40,319 bases of DNA from a virus. The notes beneath the pieces are model-generated. The model was not told the origin of the DNA and did no database searches. It saw only the letters and a list, made by a program, of their open reading frames with translations. A program made the position numbers and the translations under genes. Shown here piece after piece: positions 1 through 40,319 of the stretch. The stretch covers positions 1 through 40,319 of the IMG/VR virus record IMGVR_UViG_3300012931_000009; one strand, given 5' to 3'. How positions within the stretch are numbered: position 1 is the first letter of the stretch; the number at the start of each line of letters is the position of its first letter.

Positions 1-123
1 CAGCATTACTTATTGTAATAGCATCAACAGGTACGATAGTTGTATTGGGTGTTGTTGCGATAGTTATTTTTGTACCTTGTGCGGTATCACTCCAAGCTTC
101 TGCTGCAAACATTTTTATATAAG
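1..123. repeat. Terminal direct repeat, left copy (circular assembly overlap)
   Basis: Bases 1-123 are identical to 40197-40319, from CAGCATTACTTATTG to ACATTTTTATATAAG. The reading frame of the tail-fibre gene runs through the overlap without a break, which fits a circular or circularly permuted genome of about 40,196 bp rather than a biological long terminal repeat. Confidence 0.95.
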
Positions 124-916
124 CCATAGCAGAAGATGAGAATGCAGTTGCGCCATAGCCTTGGCAACCAAAAGTAGCAATAATGTCATTATTAGCCAAT
201 GCAACAGGAGATGCATAAGTATTGCGTGCATGCTGACCAATAAATCGTGCGCCAGATGTTGCGCTTGTTACATAAGATGATGATGTAATAGTATTTGATC
301 CAGCTTGAGTAGCACTTTCAAGTGTTGTAGATGGAACAAAGCTTGATATGGAACTAGCTCCTATCACACTTGAAATCAAAGCACCTGTGCTTGGATTAAA
401 AGTCATTTTTGTGCTAGTTACTTTTGCAGGTAAAAATCCTGTATTTGCTGTAACCCAAACAGGAAACATCGTTGCATTTGTAGTTGTATCATCTGTAATT
501 CCAATATTTGTGGCATTCGCTACCGTTCCAGTAGTAGTTGCAAGTGTTCCGCTTGTTGGAAAAGTAACATTTGTTATCCCTGTATACGTCTGTGTAACAG
601 CAAAAGCACCTGATGTCGTAAATGATCCTGCTAGTGATATTGATACACCACCAATTTTAGAAACTGTGACAGCACCAGTATTAGCTAATGCAGCATCACC
701 TGACATTGCAACATCGGTTGCAACATTTGAAACATTACCTACAAAGAAATGAGCACTTGTTAAAGTTTTAGATGAAAATTGCGCTGAGAAATTAGCATAA
801 GTCATCGCAGCATCATTACCAACGCCATAAGGCGATTGCCCAAAGTACATTAAATCTGTACTAGCATTACTTGTAATAGGATTAGCTATAAAAATCTGAT
901 TAATATTCTTTGACAT
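1..916 (-). CDS. Tail fibre-like protein, N-terminal part (continues at 40196)
   Basis: This is the 5' part of a 477-residue gene that starts at 916 (MSKNINQIFIANPI, preceded by AAAAGGA) and leaves the window at base 1. It resumes in the same frame at 40196 and stops at 39679. The protein is rich in Thr, Ser, Ala and Gly with almost no charged residues, typical of β-structured phage fibres. Residues 100-128 (TTSGAFAV...TFPTSGTLATT) are repeated at 338-366, so the shaft contains a duplicated segment of about 29 residues. It sits among collar-domain and fibre genes at the end of the late operon. The role in host attachment is inferred from composition and position; the receptor is unknown. Confidence 0.75.
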   Translation of the reverse strand, partial: MSKNINQIFIANPITSNASTDLMYFGQSPYGVGNDAAMTYANFSAQFSSKTLTSAHFFVGNVSNVATDVAMSGDAALANTGAVTVSKIGGVSISLAGSFTTSGAFAVTQTYTGITNVTFPTSGTLATTTGTVANATNIGITDDTTTNATMFPVWVTANTGFLPAKVTSTKMTFNPSTGALISSVIGASSISSFVPSTTLESATQAGSNTITSSSYVTSATSGARFIGQHARNTYASPVALANNDIIATFGCQGYGATAFSSSAMAYIKMFAAEAWSDTAQGTKITIATTPNTTIVPVDAITISNA

Positions 917-931
917 GTCCGTATGTCCTTT

Positions 932-1123
932 TTAAAGCAAAAGTAATATAGTTCCGTCTAAAAGGCCAAATGGATCGCCTTCTAAAAGTAAAAATTCATT
1001 TCCTACAATGCCAGAACTATTTCCATCAACGTTTGTAAAAATGCTATCTACAGCAAAATCAAAATTAGTGTCTGTAGCAAAATTTAGAGCTAATCCCAAT
1101 GGCTCATCGTTACGAGTTAGCAT
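932..1123 (-). CDS. Small tail-region protein of unknown function
   Basis: About 63 residues (MLTRNDEPLGLALNF to GTILLLL), acidic and hydrophobic, ending in a leucine run. It overlaps the end of the upstream 122-residue gene by 14 bases, which suggests translational coupling. Longer starts at 1141 and 1159 are open, but none of the three has a clear Shine-Dalgarno site, so the start is uncertain. The ending resembles the FLLLE/FLLL tails of other short phage tail-region proteins, including the 60-residue gene at 6415. I do not recognise a family. Confidence 0.5.
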   Translation of the reverse strand: MLTRNDEPLGLALNFATDTNFDFAVDSIFTNVDGNSSGIVGNEFLLLEGDPFGLLDGTILLLL

Positions 1124-1478
1124 AAAGACCGACCCAAACATCAGCACTTGATGCTCCATTATTTAATATATTAATTGTATTAGCAGTGATTCCATCTGGT
1201 TTAAATGCTGGAATTAATCTTGCTCCAGGATTTAATTCTGATGTTGTCGCTGCAAAAGTTGCTCCAGCAGGTGCTGCGGCTGACCCATTTACCCTAACCC
1301 AGAGGTTGCTCCCTGGCTGATATGAAAATGCAACAATCCATGTGAGTGCATTAGTGGGTAATGTAATAGTTGCATTTCCACCGGATGCTAATGTTGCACT
1401 AAACATATTAGTTGATGGAGAAGGCGCATAAGAGTTATACCCTTGTACATCGCGAGCAAAATTAAGCTTAGTTGACAT
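1110..1478 (-). CDS. Small β-rich tail/virion protein
   Basis: 122 residues starting MSTKLNFARDVQGYN, with AAGGA nine bases before the ATG. The sequence alternates small and hydrophobic residues (for example NATITLPTNALTWIV and ADVWVGLYANS), as in β-sandwich phage tail proteins. It lies directly after the collar-domain tail gene and before the tail fibre in the leftward late operon, so an accessory tail or fibre-tip role is inferred. No catalytic motif is visible and no family is recognised with confidence. Confidence 0.6.
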   Translation of the reverse strand: MSTKLNFARDVQGYNSYAPSPSTNMFSATLASGGNATITLPTNALTWIVAFSYQPGSNLWVRVNGSAAAPAGATFAATTSELNPGARLIPAFKPDGITANTINILNNGASSADVWVGLYANS

Positions 1479-1490
1479 AAAATTATATCC

Positions 1491-3128
1491 TTATAATTTC
1501 ATAAATACGTTGTAATGTACGACAGGATCGACAATGTTAAATGCTGTTCCGCTTCCGCCTAACGGTACAGTTACAAAGAATTGCCCTAATGAATTGTCTC
1601 CATTTCCTGCTCCTACTGAACCACCTGTTCCACCATCTGTTGATATATTATTTCCTGTAGATGTTAAATTAACATTAGGTAATTCAGCTTGTGATAATGT
1701 ATGTGTATCAGTGCCTCCTGTTTCACCTAGCGTCCATGTTTTAACACTTCCTGAACTTGCAAGTCCTATAGATGCTAGTGAACGACCGAGAGTTTTGGTT
1801 AATGATATTTTTCTGTTTGCATTCCAATCTGCAATTGCAGAAATACCATAAGCGACAGGGGCTCCCGCACTTGTAAACATAGGAGCATTTGTTGCTCCTA
1901 CATTAGTCCAAATCATAGAAAATAATGGCCATGTATCTATATTAGCTCGCGTTGAATTAGAGGAAGCATTTCCTATTGTTCCATCATTCATTGCTACCCA
2001 CCCATAAGGCGAGTATGTATTTATAGACGTTCTAATATCACCTGTACGCGGTGAATCAATCGTTCCGCTAACAACTTCATACGTTTGTAAATCATTAATT
2101 GGAACAACATTGCTTAAGTAAATAGAGGGTTTTGCAATATTCATACTGTAATTAACAGATTTAGGAAGTTCTATTTGCAAAAACCATCCATCATCCCCAG
2201 GGCCACCAGGAGGCAAGGTTGCTGTTGGAAATGGAAATGTAAATACAGTCCTTATCCATTTCCCATCAACAGGGTTAATAGTCCCTATTGTAGTTGTAGC
2301 AGGAGATGTGACGCCTGTTCCTAAAAATTGAAATAAATTTAATTTCAAAGTGTTATTAGGCGTACCAGTGACATTTTCAGTCCATATACTTACTGATGCA
2401 TTCGTATAACCACTTAGATTTCCCACATGCAAACAAATAGGAATCTGAATATATTTTGAAGTTTCTGACGTTCCTGTATTGCCACATGCAACATTCATAT
2501 AGAACTCAGGATTGCCATCGTTTGTTGCAGATGGGAATGTGTTTGCATTTGTAAAAGGTGTAAATGTAATAGTATCCGTTGCGCCAGTTGCATTTTTAGT
2601 AAAGGTCATATCAGACATATTGTCTATAAAACCATCATGCTGGCTTGGACATATTTTTGTATTTAGAGTATTAGTTAGCGTTAAACTTCCTGCATTTCGC
2701 CAAAATACATTGTTAGTGACTAAATTTGTAAGAGTTGATAAAAATGAATTAGTCGATCCAGGGTTTGAGACAAACGGGAAATTTTGTCGGGTAAATTGCC
2801 GTTGGCCATTTGAATTGTCTACAGTGACATAATAGGGCTGAAAGGTCGAGTTATCCAATTCGCTATAGGGATACCAGAAAGGGATAGTATCGTTCCCATT
2901 AGCGTCTGTAATCGTTCCAGCAGCGCTTAAAACTAATGGGTTCGGTAGTTGAGTATAGGTATAATTTCCTGCTGTACCTGTCTGGTAATACCAGTTTTTG
3001 AGCGTAGTTCGGCTATTATCTTGATAGCATGTGATAACGCCGTTTGACATTGCCGCATCTGTGGCATTGTCTGAAAAGTAATCTTGGAGGATGGGCGCGG
3101 CTATAAGCAGCGCTGTATTGATAGCCAT
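1491..3128 (-). CDS. Tail protein with C-terminal phage tail collar domain
   Basis: 545 residues. The N-terminal 130 residues (MAINTALLIAAPILQDYF, then CYQDNSRTTLKNWYYQ) resemble the virion-anchoring part of podovirus fibres. The C-terminal 190 residues carry the tail-collar pattern: YGWVAMNDGTIG, WPLFSMIW, LGRSLAS, LGETGGTDTHTLSQAELP, and the terminal VHYNVFMKL. Collar domains occur near the distal end of many phage fibres and are known from T4 short-tail-fibre relatives. RBS AAAGGAG precedes the ATG. It is the first gene of the tail-fibre cluster, transcribed leftward after the ejection-protein genes. The recognition target is not inferable. Confidence 0.8.
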   Translation of the reverse strand: MAINTALLIAAPILQDYFSDNATDAAMSNGVITCYQDNSRTTLKNWYYQTGTAGNYTYTQLPNPLVLSAAGTITDANGNDTIPFWYPYSELDNSTFQPYYVTVDNSNGQRQFTRQNFPFVSNPGSTNSFLSTLTNLVTNNVFWRNAGSLTLTNTLNTKICPSQHDGFIDNMSDMTFTKNATGATDTITFTPFTNANTFPSATNDGNPEFYMNVACGNTGTSETSKYIQIPICLHVGNLSGYTNASVSIWTENVTGTPNNTLKLNLFQFLGTGVTSPATTTIGTINPVDGKWIRTVFTFPFPTATLPPGGPGDDGWFLQIELPKSVNYSMNIAKPSIYLSNVVPINDLQTYEVVSGTIDSPRTGDIRTSINTYSPYGWVAMNDGTIGNASSNSTRANIDTWPLFSMIWTNVGATNAPMFTSAGAPVAYGISAIADWNANRKISLTKTLGRSLASIGLASSGSVKTWTLGETGGTDTHTLSQAELPNVNLTSTGNNISTDGGTGGSVGAGNGDNSLGQFFVTVPLGGSGTAFNIVDPVVHYNVFMKL

Positions 3129-3159
3129 TCCTTTGGCTCCTTTTATATAAGCAATATCC

Positions 3160-4578
3160 TTATTGCTGTCCGTACATATTGTACCCTACTGCTCCTCGTC
3201 CTGCACCTTGTAAGGCGAGACGTATATTATTTAAGTAAGACTTTAACATAGGATTTTGAGCCTGCCTTAACAAAGTAGGCTCGGTATATTTTCCAAAAAT
3301 ACCACCAGCTCCAATTCCTGCTAATGTCGCTAACATTGGATCAACATTATGACCCATTAAAGATCCTAATGTAGGATTGACTGCATGGCCTAAAAGAGCG
3401 CCTACGGTCATAGGTATGCCATATTGAGCAAGCTGACCTTTATTAAGGGCATCTTGCATATTTTGATTAAATCCAACTAAAGGATGATTGCTTGGCTCTA
3501 ATGCTTTCCCTGAATTTTCTACAATAGGAGCGTTTTTTAATCCTTTCGCTAACGCATTAGGATCACGTTCTTTGATAGGATTTTTATGCTCAGCAATATC
3601 TCTAAGTTCATCAGTAGATACATAAGGGTAATATTTATCTCTCATAATATCACTACCTTTTTTGTAATCTTCTAAGGCCTTTGGATCTTGTTTTAAAAAT
3701 CCTGCTATTTTATTTTTTATTCCTTCTCTCCATTGACCAAGATCAGGTTGTGCTCCCATTGCTGATTGAAAATTATGCAAATTTCCCAATGTAGGATCTG
3801 CAACGAAATCGTTATAAGCTTTTTTTGTTGGCGCATTAAAGTAAGCTCTATCTTCCTTTGAAAACTCTAGATATTTTTTAGGAGTAGGAGTTACATTATT
3901 ATCAAAATATTTCCTTGCGGGCTGATAGTAAGGATCAGCTTCTGCCTTTCCTGCTTGTGCTAAATTCCGGATTTGTTCTGCTATTTTCCCAGCATATTCT
4001 CTAGGATTAACCATTTCTGCTAATTTAGAAACACCTTTAAATGGAGCAGATAATAATTCTAAGCCACCTTGAGTAGCACCATATTCCTTGGCACCTTCTC
4101 CAGCATTTTGATTTGTTAAAGCGCCCCATCCTGTTTGCCCTGCTATACGACTCAGCGCTTGAGGAATAAAACCACCTATTTTTGCCTCGGGTATAGCAAA
4201 AGAAGGTAAATTTTTACCTATGCTATGCTCCACATTTTCAATATCAGTAGGCTGTTGTCCCATGGCAATTTGCGGCAAATTAGCAATGATATTTTGTTGA
4301 GCTGGATCTTTTGAAACTAAAGACATTAAGCCACTTGCCACATTTAAAGTAGGTGGAATTCCAGCTTTTGGCATATAATTTGATATTTGTTGTAAAATGC
4401 TGTTTTGTGGCGTATTAGAAATATTTTGTGATTGATTCAATTGTGACAAAATATTAGGATCAGCAACAGCTTTATATTTACTCATATCAATAGATGTTTT
4501 TGATGCGAGCTGTTGCTGATTTCCTTCCAATTCAGCAATCAAGCTTGGATCAGTAACAGCAGCACCATATCTAGCCAT
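3160..4578 (-). CDS. Internal virion / DNA-ejection protein candidate (472 aa)
   Basis: 472 residues starting MARYGAAVTDPSLIAELEG, with RBS AGGAGA six bases upstream. It is rich in Ala, Gln, Asn and Lys. A short repeat near the N-terminus (VTDPSLIAELEGNQQQ / VADPNILSQLNQSQ) is visible, and a Gly/Ala-rich hydrophobic stretch around residues 385-440 (PMTVGALLGHAVNPTLGSL, ATLAGIGAGGIFGKY) could insert in membrane. It is the last of three consecutive genes (218, 377, 472 aa) between the tail-needle region and the fibres, the place where P22-like phages encode gp7, gp20 and gp16. Assignment as an ejected internal protein rests on position and composition, not on a motif. Confidence 0.6.
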   Translation of the reverse strand: MARYGAAVTDPSLIAELEGNQQQLASKTSIDMSKYKAVADPNILSQLNQSQNISNTPQNSILQQISNYMPKAGIPPTLNVASGLMSLVSKDPAQQNIIANLPQIAMGQQPTDIENVEHSIGKNLPSFAIPEAKIGGFIPQALSRIAGQTGWGALTNQNAGEGAKEYGATQGGLELLSAPFKGVSKLAEMVNPREYAGKIAEQIRNLAQAGKAEADPYYQPARKYFDNNVTPTPKKYLEFSKEDRAYFNAPTKKAYNDFVADPTLGNLHNFQSAMGAQPDLGQWREGIKNKIAGFLKQDPKALEDYKKGSDIMRDKYYPYVSTDELRDIAEHKNPIKERDPNALAKGLKNAPIVENSGKALEPSNHPLVGFNQNMQDALNKGQLAQYGIPMTVGALLGHAVNPTLGSLMGHNVDPMLATLAGIGAGGIFGKYTEPTLLRQAQNPMLKSYLNNIRLALQGAGRGAVGYNMYGQQ

Positions 4579-4579
4579 A

Positions 4580-5713
4580 TTATTCTCCTAAATAGGCGTA
4601 CCATTTATCGCCAATCTTATCAAAAATAGCACCATTAATATTCTTGGTATCTTGCGTGCCAGGACGTAATTTTTTAGTTGGTTTCATTGGTTTTTTCATT
4701 TCATTAGAAATAGCGTTACTTGGGCCATAAATATTTTTCGATTCAGGATTAACATTATAACTACTTCCTGCATTCATGGCTTTTTTAGCGTTTTTTTCAG
4801 CAATGTCCAAATCTTCTAAAAATTTATCTCGACGCTGTGTAAAAGATTTCCATGTATCATTAGGCCTTAATTCAAGCATTTCCATATGCTTTTCATAGCC
4901 TTCTTTAGAATTAGTTGTTGGAAAAACTTTTTGAGCCAATACGCCTAGTCTGCTTTTTTCAGTCTCAAAATTATTCCATCTTCCTGCAAGATCAGGATCT
5001 TCACTTAATATTTTACTAATGGGTTTAGCTCCTATTCTTTCTGAAATGGCAGAAGCACCCGATCTAAATCTATTTAAAGCAGAACCTTTAGGAGTCGTGA
5101 ACTCATATCCTTGATCAAAATAAGCTGGAATCATTTCTTTTAAATTAGCAATAGAGTTAGCTGTTGTTTGAGCATCTGATACAGTTCCCATTGCAGGAGT
5201 CGTAAGAGCCTCTCCTCCTACATTAGAAGTAATTCCTGGAGGATTTAATTGTTGATGCGTAGCAGCTAATGCTTTTTGAGCAGCAGATTGTTGTATATTT
5301 CCATGCGGTAATCCAGGCTCTTGTGAATCGTTTCCAATAGTAGACGGATTATTTCCTACTCCTCCGCCTCCACCTGTAGATCCTAAGTTTGATGTATTAG
5401 TAGATCCCACACCACCAGTCATTCCCCCTGAAATACCTCCAGAAGAAATACCGCCATTTTGAGATAGCAATTGTTGAATAGCATTCATAATGCCTTGGCC
5501 TTGATCTCCCATCATAGCCATTGCAACAGGATTTGAGGCAATTCTAGCAAGAGGCTCAAATTCTTTGCTAAAAATATTTGCCTGTGTTGTTTGTGGCGCA
5601 TATCTTGCTGATACAGCAGACTGATAATTTCTTAAAGCATTAGATATAAGATTAGCATAAGGGCTAACTTGCTCTGGTGTTCCAGGTTGATATTGCAGGA
5701 CTGGGATAGGCAT
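4580..5713 (-). CDS. Internal virion / DNA-ejection protein candidate (377 aa)
   Basis: 377 residues starting MPIPVLQYQPGTPEQVSPYA, with AGGAGA upstream. The first 75 residues (NLISNALRNYQSAVSARYAP...FSKEFEPLARIASNPVA) look helical. A low-complexity Gly/Ser/Asn segment around residues 90-130 (GGISSGGISGGMTGGVG) follows, then a Lys-rich helical C-terminal half. A flexible glycine linker between helical parts fits a protein that must unfold during ejection. It is separated from the 472-residue gene by only one base, so the two are co-translated. Role inferred from P22-like gene order. Confidence 0.6.
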   Translation of the reverse strand: MPIPVLQYQPGTPEQVSPYANLISNALRNYQSAVSARYAPQTTQANIFSKEFEPLARIASNPVAMAMMGDQGQGIMNAIQQLLSQNGGISSGGISGGMTGGVGSTNTSNLGSTGGGGGVGNNPSTIGNDSQEPGLPHGNIQQSAAQKALAATHQQLNPPGITSNVGGEALTTPAMGTVSDAQTTANSIANLKEMIPAYFDQGYEFTTPKGSALNRFRSGASAISERIGAKPISKILSEDPDLAGRWNNFETEKSRLGVLAQKVFPTTNSKEGYEKHMEMLELRPNDTWKSFTQRRDKFLEDLDIAEKNAKKAMNAGSSYNVNPESKNIYGPSNAISNEMKKPMKPTKKLRPGTQDTKNINGAIFDKIGDKWYAYLGE

Positions 5714-5725
5714 ATTAATTATCTC

Positions 5726-6382
5726 CTATAGAAAGGCCGCTAATGTAGAAGCCCCACCAAATACATTATTTAATGCTTGATTTTGAGCCATATTTTGTTG
5801 TTGTTCGCCAGTAAATGCTAATTGAGCTTTTTGAGCCAAAATATTTGCAATTTGATCAGAAAGATCTTTAGATGCAATTTGACCTTGATGGAATATGTCT
5901 TGCGTTCCAGTTAATCCTGTTCCATATAATTCTGTAGCTGGTTTTAACCAATTGTAATATTCCTGATTCCCAAGATTTGTTGCAAGCGCCATGTTCTCAA
6001 ATTCATGCTCAGGTGAGCCAGCCATACCACCAGCAGCAGCCGCATGTCCTGCGCCTTGCAATGCTTGTTGTAATGCAAATTTAAAGCCAGGAGATTGTTG
6101 AAAATTTTGACCTATCTGATTAAGTTTGCCACCTGGGTTTGCCAGTAAGTTTTTAAATTCAGGTTGGATAGTCCCTAAAGCATTTTGACCAGCATTAACA
6201 TAGGGTTGATAGTAAGGACTGATTTGTCCAGGAATATTGTTTAAATAAGGCATAGCAACATCGGCAGGATTTTTATTATTTTGCATCATGCCAAATAAAC
6301 CAGCGCCAATTCCACCCGCGCCAGCAGCTTTACCAAAGTTGGAAGCATTTCCATATTGTCCAATAAAATCGCCGAAATCCAT
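5726..6382 (-). CDS. DNA transfer / ejection protein (P22 gp7-like position)
   Basis: 218 residues. The N-terminus (GKAAGAGGIGAGLFGMM) is a Gly/Ala-rich hydrophobic segment. It is followed by SPYYQPYVNAGQNALG, SPGFKFALQQALQGAGHAAA and Gln/Ala-rich helices. This arrangement (Gly-rich helix, YxPYxxAG, SPGY/FxFxLxQ) is common in small podovirus internal proteins annotated as DNA transfer proteins. It begins the three-gene ejection block, with RBS AAAAGGA upstream. Such proteins are packaged in the capsid and enter the host envelope with the DNA. Confidence 0.65.
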   Translation of the reverse strand: MDFGDFIGQYGNASNFGKAAGAGGIGAGLFGMMQNNKNPADVAMPYLNNIPGQISPYYQPYVNAGQNALGTIQPEFKNLLANPGGKLNQIGQNFQQSPGFKFALQQALQGAGHAAAAGGMAGSPEHEFENMALATNLGNQEYYNWLKPATELYGTGLTGTQDIFHQGQIASKDLSDQIANILAQKAQLAFTGEQQQNMAQNQALNNVFGGASTLAAFL

Positions 6383-6414
6383 GACTAAATCCTTTTAGTC
6401 TAAAGTTAAAAACA

Positions 6415-6597
6415 TTATAACAGTAAAAATGAGCTTCCACCAATGACACTAGTCCATACTGCTTGCGGGGCAGGCGTTCCATTTGCAGATCCTGCGGTTG
6501 TGCAAATATAGAGGATTGAATTAGTAGTGTCATAGCATAAATAATTTAATCCACCGCCTACATTGCCATTAGGATTTCCTGCATAGGTAGTCATCAT
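6415..6597 (-). CDS. Small virion-region protein
   Basis: 60 residues (MMTTYAGNPNGNVGGG to GGSSFLLL). The stop of the upstream gene and this start overlap as ATGA, with GGTGGA just before, so it is coupled to the 128-residue gene. The middle (YLCYDTTNSILYICTTAG...AVWTSV) has the look of a short repeat found in phage proteins that bind fibres or carbohydrate. An upstream start at 6609 lacks an RBS. Function unknown. Confidence 0.6.
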   Translation of the reverse strand: MMTTYAGNPNGNVGGGLNYLCYDTTNSILYICTTAGSANGTPAPQAVWTSVIGGSSFLLL

Positions 6598-6980
6598 AAT
6601 ATCCACCATCCTGCTGTCGATACATTAGGAGGAGTTGATGCATCATATGTAATAGAGAACACATTAGCTGCTCTATTCGTTGAATCAAAGACCATAGCGC
6701 CGCTTATATCAGGCAAGAATAGCTGAGTACCCCCTGACTGGTTCTGAGGCAATGGCGAGCCTATATATGGCGCATAAAGAGCTGCGATAGAAGCCATCTC
6801 AGAAGCCGTTAGCAAAGGCAGTCGTAACCCTTCATTACTAAAGTTCTTCTGTAACCCTTGAAACAACGAACTAAATGCCAGCATCCAAGGCTGCGTAAAA
6901 TTACCCAACTTATCCACAGAATGAGTATCTCGTGGAATATCAGGAAATATCGCTTGTGGTATACTGGTTTGTGTCGTCAT
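6594..6980 (-). CDS. Small tail-region structural protein
   Basis: 128 residues from MTTQTSIPQAIFPDIP. I chose the internal ATG at 6980 because it overlaps the stop of the gp10-like gene as ATGA; the longer open frame to 7031 lies inside that gene. The C-terminal part (GAMVFDSTNRAANVFSITYD...TAGWWIL) resembles short β-structured phage tail accessory proteins. It is coupled at both ends. Probably a tail or needle accessory protein by position. Confidence 0.6.
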   Translation of the reverse strand: MTTQTSIPQAIFPDIPRDTHSVDKLGNFTQPWMLAFSSLFQGLQKNFSNEGLRLPLLTASEMASIAALYAPYIGSPLPQNQSGGTQLFLPDISGAMVFDSTNRAANVFSITYDASTPPNVSTAGWWIL

Positions 6981-8716
6981 TGTCTTGCATTCACTATGCC
7001 ATTTGTTGCAACAAAGCGTCCTAATCCCCAAAACTTAAATTGAGGTACAACATCATTTCCTATGCCACATTGCCACCAGCGTAGAGCATTCTTTCTCAAT
7101 CCTATAGGGTTTAACACATAAGGCATATCATGCCCAAATGTAGCGCCTCCATCATAGGACAAGGATAAATCGACTCTAGGCAATGATAATGATCCAAATC
7201 CTGTATTTTGATTTTCCTGAAACTTAATAAAATTAAAATCATCAAAATCGAAATCTTGAGCAATTAGAACATTAAGGCCATCTTGAGTTTCTATAAAGTT
7301 TCCATCTTGAGTGACTAAAAACCCATCGCTTCCCTGCGTAATGACGAACTTAAAATCTTGGGTTAACCATAAGGCATCACCACCTAATGTTTGCTGCTGA
7401 TAGTTAGTTTCACCTGATTCAATCGTAAATCCAATATCATTAATGATTCTGTATTCCTGTGATGGAAGCCTAATATTTTTGCAAATACGAAACCTTGGTA
7501 TTTCATTTAATATAGGATTTCCAGAAGAATCATTTTGCGTACTGTAATCAGTGTAAATAGTATCAAATGCAAATAAACTTCCGAAGTTCTTGCTAACAAA
7601 ATAGTATTGGTTATTAAAGAACGCTACTTGTGCAGCAATGAAATAGTTAAGATTTTCATCAGATGCATGGAAAAACCGCTTAGTATTAAAATCATAGAAC
7701 AATGACAAATTGTCTGTATAGAAATTAATATGATAAATTAAGTGTCCGTCTTGTCTATATAAAAAACCTTGTGAATCTTGCGGGTCAGTTAATTGGGACA
7801 TTAAGTAATCAATACCATCTGTCGTTATTTTTTCAATCGTACAGCCATCAGTTGAATAAACAATGATTGGGCCGCTTTTCTCATTTTGCGCAAGCCATAC
7901 GACAATGCTGTCCATAGATGCAATGGTAGCAGGGTTTAAGCAACCATAATCAATATTATATTGATTATTGCGTTGATACGGAAATAATTGCGCGCCCGTA
8001 TCAAACCATGGCTCAGAGACAACCGACCCAATCACGAGTATAGCATTGCCTTTAGATGGGAATCTAACGACTGCTTGAATAGTGTCAGGCTTCGTTTGTA
8101 TCAAGCCGATACTTGCAGCGTTATTAAGCCATGTAAGGCCATCATTTTGCCCAGATAGCCGCCATGTGTTTGTTGCGGGCGGTGAATAGAAATTATCTTG
8201 CTTTGCTGCGCACAGAAAGTAGGTATCATGAAATGTTATATATCCAGGCGTAAATTGCAGACCTGTAACAACCCTAAAAGTTGGAGACAAAGATGGATCA
8301 TATAAATATAAGTTTACACCATCAGATAGCAAAATCTGAGGTTTATTGTTTTCTGCAATATAGACAACGCCAGTATTAGTTTGTAGTGGTACGCCACCAT
8401 TAATTAACACAGCAGATGAATCGAACGTACGTGTTAGATTCTGATCAAAGAATAAATTAACGAGATAGACGTTTGAATCAATGACTACAACTAATCTGTT
8501 TAGTTTAGAGCTAGCATAACAAGCACGCCCTACAAATCCGTTTGCAAACATGGAAGATGATACAGCGATCTGATAACCGGCATAAGGAACTAACCAGTTG
8601 TCCGACATAAACATGTTGTAAGTCTTTTGAATGCTGATCTTCGGATAACGGCCAAACGTAGAGCTACCCACAATGTCTATGGGAACCTCTTTAAAATTTT
8701 GGCCTCTTGTGATCAT
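6977..8716 (-). CDS. P22 gp10-like tail accessory / packaged-DNA stabilisation protein
   Basis: 579 residues. The N-terminus (VPIDIVGSSTFGRYPKIS, then TYNMFMSDNWLVPYAGYQ) is the signature opening of the P22 gp10 family, which forms a ring under the portal/gp4 and plugs the packaged genome. Repeated β-propeller-like segments follow (LNRLVVVIDSNVYLVN, FHDTYFLCAA, FNNQYYFVSKNFGSLFAF). The length is somewhat above the roughly 470 residues of P22 gp10. The C-terminal 130 residues carry three near-repeats (DFKFVITQGSDGFLVTQDG, GNFIETQDG, LNVLIAQDFD) not expected in the minimal family. It lies downstream of the gp4-like adaptor, as in P22, but an inserted two-gene unit separates them. Confidence 0.8.
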   Translation of the reverse strand: MITRGQNFKEVPIDIVGSSTFGRYPKISIQKTYNMFMSDNWLVPYAGYQIAVSSSMFANGFVGRACYASSKLNRLVVVIDSNVYLVNLFFDQNLTRTFDSSAVLINGGVPLQTNTGVVYIAENNKPQILLSDGVNLYLYDPSLSPTFRVVTGLQFTPGYITFHDTYFLCAAKQDNFYSPPATNTWRLSGQNDGLTWLNNAASIGLIQTKPDTIQAVVRFPSKGNAILVIGSVVSEPWFDTGAQLFPYQRNNQYNIDYGCLNPATIASMDSIVVWLAQNEKSGPIIVYSTDGCTIEKITTDGIDYLMSQLTDPQDSQGFLYRQDGHLIYHINFYTDNLSLFYDFNTKRFFHASDENLNYFIAAQVAFFNNQYYFVSKNFGSLFAFDTIYTDYSTQNDSSGNPILNEIPRFRICKNIRLPSQEYRIINDIGFTIESGETNYQQQTLGGDALWLTQDFKFVITQGSDGFLVTQDGNFIETQDGLNVLIAQDFDFDDFNFIKFQENQNTGFGSLSLPRVDLSLSYDGGATFGHDMPYVLNPIGLRKNALRWWQCGIGNDVVPQFKFWGLGRFVATNGIVNARQ

Positions 8717-8747
8717 GGTGCCTTCCTTGGCGGTCTTTATAACTTAT

Positions 8748-8981
8748 TTAATTTTTACCAAAATAGTACCCTATTACTAGTGTCGATATCGGCGGCAATA
8801 TTGTTTTACATGATTCAAATATATGTATTTCTGGCTTAAACATATCAGCTATTCCACCAAAAACAAATAAAATCGATAATGTAAATAATATTAATTTAGC
8901 AAATACTAACAGGTCTTTTGGAGTAATATTATCTGTAATAATTGGTTTGTCTTTTCCAATAAAATCTTTTTCATGATTCAT
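8748..8981 (-). CDS. Small two-TM membrane protein of an inserted gene pair
   Basis: 77 residues with two hydrophobic segments: about 24-44 (LLVFAKLILFTLSILFVFGGIA) and about 60-75 (TILPPISTLVIGYYFG). It overlaps the stop of the upstream RHH gene by four bases (ATGA). The C-terminal YYFG resembles the end of the holin-like protein at 23682 (SYYFGSTN). It could be an accessory holin, an exclusion factor or an effector controlled by the RHH protein. No family is identified with certainty. The pair is wedged between gp4-like and gp10-like genes that are neighbours in P22. Confidence 0.7.
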   Translation of the reverse strand: MNHEKDFIGKDKPIITDNITPKDLLVFAKLILFTLSILFVFGGIADMFKPEIHIFESCKTILPPISTLVIGYYFGKN

Positions 8982-9214
8982 TGGAAAACTCCATTGATCC
9001 CAGATATCAAAATTTGGCGCTGATTACCTTTTTTATCTTCAATGATAATCCTATCGCCTTTTTTAATAGCACCAATAACTGTATCGCTAATATCAACGGT
9101 TCTTCTTAGCATATCCGAAAAACTTGCAGCATGAACAAGTTCCTTCAATTTTTCTACTTGCTCTACTGTATGTTTTTTCATTCGCACTGTTGTAACAATT
9201 GTTTCATCTGACAT
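8978..9214 (-). CDS. Ribbon-helix-helix-type regulator of an inserted gene pair
   Basis: 78 residues. I chose the ATG at 9214 (MSDETIVTTVRM) because AGGAG is seven bases upstream; the ATG at 9220 is too close to it. An N-terminal strand (TIVTTVRMKKH) followed by two helices (TVEQVEKLKELVHA, SFSDMLRRTVDISDTVIGAI) fits an RHH/Arc-like DNA-binding fold. A β-rich tail (GDRIIIEDKKGNQRQILI) follows. The gene has its own σ70-like promoter with an inverted repeat over the -10, which fits autoregulation. It is coupled to the downstream membrane-protein gene. Confidence 0.7.
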   Translation of the reverse strand: MSDETIVTTVRMKKHTVEQVEKLKELVHAASFSDMLRRTVDISDTVIGAIKKGDRIIIEDKKGNQRQILISGINGVFQ

Positions 9215-9231
9215 ATTCATTCTCCTATAAA

Positions 9232-9245
9232 AGAATGCGTATTCT
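9232..9245. promoter_or_regulatory. Candidate operator (inverted repeat over the -10)
   Basis: AGAAT-GCGT-ATTCT is a 5+5 bp inverted repeat overlapping the -10 and start region of the promoter for the RHH gene. This is a usual place for an autorepressor site. Binding by the RHH product is inferred. Confidence 0.5.
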
Positions 9246-9269
9246 ATATGTATATTTTATATATGTCAA
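9241..9269 (-). promoter_or_regulatory. σ70-like promoter of the RHH/membrane pair
   Basis: On the minus strand TTGACA (9264-9269), a 17-base spacer and TAGAAT (9241-9246) match the consensus at 11 of 12 hexamer positions. It lies inside the late operon, immediately before the RHH gene, and makes the pair an independently expressed unit. Confidence 0.75.
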
Positions 9270-9295
9270 ATTTATTAAATATATAATAAAATCAA

Positions 9296-10282
9296 TTAGT
9301 TAGGTCTCCAACCCCGTCCAATATTCACGTCTCCCCAATTCAGCCCTGCGCCTTGCTGCAATATACTTAACTTTTTCATGGTTAAATCCGGCGGGCTCAT
9401 ATATATCAACTTCCTACGCATGGAGTCATATATTTTCTGAGACTCTGGATTAAATAAAATGCCATATTCCGAACACATGTAATTTGCGAGCGCATAACGC
9501 AGATACTCAAGATAAGACGAGTCATATCCTGCATTGTTAGTCTGAATAAAATTGTAATTTGATACATAAGCGTGAGCTACCGCACCAGATCCACCACCAC
9601 CCGTGATTGCAACAGTGGGCGTACTTACAAAATTTCCTCCTGCATTAACCAAGTTAATAGCAGTAATGCTCCCACCATTAACAACAGCATAGGCTTCGAC
9701 TCCTGATCCGCCTCCTCCTGTAACTGTCACAGTGGGAACGGATGTGTAATTTAAACCTGGATTTGTCACAATAATGTTTTGTACAAATCCTTGGCCTAAC
9801 GATGATAAGACATTGGTTAAATCTGTTTGTAATGTGACATTATTTAGAAATAACTTTGCCATTACCTTTAGAGGGTAATTTGCTTGTGGAAGAAAATAGA
9901 CTCCTAAAGTGCCGCCACCTTCGCCACGATTGAAATTCCAATTAAATGGTAATGTTTGAATGTTATCAACACGGCTTGAGCCAAAATAAGCCCTACGCCC
10001 TGTTTGATCCATGGGATAGCGCACAACATCAATGTTGAATGTTGCAAGCTCTATCTCTGCCACATTTGGCATAAAATAGAATTCTTGACCGCCCACAAGC
10101 GGCATTTCAAGATAGGTATAATAGGGAATTAAATCCGTCTCAATTTGCTTAAAATCGAGTAACGCATTTAAGAGCATTAAGCCATCGGTAATCTGATCAC
10201 CCGTAACCACTTGAAGATTACGGGCGACTATGCCAGATAAATACCAAGAGCGCGTTACTAGTGTTTGGGCTGTGTAGACCAT
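9296..10282 (-). CDS. P22 gp4-like head-completion / portal adaptor with inserted β repeats
   Basis: 328 residues. The N-terminal part (QTLVTRSWYLSGIVAR, DGLMLLNALLDFKQIE) and the C-terminal part (YDSSYLEYLRYALANYMCSEYG, MRRKLIYMSPPDLTMKKL) match the P22 gp4-type adaptor that binds the portal after packaging. About residues 170-240 hold two tandem copies of a glycine-rich unit (NPGLNYTSVPTVTVTGGGG and NAGGNFVSTPTVAITGGGG) that interrupts the helical family core and accounts for its large size (P22 gp4 has about 166 residues). RBS AAGGAG precedes the start. The insert probably forms a surface-exposed β domain. Confidence 0.75.
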   Translation of the reverse strand: MVYTAQTLVTRSWYLSGIVARNLQVVTGDQITDGLMLLNALLDFKQIETDLIPYYTYLEMPLVGGQEFYFMPNVAEIELATFNIDVVRYPMDQTGRRAYFGSSRVDNIQTLPFNWNFNRGEGGGTLGVYFLPQANYPLKVMAKLFLNNVTLQTDLTNVLSSLGQGFVQNIIVTNPGLNYTSVPTVTVTGGGGSGVEAYAVVNGGSITAINLVNAGGNFVSTPTVAITGGGGSGAVAHAYVSNYNFIQTNNAGYDSSYLEYLRYALANYMCSEYGILFNPESQKIYDSMRRKLIYMSPPDLTMKKLSILQQGAGLNWGDVNIGRGWRPN

Positions 10283-10304
10283 AACACACGCTCCTTGTGT
10301 AGAC

Positions 10305-11165
10305 TTACACTAATGCAGGATATGCACTATTTGATACACCACCCCATGATGCAACAGAAACAGATACTGCATCAGATCCAGATGTCACTAAATAGTCAAT
10401 CTCAGGTTTTGAAGATCCAACGCCTGCAATCATCACAATATACTGCGATTGAGCAATACCCGCAGAGACACCTACGATGGTCGGCAAATTACCTGTTGCA
10501 GATGATCCTGTCGGTCTAAACTGTACAACATCTCCTGCGGCTGCTGGCGTAAATGTCACAAGTAGACCTACAATAACGTTGGGTAATGTTGTTGTAGGAA
10601 TAGCGCTATTTGTAGTTAAATCAATAGCTGTAAAGGTTGTTGCGGTACCACCTGATAACACAGAGATTGCAGGTGAGTTAAAGTATTGCAAAAACCCAGC
10701 CATGTTCTGTGGTTTATGGGTTGCATAAACAAAATGACTTGAACCATCTGTCTGAATAAATCCAATCAAACGATAGGAATCATAGCCTGCTGGCATAATA
10801 GGCCCAGGATAATTGCTTGTTAAACTCAATACAGCAGCAGTGTTTTTATAATTGCGTGAATCACCAATTAAATAAACAGCATACTGTGTGCTTGCAGCAA
10901 TTGTTCCAGTATCTAAACCATTAGCGCCATTCACAGCAGAATTGATATATAATCCTACCTGATAATTAACATCTTGCAGTGCAGGATTATCAATTCCAAA
11001 GTAATTGGTTAAACCAACGACCATATCCATTACATTATTTGAATCTCGCGCAGCACCTGGTGCAACGGCCAATAAAGTAGTCGATGCGGGTGAAATGCTT
11101 AATCCAGAAAGATACAAATGGGGCAATGCGTAAATTGCATCATTTTGAATTTGTGGGTTTGTCAT
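10305..11165 (-). CDS. Virion structural protein, possibly head decoration or tail
   Basis: 286 residues starting MTNPQIQNDAIYALPHLYLS, with RBS GAGGAA. It is β-rich with few charges. Visible segments are LLAVAPGAARDSNNVMDM and a central part like fibre head-binding domains (TGTIAASTQYAVYLIGDS, AGYDSYRLIGFIQTDGSS). The second pattern is common in phage fibre/appendage proteins. It lies between coat protein and gp4-like adaptor, just after the coat terminator. A decoration or appendage protein fits; the exact place in the virion is unknown. Confidence 0.6.
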   Translation of the reverse strand: MTNPQIQNDAIYALPHLYLSGLSISPASTTLLAVAPGAARDSNNVMDMVVGLTNYFGIDNPALQDVNYQVGLYINSAVNGANGLDTGTIAASTQYAVYLIGDSRNYKNTAAVLSLTSNYPGPIMPAGYDSYRLIGFIQTDGSSHFVYATHKPQNMAGFLQYFNSPAISVLSGGTATTFTAIDLTTNSAIPTTTLPNVIVGLLVTFTPAAAGDVVQFRPTGSSATGNLPTIVGVSAGIAQSQYIVMIAGVGSSKPEIDYLVTSGSDAVSVSVASWGGVSNSAYPALV

Positions 11166-11190
11166 GTGTGTTTCCTCTTAATCCTTTAGT

Positions 11191-11218
11191 AAGAAAGGGC
11201 TTTAATAAAATAAAGCCC
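11191..11218 (-). terminator. Rho-independent terminator after the coat protein gene
   Basis: On the minus strand the 8-bp stem GGGCTTTA / TAAAGCCC (loop of six) is followed by TTTCTT. It lies 12 bases after the coat stop. A partial terminator here would raise coat transcripts over downstream genes. Confidence 0.75.
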
Positions 11219-11229
11219 CCTATCTTTTA

Positions 11230-12546
11230 TTAACCTTGAGACAATGGAATCATAAAGCGCATAGAATATTCAGGAACAATCACGGAACCGTGTGTTTCAT
11301 CATAAATCATGCCTGTTTGATTTTGCCCGAATAAAGAACCATATGTTAAGCGTAAAGATGCGCCCGTTTCGGGATCGTATTCATTCGCTGTATCATATGG
11401 GCTTTGTTCTGGTAATTGTGGCATAGCCATAAACAATGCTTCTCCGCCCAAAATACCGCCGCAACGGTGAGATGGGTAAGTTAACAATTGCATACCAGCC
11501 GCAATAGGATTGTTAAGATTTTGATTAGCACCACCCGCCCAGTTAAGTGCAGGAGTAATGCTGATTGTGACATTACCAGAACCATTTGCAGCCGCATTTG
11601 CAGTTGCTCTTACTTGCACAGGGTTAGCCGATGGGCTATGACCAATGAAGGTTAAGTAACGCATGTTGGGCTGATTTGCGACACCATCTTTAAACTGGAA
11701 CAAGTCACCAGCAAATACAGCATTAGCATCGGATGCAGTAGCACCGCTTAATGTGATTTGCGTGACATTTTGTCCTGTTGGATCATTCGTGCTAATTACT
11801 GTCAATGTCTGAGCATTAACACCCGTGTTACCACTTACGTGGATAGGCATTAAGTTCGATTGATAGTATTTAACAAGAGGTGTACCAAAATCACCGACTT
11901 CCCAAGACATAGCAATATCATCGTTACGATTAGGAACGAATTGATTTAAGCCATTACCTACGATTGCAGGGATAACGGTATCAGGCAGATAAATTTTCAT
12001 GCCCTCAGCAACAGCGCCGTAGTTCTTAAATAACATCACAGCTTGCGCTAATTGTTGATAAGAGCTAATGGCAGTTGAACCATCTCCAAAGAAACGATAA
12101 GGGCCTGAGAATGTATTGGTTGTACCATCTAATTGGCTAACAACACCAGAATCCCAGTTTAATGCAATGTTGGATTCAACTAAGTTTGCAAGTTCTGCAA
12201 TAGCTGATTTACCGAACACACGCATGTAATCTTCTTCACCTTTTTCCAAGTTAAAGATGCGTTGTTGTGAGGTAACAGCAAAGCTTGTGTTATTGGCTTG
12301 ATCGCAAACAAGTTGCAATACACGTTGAACAGCAGGCTCAAACGAGGCAACCAATCCCGCAGTCGTTGTAAAACGAGGGGGCAAGTCAAATGTAACGGTT
12401 GAACCTAAGTTTGCCTGAATTTGATCGAAATCCTTAAAGCGTGTATTAGCAGTACTAATATGCGCACAAAGGTTTAATAACAAGCCCAAAGACGATCTTT
12501 GATATGTTTGAACTTGTTGTAAAATATTATTGGGAAATACAGCCAT
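11230..12546 (-). CDS. Major capsid protein, P22 coat (gp5)-like
   Basis: 438 residues, close to the 430 of P22 gp5. The N-terminus (NNILQQVQTYQRSSLGLLLN) and the early part (LGSTVTFDLPPRF, FAVTSQQRIFNLEKG, NLVESNIA) follow the P22 coat family. The middle carries an inserted β domain (QTLTVISTNDPTG to PALNWAGG). The C-terminal part (GASLRLTYGSLFGQN, YSMRFMIPLSQG) ends the HK97-fold core. The preceding gene is scaffold-like and a strong terminator follows. RBS AGGAG lies upstream. Confidence 0.88.
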   Translation of the reverse strand: MAVFPNNILQQVQTYQRSSLGLLLNLCAHISTANTRFKDFDQIQANLGSTVTFDLPPRFTTTAGLVASFEPAVQRVLQLVCDQANNTSFAVTSQQRIFNLEKGEEDYMRVFGKSAIAELANLVESNIALNWDSGVVSQLDGTTNTFSGPYRFFGDGSTAISSYQQLAQAVMLFKNYGAVAEGMKIYLPDTVIPAIVGNGLNQFVPNRNDDIAMSWEVGDFGTPLVKYYQSNLMPIHVSGNTGVNAQTLTVISTNDPTGQNVTQITLSGATASDANAVFAGDLFQFKDGVANQPNMRYLTFIGHSPSANPVQVRATANAAANGSGNVTISITPALNWAGGANQNLNNPIAAGMQLLTYPSHRCGGILGGEALFMAMPQLPEQSPYDTANEYDPETGASLRLTYGSLFGQNQTGMIYDETHGSVIVPEYSMRFMIPLSQG

Positions 12547-12611
12547 TGTTAATACTCCTAACTATCAGTCCATGAAAGTTCGGATTAACAAGTGCTATTA
12601 GACGTTAAATT

Positions 12612-13394
12612 TTAGACTTTCCATTTATTCCTAAAATCTCTAACGCCCATCACACCGTTATCCGTTCCAGTGTTAGAAGGACGCATACGACTGAGTGGCT
12701 CATTAGGAATTCTTGTCTTAGATGCTGCCTCATTATCTTTTAAAGATTGAGACATCCGTTGCGCTTGTCGGATCGCATCTTTAGGAGACATATAGGCAAG
12801 ATTTTCAAGCGTTGCCATTTTCCCGCGATCTTTCCCAAGCTCGTAGAGCATGTCGTGAGAGTTATCAACGTGTTCCGCTAATAACTGCACCACATTAGGA
12901 AATCTCGCATATTCAATGTCACCTGTGACGGCTTCAAAATCAGGGTATTTTTCTTTACCTGGAGCGACTTTATTCCAGAAGTTTTGCACAACTTTTTGTG
13001 CTGTTTCTGCCTCATGGCGTTTCTGAGCTTCCTCATAGCGTTGATCAGAAAAGCGTTGTGCTTCCTCTGCTGCCAGTCGTCTAATTTCCTGCTCGGATGT
13101 AAGAGGATTATGGGGCTGTGTGGGTTGCGGTTGTGCAGGCTGCTCTCCATACTTTTGTTGAATATATTGAGGCTGTTCCGATTGTTGCCGTCTATATTCT
13201 TCAATTGCCCGTGCCTTTTCACGTCCTATCAGTGAATTGACTTCTGACTGTTTAAAAGTCTTTTCTTCACGTGGGGCCTCATGTGACGAAGGTGCGCTTT
13301 GTGGCGCAGAGCTTGTTTGTGCCGGTTGTGAAGATACTACCCCAGGATTAGATGATACACCTTGATCCTGACTCATTCCTTGAGCTTCATTCAT
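12612..13394 (-). CDS. Scaffolding protein
   Basis: 260 residues, highly charged and Gln-rich. A disordered N-terminus (Ser/Pro/Gln) is followed by EKTFKQSEVNSLIGREKARA, a motif seen in podovirus scaffolds. A long helical region rich in Glu/Gln/Arg (RRLAAEEAQRFSDQRYEEAQ) comes next, and a basic C-terminus ends VRDFRNKWKV. Basic C-terminal helices bind coat protein in P22 gp8. It directly precedes the coat gene in the late transcript. RBS AAGGA. Confidence 0.8.
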   Translation of the reverse strand: MNEAQGMSQDQGVSSNPGVVSSQPAQTSSAPQSAPSSHEAPREEKTFKQSEVNSLIGREKARAIEEYRRQQSEQPQYIQQKYGEQPAQPQPTQPHNPLTSEQEIRRLAAEEAQRFSDQRYEEAQKRHEAETAQKVVQNFWNKVAPGKEKYPDFEAVTGDIEYARFPNVVQLLAEHVDNSHDMLYELGKDRGKMATLENLAYMSPKDAIRQAQRMSQSLKDNEAASKTRIPNEPLSRMRPSNTGTDNGVMGVRDFRNKWKV

Positions 13395-13414
13395 TATGCT
13401 TTCCTTAGCTATTT

Positions 13415-13503
13415 AACCCCGCAACGGTATGGCCTCGCTGTACGCACGAGTCTCGGACTATTAACCGCATCACCGTAATACCCCGCATAACGCACGGGTC
13501 TCG
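13415..13503. repeat. Imperfect 48-bp tandem duplication in the scaffold leader
   Basis: GCACGAGTCTCG (13444-13455) recurs as GCACGGGTCTCG (13492-13503), 48 bases on, and CCGCAACGGTAT recurs as CCGCATCACCGTAAT at a similar offset. The stretch is GC-richer than its surroundings. On the minus strand it can form short hairpins (for example CTCG/CGAG arms) just upstream of the scaffold RBS. It holds no gene. Confidence 0.55.
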
Positions 13504-13533
13504 TTATAAAAAGCTGCTACATATCCTATGCAA

Positions 13534-14022
13534 TCAGCTTAATATATATTTCATCATAGGTATTGACTTTTCAATTGTCAATAGGTTTGCACAGTGTAAA
13601 AAAAATATTTTTCCATAATAATCTGAAATCACAATCTGTTTTTGCAGTTTTTGTGATGCATACAAAGGATCAACATTAATTTGCGTGCAAAACCAGCAAA
13701 AATTAGGATTTTGATCTGTTAAAAATTGCCTTGCATAATAGGATTTTTCATTAACATCATTAGGGTAAACATCAATAACCCTATAAATTTTAACTAATAG
13801 ATTGACTAATAAAAAGTCAAGTTTATATTGATTGCAATCAGCATATTGATACATTTTAACAGTAAAAATGAATGCTTTACGTAACTTCTTTTTTCTCTTA
13901 ATACGCCTATCCAATGTATATTTATCGGTAGGATGAGGCTTACAGCTTGATATTGCCTCATGATAGGCATCGCTAATAACACGTGAAAATATTGATCGGC
14001 ATCCTGCAATATTATCCTGCAT
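13534..14022 (-). CDS. Hypothetical protein (162 aa)
   Basis: 162 residues starting MQDNIAGCRSIFSRVISDAY, with AAGGA nine bases upstream. It is strongly basic around residues 40-52 (RRIKRKKKLRKAF) and rich in Tyr, Asn and Cys. No signal peptide and no known motif are visible. It lies between a small coiled-coil gene and the scaffold gene in the late operon. Codon use is AT-rich, more so than the virion genes, suggesting a later acquisition. Function unknown. Confidence 0.6.
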   Translation of the reverse strand: MQDNIAGCRSIFSRVISDAYHEAISSCKPHPTDKYTLDRRIKRKKKLRKAFIFTVKMYQYADCNQYKLDFLLVNLLVKIYRVIDVYPNDVNEKSYYARQFLTDQNPNFCWFCTQINVDPLYASQKLQKQIVISDYYGKIFFLHCANLLTIEKSIPMMKYILS

Positions 14023-14049
14023 TCATTCATCCTTGAATTTTATAAAAAG

Positions 14050-14196
14050 CTATTCTGCTTTTTCACTTTCTTTCAGTTTGTCTAACCAATATAGACATTC
14101 TTGTTTTCCGCCCTCAAGCATATTGAAATTTGCCATAATTTGCTGAATATGCTTTTCAATTTCTTGAAGGCGTTTTTCTATACTTTCTTTGTCCAT
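14050..14196 (-). CDS. Short coiled-coil phage protein (48 aa)
   Basis: 48 residues: MDKESIEKRLQEIEKHIQQ, then MANFNMLEGGKQECLYWLDK and an acidic/basic tail. AGGA is four bases before the ATG. The order helix, ANxNxLxGxxQECxYWL is a pattern shared by many tiny phage proteins that lie upstream of capsid or tail genes. No function is known for the group. Confidence 0.65.
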   Translation of the reverse strand: MDKESIEKRLQEIEKHIQQIMANFNMLEGGKQECLYWLDKLKESEKAE

Positions 14197-14205
14197 AAAA
14201 TCCTA

Positions 14206-15465
14206 TTAAGTGTTTTGAGCCACAAGAGGTAAATAATAAAGTGTACCATCAACACTAATTGTCAATACTTTGCTGGGTGTTGGAGGCGTTGCATTACCCC
14301 AAGAGCCTGCGCCTACACCTGAATCTTTAAAGTAAGTAACACCAGATAAACCCGCATTTGTATTTAACAACATTAAAGTTGTCGCACCACCATATAGATA
14401 CAATTGACCCGCTAAAACGGCTGCTGTGGTATTAGTCATTGCAATACCATATAATCCTGTCTGATCAGTCAGCGTGCCAGAGGATGAGCCATAATCACCC
14501 CAAATCGGTGCTGCTTGACCTGCATTGATAGTTGCAGCCGATATATCTAATTGACCAAATATGCCTGCTGTCCATTCAGATCCAGACAATGTGCCTGTAG
14601 CAATGACTTTTCCTTGTGTTCCATAAATAAAACCGCCAGACGCACCGACCATATTTGCAACGCCACGAACACCAACAACATTCCCAGATGTCATAGTAGT
14701 AGCAGATTCAGTCATAGACCCAATCAATGCACGAAGAGTACCTGGAGTTGCAGATGATGTGCTTGTAGAAATAGTCTGTCCACTTGATGTTGTATCTAAA
14801 ACAAAATTAGCAGTAGCCGCACCTGGATCTGGAATAGTCAAAACAGTTGCTTGTCCATAAATTGCATTTTGAATTGTAATTGCTGTATTTCCAGTATTAC
14901 CAATAGGATTGATAATAATGTGACCATTAGATGAGCCACCATAAGCAAGTAATTGTCCTTTAGTAGTATCATCGCCTGCTTGTATATTTCCTAGATTAAT
15001 TGCTGTGGCTGCATCTTGACCAAGCGTTCCTGTTGTATCTGTAAAAGTTCCAATATGATTTGCAACAGTTGTTCCATTTGCCATGACCACTTTAGTTTTG
15101 GCCGCATTAGATGGTGAAAATCCAGAATCTTTAATTTGACCTGTTGTACCATTAAAATTAGCAAAATCGCCGCTAACTACGGGTAACAATACATCACCAG
15201 GGTTTGCCCAATTAGTTAAAGTAATAACACCATTGCTAATAGAAACAGTAAATAATCCAAATGTGCCGTGATTAGTATTCACATTGTAGGAATATTGAAT
15301 ACTTAATACATCAGATGAAAAGATAGGATTAACTGCAAGATCAATTGCATTGAGATAGCCTGCTGTTGTGATGGTTGCAAGATTATCAGTTGTTACCATA
15401 TACTTAATAGCGCCGAGAACGCCGACTTGACCTGGCAACACGGCAGGAGCTTGAACAATACCCAT
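14206..15465 (-). CDS. β-rich virion protein, fibre or tailspike-like
   Basis: 419 residues starting MGIVQAPAVLPGQVGVLGAI, with RBS AAAAGGA. It is almost free of charged residues and rich in Gly, Thr, Ala and Ser. Segments such as VSGDFANFNGTTGQIKDSG and ANGTTVANHIGTFTD match repeated motifs in phage tail-fibre and appendage proteins. The C-terminus (VLTISVDGTLYYLPL) resembles fibre ends. Unusually for a fibre it lies upstream of scaffold and coat, away from the tail cluster, so it may be a head fibre or decoration. Confidence 0.65.
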   Translation of the reverse strand: MGIVQAPAVLPGQVGVLGAIKYMVTTDNLATITTAGYLNAIDLAVNPIFSSDVLSIQYSYNVNTNHGTFGLFTVSISNGVITLTNWANPGDVLLPVVSGDFANFNGTTGQIKDSGFSPSNAAKTKVVMANGTTVANHIGTFTDTTGTLGQDAATAINLGNIQAGDDTTKGQLLAYGGSSNGHIIINPIGNTGNTAITIQNAIYGQATVLTIPDPGAATANFVLDTTSSGQTISTSTSSATPGTLRALIGSMTESATTMTSGNVVGVRGVANMVGASGGFIYGTQGKVIATGTLSGSEWTAGIFGQLDISAATINAGQAAPIWGDYGSSSGTLTDQTGLYGIAMTNTTAAVLAGQLYLYGGATTLMLLNTNAGLSGVTYFKDSGVGAGSWGNATPPTPSKVLTISVDGTLYYLPLVAQNT

Positions 15466-15505
15466 AGTAAATTCCTTTTAAATTTAAAGTTAAAATCCGT
15501 TTAAC

Positions 15506-15691
15506 TTAACCGCGACGAGGTGTTAATGATCCACCAGATCGCTTCCATTCCGCATGGCCTTTCCCAGTCATTTTACCAGGCTGGCCAACACGTCCGCCCT
15601 CACCTTTGCGCTGGATAACGCGACTAATACCTTCTTGGTGAGAATCTGAAACTTTTCGATTATCAATCATGCCTTTACTTTTGTGTTCCAT
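15506..15691 (-). CDS. Small basic protein (61 aa)
   Basis: 61 residues, rich in Gly, Lys, Arg and Ser (MEHKSKGMIDNRKV to SGGSLTPRRG). A strong RBS (GGAGGAAAG) precedes the start, and the gene overlaps the end of the upstream 162-residue gene by 17 bases. It is one of several small basic proteins between the portal/methyltransferase genes and the capsid genes. DNA or nucleoprotein binding is possible but not shown. Confidence 0.6.
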   Translation of the reverse strand: MEHKSKGMIDNRKVSDSHQEGISRVIQRKGEGGRVGQPGKMTGKGHAEWKRSGGSLTPRRG

Positions 15692-16163
15692 CGTCTTTCC
15701 TCCGTGAAATAGACTTATTCAGCCACATGGCTGCCTCTTCCAAGCATTCAATTCCTTTTGAACGCTCTTTGTTTTCTTGAACATTATCTAAAACCCATTT
15801 ATACAATTCGTATAAAGCATTTTTGATATGCCTTATATCATCGCGCCTTTTGGCATCGACTGCAATAAACTCGAATGGATTAACTTTTTTATCAACTTTA
15901 TATCCTATATGATCTGCCATTTTCTCAATGACTTCAAAACATGTCTCTATACCTTCTTGCATGTGATTTATTGTATGTTCTTGGGCATTAACTTGCTGTT
16001 GAATCATATCAATATCATTATTTATTTTTATTTTAAAATTCTGTATTTCTGAAAACGTAGGAGGTGTAAGCGAGCTATATCCCCAATCAGGATTTCTACC
16101 ATTAGGATATGCACTGCATTTTTTTCCCAGCATACACGCTCCTGTACATAAGCATGAACTCAT
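15675..16163 (-). CDS. Hypothetical protein with Cys-rich N-terminus and coiled coil
   Basis: 162 residues. The first 17 residues contain four cysteines (CLCTGACMLGKKC), a pattern found at the start of several short phage proteins next to terminase/portal genes. Residues 40-85 form a predicted coiled coil (FKIKINNDIDMIQQQVNA, INHMQEGIETCFEVIEKM). The start overlaps the preceding stop as ATGA. Function unknown. Confidence 0.6.
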   Translation of the reverse strand: MSSCLCTGACMLGKKCSAYPNGRNPDWGYSSLTPPTFSEIQNFKIKINNDIDMIQQQVNAQEHTINHMQEGIETCFEVIEKMADHIGYKVDKKVNPFEFIAVDAKRRDDIRHIKNALYELYKWVLDNVQENKERSKGIECLEEAAMWLNKSISRRKDDGTQK

Positions 16164-16357
16164 GATAATCGCCCCATTGTTATATTTTTTAACATTCTGA
16201 CCTCAGGATTTTGAACAGTCCATATTTCACCAGTATCAGTCATAGCAACAACCCAAAGTATATGATGCTCTTGGCTGTAATCTATCATAGCAATTGCATA
16301 TCCATCTCCTTTGCCAAGTACTTGCATAGGGATAGGAGGATTTAATTGCAGAATCAT
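16160..16357 (-). CDS. Conserved small phage protein (65 aa)
   Basis: 65 residues: MILQLNPPIPMQVLGKGDG, then MIDYSQEHHILWVVAMTDTG and WTVQNPEVRMLKNITMGR. This order of motifs is familiar from a family of unnamed phage proteins encoded near portal and terminase genes. ATGA overlaps couple it to both neighbours. No enzymatic motif is evident. Confidence 0.7.
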   Translation of the reverse strand: MILQLNPPIPMQVLGKGDGYAIAMIDYSQEHHILWVVAMTDTGEIWTVQNPEVRMLKNITMGRLS

Positions 16358-16584
16358 TTATTGCCGCCCTTTGTAGGTTTTACCATCTTGCGTCTTGTTT
16401 TATTCGTATCTTTAGCAACCTCCTTTACTGTCTTTTCAGTTCTAGCAAAGGCTTTCTTTTCATTCTTAACTTCTCGCTTATTAGCGGGAACAGGTTTCTT
16501 AGCTTGCATTGCATCCTCCATGGATTTCTTTAACTGCCTTAATAAATCTTTCGCAAACGAATAGATACATTTCCCAATATCCAT
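16354..16584 (-). CDS. Lysine-rich small protein (76 aa)
   Basis: 76 residues with an amphipathic N-terminal helix (CIYSFAKDLLRQLKKSMEDA) and a C-terminal half made mostly of Lys, Arg, Thr and Val. The composition suggests binding to DNA or to acidic protein surfaces. RBS is weak. Coupled to the 65-residue gene by ATGA. Function unknown. Confidence 0.55.
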   Translation of the reverse strand: MDIGKCIYSFAKDLLRQLKKSMEDAMQAKKPVPANKREVKNEKKAFARTEKTVKEVAKDTNKTRRKMVKPTKGGNK

Positions 16585-16613
16585 ACGTCCATAATAACTA
16601 AATCTGGGTTCAG

Positions 16614-16751
16614 CTATTTTTTTTTAGATGAAGCCTTACGTTTAACAGAGTACGCGATGGCAAGACTTTGCTTTTTTGGCTTACCCGCTTTTAATTCAGT
16701 CTTTAAGTTCTTAACGAAAGTTTTATTGCTCGATCCTTTCTTTAATGGCAT
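16614..16751 (-). CDS. Small basic phage protein of the PLKKGSSxKT type (45 aa)
   Basis: 45 residues: MPLKKGSSNKTFVKNLKTEL, then KAGKPKKQSLAIAYSVKRKA and a poly-Lys end. The pattern PLKKGSS-KT...GKPxKQxxAIAxS is recurrent in short proteins of many podoviruses near the portal gene. GGAGA precedes the ATG at suitable spacing. Probably virion or DNA associated, but no role is established. Confidence 0.75.
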   Translation of the reverse strand: MPLKKGSSNKTFVKNLKTELKAGKPKKQSLAIAYSVKRKASSKKK

Positions 16752-16762
16752 CGCATGTCTCC

Positions 16763-16945
16763 TTATGCATCACGTCTATTCTTACGATAAAGCTGCTCAT
16801 ACATATTACGGCGCTCAGATGGGCTTGCGCCATATAAATGCTTACGATAGGAATTTTCCAGTTGAGTGTCATTCAACTTATACGTTCTTTTTAGTTCTGC
16901 GGGTTTGGCTTCGTGGAAGTCATTCCATGTAGGTTCTTTGCTCAT
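16763..16945 (-). CDS. Small hypothetical phage protein (60 aa)
   Basis: 60 residues starting MSKEPTWNDFHEAKPAELKR. It overlaps the 3' end of the cytosine methyltransferase by 26 bases, with AAGGA upstream (ATG at 16948 also possible). Two short helices (LNDTQLENSYRKHLY, SERRNMYEQLYRKNRRD) are rich in Arg, Tyr and Glu. Similar small proteins lie beside portal genes in related phages. Function unknown. Confidence 0.6.
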   Translation of the reverse strand: MSKEPTWNDFHEAKPAELKRTYKLNDTQLENSYRKHLYGASPSERRNMYEQLYRKNRRDA

Positions 16946-17813
16946 CATTAATTCCTTTAATAATGTTCATAAAAATATACGCTATTTGTGGAACAATTGC
17001 ATTACCTAAACTTTTATTTCTGTCCAATCCATGGGGTATCCCATCATCCACTCCAGGAATTGGGGGTTGATCTTTTTCCCAATTAAATTGGAATGAAGCG
17101 CCCCTATACTGTCCTGAATATCCAGTCCGTGTTTCCCATTCTTTCTGCTCGGCGATGGTTCTCGTATTGGTTTGCTCGCTTGTGATGCTGTGGGAGTTGC
17201 TAATAATCCAATCTTGAGCATTAAAAGCCTTCCAAGACTGAGGGATGAACTGTGTCCATTCTGATTGTACCGTCTCAAAGTGCCATTGCCAGTCATCTTG
17301 AAATGATCGCTTTTCCCTATAATCTGACCTATTGTAGCATCGCTCGCTGTGACTGTTGGCAATAACCCATAGCCTTTCCCTTTTGTGTGGCGCACCGATT
17401 GCGCTAGCCGGAATAAGATACGCCCGCCAATCGTAGTTTTCTCTTTCCAGATCTTCGAGTATTGGGTCAAGACAGGGAACAATCCCAGGCACGTTCTCGA
17501 GAATGACCCAATTTGGCTTGCTTTGTTTAATGATTCTGAGTGTGTCAGGCCATAAGTATCTATCATCCGAAAACCCCTTTTTCTTACCAGCAACACTAAA
17601 AGGCTGGCATGGAAAACCTGCTGTTAATAAATCTACTTGCGCCGTAAAATCCATTTTTTTAATATCATCGTAAATAATTATATCCGGCCAATGTTTAAAT
17701 AATACCTTTCTACAAAATTCATCCTTTTCACAAAATGCTATAGTCTCAATTTGAGCCCATCTTGCCGCCAACGCAAACCCGCCTATTCCACTGAATAAAT
17801 CTAAATGTTTCAT
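16920..17813 (-). CDS. DNA (cytosine-5) methyltransferase, Dcm type
   Basis: 297 residues. Motif I is LDLFSGIGGFALA (4-16), and motif IV is GFPCQPFSVAG (66-76) with catalytic Cys69. Motif VI is ENVPG (106-110), motif VIII-like GAPHKRERLWV follows, and motif X is GNAIVPQ near residue 270. It transfers a methyl group from S-adenosylmethionine to C5 of cytosine. There is no partner endonuclease, so protection from host restriction is the likely role. The start overlaps the portal stop as TAATG. The target-recognition part is short and a second frame is open across it (17006-17596). Specificity cannot be read. Confidence 0.88.
   Translation of the reverse strand: MKHLDLFSGIGGFALAARWAQIETIAFCEKDEFCRKVLFKHWPDIIIYDDIKKMDFTAQVDLLTAGFPCQPFSVAGKKKGFSDDRYLWPDTLRIIKQSKPNWVILENVPGIVPCLDPILEDLERENYDWRAYLIPASAIGAPHKRERLWVIANSHSERCYNRSDYREKRSFQDDWQWHFETVQSEWTQFIPQSWKAFNAQDWIISNSHSITSEQTNTRTIAEQKEWETRTGYSGQYRGASFQFNWEKDQPPIPGVDDGIPHGLDRNKSLGNAIVPQIAYIFMNIIKGINDEQRTYME
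17006..17596 (-). CDS. Alternate-frame ORF inside the methyltransferase gene
   Basis: 196 codons in the +1 frame relative to the methyltransferase on the same strand. The product reads SFSRTCLGLFPVL, YSKIWKEKTTIGGRILFRLA, GLLPTVTASDA, GLLATPTASQAS and NPQFLEWMMGYPMDWTE. This ordered set (WKxK...GRLLFxLAPS, LLPTPTASDA repeats, NPxxVEWLMGxPxGWT) matches a phage protein family that I recall being annotated as methyltransferase-associated. No strong RBS is seen at 17596. It could be a real overlapping gene, or only the frame-shifted shadow of conserved methyltransferase text. Confidence 0.4.
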   Translation of the reverse strand: MLLVRKRGFRMIDTYGLTHSESLNKASQIGSFSRTCLGLFPVLTQYSKIWKEKTTIGGRILFRLAQSVRHTKGKGYGLLPTVTASDATIGQIIGKSDHFKMTGNGTLRRYNQNGHSSSLSLGRLLMLKIGLLATPTASQASKPIREPSPSRKNGKHGLDIQDSIGALHSNLIGKKINPQFLEWMMGYPMDWTEIKV

Positions 17814-19951
17814 TATGCCCTTGGCTGTTGTGTAGGTTGTGTTATTTTGTGGTGCAATTCTACTCCTTTATGATGCGTTTCGATACTCTCTTTTATGTGT
17901 CTGTGACCCATATCCAGATGCTTTAATTGCAGATCCACTTGTTTACCAAAACGCTCTGTTTGCGCCTTAACAAGCTCGACTGAATCCTCATCCTCAGACA
18001 TTTTAAGCTCAGCCATAATCTTCTTTTCTTTAAGCTCAAGGTCTTTCATATCGACTTCAAACTCTCGCTGGTTCTTAACATCATCCATTTGTAGTTTCTT
18101 AGCCTCAAGCTGTACTTTTAGCATTGCAGGGTTGTTTTGTATCTCGGCTTGCTGTGCTTGCATAGCCATTTGTTTTTGTTGCTGCATCTCTTGTAACCAA
18201 CTATCAACCATCGTTTTAAGCTGCTCGATGCCGCGTCCTTCCATATTGTCTAATACAAAGTTTAAGCCCTTTTCTGCAATGAATTGCGCAAACAGGGGTG
18301 ACATTCCCATCATCTCTTTGACCATCATAATGGTGCGAGACTTCTGCACTTGGAATGATGCACCTGCTTTAACAGTGACATTCAGTTCGTTCGTATCGAA
18401 ATCCATATCCATACCGTCTTGCTGATTGATCTTGATATACGTCTTTTTGCCCTCTGCATCCATCAAAGGTAAGGTACGAGGTGTTGTATAATATTTAGGC
18501 ATTAGATCTACATAGATTTGTGCAGCACGCTGATAGCCTTGCAGATAACCTACGATATAGGGCATTGCTGTTGCATTAGACTGGCTTGCTGCTTCAACCA
18601 ATGCAATACCACTCAATTGGTTGTTATTGATCCCTAATGCAGCATCATAGCTTCCTAATACGTTTTGTATAAGCTGGTCAGAGCCTGTAAATGCGTTAAT
18701 AATCTCAGGCGGGCATGGGATACGTTGAACCTCACGTATTGGATTCATGATAGGCGTTTCAGGATTAGACTCATGCACTGAGTTGTAAACCAATACATTG
18801 GCCTTCTGAACATCCTTATAAGCTGCTAAAAATTCTTCTTCTTTAGGTAATGCCTCTTTAGCCACCATAAACTTATGCTGAACGGTGTTCTCAATTTCAT
18901 TCGCTAAGGCAATACCAGAGTAGTTCTTAAGACGTTGAGCACCTTTTGCATGGTAGACATAGGGGCGCGTCACTTGTCTTACATTGCCATTCTTGGGCGT
19001 TTTAATCATGACTGAATGGCCGTCTACAAAAACCAGAGGAAGCATCGTAAAATCAGTTGATTCGTGTTCTATGATTTGGTTTTCTATAAGGCGGTAGCGA
19101 TCTATACTTTCAATGGTTGTCTTGCGTGGTTTACCAATAATTGCAGGAGGGGCTACTAAATCCCCCCATGTAGCAAGCAATTTGTCATATTTATCTTTTG
19201 TCATGACTTGTGGTGGCGCACCTTGTTCCCCACGTACTTGAACTATTGTTCGCTCCTTTGTTTTTTTCTCATAATACTCAGCCACCATGACAATGGGTGT
19301 TGCATCATTAAGATAAGACCAATTGAACCCTGAAAAGTCACGTCTGAAGTTAAGATTCTCAACAGAGATATTAGGAAACTCATCTTCAAAATCTTCTTTT
19401 GCCTTAGGATAAAGCTCAAAACAGAACCGTCCATCGCCTTTATGAGAATAACGCGCAAGTTGATCAAACCCGCAGAGCGTTGGATCAAAGACTCGTTCAA
19501 TATTAATAACCTGATGAAAACTCATAGGCTTTGCATAGTCAGTGGTTATTTTAAGACTACTAAAACCACCAGAAAGTAAGTCTTTATAGACTTCATATTT
19601 AGTATGATGATTTTGTGAATCAAGGAGGGTATGACGTAAATGTTGCTCTACAACCTTAATCGTCATAGGATCAGCCGTAGTCTGATCGTCTGCGTTGACT
19701 TCAATGTCAGGCTCTTGCTTTGAGAATTCTCCCAATAGACGTGATATGTATGCCTCAAGTACGTTGAATTCAAGCTGAGGTCGTCCTAGTGTCATTAAAA
19801 GTGTAATATCATCTTCTTTTAACGATGCCTCAAAGACAAACCGCCTAAACTCATTATAGCGGTCATAATTGGGTTTGAAATAATCGTATGCGCGCCGTAC
19901 ATTGGTTTTAATACGGTCAAGTTGATTCTGGTGCTTTTTTGCCACTTCCAT
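17813..19951 (-). CDS. Portal protein, P22 gp1-like
   Basis: 712 residues, close to P22 gp1 (725). The N-terminal region (YNEFRRFVFEASLKEDDITL, GRPQLEFNVLEAYISRLLGE) and the middle (ESTDFTMLPLVFVDGHSVMI, QNVLGSYDAALGINNNQLSG, GYLQGYQRAAQIYVDLMPKY) follow the P22-type portal family. The last 130 residues form a long charged coiled coil (QQQKQMAMQAQQAEIQ), like the barrel of P22. It forms the dodecameric vertex that TerL docks on and the gp4-like adaptor seals. It follows TerL in the leftward operon with a 16-base gap. Confidence 0.88.
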   Translation of the reverse strand: MEVAKKHQNQLDRIKTNVRRAYDYFKPNYDRYNEFRRFVFEASLKEDDITLLMTLGRPQLEFNVLEAYISRLLGEFSKQEPDIEVNADDQTTADPMTIKVVEQHLRHTLLDSQNHHTKYEVYKDLLSGGFSSLKITTDYAKPMSFHQVINIERVFDPTLCGFDQLARYSHKGDGRFCFELYPKAKEDFEDEFPNISVENLNFRRDFSGFNWSYLNDATPIVMVAEYYEKKTKERTIVQVRGEQGAPPQVMTKDKYDKLLATWGDLVAPPAIIGKPRKTTIESIDRYRLIENQIIEHESTDFTMLPLVFVDGHSVMIKTPKNGNVRQVTRPYVYHAKGAQRLKNYSGIALANEIENTVQHKFMVAKEALPKEEEFLAAYKDVQKANVLVYNSVHESNPETPIMNPIREVQRIPCPPEIINAFTGSDQLIQNVLGSYDAALGINNNQLSGIALVEAASQSNATAMPYIVGYLQGYQRAAQIYVDLMPKYYTTPRTLPLMDAEGKKTYIKINQQDGMDMDFDTNELNVTVKAGASFQVQKSRTIMMVKEMMGMSPLFAQFIAEKGLNFVLDNMEGRGIEQLKTMVDSWLQEMQQQKQMAMQAQQAEIQNNPAMLKVQLEAKKLQMDDVKNQREFEVDMKDLELKEKKIMAELKMSEDEDSVELVKAQTERFGKQVDLQLKHLDMGHRHIKESIETHHKGVELHHKITQPTQQPRA

Positions 19952-19967
19952 GTGACAGTCCTTTTAA

Positions 19968-21521
19968 TTAATTTCTATATGCTGATTTCCTCAATCTATC
20001 CACCTGATGAAATCCTTTCATAAGGTTTTGAGCTACGTGATTATAGTTAACAGGGTTCACTTCCTTATTAACGATAATCTTATCAATCAATGCCATCTTA
20101 ACAGCGTCATAACAAGTGTCTGCAATGTCATCGAATCTATGTACATTGTTAGCTGTGATTTTTCTCATATGCTCTAAACACATTTTCGTATGTTTTCCGT
20201 CTCTTGGCAATGTTACTTGCTTACTGGCGATATATTGCTGCATTTCAATAAATCGGTTTGTCTTACTATTAGCAGTTCCTGAACGCTCGATATCAATAAT
20301 TCTAAGCCCTTGAATGTCTTTTAAAACAGAGACCAATGTCACACCCGTAGACTTCTTTTCAATTGCCGCAAATTTAGGTTTAACAAGATAGCGCATACAT
20401 CCTGTCCAAAAGTCTAAAAAGGCATCCTGCAAGTCTTTCGGTTCTATACGAAGCTCCAAACAATCAATCCAGTGTAGCCCATACATATTGTCAATAGTGC
20501 TACCATTGAAAGTAAGCTGATATAAGCCCCAAAAGCTAAAAACAGTCGCATCATTATACTCTTTTTCGGTTTCCGCACTATCCGCTGTAATGAATGTGGA
20601 TAAAATAGTAGGCGTACTATCAAGTAAAGGAAACCAATCAGTACGAAACAATCCACCACCAGCAGGCATAGGATCTTGCTGATACTGAGAAGCAAAGACA
20701 TAAGGTTGTTTCTCCTTCATTATAATAAGCTGAGAAAGTGGATTGACCTCGGGATAACGTGCATTGCCTGCATCATCCAATGCTTTAATTATCACATTAC
20801 GCCATTTCTGTCCGTCTGCGCCCGATAGTAGATGCGCAAATAGATCATCCTCATGTAAGCGTTGACCGATTAGTATAATGGGTACTAATGGCGATCTAGG
20901 ACGGCGTTCTATGGTCTCAAAATAATTTCGTTGAATGCGTTCTCGTATATTATCTGAGTGTATTTCCTCCGGCTTATGAATATCATCTATAATGACCCCG
21001 CCGGTAAATCGGTGCTCACCAGGCAAACCAGCATCGTGTCCTGTAATGCCCCCTTGCGACCCGAATGCTTTAACTGCGCCTCCTTGAGTTGTCTCAAAGT
21101 GATCTTTGGCAGATGACTCGCGCTTAATTTCGACATTAAAGAGTTGTCTATAAATAGGCATACACATAGTTTGTTTGATGGAAGCGGTATGTATAGTAGC
21201 AAGATCAAAAGAATGAGAAATGTACAGGAATTTACAATCGGGATAATGCGCAAAACACCAACAAATAAAGCTTTTACAAAGCTCAGACTTAGCCCAACCA
21301 GGCGGCAAATTAATGGATAAACGGTTTGTTTTAAGTAGGAAAACATCGGTTAACTCCCTGCATACCTCGTAAAAATGTGACTCATTCCCTTCAGGATGTG
21401 ATAACATAAAATCACGTCCAGTGCGTTTCTTAAACATGACGCGATGAAACAAAAAGAAGTCTGAAAGCAAATCTTTTCGTAACTGATTAATTTCGCTTAG
21501 TTCTTCTCTTCCTGCAAGCAT
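19968..21521 (-). CDS. terL: Terminase large subunit
   Basis: 517 residues. The ATPase half has a deviant Walker A (PPGWAKSE, 73-80) and Walker B VIIDD (176-180), followed by a coupling-type motif (PIILIGQRL). The nuclease half starts at FITADSAETEKEYNDATVF with the first catalytic Asp near 314, and ends with an acidic FDDIADTCYDAV near 463-474. It cuts and pumps concatemeric DNA into the prohead through the portal. With P22-like structural genes and a circular assembly, headful packaging is likely. It overlaps TerS by 25 bases. Confidence 0.9.
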   Translation of the reverse strand: MLAGREELSEINQLRKDLLSDFFLFHRVMFKKRTGRDFMLSHPEGNESHFYEVCRELTDVFLLKTNRLSINLPPGWAKSELCKSFICWCFAHYPDCKFLYISHSFDLATIHTASIKQTMCMPIYRQLFNVEIKRESSAKDHFETTQGGAVKAFGSQGGITGHDAGLPGEHRFTGGVIIDDIHKPEEIHSDNIRERIQRNYFETIERRPRSPLVPIILIGQRLHEDDLFAHLLSGADGQKWRNVIIKALDDAGNARYPEVNPLSQLIIMKEKQPYVFASQYQQDPMPAGGGLFRTDWFPLLDSTPTILSTFITADSAETEKEYNDATVFSFWGLYQLTFNGSTIDNMYGLHWIDCLELRIEPKDLQDAFLDFWTGCMRYLVKPKFAAIEKKSTGVTLVSVLKDIQGLRIIDIERSGTANSKTNRFIEMQQYIASKQVTLPRDGKHTKMCLEHMRKITANNVHRFDDIADTCYDAVKMALIDKIIVNKEVNPVNYNHVAQNLMKGFHQVDRLRKSAYRN

Positions 21522-21877
21522 GAATGTACTATCTCCCTGATAGACTCGATCTCGCTTTTAATAGCCTTTTTGATTTCATCTTTGTTTTGATCAGACCATT
21601 TACCGATAGCTTTAAGATAAAATATTTGTGCAGATACATTCATTGCTTCTGCGTTCTTTATAAGCAAATTGGCCACATGTGCTAAACCTTTAGCCCGACC
21701 GCGCTTTATTGCGTCAGAAAATTGCGGATATTCTTTACACTTTTCATTCATTGTTTCACGAGAAATGCCTAAAGCTATCGCAATTTCTTTTTTCTTTAAT
21801 CCACGAGATGCATAACTTTCAGCTTGTTCCATAATCTCAGGAGTTGGTATCCATGGTGGTCTGCCAGCATTAGACAT
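21497..21877 (-). CDS. terS: Terminase small subunit
   Basis: 126 residues from MSNAGRPPWIPTPEIMEQAE. I chose the ATG at 21877 because AAGGAG lies eight bases upstream; a GTG at 21886 is less likely. The N-terminal half is a helix-turn-helix (GLKKKEIAIALGISRETMNE) of the kind used to bind the packaging site, and the rest is helical for oligomerisation. It sits directly before TerL. The ring recognises viral DNA and stimulates TerL. Confidence 0.82.
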   Translation of the reverse strand: MSNAGRPPWIPTPEIMEQAESYASRGLKKKEIAIALGISRETMNEKCKEYPQFSDAIKRGRAKGLAHVANLLIKNAEAMNVSAQIFYLKAIGKWSDQNKDEIKKAIKSEIESIREIVHSCLQEEKN

Positions 21878-22098
21878 TATTTGCACTCCTTAATACGATT
21901 TAAAGCAAAAATAAGATTTTCTAATTTAATATCACGTATTTCTATATCTTTTCTACCATCTCTATAATGCATCTGAATAGTTACTAAAGGTGGTTCAATG
22001 AACATATCCCTTATAACAACAAACGATGATGTATCATCATTATCAAAAGCTATATGTCTATGATCATGAGTGGATGGGATTTTGTTTGATTCAACCAT
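21877..22098 (-). CDS. Hypothetical protein (73 aa) between methyltransferase and TerS
   Basis: 73 residues from MVESNKIPSTHDHRHIAFD; the ATG at 22098 overlaps the methyltransferase stop and has GAGGTG upstream. It looks like a single small α/β domain: strands SSFVVIRDMFIEPPLVTIQM and KDIEIRDIKL, then a helix (LENLIFALNRIK). I do not recognise the family. Possibly a similar fold to the 70-residue protein at 23473, which also has two strands and a final helix. Confidence 0.6.
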   Translation of the reverse strand: MVESNKIPSTHDHRHIAFDNDDTSSFVVIRDMFIEPPLVTIQMHYRDGRKDIEIRDIKLENLIFALNRIKECK

Positions 22099-23311
22099 TA
22101 GGCACCTCATTAAATTTAATTCCATGTTTATAATTTGATAAATCGATAGATGATTCTAATATTGCATCTTTGCCTGTAAACTTTTGCCAACGGTTAACAA
22201 TAACATCGCAATAAGCGGGGGATATTTCCATCATGAAGCATTTTTTATTAATCTTTTCACAAGCAATTAAAGTGGTTCCAGATCCGCCAAACATATCTAA
22301 AATAGTTTCTGCTTTTTTACCCCACTTATCAAAAAAGTATAATCCTAGTTCTATTGGTTTTTGTGTTGGATGGCCCCAACGTGTTTTATGTTCTCCTTCT
22401 TGTCCTGTTTCCTCTCTAGCTTTAACGCCTTTCCATAATTTTCTATAAAGAGAGTAGTGATGGCGTTCTCGTGACCAACATAATTCAAAGTCACTTGCTA
22501 TTCCATCTACTGCAGCTGTACTTTTATCCCAAACAACCCATGAACCACCACGAGGCAAGCAATCAGGATAATTATCTGCTCCCCATACAAAAACTTCTTT
22601 AGCATTAATACAATGAGCATTAGATAAAATAGTTTTTAGATCAATTCCTTCATCTTCCCCATAAAATTGTGATTCACTTGATGATTTTTCATGACCATAT
22701 CGTTTTTTATAATCAGTTTCGAGATTAATTCCATAAGGCGGATCGGTATAAACCATATCAGTTTTATTACCAGCCATTAGCTTTTCAACGCTATCAATCA
22801 TCGTAGAATCACCACACATTAATCGATGATTACCCAATATCCATACATCACCCTGTCTAGTTTTAGGACTAACGGTAATAGCAGGCACATCATCGGGATC
22901 GCATTGACCCTCAATGACAGTTTCAACTTTAGGAAATTCAATATTAAATGGCTTAAAATCAAAATCAGGAAGTTTTTCTAATTCAACATTAAGCTTTATG
23001 AGGTCGGTATAGCCTTGAGCCGCAATCTCATTATCTAAAATGCGGTAAGCACTGATTTGTTCTTCGCTGAGTTCGTCTGCAATTTCGCATGGCAACAATT
23101 CAAGTCCAAGTGTCGCGGCAGCCTCATAACGCGCGTGTCCGCACACGATGACGTTATTTCTATCAAGAACAATCGGTTGTTTAAACCCGAACTGCTTAAT
23201 AGAATTGCTAATCGATTCGAGCTGCTTAATAGGATGTTGCTTGACGTTATTTTCGTACGGTTTGATTTCATGTAACGGAATCATCCGTATGTTCATTGTT
23301 GCATTTATCAT
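22091..23311 (-). CDS. ParB-domain DNA methyltransferase (N6-A/N4-C type)
   Basis: 406 residues from MINATMNIRMIPLHEIKPYE, with AAGGA seven bases before. Residues 12-90 are a ParB/sulfiredoxin-like domain (IPLHEIKPYENNVKQHP, VCGHARYEAAATLG). The methyltransferase half has motif IV TDPPYG (about 189-194), HPTQKP (314-319) and the SAM-binding DMFGGSGTTLIACE (339-352), giving a β-class order. Such phage enzymes methylate an exocyclic amino group of adenine or cytosine, often to evade restriction. No endonuclease is linked. It lies upstream of TerS, so methylation of DNA before packaging fits. Confidence 0.87.
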   Translation of the reverse strand: MINATMNIRMIPLHEIKPYENNVKQHPIKQLESISNSIKQFGFKQPIVLDRNNVIVCGHARYEAAATLGLELLPCEIADELSEEQISAYRILDNEIAAQGYTDLIKLNVELEKLPDFDFKPFNIEFPKVETVIEGQCDPDDVPAITVSPKTRQGDVWILGNHRLMCGDSTMIDSVEKLMAGNKTDMVYTDPPYGINLETDYKKRYGHEKSSSESQFYGEDEGIDLKTILSNAHCINAKEVFVWGADNYPDCLPRGGSWVVWDKSTAAVDGIASDFELCWSRERHHYSLYRKLWKGVKAREETGQEGEHKTRWGHPTQKPIELGLYFFDKWGKKAETILDMFGGSGTTLIACEKINKKCFMMEISPAYCDVIVNRWQKFTGKDAILESSIDLSNYKHGIKFNEVPNG

Positions 23312-23444
23312 TTTTGTCATCCTTGACATTTTTACTAAAAATTAAATCGTATGCATTTGTAGGAACACAAATAGCTATTACGTCCTGAAATATTTTTTCT
23401 TCAGGTTCGCTATCCCAAATAATTATTTCTTGTGCTTTTTGCAT
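23268..23444 (-). CDS. Small acidic ORF overlapping the methyltransferase start
   Basis: 58 residues (MQKAQEIIIWDSEPEEKIFQ to NNEHTDDSVT) with AAGG upstream. It overlaps the methyltransferase start by 44 bases and the preceding 17-residue ORF by 22. The N-terminal half could form one strand-helix unit (IIIWDSEPEEKIFQDVIAI) and the rest is polar. Spacing and RBS support translation. No family recognised. Confidence 0.5.
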   Translation of the reverse strand: MQKAQEIIIWDSEPEEKIFQDVIAICVPTNAYDLIFSKNVKDDKNDKCNNEHTDDSVT

Positions 23445-23476
23445 TTTTTAGCCTTACAGTCTTTGCATGATTTCAT
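23423..23476 (-). CDS. 17-residue Cys/Lys peptide ORF
   Basis: MKSCKDCKAKKCKKHKK, with GGAGA eight bases upstream and an ATGA overlap with the preceding stop. Cys-x2-Cys-x4-Cys and a His near the end could hold one metal ion. It is very short and may be only a coupling peptide. Confidence 0.35.
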   Translation of the reverse strand: MKSCKDCKAKKCKKHKK

Positions 23477-23685
23477 TTAGCTTTCTCCATATGAGATATA
23501 TATATCATATCAATAGCTTTCTTTAATTCATCAATATTAATAGAATATGTTTTAGTTAAAAAATTATTATTAATATCACTCACAGTAAAATTTATTATAC
23601 CAATATCATCATTATTATAATGCAAATTAAGCCAAGGATAATCATCATTATCATCCTCTAAACATATCTGCAAATCTACAATCAT
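23473..23685 (-). CDS. Hypothetical acidic protein (70 aa)
   Basis: 70 residues: MIVDLQICLEDDNDDYPWLN with an Asn/Asp-rich middle and a final helix (NIDELKKAIDMIYISHMEKA). Probably one small β-sheet plus helix. Its start overlaps the stop of the holin-like gene as ATGA, so it is expressed with the lysis genes. Not recognised. Confidence 0.6.
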   Translation of the reverse strand: MIVDLQICLEDDNDDYPWLNLHYNNDDIGIINFTVSDINNNFLTKTYSINIDELKKAIDMIYISHMEKAK

Positions 23686-24155
23686 TGCTTATTAGTGCTC
23701 CCAAAATAATAACTCAATACCATGATAAAGCCTGCTGTAAGCTGCCCTACCATCATATACAAAACATCATGATCAGATTGATCTAGCTTTGTAAATTCAA
23801 CAGTTGCACACATTATAAAATAACCTAGTATCACAATAAAGGCGATAATATCTAAGACATAATCTCTTTTACCTGTTATCTGAACAAGCTTTGTTTCTCT
23901 ATCACGAGCGCTAATACGATCCTCAAGTTGATAATGAATTAATGACTCTTGATGATTCATTTCTAGTTCTTTAAGTTTTACAGATGCATTAGGATCGTCT
24001 TTAATGGCTTGAGTAATATTGTCTGGATTAACATTAAATGCCTTCGCAATTTCCATAATAATCATTCCAGCAATGGGATTGAATGGACTTATAACAGAGC
24101 TTAATAAGGGCGCATACTTTTCAACAGATGTCTCTATGTCCTTATAGTTAATCAT
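23682..24155 (-). CDS. Holin-like protein (3TM GTA-holin type)
   Basis: 157 residues. The N-terminal part has a moderately hydrophobic helix (NPIAGMIIMEIAKAF), and a charged helical middle follows. Two clear membrane segments lie at about 97-117 (VLDIIAFIVILGYFIMCATV) and 131-150 (VGQLTAGFIMVLSYYFGSTN). This order matches the GTA_holin_3TM family. The start overlaps the lysozyme stop as ATGA. It would permeabilise the inner membrane so the lysozyme reaches peptidoglycan. No separate spanin pair is identified. Confidence 0.7.
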   Translation of the reverse strand: MINYKDIETSVEKYAPLLSSVISPFNPIAGMIIMEIAKAFNVNPDNITQAIKDDPNASVKLKELEMNHQESLIHYQLEDRISARDRETKLVQITGKRDYVLDIIAFIVILGYFIMCATVEFTKLDQSDHDVLYMMVGQLTAGFIMVLSYYFGSTNKQ

Positions 24156-24580
24156 AGATTCCCTGTTTTCATAATATAGGCTAGCTGCTCATAGCGATTA
24201 ACATCTTGGTGTGCCGCTTTAGAATTTAGTATTTCGAATGCTGCCTTTTCCCAGTCACGTGCTTCGATTGCATCCAGCATTTTATGAAATTCGAGAAGGC
24301 CATTGACACCAAGATTGAAGCACATATCCACCAATACAATTTGCCTGTTGTCTGATAGTTCACTGAAATAAGGTAAAACATTAGCCAGCTTTGAAGTAAA
24401 ATAGAATATGTCGTCATCCAGTAAGGCAAGGGCTTCTGTAGTCGAAATACCGCGATCAGATAAATTGCGCCCAATACCAATTGTAAGATGACCAGTAGAG
24501 TCAGCATAAGGAAATTGCCTGTAGGATTCGTGAGTCGTGAGTAGACTTTTTAGCTTTTGTCTGATTTCGGGTGTCATCAT
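24152..24580 (-). CDS. Endolysin, T4-type lysozyme (muramidase)
   Basis: 142 residues. The catalytic triad of the T4 lysozyme family is visible: Glu18 (THESY), Asp27 (YADSTGH) and Thr33 (LTIGIGRNL), with spacing 9 and 6 as in T4 (11, 20, 26). The rest (NQR-like FSELSDNRQIVLVDMCFNLG) follows the family. It has no signal peptide, so release depends on a holin. AAAGGA precedes the ATG. It cleaves the β-1,4 bond between N-acetylmuramic acid and N-acetylglucosamine. Confidence 0.88.
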   Translation of the reverse strand: MMTPEIRQKLKSLLTTHESYRQFPYADSTGHLTIGIGRNLSDRGISTTEALALLDDDIFYFTSKLANVLPYFSELSDNRQIVLVDMCFNLGVNGLLEFHKMLDAIEARDWEKAAFEILNSKAAHQDVNRYEQLAYIMKTGNL

Positions 24581-24698
24581 AGCATTCCTTTGTGATCGTT
24601 AAACTACAAGTCCTATGACATTTCTGGCACATATAATAATCAACCATAACATAAACATCGCTTTTACAACAACGACTTATCATAACATATCTATCCAT
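24501..24698 (-). CDS. Small zinc-ribbon-like phage protein
   Basis: 65 residues from MDRYVMISRCCKSDVYVMVD (an ATG at 24686 is also possible). CC...CQKCHRTC resembles the common short phage zinc ribbon with Cys-Cys and Cys-x2-Cys pairs. It overlaps the lysozyme start by 80 bases, so the functional domain may be only the first 40 residues. It begins just after a Rho-independent terminator, so read-through or another promoter is needed. Confidence 0.5.
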   Translation of the reverse strand: MDRYVMISRCCKSDVYVMVDYYMCQKCHRTCSLTITKECYDDTRNQTKAKKSTHDSRILQAISLC

Positions 24699-24704
24699 AG
24701 AATT

Positions 24705-24733
24705 AAAAAAATGGCTCCTCATTTAAGGGAGCC
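24705..24733 (-). terminator. Rho-independent terminator before the lysis genes
   Basis: On the minus strand GGCTCC / GGAGCC forms a 6-bp stem followed by ATTTTTTT. A second dyad just upstream (GTTGC-ATCA-GCAAC, about 24740-24753) and GCTCCTC/GAGGAGC arms could form an alternative fold. The placement ahead of the lysis genes would suit antitermination control. Confidence 0.7.
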
Positions 24734-24763
24734 TAAATGTTGCATCAGCAACGAGGAGCGTAA

Positions 24764-24931
24764 TTATTTCTTTGGTCTATCGAGCAATTGACTGACTGTC
24801 ACATGAAGATTATTAACATCTTCTTTGATAGTAGTGAGAAGGTATGAAACATCCAGTTTCTTGTAATGAAACGCAATGACTAAGAAGCTTAAAGCAAATC
24901 CAATGGAGAAGCTTAACAATAATTCAAGCAT
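24764..24931 (-). CDS. Small membrane protein (55 aa)
   Basis: 55 residues: an N-terminal membrane segment (LELLLSFSIGFALSFLVIAF) and a helical cytoplasmic or periplasmic tail (YLLTTIKEDVNNLHVTVSQL). Size and topology suit a class III-like holin, an antiholin or an i-spanin-like protein, and it lies just upstream of the lysozyme. RBS AGGACG is moderate. Which lysis role it has cannot be decided. Confidence 0.6.
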   Translation of the reverse strand: MLELLLSFSIGFALSFLVIAFHYKKLDVSYLLTTIKEDVNNLHVTVSQLLDRPKK

Positions 24932-24941
24932 GAATACGTCC

Positions 24942-25313
24942 TTATATTCTGTTGTTAATGTAGTCTAACGTAATCTGTATAGCATTTTCAGCGCCATACG
25001 CGAATGTTGCATAGTGACCTATTTTATTCAGCTTATCAAGCCATTCTGTCTGATTTTCTCGCTTTGTGACTTTCTTTTGGTTTTTGCGCTTCATTTCGAG
25101 CCAGAGGCCGTGATAAGTGCCATTAGGCACAGGCAAATGGTAATCGGGCAATCCAGCTCGCATTCCGATTAGTTTCAGGAAAAAACCGGATGCCGATGAC
25201 CTTTTTCCTTCGTTTACAATTTTGTACAAATATTCACGCAGTATGGGATTGTATTGCGCCCATGCGTAATAAGCTTTGCATTCTTGGTATTCGGAAGAAA
25301 TCCATTTCTTCAT
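24942..25313 (-). CDS. VRR-NUC domain nuclease
   Basis: 123 residues. The core reads GMRAGLPDYHLPVPNG, then YHGLWLEMKRKNQKKVTKRE and QTEWLDKLNKIGHYATFAYG. PDY...W-x-ExK is the catalytic signature of VRR-NUC, a PD-(D/E)xK fold, and QxxWLxxLxxxGxxAxxxxG is its second conserved block. Stand-alone phage VRR-NUC proteins may resolve branched DNA. AAGGATGG precedes the ATG. It is placed between the λ P-like gene and the lysis genes. Confidence 0.83.
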   Translation of the reverse strand: MKKWISSEYQECKAYYAWAQYNPILREYLYKIVNEGKRSSASGFFLKLIGMRAGLPDYHLPVPNGTYHGLWLEMKRKNQKKVTKRENQTEWLDKLNKIGHYATFAYGAENAIQITLDYINNRI

Positions 25314-25326
25314 TTTCCATCCTTGT

Positions 25327-25355
25327 CCCCTGCGGTTGCCCCCTGCATTGCCCCC
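25327..25355. repeat. C-rich/G-rich degenerate tandem repeat
   Basis: Three units of CCCC(C)-TGC(GG/A)TTG-CCCCC at 12-13 bp spacing, upstream of the VRR-NUC start. Conspicuous in an AT-rich genome. It may encode part of a 23-residue peptide on the minus strand, or act as leader structure. Meaning unknown. Confidence 0.4.
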
Positions 25356-25427
25356 GCCATAAATTGTTCCTCATGGAACATATATTGCGTCTAAATTACT
25401 CTAACAAGCGCAATACATTGACCTTAA

Positions 25428-25787
25428 TCATGCTCTCATACCCAGCTTCTGCTTAATCTCTGACATATAATGTAAAGCTGTTTCTTTTTTAGCTAGATTA
25501 GGCTCAACATCGAACGCCTGGGGATAAGGCACGACTATATTCTTGGCATAGTGAAAAAAGTCCATCACGGTAGGAGGCCGCGCAGAGAGATATTCCGCGT
25601 CCTTCTTGCAACGCAGCAATTGTATTTTTATCTCATCATAAGTAAGTCCTGTCAGACCGCCTTTCCAGACTGTCTTGTAGAAATCTTCTACACGAGGATT
25701 TTTCAGGGGTTCTGTCCAGCGCTCACCATAAAACTGCGCCATGCAGTTGAATAGCTTGTCAATCCAGTCCATTGGAATTGGTGTCAT
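25428..25787 (-). CDS. λ P-like replication protein (helicase loader) candidate
   Basis: 119 residues. The pattern WIDKLFNCMAQFYGERWTEP, then VWKGGLTGLTYDEIKIQLLR and ARPPTVMDFFHYAKN matches the conserved N-terminal part of short λ P-like proteins (LFxxMxxxYGxxW...WxxGLxxLTxxxIxxxLxxC...PPTxxxFxxxC). λ P brings host DnaB to the O-bound origin. This protein is half the λ P length and lacks the C-terminal DnaB-binding half, so it may be a shorter variant. It lies in the same leftward block as the initiator gene. Confidence 0.55.
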   Translation of the reverse strand: MTPIPMDWIDKLFNCMAQFYGERWTEPLKNPRVEDFYKTVWKGGLTGLTYDEIKIQLLRCKKDAEYLSARPPTVMDFFHYAKNIVVPYPQAFDVEPNLAKKETALHYMSEIKQKLGMRA

Positions 25788-25807
25788 AAATCATCCTTCC
25801 TATCCTA

Positions 25808-25841
25808 TGCTAAGCAAAAGCTAGCCTCTGCTAAGCAGAGG
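25808..25841. promoter_or_regulatory. Paired palindromes, candidate operators
   Basis: TGCTAAGCA, itself a palindrome around a central A, occurs at 25808-25816 and 25829-25837, 21 bases apart (two helical turns). The right copy is part of a longer dyad, CCTCTGC-TAA-GCAGAGG (25825-25841). They lie between the leftward λ P-like gene and the rightward promoter at 25911, a usual place for shared operators. Confidence 0.5.
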
Positions 25842-25910
25842 TCATGTACTGTAAATATATTACACAATCAAAACCCAATCAAGAAATATAAAAATAATTG
25901 TAGATTAGTG

Positions 25911-25938
25911 TTGACATATGTTGATTAACGTATATAAT
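25911..25938 (+). promoter_or_regulatory. Consensus σ70 promoter, rightward island
   Basis: TTGACA (25911-25916), a 16-base spacer and TATAAT (25933-25938): both hexamers are perfect. It drives four short genes (25974-26720) against the direction of the surrounding genes. TTGA repeats within the spacer may be part of an operator. Confidence 0.85.
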
Positions 25939-25973
25939 GGCTTTATTGAAACTTAACAACGAGGAGAAAAGAG

Positions 25974-26132
25974 ATGAAAAAAACAACCGAACAAGTAACT
26001 TTAACAGAATCAGAAATCAGCTATGTTTACACTTGTTGGATGCAAGCTTACACAGGAGCTTACAAAGATTTTAGAGATTACTTAAAAGTAGTGATTAATG
26101 TGAAAAGAAGCACAGGATCGGTATATAAATAA
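25974..26132 (+). CDS. Small hypothetical protein (52 aa), first gene of the rightward island
   Basis: 52 residues: MKKTTEQVTLTESEISYVYT, WMQAYTGAYKDF, then a basic end (VKRSTGSVYK). A strong RBS (GAGGAG) and a perfect promoter lie just upstream, so strong early expression is expected. Probably a small helical protein. Not recognised. Confidence 0.6.
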   Translation: MKKTTEQVTLTESEISYVYTCWMQAYTGAYKDFRDYLKVVINVKRSTGSVYK

Positions 26133-26139
26133 AAAATTT

Positions 26140-26153
26140 GCCCCGCAAGGGGC
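26140..26153 (+). other. GC hairpin between the first two island genes
   Basis: GCCCC-GCAA-GGGGC, a 5-bp stem with a GNRA tetraloop followed by TTTG and then the next RBS (GAGGAG). It may be a partial terminator or an mRNA stabiliser for the highly transcribed first gene. Confidence 0.5.
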
Positions 26154-26169
26154 TTTGAGGAGAACTAAA

Positions 26170-26319
26170 ATGAAATGCACAGTTTGTAAAAAAGAAAATG
26201 GCTACATCTACACATTCATCGGCGCTATTTGTATTAAATGTGACGATAAAACCAATAAAATGGCAGAAGAAAAGCTAAAAACTTGGAAATTACCAAGGTT
26301 CGTAGGAGAAATAAAATGA
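26170..26319 (+). CDS. Small zinc-finger-like protein (49 aa)
   Basis: 49 residues with Cys-x2-Cys (CTVC, near 3-6) and a second pair (CIKC, near 21-24), a spacing that fits one zinc ribbon, then a Lys-rich tail. RBS GAGGAG upstream. The stop overlaps the next start as ATGA. Role unknown, possibly binding nucleic acid or a host protein. Confidence 0.6.
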   Translation: MKCTVCKKENGYIYTFIGAICIKCDDKTNKMAEEKLKTWKLPRFVGEIK

Positions 26320-26531
26320 GTACATTATCTGATCGATTTTTAATAGAGGCAAACAAAGAATTATTAGATACCATTCTTAATTATGATTCGGATACTTTTT
26401 TTTCAAAAGGATGCGATCTTACTTATGAAGAAGCAAAAGAATTAGCAGGTAGAGCAATTCATTCGTTTATCGACAATAACCTAGATGGCATTTTTTTAGA
26501 TAATCATCTTGCGCAAATAAGAGGAGAATAA
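26316..26531 (+). CDS. Hypothetical acidic protein (71 aa)
   Basis: 71 residues from MSTLSDRFLIEANKELLDTI. I chose the ATG at 26316 (GGAGA upstream, ATGA overlap) over one at 26283 that lies inside the zinc-finger gene. Mostly helical, acidic (YEEAKELAGRAIHSFIDNNL). It ends directly before the HTH gene start. No family recognised. Confidence 0.6.
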   Translation: MSTLSDRFLIEANKELLDTILNYDSDTFFSKGCDLTYEEAKELAGRAIHSFIDNNLDGIFLDNHLAQIRGE

Positions 26532-26720
26532 ATGACCATAGAAAATGAAACTCGTACCCATATCACAACCGCCGAGGCAGCTTATTACTTAAACAGAAAG
26601 CCTCAGACGCTTCGTACATGGGCAACCTATGAAAATGGCCCTATTAACCCCATACGCATTAATGGTCGATTAGCATGGCCAGTTGATAAGATTAAGCAAC
26701 TTCTAGGATTAAACATCTAA
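26532..26720 (+). CDS. Helix-turn-helix protein, excisionase/MerR-like
   Basis: 62 residues. HITTAEAAYYLNRKPQTLRT is an HTH and WATYENGPINPIRINGRLAW forms the wing, as in small AlpA/Xis-type winged helix proteins. The wing text INGRLAWPVDKIKQLL is close to the second such protein at 28674 (INNQLAWSASTINEWI). Such proteins act as excisionases or local transcription regulators. It starts one base after the upstream stop. Confidence 0.7.
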   Translation: MTIENETRTHITTAEAAYYLNRKPQTLRTWATYENGPINPIRINGRLAWPVDKIKQLLGLNI

Positions 26721-26945
26721 ATGCACAGGCTTAGCCGGCTTTTCTCTTATAAAACCATCGTTTATTCCTACAAACTTAGGATGCGTGATTAATCCACCAC
26801 CCTTTTTATACTCAATAATACCTTTTATGATCGATATTTGTATCTCTGTCTGAGGTTGTGGGTTCTTTTCGCTCAATAGTCCTTTCAGTATCTGCTTCAG
26901 CTGCTTAATCGGTAACTTTCGTAACTGCTCCAATGTTAGTTCCAT
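26709..26945 (-). CDS. Hypothetical protein (78 aa) of the leftward early block
   Basis: 78 residues starting MELTLEQLRKLPIKQLKQIL, with a strong RBS (AAGGAGA). A helical N-terminus is followed by a Gly/Lys-rich end. Its 3' end overlaps the converging HTH gene by 12 bases. Location between the initiator block and the λ P-like gene suggests an early role. Not recognised. Confidence 0.55.
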   Translation of the reverse strand: MELTLEQLRKLPIKQLKQILKGLLSEKNPQPQTEIQISIIKGIIEYKKGGGLITHPKFVGINDGFIREKPAKPVHLDV

Positions 26946-27000
26946 GTTATCTCCTTATATGCCAATTAAAGCCAATTATAGGCTCGTGGTTAAACGATCT

Positions 27001-27483
27001 CTAAGTTTTAATGTCTAATATAGGGTTAACCTCCAAAACGTCCTCAATGCAAATTATATGAAGGCCATACCAGTTAATTTCTTTGATCCATAGAAATTTA
27101 ACCATTTCATCAGGAAATTTATAGTCAGTAAGACCCGTTTCAAAATTAAATCCCCAATTATCTGAAAAATAAAAATTAAGATATAGTTCTGCCCATTCTT
27201 TCTCATTACCAAAATATTTTCTAACTCTGTTTTTGAATTGTTCATCTGTGGTTAATACTTCTGCATTATTTTTCATAAAATGTTCATTTTCTTTCTTTGT
27301 CTTAAGCCAGAATTTACAAGCAAACCCATCATTAACGCATTTTGTGTAAATATGCTCAAGAAACAAGCCATCTTTTAACGAAAAGAAGTCTGAAAATATC
27401 TCAATCGCTTTGTCTTGATTAATTGCATTGACGATAAATAGATCTTTAAATTCCTCAGTTGGACTAATTAAATATTTTTTCAT
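27001..27483 (-). CDS. Hypothetical protein (160 aa) after the initiator gene
   Basis: 160 residues, rich in aromatic residues (MKKYLISPTEEFKDLFIVN, ELYLNFYFSDNWGFNFETGL). AGGAATC precedes the ATG. The composition suggests a compact soluble α/β protein. It is transcribed directly after the initiator-like gene and probably early. No motif recognised. Confidence 0.55.
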   Translation of the reverse strand: MKKYLISPTEEFKDLFIVNAINQDKAIEIFSDFFSLKDGLFLEHIYTKCVNDGFACKFWLKTKKENEHFMKNNAEVLTTDEQFKNRVRKYFGNEKEWAELYLNFYFSDNWGFNFETGLTDYKFPDEMVKFLWIKEINWYGLHIICIEDVLEVNPILDIKT

Positions 27484-27492
27484 TATAGATTC

Positions 27493-28191
27493 CTAATATC
27501 TTGGTTGATTATCATAACGCCTAACTTGCCCTTTTTGATCTTCATAAACTCGTTTAGGCTTTTCTCTGTTTAAAAACTTTTCAAAAGTAAGCTGCCAATC
27601 ATCTGATTTTGTCTCATACTCTTTTGAAACCTTGGCAAATTTATCAAGTAAATAGACTTCAGTGTTATTAGTTTTTTTGGCAACTATAGATAATAACTCA
27701 CGCCGTTTATCATCTGGAAAAAAATCATCTGGGTATAGGTATAAATCAACAGAGCTCTCTTTTTTTATTTCTTTATTTAACTTCTTTATATTATGTCTCG
27801 CTAAGTCGAGACCCTGCCTCTCGCTAAGTCGAGACCCTCCTCTCGCTAAGTCGAGACCCTGAGAGTTTTTTGAACTATCATCTTTAGAGTTATCCCCAGC
27901 TTTATTTTCTATCTCAATTTTCTGTTCTGGTTGAACAAGATACCGCTTTACTCCTTTGTAAACTCTTTTTAACTCGTTATGTTTTTCAAAGAATGTAAAA
28001 GCATCATTCAAGGTTGAATCTGATTTTATTCCCGCTCTTTCCATGATGACGTTGTTTTTTAAATAACATTGCTTCCCATGGTTCCAAAACTGAAAAATTG
28101 TTTCATAAACTCTCAAATAGGATAATTGAAGATCAGGGAGCTCTAAAATTCTGGATGGAACGATAAAAAAAGCGGATTTGTATTCTGACAT
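27493..28191 (-). CDS. Replication initiator-like protein with embedded iterons
   Basis: 232 residues from MSEYKSAFFIVPSRILELPD; the ATG at 28191 has AAAGGA upstream, unlike the longer frame from 28290. The first 110 residues form a winged-helix domain (SYLRVYETIFQFWNHGKQCY, IMERAGIKSDSTLNDAFTFF, NELKRVYKGVKRYLV) like phage and plasmid replication initiators. A variable linker (residues 120-155) is encoded by three 20-bp iterons. A helical C-terminal part ends with a basic tail. By analogy with λ O, it would bind the iterons and melt the nearby AT-rich tract. The λ O analogy rests on arrangement, not on sequence identity. Confidence 0.6.
   Translation of the reverse strand: MSEYKSAFFIVPSRILELPDLQLSYLRVYETIFQFWNHGKQCYLKNNVIMERAGIKSDSTLNDAFTFFEKHNELKRVYKGVKRYLVQPEQKIEIENKAGDNSKDDSSKNSQGLDLARGGSRLSERQGLDLARHNIKKLNKEIKKESSVDLYLYPDDFFPDDKRRELLSIVAKKTNNTEVYLLDKFAKVSKEYETKSDDWQLTFEKFLNREKPKRVYEDQKGQVRRYDNQPRY
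27759..27860. repeat. Putative origin: three iterons and AT-rich tract
   Basis: TCTCGCTAAGTCGAGACCCT occurs exactly three times at 27796-27815, 27819-27838 and 27841-27860, separated by 3 and 2 bases. Each unit has an inner dyad TCTCG-N6-CGAGA. Directly left (27759-27795) is a pyrimidine-rich, AT-rich 37-base tract. Iterons next to an AT-rich tract inside the initiator gene is the λ ori plan. Confidence 0.75.
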
Positions 28192-28239
28192 ACTAAAATT
28201 CCTTTCATGTGGGGGGTTGACCAGATCCATGGGCAACGT

Positions 28240-28274
28240 ATAATAGGCGTTGCACGTGTTGGTTCTGGAGAACC
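28240..28274 (-). promoter_or_regulatory. Leftward early promoter region with a palindromic operator
   Basis: On the minus strand a -10 TATTAT (28240-28245) lies about 50 bases before the initiator start. The -35 is poor, and GGTTCT-GG-AGAACC (28261-28274), a perfect 6+6 dyad, covers that position. A regulator bound there could repress or activate. Confidence 0.5.
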
Positions 28275-28285
28275 GTATTGTTAAG

Positions 28286-28312
28286 TGCACCCTGTCTAGT
28301 AAACGGGGTGCA
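28286..28312. other. Hairpin in the divergent early control region
   Basis: TGCACCC / GGGTGCA forms a 7-bp stem with a 13-base loop. It lies beside the GGTTCT dyad in the 307-base region between divergent genes (28192-28498). The rest of that region holds only the repeats and promoter elements noted separately. Confidence 0.45.
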
Positions 28313-28397
28313 TGTCGTAAAACCCCTCCATCTTACTCTATTCTCACCCCGAAACAACAGCCCTTCTAAACTCTTTATTTACATAAAAAATACACAA

Positions 28398-28433
28398 ACG
28401 CCGATGACGCCGATTGCGCCGAACACGCCGAAA
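28398..28433. repeat. Four tandem 9-bp repeats (RCGCCGANN)
   Basis: ACGCCGATG, ACGCCGATT, GCGCCGAAC and ACGCCGAAA run head to tail without spacers. They lie 65 bases before the rightward RHH gene and beside a TATAAT at 28449-28454. They look like a cluster of binding sites on nearly one face of the helix, or a second iteron set. Confidence 0.6.
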
Positions 28434-28498
28434 TAATTTGCCAAAAAATATAATTCTGTTATTGTGTGCAAACTATAACTAAAATGTGACTTCATACC

Positions 28499-28684
28499 AT
28501 GACTGACAAAATTAAAAGTAACAATGATGTGCGTATAATTACAGATGTTACAAAAGAGTGCAGAAAATCACTGCGTATACTAGCTATACAAAAAGATACA
28601 ACTTTGCCATTAATAGTCAAAGATATACTTGAACGCGCGATGAGTAAAAAAGTTAATAATGTACAAGAGGTAAATGGTGAGTGA
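28499..28684 (+). CDS. RHH-type small regulator (61 aa)
   Basis: 61 residues: MTDKIKSNNDVRIITDVTKE, then helices CRKSLRILAIQKDTTLPLIV and KDILERAMSKK. A strand followed by two helices (KSLRILAIQKD...LPLIVKDILE) fits the CopG/Arc ribbon-helix-helix fold. No clear RBS precedes it, so translation may start on a short leader. It begins the rightward cluster opposite the initiator operon and could control the divergent region. Confidence 0.6.
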   Translation: MTDKIKSNNDVRIITDVTKECRKSLRILAIQKDTTLPLIVKDILERAMSKKVNNVQEVNGE

Positions 28685-28898
28685 CATCATCAAAAGAAAA
28701 ATCTATTTTATAAAAGACGTAGAAAAAATAATAGGTAGAAATAGGCTTACATTAAGAAGATGGTGGAACAAAGATCTTTTTCCAAAGCCTACGTTAATAA
28801 ATAATCAATTAGCATGGTCGGCTTCCACTATAAATGAATGGATAAGTGATAATTTTAAAGATGATTACGAAAATTTTGTCTCGTCTGATTATGACTAG
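28674..28898 (+). CDS. AlpA-like HTH regulator (74 aa)
   Basis: 74 residues. KRKIYFIKDVEKIIGRNRLT and LRRWWNKDLFPKPTLINNQL form a winged HTH of the AlpA/excisionase type, ending with an acidic tail. It overlaps the RHH gene by 11 bases and has AAGAGG upstream. The wing resembles the HTH protein at 26532, so the two are likely paralogous. Candidate excisionase or regulator of integrase. Confidence 0.65.
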   Translation: MVSDIIKRKIYFIKDVEKIIGRNRLTLRRWWNKDLFPKPTLINNQLAWSASTINEWISDNFKDDYENFVSSDYD

Positions 28899-28922
28899 AA
28901 ATTGATAAGTTGAGTAATAAAA

Positions 28923-29018
28923 ATGAGTGAAATAACTAACTGGCCTCAAGCTTTCGCTATAGTAGGCGTTGCGGTATGCATTGCGGCAGTTTTTATTGCT
29001 ATATGTATTAATAGGTAA
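28923..29018 (+). CDS. Tiny membrane protein (31 aa)
   Basis: 31 residues, mostly one membrane helix (AFAIVGVAVCIAAVFIAICI). RBS is weak. It lies two bases before the next small membrane gene. Possible roles are superinfection exclusion or membrane modulation; none is shown. Confidence 0.45.
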   Translation: MSEITNWPQAFAIVGVAVCIAAVFIAICINR

Positions 29019-29020
29019 TC

Positions 29021-29197
29021 ATGATTAAAAAACTACTATACTATATACTTATATGGAGCATTGTGTATGTTCCTATTTATTTCGTTTATGAATATAGAGA
29101 TAAAATAAATTCATTTATATATTCATTTGTATTTGCTTTTCTTTGGTCATGGTTTGTGTGGGATATTGATAAGATAATAAAACAGTTTAGATCGTAA
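29021..29197 (+). CDS. Small membrane protein (58 aa)
   Basis: 58 residues with two hydrophobic segments: LLYYILIWSIVYVPIYFVYE and FIYSFVFAFLWSWFVWDI, joined by a charged loop. Very aromatic. It overlaps the 3' end of the converging ATP-grasp gene by 11 bases. Possibly an exclusion protein expressed from the rightward regulator cluster; inferred from topology only. Confidence 0.5.
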   Translation: MIKKLLYYILIWSIVYVPIYFVYEYRDKINSFIYSFVFAFLWSWFVWDIDKIIKQFRS

Positions 29198-30071
29198 ACC
29201 ATTCAATAATAGTATCATATATAGCATTCCCTTCAATCTCATCCTCAACACCACCATCAATAGACGGATTATCATTGATCTCAATGACATAAGCGCTCCC
29301 ACTAGATTCTTTAAGGTCAATACCATATAACCCGTCTGTGAGCAGTCTATTGCATTTTTCTGCTTCTGCCAATACATGCAATGGTATATCTTCAAACTTA
29401 ACACATTCGTGTTTACCATCAATATAATCGCCCTTACGGTCGTATTTAATGATCTTCCAATCATCATTGACCATATAGTATTTAACAACAAATAGGAATT
29501 TATGGTTAAACAGGACAATTCGCCAGTCAAAGTCAGTCTGTATGAATTCTTGGCATATAAGATCTTTATGTTTTTGTCCGCCATAAAACCATAGGTTATG
29601 AAGTGTATCAGCGAGTTCTATTTTATTATGGCATTTAAAGACCCCTTGAGAGAAACATGAATCAGGTATCTTAACAACACAAGGGTAAGGCAAATCATCA
29701 ATTTTAGAAGCGTCCCAACGTATTTTCCATGTTTTCGGATGAGATATGTTGTGTTTATAAAACAACTCCTCTTGCCAAATCTTATTACACCCCTGCTGGA
29801 TAGACATAGGACTATCTATAACCTTTAAACCTAACGCAGATGCCGCTATAGCGAATTCATATGTATAATTGCTTGGGTGAGTAGTATCCCTAATGAAAAG
29901 ACCATCAAAGTCAGACAATAGATCAATATCGTTTTGTTTAAGAATAGTGGGGTATATTTTATGGCGTATTGCTGACTCGCAAAAACGATCAATAGCAGCA
30001 TTATTAGAGGGGGAATACTTAGCAGTCTCATCATAGAGTATTGCAAGTTTAAGCCAGTCATCCTTTGGCAT
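29187..30071 (-). CDS. RimK-like ATP-grasp ligase
   Basis: 294 residues. The fold is recognisable from VVKIPDSCFSQGVF (132-145, nucleotide-binding loop), LICQEFIQTDFDWRIVLFN (171-189), YGIDLKE (249-255) and the metal-binding VIEINDNPSID (262-272). ATP-grasp enzymes join a carboxylate to an amine through an acyl-phosphate. The RimK branch adds amino acids or peptides to proteins or small molecules. The ending EINDNPSIDGGVEDE is closest to RimK-like proteins that carry an extra N-terminal domain. The gene overlaps the GNAT gene by 14 bases. Substrate unknown. Confidence 0.85.
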   Translation of the reverse strand: MPKDDWLKLAILYDETAKYSPSNNAAIDRFCESAIRHKIYPTILKQNDIDLLSDFDGLFIRDTTHPSNYTYEFAIAASALGLKVIDSPMSIQQGCNKIWQEELFYKHNISHPKTWKIRWDASKIDDLPYPCVVKIPDSCFSQGVFKCHNKIELADTLHNLWFYGGQKHKDLICQEFIQTDFDWRIVLFNHKFLFVVKYYMVNDDWKIIKYDRKGDYIDGKHECVKFEDIPLHVLAEAEKCNRLLTDGLYGIDLKESSGSAYVIEINDNPSIDGGVEDEIEGNAIYDTIIEWFTI

Positions 30072-30498
30072 TTTGGTTTAAATCCTTTCTCATTAAAATA
30101 GCAGACTTACCATCTTTATAGTAATTATGCTTTATTCCATAGGGTTTGTAACCATGTTTTGTATAGAAATTTATGGCTTTATTATTGCCTTTTTTGACTT
30201 CAAGTTTAATGGTATCTTTATTTAGAATAGTACATACAAAATCCTCTGCGCGTTCAAGTAAAATGCTACCTATACCATCATTAGAAGGATAGGCAGCTAT
30301 AGAATAAATGCGCCCTGTAGATAAGACATATACATAGCCTTTTAGAAAGCCTGATTCTTCGTAAATTCTAAAATAGTTATTATTGTTTATAATAGCGTAT
30401 GAAAATTGATTGCGACTAAATCTGTGACTAGGATTGAATGATTTACTTTCGATAATTAATAATTCTGGAATGTCTTTAAGAGTAGCTGTTCTAATCAT
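30058..30498 (-). CDS. GNAT acetyltransferase (RimI-like)
   Basis: 146 residues from MIRTATLKDIPELLIIESKS, the usual GNAT opening. I chose the ATG at 30498, which overlaps the stop of the small upstream ORF as TAATG. The acetyl-CoA loop is SNDGIGSILLERAE, and motif B is LEVKKGNNKAINFYTKHGY, ending YYKDGKSAILMRKDL. It would acetylate an amine, often the N-terminus of a protein or peptide. The direct overlap with an ATP-grasp gene suggests both enzymes act on one target. Confidence 0.83.
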   Translation of the reverse strand: MIRTATLKDIPELLIIESKSFNPSHRFSRNQFSYAIINNNNYFRIYEESGFLKGYVYVLSTGRIYSIAAYPSNDGIGSILLERAEDFVCTILNKDTIKLEVKKGNNKAINFYTKHGYKPYGIKHNYYKDGKSAILMRKDLNQNAKG

Positions 30499-30626
30499 TA
30501 TAACAAATCCCAGTCCTTTAAAACAAAAGTAAACACACAGCTCGATATAAACCATTCATAATCAGACCAATGAGCAAAGTGTGATACTAATAAACAACAC
30601 ATTGAGGATATTAGCCAATATCTCAT
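30498..30626 (-). CDS. Small coupled ORF (42 aa)
   Basis: 42 residues: MRYWLISSMCCLLVSHFAHW, then DYEWFISSCVFTFVLKDW. Its start overlaps the stop of the DUF551-like gene (ATGA) and its stop overlaps the GNAT start (TAATG). It is hydrophobic and aromatic, perhaps membrane associated. It could be a substrate peptide for the two enzymes or just a coupling ORF. Confidence 0.45.
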   Translation of the reverse strand: MRYWLISSMCCLLVSHFAHWSDYEWFISSCVFTFVLKDWDLL

Positions 30627-30919
30627 TTAGGTGCTCCAGGAATAGGCATCCAATACTTAACCTCTTGTAAAGTAAGTTTGCATCTGGCAGAGAAATATTT
30701 TTTACCATTTTTAAGACATACTAAATGGCCAGTATAATAAAAAATATGAGCCATATTATCCCATCGATAGTCAACCAGTAATAAAACTTCCTCTCCCTTA
30801 ATAGGAAGTTTTAAATTAGTGCTTATCCAAGTATTTGTTAATGCAGAGTTAAGTAGTTCCTTAAGTTCTTCATAATGAGATAAAGGTATAATAATTGACG
30901 GATCAATAATTTTATTCAT
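30623..30919 (-). CDS. DUF551 family protein (98 aa)
   Basis: 98 residues. WISTNLKLPIKGEEVLLLVD and VKYWMPIPGAPK are the two ends of the DUF551 signature (WIsv...LPxxgxxVLv...hWMPlPxxP). An N-terminal helix of about 35 residues precedes it. DUF551 proteins are very common in gammaproteobacterial phages, but no function is known. The start overlaps the next DUF551 gene's stop as ATGA. Confidence 0.8.
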   Translation of the reverse strand: MNKIIDPSIIIPLSHYEELKELLNSALTNTWISTNLKLPIKGEEVLLLVDYRWDNMAHIFYYTGHLVCLKNGKKYFSARCKLTLQEVKYWMPIPGAPK

Positions 30920-31185
30920 TTAGGAACCTCTGGAAATGGCATCCAATAATAAATATCTAATGAAGTTTCTATTCCTCCTATTTCACACCATTCAAGCATA
31001 GAGCTATAGAATCCAGGTATTACTTCTGTGCAATCAGTTATAAGCACCAATTCATTAATAATTGGCAATTCATCCTTAACGCTAATCCACTTGTCTCTGT
31101 AATAACAATCTTGACAAATATGGCCATTAATATGAAACCAAGGCGTTGATTCTTTTTCACATAATTTACAGACTTCCATGCTCAT
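30916..31185 (-). CDS. DUF551 family protein with zinc-binding N-terminus (89 aa)
   Basis: 89 residues. Cys pairs CKLC and CQDC flank a short loop (6-27), which looks like a zinc finger. Then WISVKDELPIINELVLITDC and DIYYWMPFPEVPK give the DUF551 signature. It is tandem with the 98-residue paralogue, arranged as a coupled pair. Function unknown. Confidence 0.8.
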   Translation of the reverse strand: MSMEVCKLCEKESTPWFHINGHICQDCYYRDKWISVKDELPIINELVLITDCTEVIPGFYSSMLEWCEIGGIETSLDIYYWMPFPEVPK

Positions 31186-31186
31186 A

Positions 31187-31279
31187 TTAAATTCCTATTA
31201 AATACCAAACAATAATGACAATAAAAGCAATGCAAAAACATCCTAATATAAAACATGAGAACTTTTCATTGTTGTCCAT
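31187..31279 (-). CDS. Tiny membrane protein (30 aa)
   Basis: 30 residues with one membrane helix (FILGCFCIAFIVIIVWYLIG). AGGAATC is nine bases before the ATG and the stop is one base from the next start. Real translation is likely from spacing; the role is unknown. Confidence 0.45.
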   Translation of the reverse strand: MDNNEKFSCFILGCFCIAFIVIIVWYLIGI

Positions 31280-31294
31280 AACGTAGATTCCTAT

Positions 31295-31897
31295 TTATAT
31301 AAAACTCAGCGCTTGTGAAGTTATTTTCTTTAATCTCTCTGGATTGTCTTGTACGTATAGCGCAGTCATCTGTATGCTAGCATGACCCATGAGAGTGGAT
31401 ACTGCTTTTATATCAACGCCTTTTTCAATTAAGTTAGTCGCAAAGGTGCGTCTGCCGGAATGGGAGCTAGCTCTCTCAATCCCCGCCTCTTTATAAAGAA
31501 ACGAAAACCTTTTTGACAATGTTTTATTTGAAAAATGATCATTCTTTTGTGATAAAAATAAGGGTTGTTTAGGATGATAAAACTTCCTTCTTTCAATAGC
31601 TATTTGTTGACGTTCGTTAATGTATTCTTCAATAGCCTTTCTTATTTTTGGCTCTGTGAGATAGGCTTCTCTTGGCTCATCTCCTTTTGTCTTAGTAAGA
31701 TATAAAACATCCTTTACTTTGCCTTGATCATTTATAACCTGGTGTATTTTTAAAGCAGCCAATTCAATAGCTCGTAAACCAAGACCGAATGACATAAGAA
31801 CTAATAAAGTATCGCGCTTAGCAAACGGAGAAGCTGCCGTGACTGCAAGTAATCGTTTAAATTCTGATGCTGTTAAAACTGCGGCTTGTTTTGGCAT
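31295..31897 (-). CDS. int: Tyrosine recombinase / integrase (minimal catalytic type)
   Basis: 200 residues with the full active site: Arg42 (GLGLRAIELAAL), Lys69 or Lys71 (TKTKGDEP), His146 and Arg149 (SSHSGRRTFA), His172 (MGHAS) and Tyr181 (ALYVQ). The N-terminal arm- and core-binding domains of λ Int are missing; the size is that of FimB/FimE-like enzymes. RBS AGGAG. It would integrate the phage at a host att site, so the phage is temperate. No attP core is identified. Confidence 0.87.
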   Translation of the reverse strand: MPKQAAVLTASEFKRLLAVTAASPFAKRDTLLVLMSFGLGLRAIELAALKIHQVINDQGKVKDVLYLTKTKGDEPREAYLTEPKIRKAIEEYINERQQIAIERRKFYHPKQPLFLSQKNDHFSNKTLSKRFSFLYKEAGIERASSHSGRRTFATNLIEKGVDIKAVSTLMGHASIQMTALYVQDNPERLKKITSQALSFI

Positions 31898-31951
31898 ATT
31901 TTTACGCTCCTAATAATGTATTTTTGTTTTATAATATTATGGAAGTTCGGC

Positions 31952-31957
31952 ATTATA
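31952..31957 (-). promoter_or_regulatory. Integrase promoter -10 candidate
   Basis: TATAAT on the minus strand, about 55 bases before the integrase start, in an AT-rich stretch with no gene (31898-32038). The -35 is weak (TTTATT). ATAATATTAT at 31931-31940 is a nearby palindrome that could bind a regulator. Confidence 0.5.
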
Positions 31958-32038
31958 GACTATTTAAAAAATAAATAAAATTAAATAAAAATAAAATATA
32001 TTATTTTTCAATGAATATCTACTACTGGGTCTAATTCG

Positions 32039-32185
32039 TCATTTCTCTAGTTCTCTCAAAATTCTATCAAGCTTAGCTATCCTTTTATCTAAATACTCTA
32101 TTTCTTTCCGAGATAACAATAGAGATATTCCAAAAAGAATGAGCGCAAGTGAGCATAAAATAATTGCGACTGTATTGTATATCAT
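32039..32185 (-). CDS. Small membrane-anchored coiled coil (48 aa)
   Basis: 48 residues: a membrane helix (VAIILCSLALILFGISLLLS) then a charged coiled coil (RKEIEYLDKRIAKLDRILRE). The start overlaps the upstream stop as ATGA. Topology resembles small lysis regulators or exclusion peptides. Function unknown. Confidence 0.55.
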   Translation of the reverse strand: MIYNTVAIILCSLALILFGISLLLSRKEIEYLDKRIAKLDRILRELEK

Positions 32186-32406
32186 TTATAAAAATCCTCT
32201 CTCATTTGTCTTTTTTGTTCATCTGTAAATTGTGAAAACCATTTTTTAAATTTATTATTACGAGGAGTGCACAATATCCCAGTTGGATCATTTTTAGTTT
32301 CAGGATATAAAGTTAACATTTCTTCTGCTGCTTTAAGATCATTCCATCTTTTATTATTTATTTTTTTAAATGTTTTCTTACATTTTTCACAAGTAAATTC
32401 GCTCAT
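32182..32406 (-). CDS. Small zinc-finger-like phage protein (74 aa)
   Basis: 74 residues: FTCEKCKKTFKKINNKRWND, then a helix (AAEEMLTLYPETKND), a Cys (GILCTP) and an Arg/Lys/Glu-rich end. It resembles a group of short phage proteins of the form FTCexCxxtFxK...AxxEaxxxfp. Coupled by ATGA on both sides. Function unknown. Confidence 0.6.
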   Translation of the reverse strand: MSEFTCEKCKKTFKKINNKRWNDLKAAEEMLTLYPETKNDPTGILCTPRNNKFKKWFSQFTDEQKRQMREDFYK

Positions 32407-32597
32407 TCATACCCCTTAATTAATCCAGCCTTCAAAAGCTCTATACAAACACACATTTCCATCCTTTCCAAAGCTGGATTTCCTTTTCTGTCAGGCTGAC
32501 CAAAACTATCAAATGTCATTTTACTAATACCAGGGAAGTGCTTTTCTAATATATCTATGAATTCCTGTGATATTATTTTTACTATTTCAGGTATCAT
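32403..32597 (-). CDS. Hypothetical protein (64 aa)
   Basis: 64 residues: MIPEIVKIISQEFIDILEKH, DSFGQPDRKGNPALERMEMC, then a short helix. Coupled to both neighbours by ATGA overlaps. Mostly helical. Not recognised. Confidence 0.55.
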   Translation of the reverse strand: MIPEIVKIISQEFIDILEKHFPGISKMTFDSFGQPDRKGNPALERMEMCVCIELLKAGLIKGYE

Positions 32598-32848
32598 TTA
32601 TTAATCTCCTTACAACCACATTGATCTAAAAATGTTTTTAATAGTGTGCTTTCACTCAACTTTGACCCAATATTATCTTGATCCTCATAAAGATCCCTAG
32701 AAAATAAAGTGATATGAATAGCTGCTGCTGCAAAATGTTTTAACAGAGGTTCTTTATCTTTTGGAAAAATATTTTTAGCTAATTTAATACGATCATTTAT
32801 TTCTAAAAGCAATACAGAGATTGCTTCGTAATCTATTTTTTTATTCAT
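32594..32848 (-). CDS. Hypothetical helical protein (84 aa)
   Basis: 84 residues, helical (YEAISVLLLEINDRIKLAKN, LLKHFAAAAIHITLFSRDL), ending in a short Cys pair (CGC). It overlaps its neighbours at both ends. The pattern of a helical bundle with Ala-rich centre resembles the 94-residue protein two genes upstream. Not recognised. Confidence 0.55.
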   Translation of the reverse strand: MNKKIDYEAISVLLLEINDRIKLAKNIFPKDKEPLLKHFAAAAIHITLFSRDLYEDQDNIGSKLSESTLLKTFLDQCGCKEINK

Positions 32849-33341
32849 TTTTCATCAATCCATTCTCAATTAAATATATTAACATCTTAGCCATCGCATT
32901 AGCTAAATTAGGATCATAAGTATTTTTAGTTAGCTTTCTTGATAACCAAGCATTTTCACCTGTTATCTCTGTAGTATCACATTCATAATTTATAATATAA
33001 CAATTAATAGTTTCTTTATTGATGTCTGGAACATAATAAAACTTTCTAATTACTAATGTATAGCTATCGAATGGCTCTTTATTAGTTATAGAAACTCTAT
33101 TTGGTAATAGCTCACCCAGCTCTGCGACTGTGAAGGCTGATGCCGCTAAATTTCTGTTAAACAAATCATTTAATAACCATGTATCTGATGGGCCACTCAT
33201 ATCACCTACCGTTTTCTTAGGATGAAATAAAGTCCATTCTAATGCAAAGTTACACCAATAAAAATAACTACTTTGCTTAACCTCAAGCTCTTTTAATCGC
33301 TTCGCTAATTCTAATGAGCATACTTGTTTTTCTAGTTCCAT
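32841..33341 (-). CDS. Hypothetical protein (166 aa)
   Basis: 166 residues. Conserved-looking parts are VCSLELAKRLKELEVKQSSY, PSDTWLLNDLFNRNLAASAF and FTVAELGELLPNRV. The run LAKRLKELGVKQxSxFYW...TAAELGELLP is familiar from unnamed phage and prophage proteins. Start overlaps the upstream stop as TAATG. Function unknown. Confidence 0.65.
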   Translation of the reverse strand: MELEKQVCSLELAKRLKELEVKQSSYFYWCNFALEWTLFHPKKTVGDMSGPSDTWLLNDLFNRNLAASAFTVAELGELLPNRVSITNKEPFDSYTLVIRKFYYVPDINKETINCYIINYECDTTEITGENAWLSRKLTKNTYDPNLANAMAKMLIYLIENGLMKNE

Positions 33342-33625
33342 TAATTATCCTTAATGCCTTTTAAATATTCTCTAGTTGCTGATTCAATCAAAATATAAAT
33401 AGTTGTCCTATCCATTTTTTTAATACCGTGTGTTTTGCTAAAGGCTTCTAATATAGAGCAAATAGTTGCTGTTAATATGCTAATAGTGTGTATAACTAAA
33501 TAGATATTTTCAGCAGGATCATCTTCACACTGATATTTTAAAACTTCTTCTTTGACTAATTGCATAATTTTATATGCAATCTCATTAGCATGTTCTAAAG
33601 TTTTTGATTTGTCAGCCACAATCAT
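33341..33625 (-). CDS. Hypothetical helical protein (94 aa)
   Basis: 94 residues: MIVADKSKTLEHANEIAYKI, then IYLVIHTISILTATICSILE and helices to the end. A moderately hydrophobic central helix might touch membrane but is interrupted by polar residues. Coupled to the next gene. Not recognised. Confidence 0.55.
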   Translation of the reverse strand: MIVADKSKTLEHANEIAYKIMQLVKEEVLKYQCEDDPAENIYLVIHTISILTATICSILEAFSKTHGIKKMDRTTIYILIESATREYLKGIKDN

Positions 33626-33628
33626 ATT

Positions 33629-33691
33629 TCAATCCCAATAAAAATTAATAAAATATATTAAAAGAATAGCTATTATTAGGCCGAAGTGCAT
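33629..33691 (-). CDS. 20-residue hydrophobic peptide ORF
   Basis: MHFGLIIAILLIYFINFYWD, a single membrane helix overlapping the end of the upstream gene by 16 bases. The RBS (GAGAAA) is weak. It is included because several similar tiny membrane ORFs occur in this operon. Confidence 0.3.
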   Translation of the reverse strand: MHFGLIIAILLIYFINFYWD

Positions 33692-34269
33692 GATATTTTC
33701 TCTATAAGTTGATCTATTAAACTTTTACATTCATTGATAACATATTCTTTTGTTCTAGGATATTCTCTCCATTCATAATCAGGAGAATTTTTTCTATTAA
33801 GATATCCTGGATAATTACGCTCCATGTCAGCAGCAACTTCTTGTTTAATCTTTTGAACCTCAATAATTCCTCTAAATATGTTTTTATTATCTTTAAAATA
33901 TTCTTTTGCCTTTTCTAAATCACAAAAATCACCTGCATGACCGCAATCAAATCCTAACCACTTATCTTTGCAAGCATCTTCACCAAAAAATAATTTTGAA
34001 AAATGATTTTTATCATAAAAAGTAATGCCTCCATGAACATCATAATCTGGATAATCTTTTTTGTGATTATTAGCGACATGACTAAGCGGCAACGCAACAT
34101 AACCACATCGAAATCCCATATCATTAAATGTCACAAGGAAATCAAAACCTTTATAATGTCCGCCATCTTCAATAACTACACCAATGCAATCATTAGAATT
34201 TTTCTTGGACGGGACTGACAAATATTCTTTATTGCCTTTTAAATCTAAAATCTTTGGTATACAAGACAT
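33676..34269 (-). CDS. Conserved phage protein with HGGITF / GFDCGHAGD motifs
   Basis: 197 residues. MGFRCGYVALPLSH, then DYDVHGGITFYD and WLGFDCGHAGDFCD are the fixed points of a widespread phage protein family that I know only as uncharacterised. His/Asp/Cys in these motifs could bind metal. The C-terminal helix (YVINECKSLIDQLIEKI) also fits the family. It is the first gene after the XRE repressor and may be expressed in the lysogen or early. Confidence 0.7.
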   Translation of the reverse strand: MSCIPKILDLKGNKEYLSVPSKKNSNDCIGVVIEDGGHYKGFDFLVTFNDMGFRCGYVALPLSHVANNHKKDYPDYDVHGGITFYDKNHFSKLFFGEDACKDKWLGFDCGHAGDFCDLEKAKEYFKDNKNIFRGIIEVQKIKQEVAADMERNYPGYLNRKNSPDYEWREYPRTKEYVINECKSLIDQLIEKISCTSA

Positions 34270-34280
34270 ATTAATTTTCC

Positions 34281-34502
34281 TTAGTTATCAATATCTGACT
34301 CTTTAACATTCATGCCAGCTTTCTCATTAGCAATTTTTATTATTTTATGTCGAACAAGTAAGCCAGGCTTTCTTAAACCTCTCTCATAAAGCGAGATACT
34401 TTGTTGATCAATTTTAGTCCATTCCGACAAAACACTTTGCGTGATACCGCATTTTATTCGTATCTTTTTTATCAAATCTTTACATAACATACTTGTCTCC
34501 AT
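34281..34502 (-). CDS. XRE-family repressor-like protein (73 aa)
   Basis: 73 residues from METSMLCKDLIKKIRIKCGI. I chose the ATG at 34502 (CGGGAG seven bases upstream) over the longer frame from 34628, which would cross the promoter. CGITQSVLSEWTKIDQQSIS and LYERGLRKPGLLVRHKIIKI form a Cro/C1-type HTH. There is no cleavable C-terminal domain, so it is a Cro-like or P2 C-like regulator. It faces the rightward recombination operon. Confidence 0.75.
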   Translation of the reverse strand: METSMLCKDLIKKIRIKCGITQSVLSEWTKIDQQSISLYERGLRKPGLLVRHKIIKIANEKAGMNVKESDIDN

Positions 34503-34547
34503 AAAAAACTCCCGTTTAATACATATAATTATGAAACCTTTAGAGAG

Positions 34548-34576
34548 ATAATACCTAAATAAAATATTTTTGTAAA
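34548..34576 (-). promoter_or_regulatory. Leftward promoter for the XRE gene
   Basis: On the minus strand TTTACA (34571-34576), 17 bases and TATTAT (34548-34553). It is back to back with the rightward promoter; the two -35 boxes are only four bases apart. Confidence 0.6.
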
Positions 34577-34580
34577 TATG

Positions 34581-34609
34581 TTGTTTTATTTGTTCTAACG
34601 TAGTATTAT
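34581..34609 (+). promoter_or_regulatory. Rightward promoter for the recombination operon
   Basis: TTGTTT (34581-34586), 17 bases and TATTAT (34604-34609). The start codon at 34622 is only 13 bases from the -10, so the message would be almost leaderless. Confidence 0.5.
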
Positions 34610-34621
34610 GTTTTCTGTGGA

Positions 34622-34876
34622 ATGACAAGAAAGGAAGAATTGAATAGATTTTGGCCTAAAGGGGTGCAACCCAATAGGCCGATACATACTAAAACCCGAG
34701 TAAGGTATTATTATATGAACGATAGCAGTTTAATGTATTTTATTATTACAATGCAATACCCACCGTTAATGATTAACGGAAAAGAAATGAAAGACAATGA
34801 TGTTTTCTGTCCAATGTGTAATGATTGGCACGAAAACAATACATTATGTCAGATGTCCATGGAAGGGGGTCTATAA
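34622..34876 (+). CDS. Hypothetical protein with Cys pairs (84 aa)
   Basis: 84 residues: MTRKEELNRFWPKGVQPNRP, a central hydrophobic part (SLMYFIITMQYPPLMINGKE) and FCPMCNDWHENNTLC, which may bind zinc through Cys and His. It is the first gene of the rightward operon controlled by the divergent promoter. The stop overlaps the next start as TAATG. Not recognised. Confidence 0.6.
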   Translation: MTRKEELNRFWPKGVQPNRPIHTKTRVRYYYMNDSSLMYFIITMQYPPLMINGKEMKDNDVFCPMCNDWHENNTLCQMSMEGGL

Positions 34877-35253
34877 TGAACAGCTCTACTCATATCAAAA
34901 AATTCATATCTTCATTAGTTAGTAATTATGCTGAATACAACAAAATAGATGGTTTTTACATCGTTGATCTTATAAAACTGCCTGAATCAGAACTTGAGGA
35001 ATTTTCCTCTCTTATCATGAACCATGATTTATCATGGGCATCAGAGGCAACGAGCTTAGACAATCCAGCTTATCAAGAATCAATGTTACCCGCACTTAAT
35101 CATTATTTAACAAATCCTACCAAAGATAACGAAATTGAATATTTAAAATCTTGGCGCACTGGCGTTTCTAGCTATTTTAAAAAAGCCTTTGCAGAAATGA
35201 TGTTTGATGAATTGGAATATTTTAATAAGGAGCATGGAATATGGGCAGCATAA
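34876..35253 (+). CDS. Hypothetical protein (125 aa)
   Basis: 125 residues from MNSSTHIKKFISSLVSNYAE, with GGAAGGGGG upstream; a start at 34825 would overlap the previous gene more and lacks an RBS. Mostly helical and acidic (DLIKLPESELEEFSSLIMNH). It lies between the first gene and the exonuclease and is probably linked to recombination or early takeover. Not recognised. Confidence 0.6.
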   Translation: MNSSTHIKKFISSLVSNYAEYNKIDGFYIVDLIKLPESELEEFSSLIMNHDLSWASEATSLDNPAYQESMLPALNHYLTNPTKDNEIEYLKSWRTGVSSYFKKAFAEMMFDELEYFNKEHGIWAA

Positions 35254-35330
35254 AGAAGTTGGAGACTTTGTTTTGGGTAACAATGTTATTGGTATCTATT
35301 TATTACAGCTTAATTTTAATTACTAACTAG
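35241..35330 (+). CDS. Tiny membrane protein (29 aa)
   Basis: 29 residues with one membrane helix (LFWVTMLLVSIYYSLILI). A strong RBS (AAGGAG) is eight bases before the ATG, inside the end of the upstream gene. Translation is likely; role unknown. Confidence 0.5.
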   Translation: MGSIKKLETLFWVTMLLVSIYYSLILITN

Positions 35331-35339
35331 GGGTGCACC

Positions 35340-36149
35340 ATGAAAACATATAATCCAGGAATTTATGAAATCGAAAATGAAGATTATCACAATTCGGAAG
35401 GTTTGAGCAGATCAGCTTTATTAACTTTTAAAAAATCTCCGCTGCATTATTGGAGCGCATATAAAAGACAGGATGTTAAATCAGAAGAAGATACGGCAGC
35501 ATTAATATTAGGAAACGCTGTTCATGCTTATATACTTCAGCCAGAAAAGTTTAATCAATATTATCATGTAGTCGATAAACCAGATTGTCGCACTTCAAAA
35601 GGGAAAGAGGAATGGGCACATATTAATGCAGTTCATGGACATAAAATTATATTACCTACTAAAGTTTTTAATGAAGTAGAAAATATGGGAAAAGCATTCA
35701 TGACGCATCATTTAGCCAGCAGATTTATTGAAGGTGCGCAAACAGAAAAATCTATATTTTGGAAAGATCATGTAACAGGAATATTATGTAAAACACGCCC
35801 TGATATTTGGCTTCCTAATATTATAGCCGATATTAAAACAACCACTGATGCATCTGAACGATCATTTCAAAGAGACATGGCTAAGTATGGTTATCATATA
35901 CAAGCTGCTATGGTTCAAGATGGCATTTATCACGCTACTAATAAGTGGATTGAAACATTTGTATTTATTGCTATAGAAAAAGACGATCCTTATGCCATAG
36001 GAATTTATGAACTTGATAATGATTCAATTGAAAAAGGACGTGAAGAGTATAAGCAGCTATTAAGTGATTATCAGCCATATAAAGATGAAAATATTAAAGT
36101 ATGGCCTAGCTATAAACCAACCGTTGTTTCATTACCAGCATACTATTAG
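35340..36149 (+). CDS. Exodeoxyribonuclease VIII / RecE-like PD-(D/E)XK nuclease
   Basis: 269 residues. YHNSEGLSRSALLTFKKSPL and ALILGNAVHAYILQPEKF open the domain. The active site is RPDIWLPNIIADIKTT, with Asp and Asp-x-Lys, and YGYHIQAAMVQDGI is motif QxxxY-like. It matches the DUF3799/RecE-like exonucleases of phages. It resects double-stranded ends 5' to 3' and hands single strands to the annealase encoded next. RBS AGGGG. Confidence 0.87.
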   Translation: MKTYNPGIYEIENEDYHNSEGLSRSALLTFKKSPLHYWSAYKRQDVKSEEDTAALILGNAVHAYILQPEKFNQYYHVVDKPDCRTSKGKEEWAHINAVHGHKIILPTKVFNEVENMGKAFMTHHLASRFIEGAQTEKSIFWKDHVTGILCKTRPDIWLPNIIADIKTTTDASERSFQRDMAKYGYHIQAAMVQDGIYHATNKWIETFVFIAIEKDDPYAIGIYELDNDSIEKGREEYKQLLSDYQPYKDENIKVWPSYKPTVVSLPAYY

Positions 36150-36160
36150 GACTATAAATC

Positions 36161-37030
36161 ATGAATAATTTAGCAATCTTAGAAAGCAAACAGTTAAGTA
36201 TTTGGGAAGGGCAAGAAAATTTAAAACAAATTAGATGCATTTTTGCACCTAAATTAACTGACCTTGAATTTACGGTATTCGTTGAAATGGGTAAAGCCAC
36301 GGGGCTTAACCCTTTCTTAAAGGAAATTTGGGCGGTTAAATACGATGAAAAAAGCCCTGCTCAAATATTTATTGGACGAGATGGTTATAGAAAAAGCGCA
36401 CAACGAAGTCCTTTTTATGATTATCATTCTGTTGATTCTGTTTATAGCAATGATGAATTTTATGTCGTAGATGGCGAAATAAAACATAAATATAATCTAG
36501 CTAATCGAGGAAATTTAATAGGTGCTTATTGCATTGCTAAGCGTAAGACATCATCAAGACCCTGTTATGTCTATGTTTCAGAAAATGAATACAATAAAAA
36601 ATTTAGTGTTTGGAAAGATAAGCCAGCGACAATGATTAAGAAAGTAGCAGAAGCACAATGTTTAAAAATGGCATTTCAGGAATTATTCTCAGGTTCTTAC
36701 AGCGAATATGAGGACTGGGATAATTCAAAAAATCAAACCATGGATGTTGAAGCGCATATAAAATCAAAATTAGTAGATATTGAACAGAATAAATCAATCG
36801 ATGCTGATTTTAATGAAGTTACAGGTGAAATTATTACTGAGGAAATGTCTATAAATGAACCTGAAAAATTTAACGGATTTAGTTTTGAATCTATAAAATT
36901 AAAAATAGAGACTGCTAAAAATGTCCAAGAACTCATTGAAGCTATAGATTTGGTTAATTCTTTGGCTAAAATGGAAGATAAAAAGGAATTAATGAAAATA
37001 TATAGAGCAAGACAAGAAGAATTGAAATAA
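36161..37030 (+). CDS. RecT/Bet-family single-strand annealing protein
   Basis: 289 residues. LTDLEFTVFVEMGKATGLNP, FLKEIWAVKY, IFIGRDGYRKSAQRSPFYDY and KPATMIKKVAEAQCLKMAFQ are the usual blocks of the RecT/Bet family. The C-terminal 90 residues are acidic and variable, as expected. It coats single-stranded DNA and anneals homologous strands. It forms a pair with the upstream exonuclease (11-base gap, AGGA). The pair supports replication-linked recombination and genome circularisation. Confidence 0.88.
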   Translation: MNNLAILESKQLSIWEGQENLKQIRCIFAPKLTDLEFTVFVEMGKATGLNPFLKEIWAVKYDEKSPAQIFIGRDGYRKSAQRSPFYDYHSVDSVYSNDEFYVVDGEIKHKYNLANRGNLIGAYCIAKRKTSSRPCYVYVSENEYNKKFSVWKDKPATMIKKVAEAQCLKMAFQELFSGSYSEYEDWDNSKNQTMDVEAHIKSKLVDIEQNKSIDADFNEVTGEIITEEMSINEPEKFNGFSFESIKLKIETAKNVQELIEAIDLVNSLAKMEDKKELMKIYRARQEELK

Positions 37031-37049
37031 AATAATATTCATAATGGTC

Positions 37050-37085
37050 GCACTAACAGAAAGAGGGATGGCTTCCTGTTAGTGC
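37050..37085 (+). other. 10-bp hairpin after the annealase gene
   Basis: GCACTAACAG / CTGTTAGTGC, a perfect 10-bp stem with a 16-base loop, 20 bases after the annealase stop. No U-tract follows, so it is more likely an mRNA stability or processing element than a terminator. Confidence 0.65.
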
Positions 37086-37115
37086 TAATCAAAACTTTAT
37101 CTGTGGGATAAAATA

Positions 37116-37328
37116 ATGACTTGCACTAGATTAAACGAAATACAAGATTTTATAAATAAAATAGATTTTAAATTGATGCAATTACAAGCTATTGTTAAGG
37201 TTGCAAGAGAGGATAGTTTTTTTAATCTATCTAAATCCGTGCTAGCACCTTATTTATCTATTATCGAAGAAAAAGTTTTAGAAATAGTCGAATTAAATGA
37301 TAGAATATTCGATAGTTTAGAATATTAA
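37116..37328 (+). CDS. Small helical protein (70 aa)
   Basis: 70 residues: MTCTRLNEIQDFINKIDFKL, then LYx-free helices (SKSVLAPYLSIIEEKVLEIV). GGGA lies nine bases upstream. It is followed directly by the structured RNA region. Predicted α-helical hairpin; not recognised. Confidence 0.55.
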   Translation: MTCTRLNEIQDFINKIDFKLMQLQAIVKVAREDSFFNLSKSVLAPYLSIIEEKVLEIVELNDRIFDSLEY

Positions 37329-37335
37329 AGGTTTA

Positions 37336-37765
37336 TGTCTCCTGAGATCGCCGGCAAAATAGATCGAGCCAATTGCATATAGTTGATGCTTCAATGTTGC
37401 GCAGACCCTTGGAGCTATAGACTAGAACAAAATAGGATGTAGGGAGACGCCAGTTATGCGGGTCTCGAAAGAGAATAATGGCGATAGTTTTCCTAGGTAA
37501 AGCTATCTAACCAAACGTCAGCTTGATTGCTGTGACCCGCTCCGATTTTATGGCCGACGATACTGGAGTTTGCGATCGTACAATCGTGATAAAAGTCTTT
37601 AACCAGACTCTAAAACTACGAAGGGAAAATAGGCCACCATTTTGCTGAGGTCGGAAAAATGGTTTATGGCAATTGCGGCGTGGACAGTGACACGCAAGGC
37701 AAACGATTACCCGACTAGCTGGGTCAAGACATTAAAATGCAGCTTGAAAAGATATAATGGAGACA
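37336..37765 (+). ncRNA. Candidate large structured RNA (about 430 nt)
   Basis: A gene-free stretch between two rightward genes (37329-37836). GC is about 45% (163 of 360 bases in 37381-37740), far above its flanks. TGTCTCC (37336-37342) pairs with GGAGACA (37759-37765) and closes the region. Inside are local stems: 37444-37448/37462-37466; 37483-37491/37499-37507 (9 bp); 37594-37598/37605-37609; 37636-37643/37656-37663 (8 bp); 37678-37682/37691-37695 (5 bp); 37709-37712/37721-37724. All frames contain stops. It does not show RNase P, tmRNA or tRNA consensus elements. It resembles in size the large phage RNAs (GOLLD/ROOL class), but no class can be assigned by eye. Confidence 0.6.
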
Positions 37766-37836
37766 ATTGACATTCAACATTATACGCCTATAGCCAGTGC
37801 AACTCTGGACAATTGCCATCACTTTAAGGAGTTATT

Positions 37837-38127
37837 ATGTCAAAGGTATTTGTAAATAAATTAAGCGATCATGGATTTCCCTATCATGCAAAGAATTATA
37901 AAACAGCTCATGAAGAAGCGTCCAAAGCAGAGAAGAAAAAATATCCGAAAGGTTACGAAGTATTGAAAAAAGAAGAACGTCACTTAGGTAAAGATGAACT
38001 AATGGGCAAGAACACAAAATCAGGCAAAATAGAAGTCGAAAAAAAGTTTAAATCTCATGGAAAAGAAATAGAATATCATGAGAAAATGGAGCATAAAAAT
38101 ATTAAAAGGCTAGATAAAAGAAAATGA
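37837..38127 (+). CDS. Lysine-rich hypothetical protein (96 aa)
   Basis: 96 residues, about one quarter Lys, with many Glu and His (KNYKTAHEEASKAEKKKYPK, EKKFKSHGKEIEYHEKMEHK). AAGGAG lies before the ATG. It follows the structured RNA and is coupled to the Lar-like gene by ATGA. Such composition suits RNA or DNA binding, perhaps of the adjoining RNA, but that is conjecture. Confidence 0.65.
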   Translation: MSKVFVNKLSDHGFPYHAKNYKTAHEEASKAEKKKYPKGYEVLKKEERHLGKDELMGKNTKSGKIEVEKKFKSHGKEIEYHEKMEHKNIKRLDKRK

Positions 38128-38306
38128 ATATAAAATTATTGCCTTGTTACAAATGTGAAAAACAACCAGAAGTCGAAATACATGGGGTCAGTTACATTAT
38201 TATTTGCAATGATTGCAATATAAAAAGTAAAACTGCCCGCATGTATTTAGAACATGAGATTGATCAAATTTGCAATGAATGGAATGAAATTAATTCCTTA
38301 ACTTGA
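38124..38306 (+). CDS. Lar-like restriction alleviation / zinc-ribbon protein (60 aa)
   Basis: 60 residues: LLPCYKCEKQPEVEIHGVSY, IICNDCNIKSKTARM and a final NEWNEI. Two Cys pairs (PCxxC and CxxC) and the closing WN match the Lar family, whose Rac prophage member relieves type I restriction. The middle differs from the classical CGGxA text. Last gene of the rightward operon, it overlaps the converging adhesin gene by nine bases. Confidence 0.65.
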   Translation: MNIKLLPCYKCEKQPEVEIHGVSYIIICNDCNIKSKTARMYLEHEIDQICNEWNEINSLT

Positions 38307-39080
38307 TAAAAATTCAGTAATGACTATATAGCCATTACCACCCGCACCACCGGCAACGCTTGCGCCTGCGCCTGACGTACATCCGCCGCTGCCGCCCGCC
38401 GCTGTTCCTCCCGCAGTGCCTGTACCTTGAGAAACCAATCCTAAACCACCTCTGCCCTGATAAGGTGAATTTCCACCAGATCCATTACCAATAGGGCCGA
38501 GTGTTGTTGTCGTGCTAGTTCCATTTTCACCATTCCATCCTGTTGTACTTGCAATTATTGTACCCGTACTAACTGTAACAATTGCTGCACCTGCACCACC
38601 TGCAACCGTTGATATTGAACCGCCCCCTGGATTCCCAGAACCACCGCTTCCCCCTGTAATCGAAATTAAAGTGTCCAGCGATGTTGTTCCTCCGGCATTC
38701 CCAGGATTATTCCCAGCCGATCCAGCCGTACCACCCGCACCAATTGTTACTGTTTTCGATGCCCCAATTTGAGCAGCCGTTAATAAAACTTTAGCAAACC
38801 CACCACCTTGTCCACCGGCTCCATTTGCATTAGTAGAAGCACCACCCGCAACACCACCTCCAGCCCCCCCAGATCCAAAAACCTCTGCGATGCAATAAAC
38901 CATGCCTGCTGTCGGTGTATAAGTTCCAGACCCAACAAATGATTGAACAGCAAGTTTATTGATAGGTACAGATGTTAAAGCATTCAGATAATTTAATTGA
39001 GTTCCTGTTGACGTAACAGAGGTTGCTCCGACAGTAAATGGAGTTGCAAGAGTATTATTGATTGAGTTATTTGTTGCCAT
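38298..39080 (-). CDS. Glycine-rich tail adhesin
   Basis: 260 residues. The N-terminal 60 (ATPFTVGATSVTSTGTQLNY) attach to the virion or fibre. From about residue 75 to 255 the protein is a glycine-rich domain (VFGSGGAGGGVAGGAST, GAGGTAGSAGNNPGNAGGT, GGSGGCTSGAGAS). This is like the polyglycine-rich fibre-tip domains of T-even adhesins and other tail fibres. It ends in a strand (GNGYIVITEFLSS). Last gene of the late operon. High GC results from glycine codons. Confidence 0.75.
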   Translation of the reverse strand: MATNNSINNTLATPFTVGATSVTSTGTQLNYLNALTSVPINKLAVQSFVGSGTYTPTAGMVYCIAEVFGSGGAGGGVAGGASTNANGAGGQGGGFAKVLLTAAQIGASKTVTIGAGGTAGSAGNNPGNAGGTTSLDTLISITGGSGGSGNPGGGSISTVAGGAGAAIVTVSTGTIIASTTGWNGENGTSTTTTLGPIGNGSGGNSPYQGRGGLGLVSQGTGTAGGTAAGGSGGCTSGAGASVAGGAGGNGYIVITEFLSS

Positions 39081-39119
39081 GTTAGTATATCCTTATACTG
39101 AGTTAGAAAATCCATTTAA

Positions 39120-39665
39120 TTAAAATACAGTAATGTTCCCTTGTATTCCTGCAAGCGATGTCCATACGGTATTTGCAACAACACACACAAGCGCAATAGA
39201 ATCATATTGATTAGTCGATGCAATATAACCTGTAGCTCCTACTGTGCTTGCCAATACACCAACTTGAATATGCTGCCCTGCATTTTGTGCAACTTGCCAC
39301 CCGCCAGCTCCAAATCCTTGTACATAGACAATAGTTCCAAAGGAAGCAGTTGCTGGAAGTGTTAATGTGACGAGACCTGCATTATTTGCAACATACCCTG
39401 CATCTGCAATCATATTTACTGATGTAGTTGTAACATTATTCCATCCGATACTTGCTGACCCAGTACCTGCGATAACAAGATTTCCACCAGAAAAAGTAAC
39501 ACTAATATTTGTACCAGCAGTAATTAAACTTAAAAGTTGCTGTACTGTTTCTTGTACAGATGTTCCAGGCAACGCTGGTGATACATAACCTTGCACAGCG
39601 TATATAATATCAGACAAACTGGTTGATGCTGCGCTCGGCAAGTCTGTGATTCTTTCATTTGCCAT
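39120..39665 (-). CDS. Tail fibre-associated protein with duplicated C-terminal domain
   Basis: 181 residues. MANERITDLPSAASTSLSDI and QETVQQLLSLITAG are a typical fibre N-terminus. Residues 75-181 (from WNNVTTTS to GNITVF) are clearly similar to residues 374-477 of the neighbouring tail fibre (from WNDVSGTS to GNLTVA). They share LPATA, GxGAGGW, QNAGQxIxxG and STNxxDSxxxVCVxANT. Probably a small fibre or tip protein. Ordinary late-operon spacing. Confidence 0.7.
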   Translation of the reverse strand: MANERITDLPSAASTSLSDIIYAVQGYVSPALPGTSVQETVQQLLSLITAGTNISVTFSGGNLVIAGTGSASIGWNNVTTTSVNMIADAGYVANNAGLVTLTLPATASFGTIVYVQGFGAGGWQVAQNAGQHIQVGVLASTVGATGYIASTNQYDSIALVCVVANTVWTSLAGIQGNITVF

Positions 39666-39678
39666 AAATAAATTCCTT

Positions 39679-40319
39679 TTATGCGACTGTTAAATTTCCA
39701 ATTACGCTTGTTACTGCAAAAGTTGTATTTGCCGTTACACAAACAATTGTTACTGAATCCCATAAATTTGTAGATGTTAGCGATCCTGCACTGCTTGTTG
39801 CAGAACTGCCTAGATGTATGACTTGTCCTGTATTAGCCTGCAATATCCAACCAGCAGCCCCTTTACCTTGTACCGCAAATACTGAACCTTCAGCAGCAGT
39901 TGCTGGAAGCGTAACAGTTGTTTGCGCTGCATTTGATATGATATAGCCATTATTAACAACAGCAGATTGAGATGTTCCACTGACATCATTCCATGTGGGA
40001 AAATTAAATTGCGATGTCGTAGCTAATGTACCGGACGTTGGGAATGTGACAGATGTTGTATTTGTCATTGTAAAGGTGGATGCAAATGCACCGGATGTCG
40101 TTAGACTTCCACCTAACGTGATGGTACTTGAACCATTATTTACACCAGTACCTCCACTGCTAGAACCTAATGGAGCAACAGGAAAAGCGACAACACCAGC
40201 ATTACTTATTGTAATAGCATCAACAGGTACGATAGTTGTATTGGGTGTTGTTGCGATAGTTATTTTTGTACCTTGTGCGGTATCACTCCAAGCTTCTGCT
40301 GCAAACATTTTTATATAAG
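39679..40319 (-). CDS. Tail fibre-like protein, C-terminal part (continues from position 1)
   Basis: C-terminal part of the 477-residue fibre whose start is at 916. Bases 40197-40319 repeat the left end of the window. It holds the second copy of the 29-residue shaft repeat (TTSGAFAS to TFPTSGTLATT) and the C-terminal domain shared with the 181-residue neighbour. The stop is at 39679, 13 bases before the next start. Confidence 0.75.
   Translation of the reverse strand, partial: YIKMFAAEAWSDTAQGTKITIATTPNTTIVPVDAITISNAGVVAFPVAPLGSSSGGTGVNNGSSTITLGGSLTTSGAFASTFTMTNTTSVTFPTSGTLATTSQFNFPTWNDVSGTSQSAVVNNGYIISNAAQTTVTLPATAAEGSVFAVQGKGAAGWILQANTGQVIHLGSSATSSAGSLTSTNLWDSVTIVCVTANTTFAVTSVIGNLTVA
40197..40319. 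repeat. Terminal direct repeat, right copy
   Basis: Exact copy of bases 1-123; see the left copy. It marks the join of a circular assembly inside the tail-fibre gene. Confidence 0.95.

Follow-up and report, generated by a model that had tools for sequence, protein, structure and literature searches.

Several phages carry their replication origin inside the gene of the initiator protein, as in lambda (gene O) and P22 (gene 18). In both, the iterons are imperfect inverted repeats read in several frames, an AT-rich tract lies on their C-terminal side, and the pair adjoining this tract is 23 bp apart. The four lambda iterons of about 18–19 bp lie at 39034, 39054, 39078 and 39101 (spacings of 20, 24 and 23 bp) and occupy three frames of gene O. 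The P22 iterons are also spaced at 20, 24 and 23 bp and occupy several frames, and those of HK225 and a Klebsiella phage are spaced at 21 bp in a single frame. Because iteron spacing is set by the DNA, mixed reading frames are an ordinary outcome and no new feature. Three iterons are enough for lambda, six were found in Stx phages, and an AT-rich region flanks the iterons (PMC7466680); iteron number is therefore not strict even among lambdoids. The lambda and P22 initiators are located after cro and cII/c1, and the partner of the lambda initiator is the P-type helicase loader.

A close parallel is found among the RepA_N initiators of plasmids, which combine a winged-helix N-domain, central in-gene repeats and a linker-coding origin. 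The N-domain of pSK41 Rep binds to four boxes near the centre of rep, and the ori part of the gene codes for the linker; the pPR9 chimera, which replicates, has a PF13730 (HTH_36) N-domain like that of a phage protein (PMC5703833). Further, HTH_36 replication proteins occur in phages (PHROG 270, 678, 391 and 345). The annotated initiation gene of an isolate, Acinetobacter phage Abp95, holds four in-gene repeats at 23, 23 and 23 bp in three frames. Similarly, Francisella phage KIRK has four repeats described as iterons inside a replication gene, a putative lambda-like origin that was proposed from a comparison with lambda (PMC7924643).

Here we analysed a viral record of 40,319 bases (the window, meaning this whole stretch of DNA). 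Judged from sequence comparison, three repeats in it are very probably the iterons of a phage replication origin that lies inside its own initiator gene, in the stretch that encodes the linker. The features concerned are the following.

27493–28191, minus strand: initiator gene, 232 aa (predicted winged-helix N-domain, disordered linker and C-terminal helical domain)
27907–28191, minus strand: part encoding the predicted winged-helix DNA-binding domain, residues 1–95 (predicted structure, fold match, HTH co-variation)
27841–27860, minus strand: iteron, first in coding order (dyad 27841–27856; encodes QGLDLAR)
27819–27838, minus strand: middle iteron (dyad 27819–27834; other frame, GSRLSE)
27796–27815, minus strand: iteron adjoining the AT-rich tract (dyad 27796–27811; encodes QGLDLAR)
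27759–27795, no strand assigned: AT-rich tract, 86.5% AT, on the C-terminal side of the iterons; proposed unwinding element
27565–27714, minus strand: part encoding C-terminal helices, residues 160–209 (middling-confidence model; proposed loader/helicase contact)
25428–25787, minus strand: P-like helicase loader gene, 119 aa (profile and fold match)

The original prediction described three identical 20-bp repeats at spacings of 23 and 22 bp, each with a TCTCG-N6-CGAGA dyad, beside an AT-rich tract of 37 bases, and all of these elements were recovered. The repeat TCTCGCTAAGTCGAGACCCT is present in three exact copies, starting at 27796, 27819 and 27841; read along the gene, they follow one another at 22 and then 23 bp. 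Its 5-bp dyad with a 6-bp centre is perfect in all three, and 37-mers as AT-rich as the tract make up 0.8% of the record. No further copy was found elsewhere in the record even with 3 mismatches allowed, and the repeat was absent from every shuffled sequence; the triple has 60/60 identities, as compared to 40 in the best of 15 codon shuffles. An exact 16-mer search of viral contigs gave one match, in a T4-like contig that carries the sequence only once, which was taken as chance.

Reading along the minus strand, the gene crosses the iterons as ...NSQGLDLARGGSRLSERQGLDLARHNIKKLNKE..., with QGLDLAR from the outer copies and GSRLSE from the middle one; a distance of 45 bp, or 15 codons, separates the outer copies, which explains their identical peptide. 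The predicted reading in two frames thus stands as a description, but not as an exceptional feature, since the lambda and P22 iterons are likewise of mixed frame. The GC skew, proposed as a check, was uninformative, with no turn at 27.8 kb and a cumulative minimum at about 34–35 kb, where gene orientation switches.

The 232-residue protein starts from an ATG at 28191 that is preceded by AAAGGAA, which resembles a ribosome site; a longer alternative reading frame of 265 residues has a GTG start. In the structure model, the winged helix (residues 1–95) is confident, the linker (residues 107–154) is disordered and corresponds to the part encoded by the iterons and the AT-rich tract, and the C-terminal helical part is of middling confidence. 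The window protein had no family at E 0.01 in Pfam, PHROG or NCBIfam, its match to PF13730 on its own was weak (0.16), no match to it was found among the proteins of phage and plasmid records, and a profile search of PDB sequences returned chance matches only. The top row in the fold comparison was 4pql_A (pSK41 Rep; Z 9.3, rmsd 5.4 over 89 residues), which ranks only just above other winged helices and is effectively tied with them.

Related genes were found at 28 loci, two of which (L027 and L028) are alike; they include the genome of Legionella londiniensis and an environmental bin labelled Bacteroidetes. A survey of 143 genomes of the family to which L. londiniensis belongs found no further member, and when viral contigs were scanned a second time, using the N-domain profile, only known contigs were returned. 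Among 27 members, phrog_270 (replication initiation protein) was matched by 20, PF13730 in the N-domain by 18 (best 3.1e-6) and phrog_678 (replication initiation, O-like) by 13. Most members thus resemble the HTH_36 phage replication proteins, from which the group differs in that the window protein falls below profile thresholds and in that the family mostly has three iterons at 22 + 23 bp and an N-domain signature, YETIFQFW. The RepA_N domain (PF06970) was not matched by any of the 27 at E 0.01. The family also differs from RepA_N initiators in being carried by phages, with genes for P-type loaders or DnaB adjoining in relatives.

In most related loci, a direct-repeat detector that is blind to dyads scored the triple well above codon shuffles. 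Dyads were tabulated in 25 genes, including that of the window and leaving aside L029, with repeats at 22 + 23 bp and no clear dyad, and L007, with weak dyads. Three dyads at 22 + 23 bp were found in 17 genes, three at other spacings in six and two only in two, some positions in the unevenly spaced relatives having been picked by eye from dyad lists. In 23 of the 25, the pair that adjoins the AT-rich tract has a spacing of 23 bp, and in all 25 the tract lies on the C-terminal side of the dyads. The 40 bp past the last dyad, which frequently start with CATAAT, average 85% AT, as compared to 64% in the rest of the genes. The arms themselves differ between relatives (TCTCG, TATCG, TACCG, GTCCG, GTCTA, GGCCG, GGGCG and others), with thirteen different left arms in the family, and the arm type of the window, TCTCG paired at 22/23 bp, was found only in the L004 contig. 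The comparison of iterons in relatives that had been proposed as a check came out in favour of the origin: the layout is kept and the arm sequences differ.

Co-variation of these half-sites with the protein was assessed by correlating half-site distance with residue windows after removal of overall domain distance (partial correlation, 500 permutations). Correlations of 0.37, 0.52 and 0.41 were obtained for residues 43–48, 55–60 and 61–66, none of which was reached in 500 permutations, and a weaker one of 0.22 for residues 85–90 (12/500); these permutation counts are not strict probabilities because the related sequences are non-independent, their tree is poorly resolved and ancestry inflates such tests. 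Other windows of the domain gave nothing notable. In the model, the correlated windows cover the likely recognition helix (58–70) and the start of the preceding helix (46–53). Despite the inflation from shared ancestry, the peak still falls at the expected DNA-reading surface, which lends indirect support to binding of the dyads by the winged helix of the initiator.

The gene just downstream of the initiator in relatives encodes a lambda P loader at six loci (PF06992, E down to 8e-35) and a DnaB helicase at two, and PHROG identifies P-like genes in two more relatives. In the window, the P-like gene is short and non-adjacent, 1.7 kb from the initiator gene. Its profile match to P has an E of 1.7e-4 and a probability of 49.5. 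The best fold match of its model is lambda P bound to DnaB (Z 10.6; next entry 4.5), which is supportive and not independent because P homologues were in the alignment from which the model was built. Together, the spacing, the co-variation of dyads and HTH, the AT-rich tract, the loader and DnaB neighbours and the P-like fold support the prediction of a lambda-type origin in the initiator gene.

The window shares with lambda and P22 the proposed placement of the origin within the initiator gene, the AT-rich tract on the same side and the 23-bp pair next to it, and with lambda the loader partner; it differs from lambda in having three iterons of 20 bp at 22/23 bp. No alignment to lambda O was obtained with hhalign, and none of the 27 members matched an O-family Pfam entry. 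The locus would be lambda-type in layout and partner, in the sense that it works like lambda, and not by proven membership of the lambda O family.

In the most likely mechanism, the 232-residue initiator would bind each TCTCG-N6-CGAGA dyad through its winged-helix N-domain, probably as a dimer. The co-variation speaks for this initial step, and the later ones, from packing and unwinding to helicase loading and the start of replication, are inferred from lambda and the RepA_N systems. Proteins bound 22–23 bp apart (about two helical turns) would pack into one complex, which would strain and open the AT-rich tract beside the iterons. The DnaB helicase of the host may then be recruited by the C-terminal domain together with the P-like loader.

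The surroundings of the initiator gene include several further elements. On the plus strand, 28217–28313 holds a promoter match, TTGACC-16-TATAAT (11/12), which points away from the initiator and lies about 25 bp from its start codon; it is conserved in L004 and L021 and appears as TTGATT in L007 and L006, with the overall number of matches in the promoter scan near the initiator gene being at chance level. The match is followed by two hairpins in the window as well as in L004 and in L021 (z −2.2 to −3.5). This position upstream of the initiator recalls oop of lambda and P22, and pSK41 also has an antisense RNA (PMC5703833); an Rfam search of the window gave no match. A possible operator at 28398–28431, made up of the 9-bp unit CGCCGANNN in four near-copies, lies between the initiator gene and the small divergent genes. 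The small genes lie on the plus strand, one with a very weak ribbon-helix-helix match (28499–28684, E 0.15) and one AlpA- or excisionase-like (28674–28898; PF05930 E 0.0022, phrog_66 E 1.4e-6).

Farther away on the minus strand are overlapping genes for a RimK-like ATP-grasp protein (29187–30071, E 3.1e-6) and a GNAT acetyltransferase (30058–30555, E 1e-6), a 200-aa tyrosine recombinase that is essentially the catalytic domain alone (31295–31897; PF00589, residues 7–187) and a protein that combines a ParB-N domain and an N6/N4 DNA methylase in one chain (22091–23329). A C5 cytosine methylase gene lies at 16920–17813.

The dyads could instead be operators that control the initiator gene itself or copy number, or a handcuffing or incompatibility site, with replication starting elsewhere. 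The co-variation fits this reading, as it points to binding by the HTH of the same gene and not by itself to replication, and so does the promoter-like site upstream that near relatives conserve. However, the dyads are located about 330 bp into the gene and not near the promoter region, and an AT-rich tract always follows them immediately. In this place lambda, P22 and pSK41 have true origins (PMC7466680, PMC5703833), and loader or helicase genes adjoin in relatives. We therefore regard a purely regulatory role as unlikely.

Still less probable is that the repeats serve the protein, as a linker peptide (QGLDLAR twice) produced by tandem duplication, their DNA identity being a trace of recent copying. 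The outer copies do share their encoded peptide and the linker is disordered, but the off-frame middle copy is nearly as conserved, with copy identities within 16 genes of 0.91 in frame and 0.88 off frame. Mismatches between in-frame copies fall on the three codon positions 7, 11 and 10 times, with no excess at the third. The linker peptides vary between relatives, whereas dyad pairing and spacing stay: 95% of arm cells are complementary across relatives despite the differing arms, double changes number 34 as compared to 8.0 in shuffles, and pairing falls to 17–42% when the partner arm is slid by 1–3 columns. In 16 genes the dyad register was set by repeat position, and elsewhere by the dyad itself; a small part of this pairing signal hence reflects the choice of the best register. 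The conserved spacing and the co-variation within dyads support the predicted selection on the DNA of the iterons and not on the protein.

Short palindromic repeats of such kind are common in bacterial genomes, but the idea that a mobile or host repeat landed in the gene without a replication function is hardly credible, given that the record holds no other copy, that the sole other exact match in viral contigs is a chance single copy and that in relatives the same place and spacing are occupied by unrelated arms.

The layout assigned here to a replication origin also proved recognizable without any protein information. In viral contigs, a scan for pairs of GTCCG-N6-CGGAC dyads at 22/23 bp found 26 stretches, six of them known family members, as compared to two stretches each for the controls with the same dyads at 29/30 bp and with a permuted arm at 22/23 bp. 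Among ten scanned stretches outside the family, HTH_36 was found upstream of the dyads in nine (E < 0.01) and PHROG replication-initiation families were matched by eight, which indicates that the layout extends well past the family. For L069, L077 and L089, the HTH was assessed by eye alone, and L068 and L086 did not fit the dyad layout. Probable origins inside HTH-type initiator genes can be traced from DNA alone through dyad and spacing.

In-gene phage origins are already known; of note here are the fixed 45-bp geometry and the series of initiator–iteron specificities. For this uncultured phage, the probable origin is narrowed down to about 100 bp. Tentatively, the family may represent a natural series of matched initiator–iteron pairs, in which a few HTH residues (about 45 and 57–65) set the half-site, packing fixes the 22 + 23 bp spacing and replication is free of cross-talk between phages whose arms differ, and in which antisense RNA from just upstream may limit the supply of initiator in near relatives of the window. 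From the thirteen left arms, which co-vary with the recognition helix, a specificity code linking initiator to iteron could be derived, a code that bears on the compatibility of co-resident phages and plasmids.

Follow-up and report, generated by a model that had tools for sequence, protein, structure and literature searches.

A gene-free gap in a phage recombination operon as a likely tandem array of tRNA-like small RNAs

What is encoded in the 508 bases that separate two small open reading frames (ORFs) in the early recombination operon of this phage? The gap (37329-37836) runs from the stop codon of a 70-aa ORF (37116-37328) to the ATG at 37837 of a 96-aa ORF, in a window of 40,319 nucleotides, by which is meant the whole stretch of viral DNA that was analysed. 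A sequence-only reading had described it as a gene-free region of raised GC content that holds one large structured RNA. The absence of genes was confirmed: the longest ORF within the gap encodes 42 aa, and the ORF list holds none of at least 60 aa. The raised GC content stands as well, at 0.435 versus 0.249 for the upstream ORF, 0.308 for recT and 0.306 for the downstream ORF, and the highest value among 508-nt stretches sampled in 28000-38300 (0.427) lies below that of the gap. Folded as RNA, the gap has a minimum free energy of −138 kcal/mol compared with −126.4 ± 5.7 kcal/mol for shuffled sequences (z −2.02; 2 of 100 shuffles were as good), and the minus strand gives a z of −1.08. The operon is laid out on the plus strand in the order exonuclease VIII-like gene, recT, small ORF, array, small ORF, Lar-like ORF.

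35340-36149, plus strand: exonuclease VIII-like gene (PF12684, phrog_412)
36161-37030, plus strand: recT (PF03837)
37329-37836, plus strand: gene-free gap in the early recombination operon, filled by the proposed four-unit array

The Lar assignment of the 60-aa ORF two genes past the array (38124-38306) reflects a sub-threshold match to the restriction alleviation family PF14354 (23.2 bits, cut-off 28.6). Between recT and the ORF that follows it, a strong 10-bp inverted repeat (GCACTAACAG..CTGTTAGTGC, 37048-37083) occupies the short gap, without the leader and tail that mark the array units described below.

Anatomy of the gap

The gap probably consists of four tandem small RNAs that resemble tRNA, fold independently of one another, lie inside the early recombination operon, are released and act in trans. 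The identity of the third and fourth units (U3 and U4) as conserved structured RNAs is well supported, and that of the first two (U1 and U2) is less certain.

37337-37452, plus strand: U1 (probable), 116 nt; end helix GUCUCC/GGAGAC (37337-37342 with 37443-37448); tail GCCA
37458-37544, plus strand: U2 (probable), 87 nt; end helix GCGGGUC/GACCCGC (37458-37464 with 37534-37540); tail UCCG
37552-37639, plus strand: U3, 88 nt; GGCC (37552-37555) with GGCC (37632-37635); tail ACCA
37556-37562 and 37625-37631, plus strand: 7x7 internal loop of U3, GACGAUA / GAAAAUA
37640-37667, plus strand: U3-U4 linker, a sequence feature with an imperfect hairpin ACCATTTTGC..GGAAAAATGGT (37636-37663) that would use the U3 tail
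37668-37821, plus strand: U4; 8-bp acceptor GGCAAUUG/CAAUUGCC (37668-37675 with 37810-37817); tail AUCA
37678-37695, plus strand: U4 hairpin, GCGUG[GACAGUGA]CACGC, with the variable body after it
37793-37809, plus strand: U4 T-arm, GCCAG UGCAACU CUGGA
37822-37836, plus strand: ribosome-binding stretch CTTTAAGGAGTTATT of the next gene, a sequence feature that begins right behind U4

The four units are consecutive, each is closed by its own acceptor-like end helix, and AT-rich linkers lie between them. Each starts with a G behind a (T)TTAT-type leader; U1 to U3 end in NCC(A/G) tails and U4 in a discriminator-like A. The array begins 8 nt past a stop codon, and the next ribosome-binding site lies within a few nucleotides of its end. 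The hairpin in the U3-U4 linker folds weakly alone (z +0.59), and stretches like it are also found behind U3 copies in two other loci (L064 and L046). Phage matches to 37633-37666 (Sodalis phiSG1, Flavobacterium tant8-1, Bifidobacterium BP742P1 and a faecal contig) were considered as relatives and set aside as hairpin, terminator-like or coding-like sequence.

Covariation in the U3 and U4 families

Relatives were reached through a two-row RecT alignment, which led to 41 related loci. In one of these, L005, a sensitive comparison gave a single 23-nt match just behind recT, and this match is one arm of a two-part motif (ATGGCCGACGATA...GAAAATAGGCCAC) common to L005 and the window. The two-part U3 pattern matches in 38 IMG/VR stretches, nearly all of which continue into the same leader and tail. 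With close duplicates removed, 59 distinct copies of U3 and 19 of U4 were counted in 55 IMG/VR phage loci, where tandem arrangement is frequent.

In the folded U3 copies, a stem of 4 bp leads into a symmetric 7x7 loop (GACGAUA/GAAAAUA), behind which a further stem, starting with CU/GG, carries a variable tip. Over the two stems in 43 copies, covariation reaches 0.399 compared with 0.148 ± 0.018 for shuffled alignments, none of 500 of which scored as high, and slid versions reach 0.136 at most; the end helix is paired in 100% of cases, and the alignment has 73 double-change cells. Because many of these rows came from a pattern with GGCC on both sides, a separate test was run with the two middle stem positions left open on both strands. 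All 16 distinct copies recovered in this way are complementary (12 GGCC/GGCC, 3 GGGC/GCCC and 1 GGAC/GUCC), so that each of the four non-GGCC forms is compensatory, and one of the 16 (L103) had earlier been reached via U4, without the U3 pattern. Changes within the 7x7 loop are isosteric or pair-restoring (C.A to U.G or U-A; G.A to A.G or U-A). The variants GGCCUAU/AUAGGCC and GCCCUAU/AUAGGGC show that the U3 end helix, which has only four canonical pairs and an irregular loop, has a register of 7 bp and is thus as long as the acceptor stem of a tRNA. The leader is TTTAT and the majority tail is A (42/59), C (46/59), C (47/59), A (44/59), with the ending not CCA in every copy. Taken alone, the fold of the window copy is not better than that of shuffles (z −0.72); as a row of the U3 alignment it carries the family traits, namely the fixed loops and the covarying helices. 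No T-arm is seen in U3, and no known counterpart of U3 was found.

For U4, 18 copies were aligned whose selection used two short loops and took no account of pairing; one further locus (L104) was excluded, its T-loop match being evidently spurious. The 18 copies share an end helix of 8 bp, a hairpin whose loop reads GACAGUG(A/C), and a T-arm of 5 bp, with UGCAAYU as its loop, that is stacked directly on the end helix. Double-sided changes occur at 14 of the 18 pairs, with 31 double-change cells compared with 4.9 ± 1.9 in shuffled alignments, and covariation is 0.385 versus 0.124 ± 0.017. GACAGUG and UGCAA are fixed in all 18 copies: the hairpin loop GACAGUGA is invariant while the 5-bp T stem covaries. 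In three loci the end helix is wholly different and both loops are unchanged (L060, GGAAACAG/CUGUUUCC; L099, GAGACGCU/AGCGUCUC; L109, GGAACAAG/CUUGUUCC). The leader is the same as that of U3 (TTTAT), and an A follows the acceptor in 17 of 19 copies. The window copy, a row of this alignment, again has the fixed loops and covarying helices of its family.

U3 and U4 are thus structured RNAs that are conserved and modular, recur in many phages and in some cases lie beside tRNAs. Their likeness to tRNA lies in the end helix, which in U3 has the 7-bp register and an ACCA consensus tail and in U4 is an 8-bp acceptor followed by A, and, in U4, in the T-arm stacked on the acceptor; an anticodon arm is not recognisable in the units. 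U1 and U2 have one weakly similar relative each. That of U1 lies in the array of L063 (about 5285-5396), where the end helix reads GGUUGCC/GGCAGCC with compensatory changes; by sequence alone the two match at an nhmmer E of 0.026, and the U1 fold has a z of −1.86. U2 folds with a z of −3.13 and has a relative in L077 with a TTCCTAGGTAARSC core and a T-arm-like hairpin (E 0.058 by sequence alone). A generic scan for a TTAY-type leader, a perfect 7-bp helix and NCC, which is expected to match 0.1 times per shuffled 40 kb, has U2 as its sole match on both strands of the window, and its matches are about 23 times denser near arrays than elsewhere.

Distribution of the units and their relation to known families

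The units alternate with short AT-rich spacers, and the spacers between directly adjacent units resemble ACCAGTTTAT or ACCATTTAT. Up to five U3-type copies, with unrelated tips, occur in one array (L060). True tRNAs or tRNA-like genes are present in some arrays (L055, L065, L080 and L081); in L055 a U3 copy lies a few nucleotides behind a predicted tRNA-Trp, and in L065 one lies behind a predicted tRNA. Some array phages have the terminase, the portal and several small genes in common with the window phage. The genes that flank the arrays vary between contigs: recT is on the array strand in the window and in L005/L078, and genes for a Sak4-like annealing protein and for SSB lie near arrays, on the same strand, in 12 contigs each. 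L002 (4986-6124), which by the gene downstream of the array is the nearest relative, has kin of this gene and of the window recT in another order, with no array separating them. The presence of both genes without the array makes the array look like an optional cassette.

Several further unit types were observed in these loci. A unit closed by GGCTCTC/GAGAGCC, with an NCCA tail and a common GCGCGAWAGTATG, occurs on the minus strands of L052 (7094-7207) and L077 (8762-8872) and has a weaker relative in L099. Two tRNA-like units with a canonical T loop have 8-bp acceptors near that of U4: one in L065 (minus strand, 494-573; GGCAATTG/CAATTGCC) and one in L080 (674-806; GGCAATCA/TGATTGCC), the latter with a tRNA-Leu-like D arm. 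A conserved unit with a possible pseudoknot (GAGCGTTTCCT..GTCTAGG..CCTGATGAGAG..CTCGAAA..GCGTAGAGTTCTCC..CTACGATGAGAACAC) is found on the minus strands of L052 (~6783-6940) and L065 (~665-815). Its letters resemble a hammerhead core, an identity that was rejected: it has no Rfam match, and one of the two copies is almost without stem I.

Outside these phage stretches, the searches gave no relatives. The whole 508-nt gap, compared by BLAST with phages and plasmids, returned only chance matches of 28-35 nt, and short U3 and U4 queries against cultured phages returned chance fragments and no copy. In 84,980 cellular genomes (257 Gb) the U3 pattern has seven matches, all without the leader and tail, which is about the number expected by chance for 21 bases and 31 gap lengths; therefore no host is named. 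Rfam 15 gave 0 matches at gathering scores in the whole window and 0 at E ≤ 10 in 37020-37900, and ARAGORN gave 0 tRNA or tmRNA genes in the window. No Rfam match to a unit copy was obtained at E ≤ 0.5 in nine array loci, the matches there being tRNA genes and subthreshold, unrelated families; in L109 all matches were likewise subthreshold and to unrelated families. Neither family was found in the open-access papers that were searched, a scope outside which most subscription journals and preprints lie.

Processing, function and competing explanations

The array would be transcribed together with the early recombination operon. From established tRNA biology, host RNase P would be predicted to cut at the TTTAT/G border to give the 5' ends, and the 3' ends would arise by endonuclease cleavage and trimming as for tRNA, with CCA added where it is not encoded. 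A passage in PMC12710915 describes bacterial RNase P cleaving a non-tRNA substrate that has a 3' RCCA motif. Once freed, the units would build up as small stable RNAs with tRNA features (the acceptor end, and in U4 also the T-arm) and would act in trans as tRNA mimics whose hypervariable apical or body part sets specificity. Phage tRNAs are a documented means of counter-defence, as supplements and possibly as decoys (PMC13096335). As a tentative hypothesis, the function that we find most likely is to tie up or mislead those proteins of the host that work on tRNA, such as tRNA-cleaving anti-phage systems. A bolder and more doubtful version is that the arrays are an undescribed phage system, in which several tRNA-mimic families, each with a constant scaffold and a hypervariable tip, form a modular early decoy or guide kit against host tRNA-directed (anti-phage) proteins. 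Points against the trans-acting reading are the absence of a recognisable anticodon arm, the short canonical part of the U3 end helix, U3 tails other than CCA, the single weak relatives of U1 and U2, and the fold of the window U3 taken alone. An antisense role was considered and dropped; the best match of the unit bodies to the rest of the phage genome is 13 nt (E 0.04), which is not notable.

The strongest rival is that the units punctuate the operon in cis, as processing or stability elements of the polycistronic early mRNA; they would be cleaved as tRNAs are and would thereby keep the flanking messages apart or protected, the released RNAs having no job of their own. This is a serious minority possibility. 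It accords with the intergenic position of the units on the coding strand, with the placement of the window array between a stop codon and a ribosome-binding site, and with the many U3 copies that are single and intergenic, such as that of L068 directly ahead of a ribosome-binding site. However, the invariant loops (GACGAUA/GAAAAUA, GACAGUGA and UGCAAUU) exceed the needs of a processing site, as many as five tandem copies with different apical parts would be redundant, and the flanking genes are not constant between contigs. The fixed 7x7 loop beneath a variable stem, together with the copies just upstream of a ribosome-binding site, could instead be read as the binding pocket of a riboswitch-like element controlling the next gene. 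This seems improbable for U3, given tandem copies in arrays far from start codons, differing downstream genes, a tRNA-like NCCA tail and leader, and no switching partner found. Decay of a former tRNA cluster would account for the T-arms, the acceptor-like helices and the tRNAs nearby, but ruined genes would not retain GACGAUA/GAAAAUA; the compensatory changes seen across many contigs, along with loops that are fixed yet unlike those of tRNA, show present-day selection and make decay very improbable.

The single large RNA that the sequence-only reading had proposed, with GOLLD and ROOL as known RNAs of this size, has next to no probability as a member of that class. The gap has the size and the raised GC content for it, and the 7-bp complement is literally there (TGTCTCC at 37336, GGAGACA at 37759), but the helix does not hold as the closing helix of one molecule. 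GTCTCC (37337-37342) has a nearer partner in GGAGAC (37443-37448), and this local helix is the one that is kept, with compensatory changes, in the U1 relative of L063. The distal arm (37759-37765) lies within U4, in its variable body, and U4 is a unit apart, closed by an 8-bp end helix of its own; therefore the conservation is not that of a single RNA of 430 nt. Elsewhere the relatives are separate, reordered and multiplied units with end helices of their own, two of the four short tandem units recurring singly or in multiple copies. The repeat that had been pointed out is present in both places as letters (GACAATTGACAT and GACAATTGCCAT): of the two occurrences of GACAATTG, one belongs to the U4 acceptor as its 3' strand (CAATTGCC, 37810-37817), and the other is a similar stretch in the U4 variable body. 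Rfam covariance models and covariation among relatives had been proposed as checks. Rfam 15, which includes curated large-RNA families, gives no match, and the covariation is decisive for U3 and U4. The proposal that the recombination operon contains a region of structured non-coding RNA is upheld by the strong covariation in relatives; the region is a real, conserved RNA feature that had been misread as one large RNA.

Of the known systems, GOLLD and ROOL, large structured non-coding RNAs of bacteria and their phages according to a passage in PMC12286853, are single large RNAs, whereas the window region is modular. Phage tRNA gene clusters resemble the arrays in their tandem RNA units, NCCA ends, short AT-rich spacers and occasional true tRNAs, and differ in that the array units have no recognisable anticodon arm and that ARAGORN is negative in the window. 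Bacterial Y RNA (YrlA) is a non-coding RNA with a tRNA-like module and shares this general idea with the array units; identity with it was rejected, as the gap matches no Rfam family at E ≤ 10. By anatomy, the closest known kind to U4 is the T4 species 1 RNA. The T4 species 1 and 2 RNAs (rnaC, 139 nt; rnaD, 119 nt) are, like array units, small phage RNAs beside tRNA genes, and their biological roles are listed as unknown (PMC3014915, PMC9697503, PMC12685909). In its sequence, rnaC has a T-arm (CCGGG UUCGAAU CCCGG) adjoining the 3' end and a long non-tRNA body, and the same combination is found in U4 within a phage tRNA-type array. There is no sequence kinship: at up to one mismatch, rnaC and rnaD contain no U3 5' loop, U4 hairpin-loop or U4 T-loop motif, and the matches that the short GAAAATA loop has in rnaC at one mismatch are not remarkable. 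T4 has one species 1 and one species 2 RNA in a real tRNA cluster, whereas the array units are tandem, belong to several families and lie mostly without tRNAs in recombination operons. The T4 RNAs are classed as late RNAs (PMC9697503).

U3 and U4 are new RNA families, and the kind to which they belong has a single precedent, old and unexplained. Their covariation is decisive, Rfam 15 lacks both, and they recur in tens of uncultured phages; they supply covariation models and numerous copies for RNAs of the T4 species 1 and 2 kind, which have no assigned role. If the units do act as tRNA mimics against host proteins, they would add an RNA-based arm to an arms race around tRNA that has so far been described with real tRNAs.
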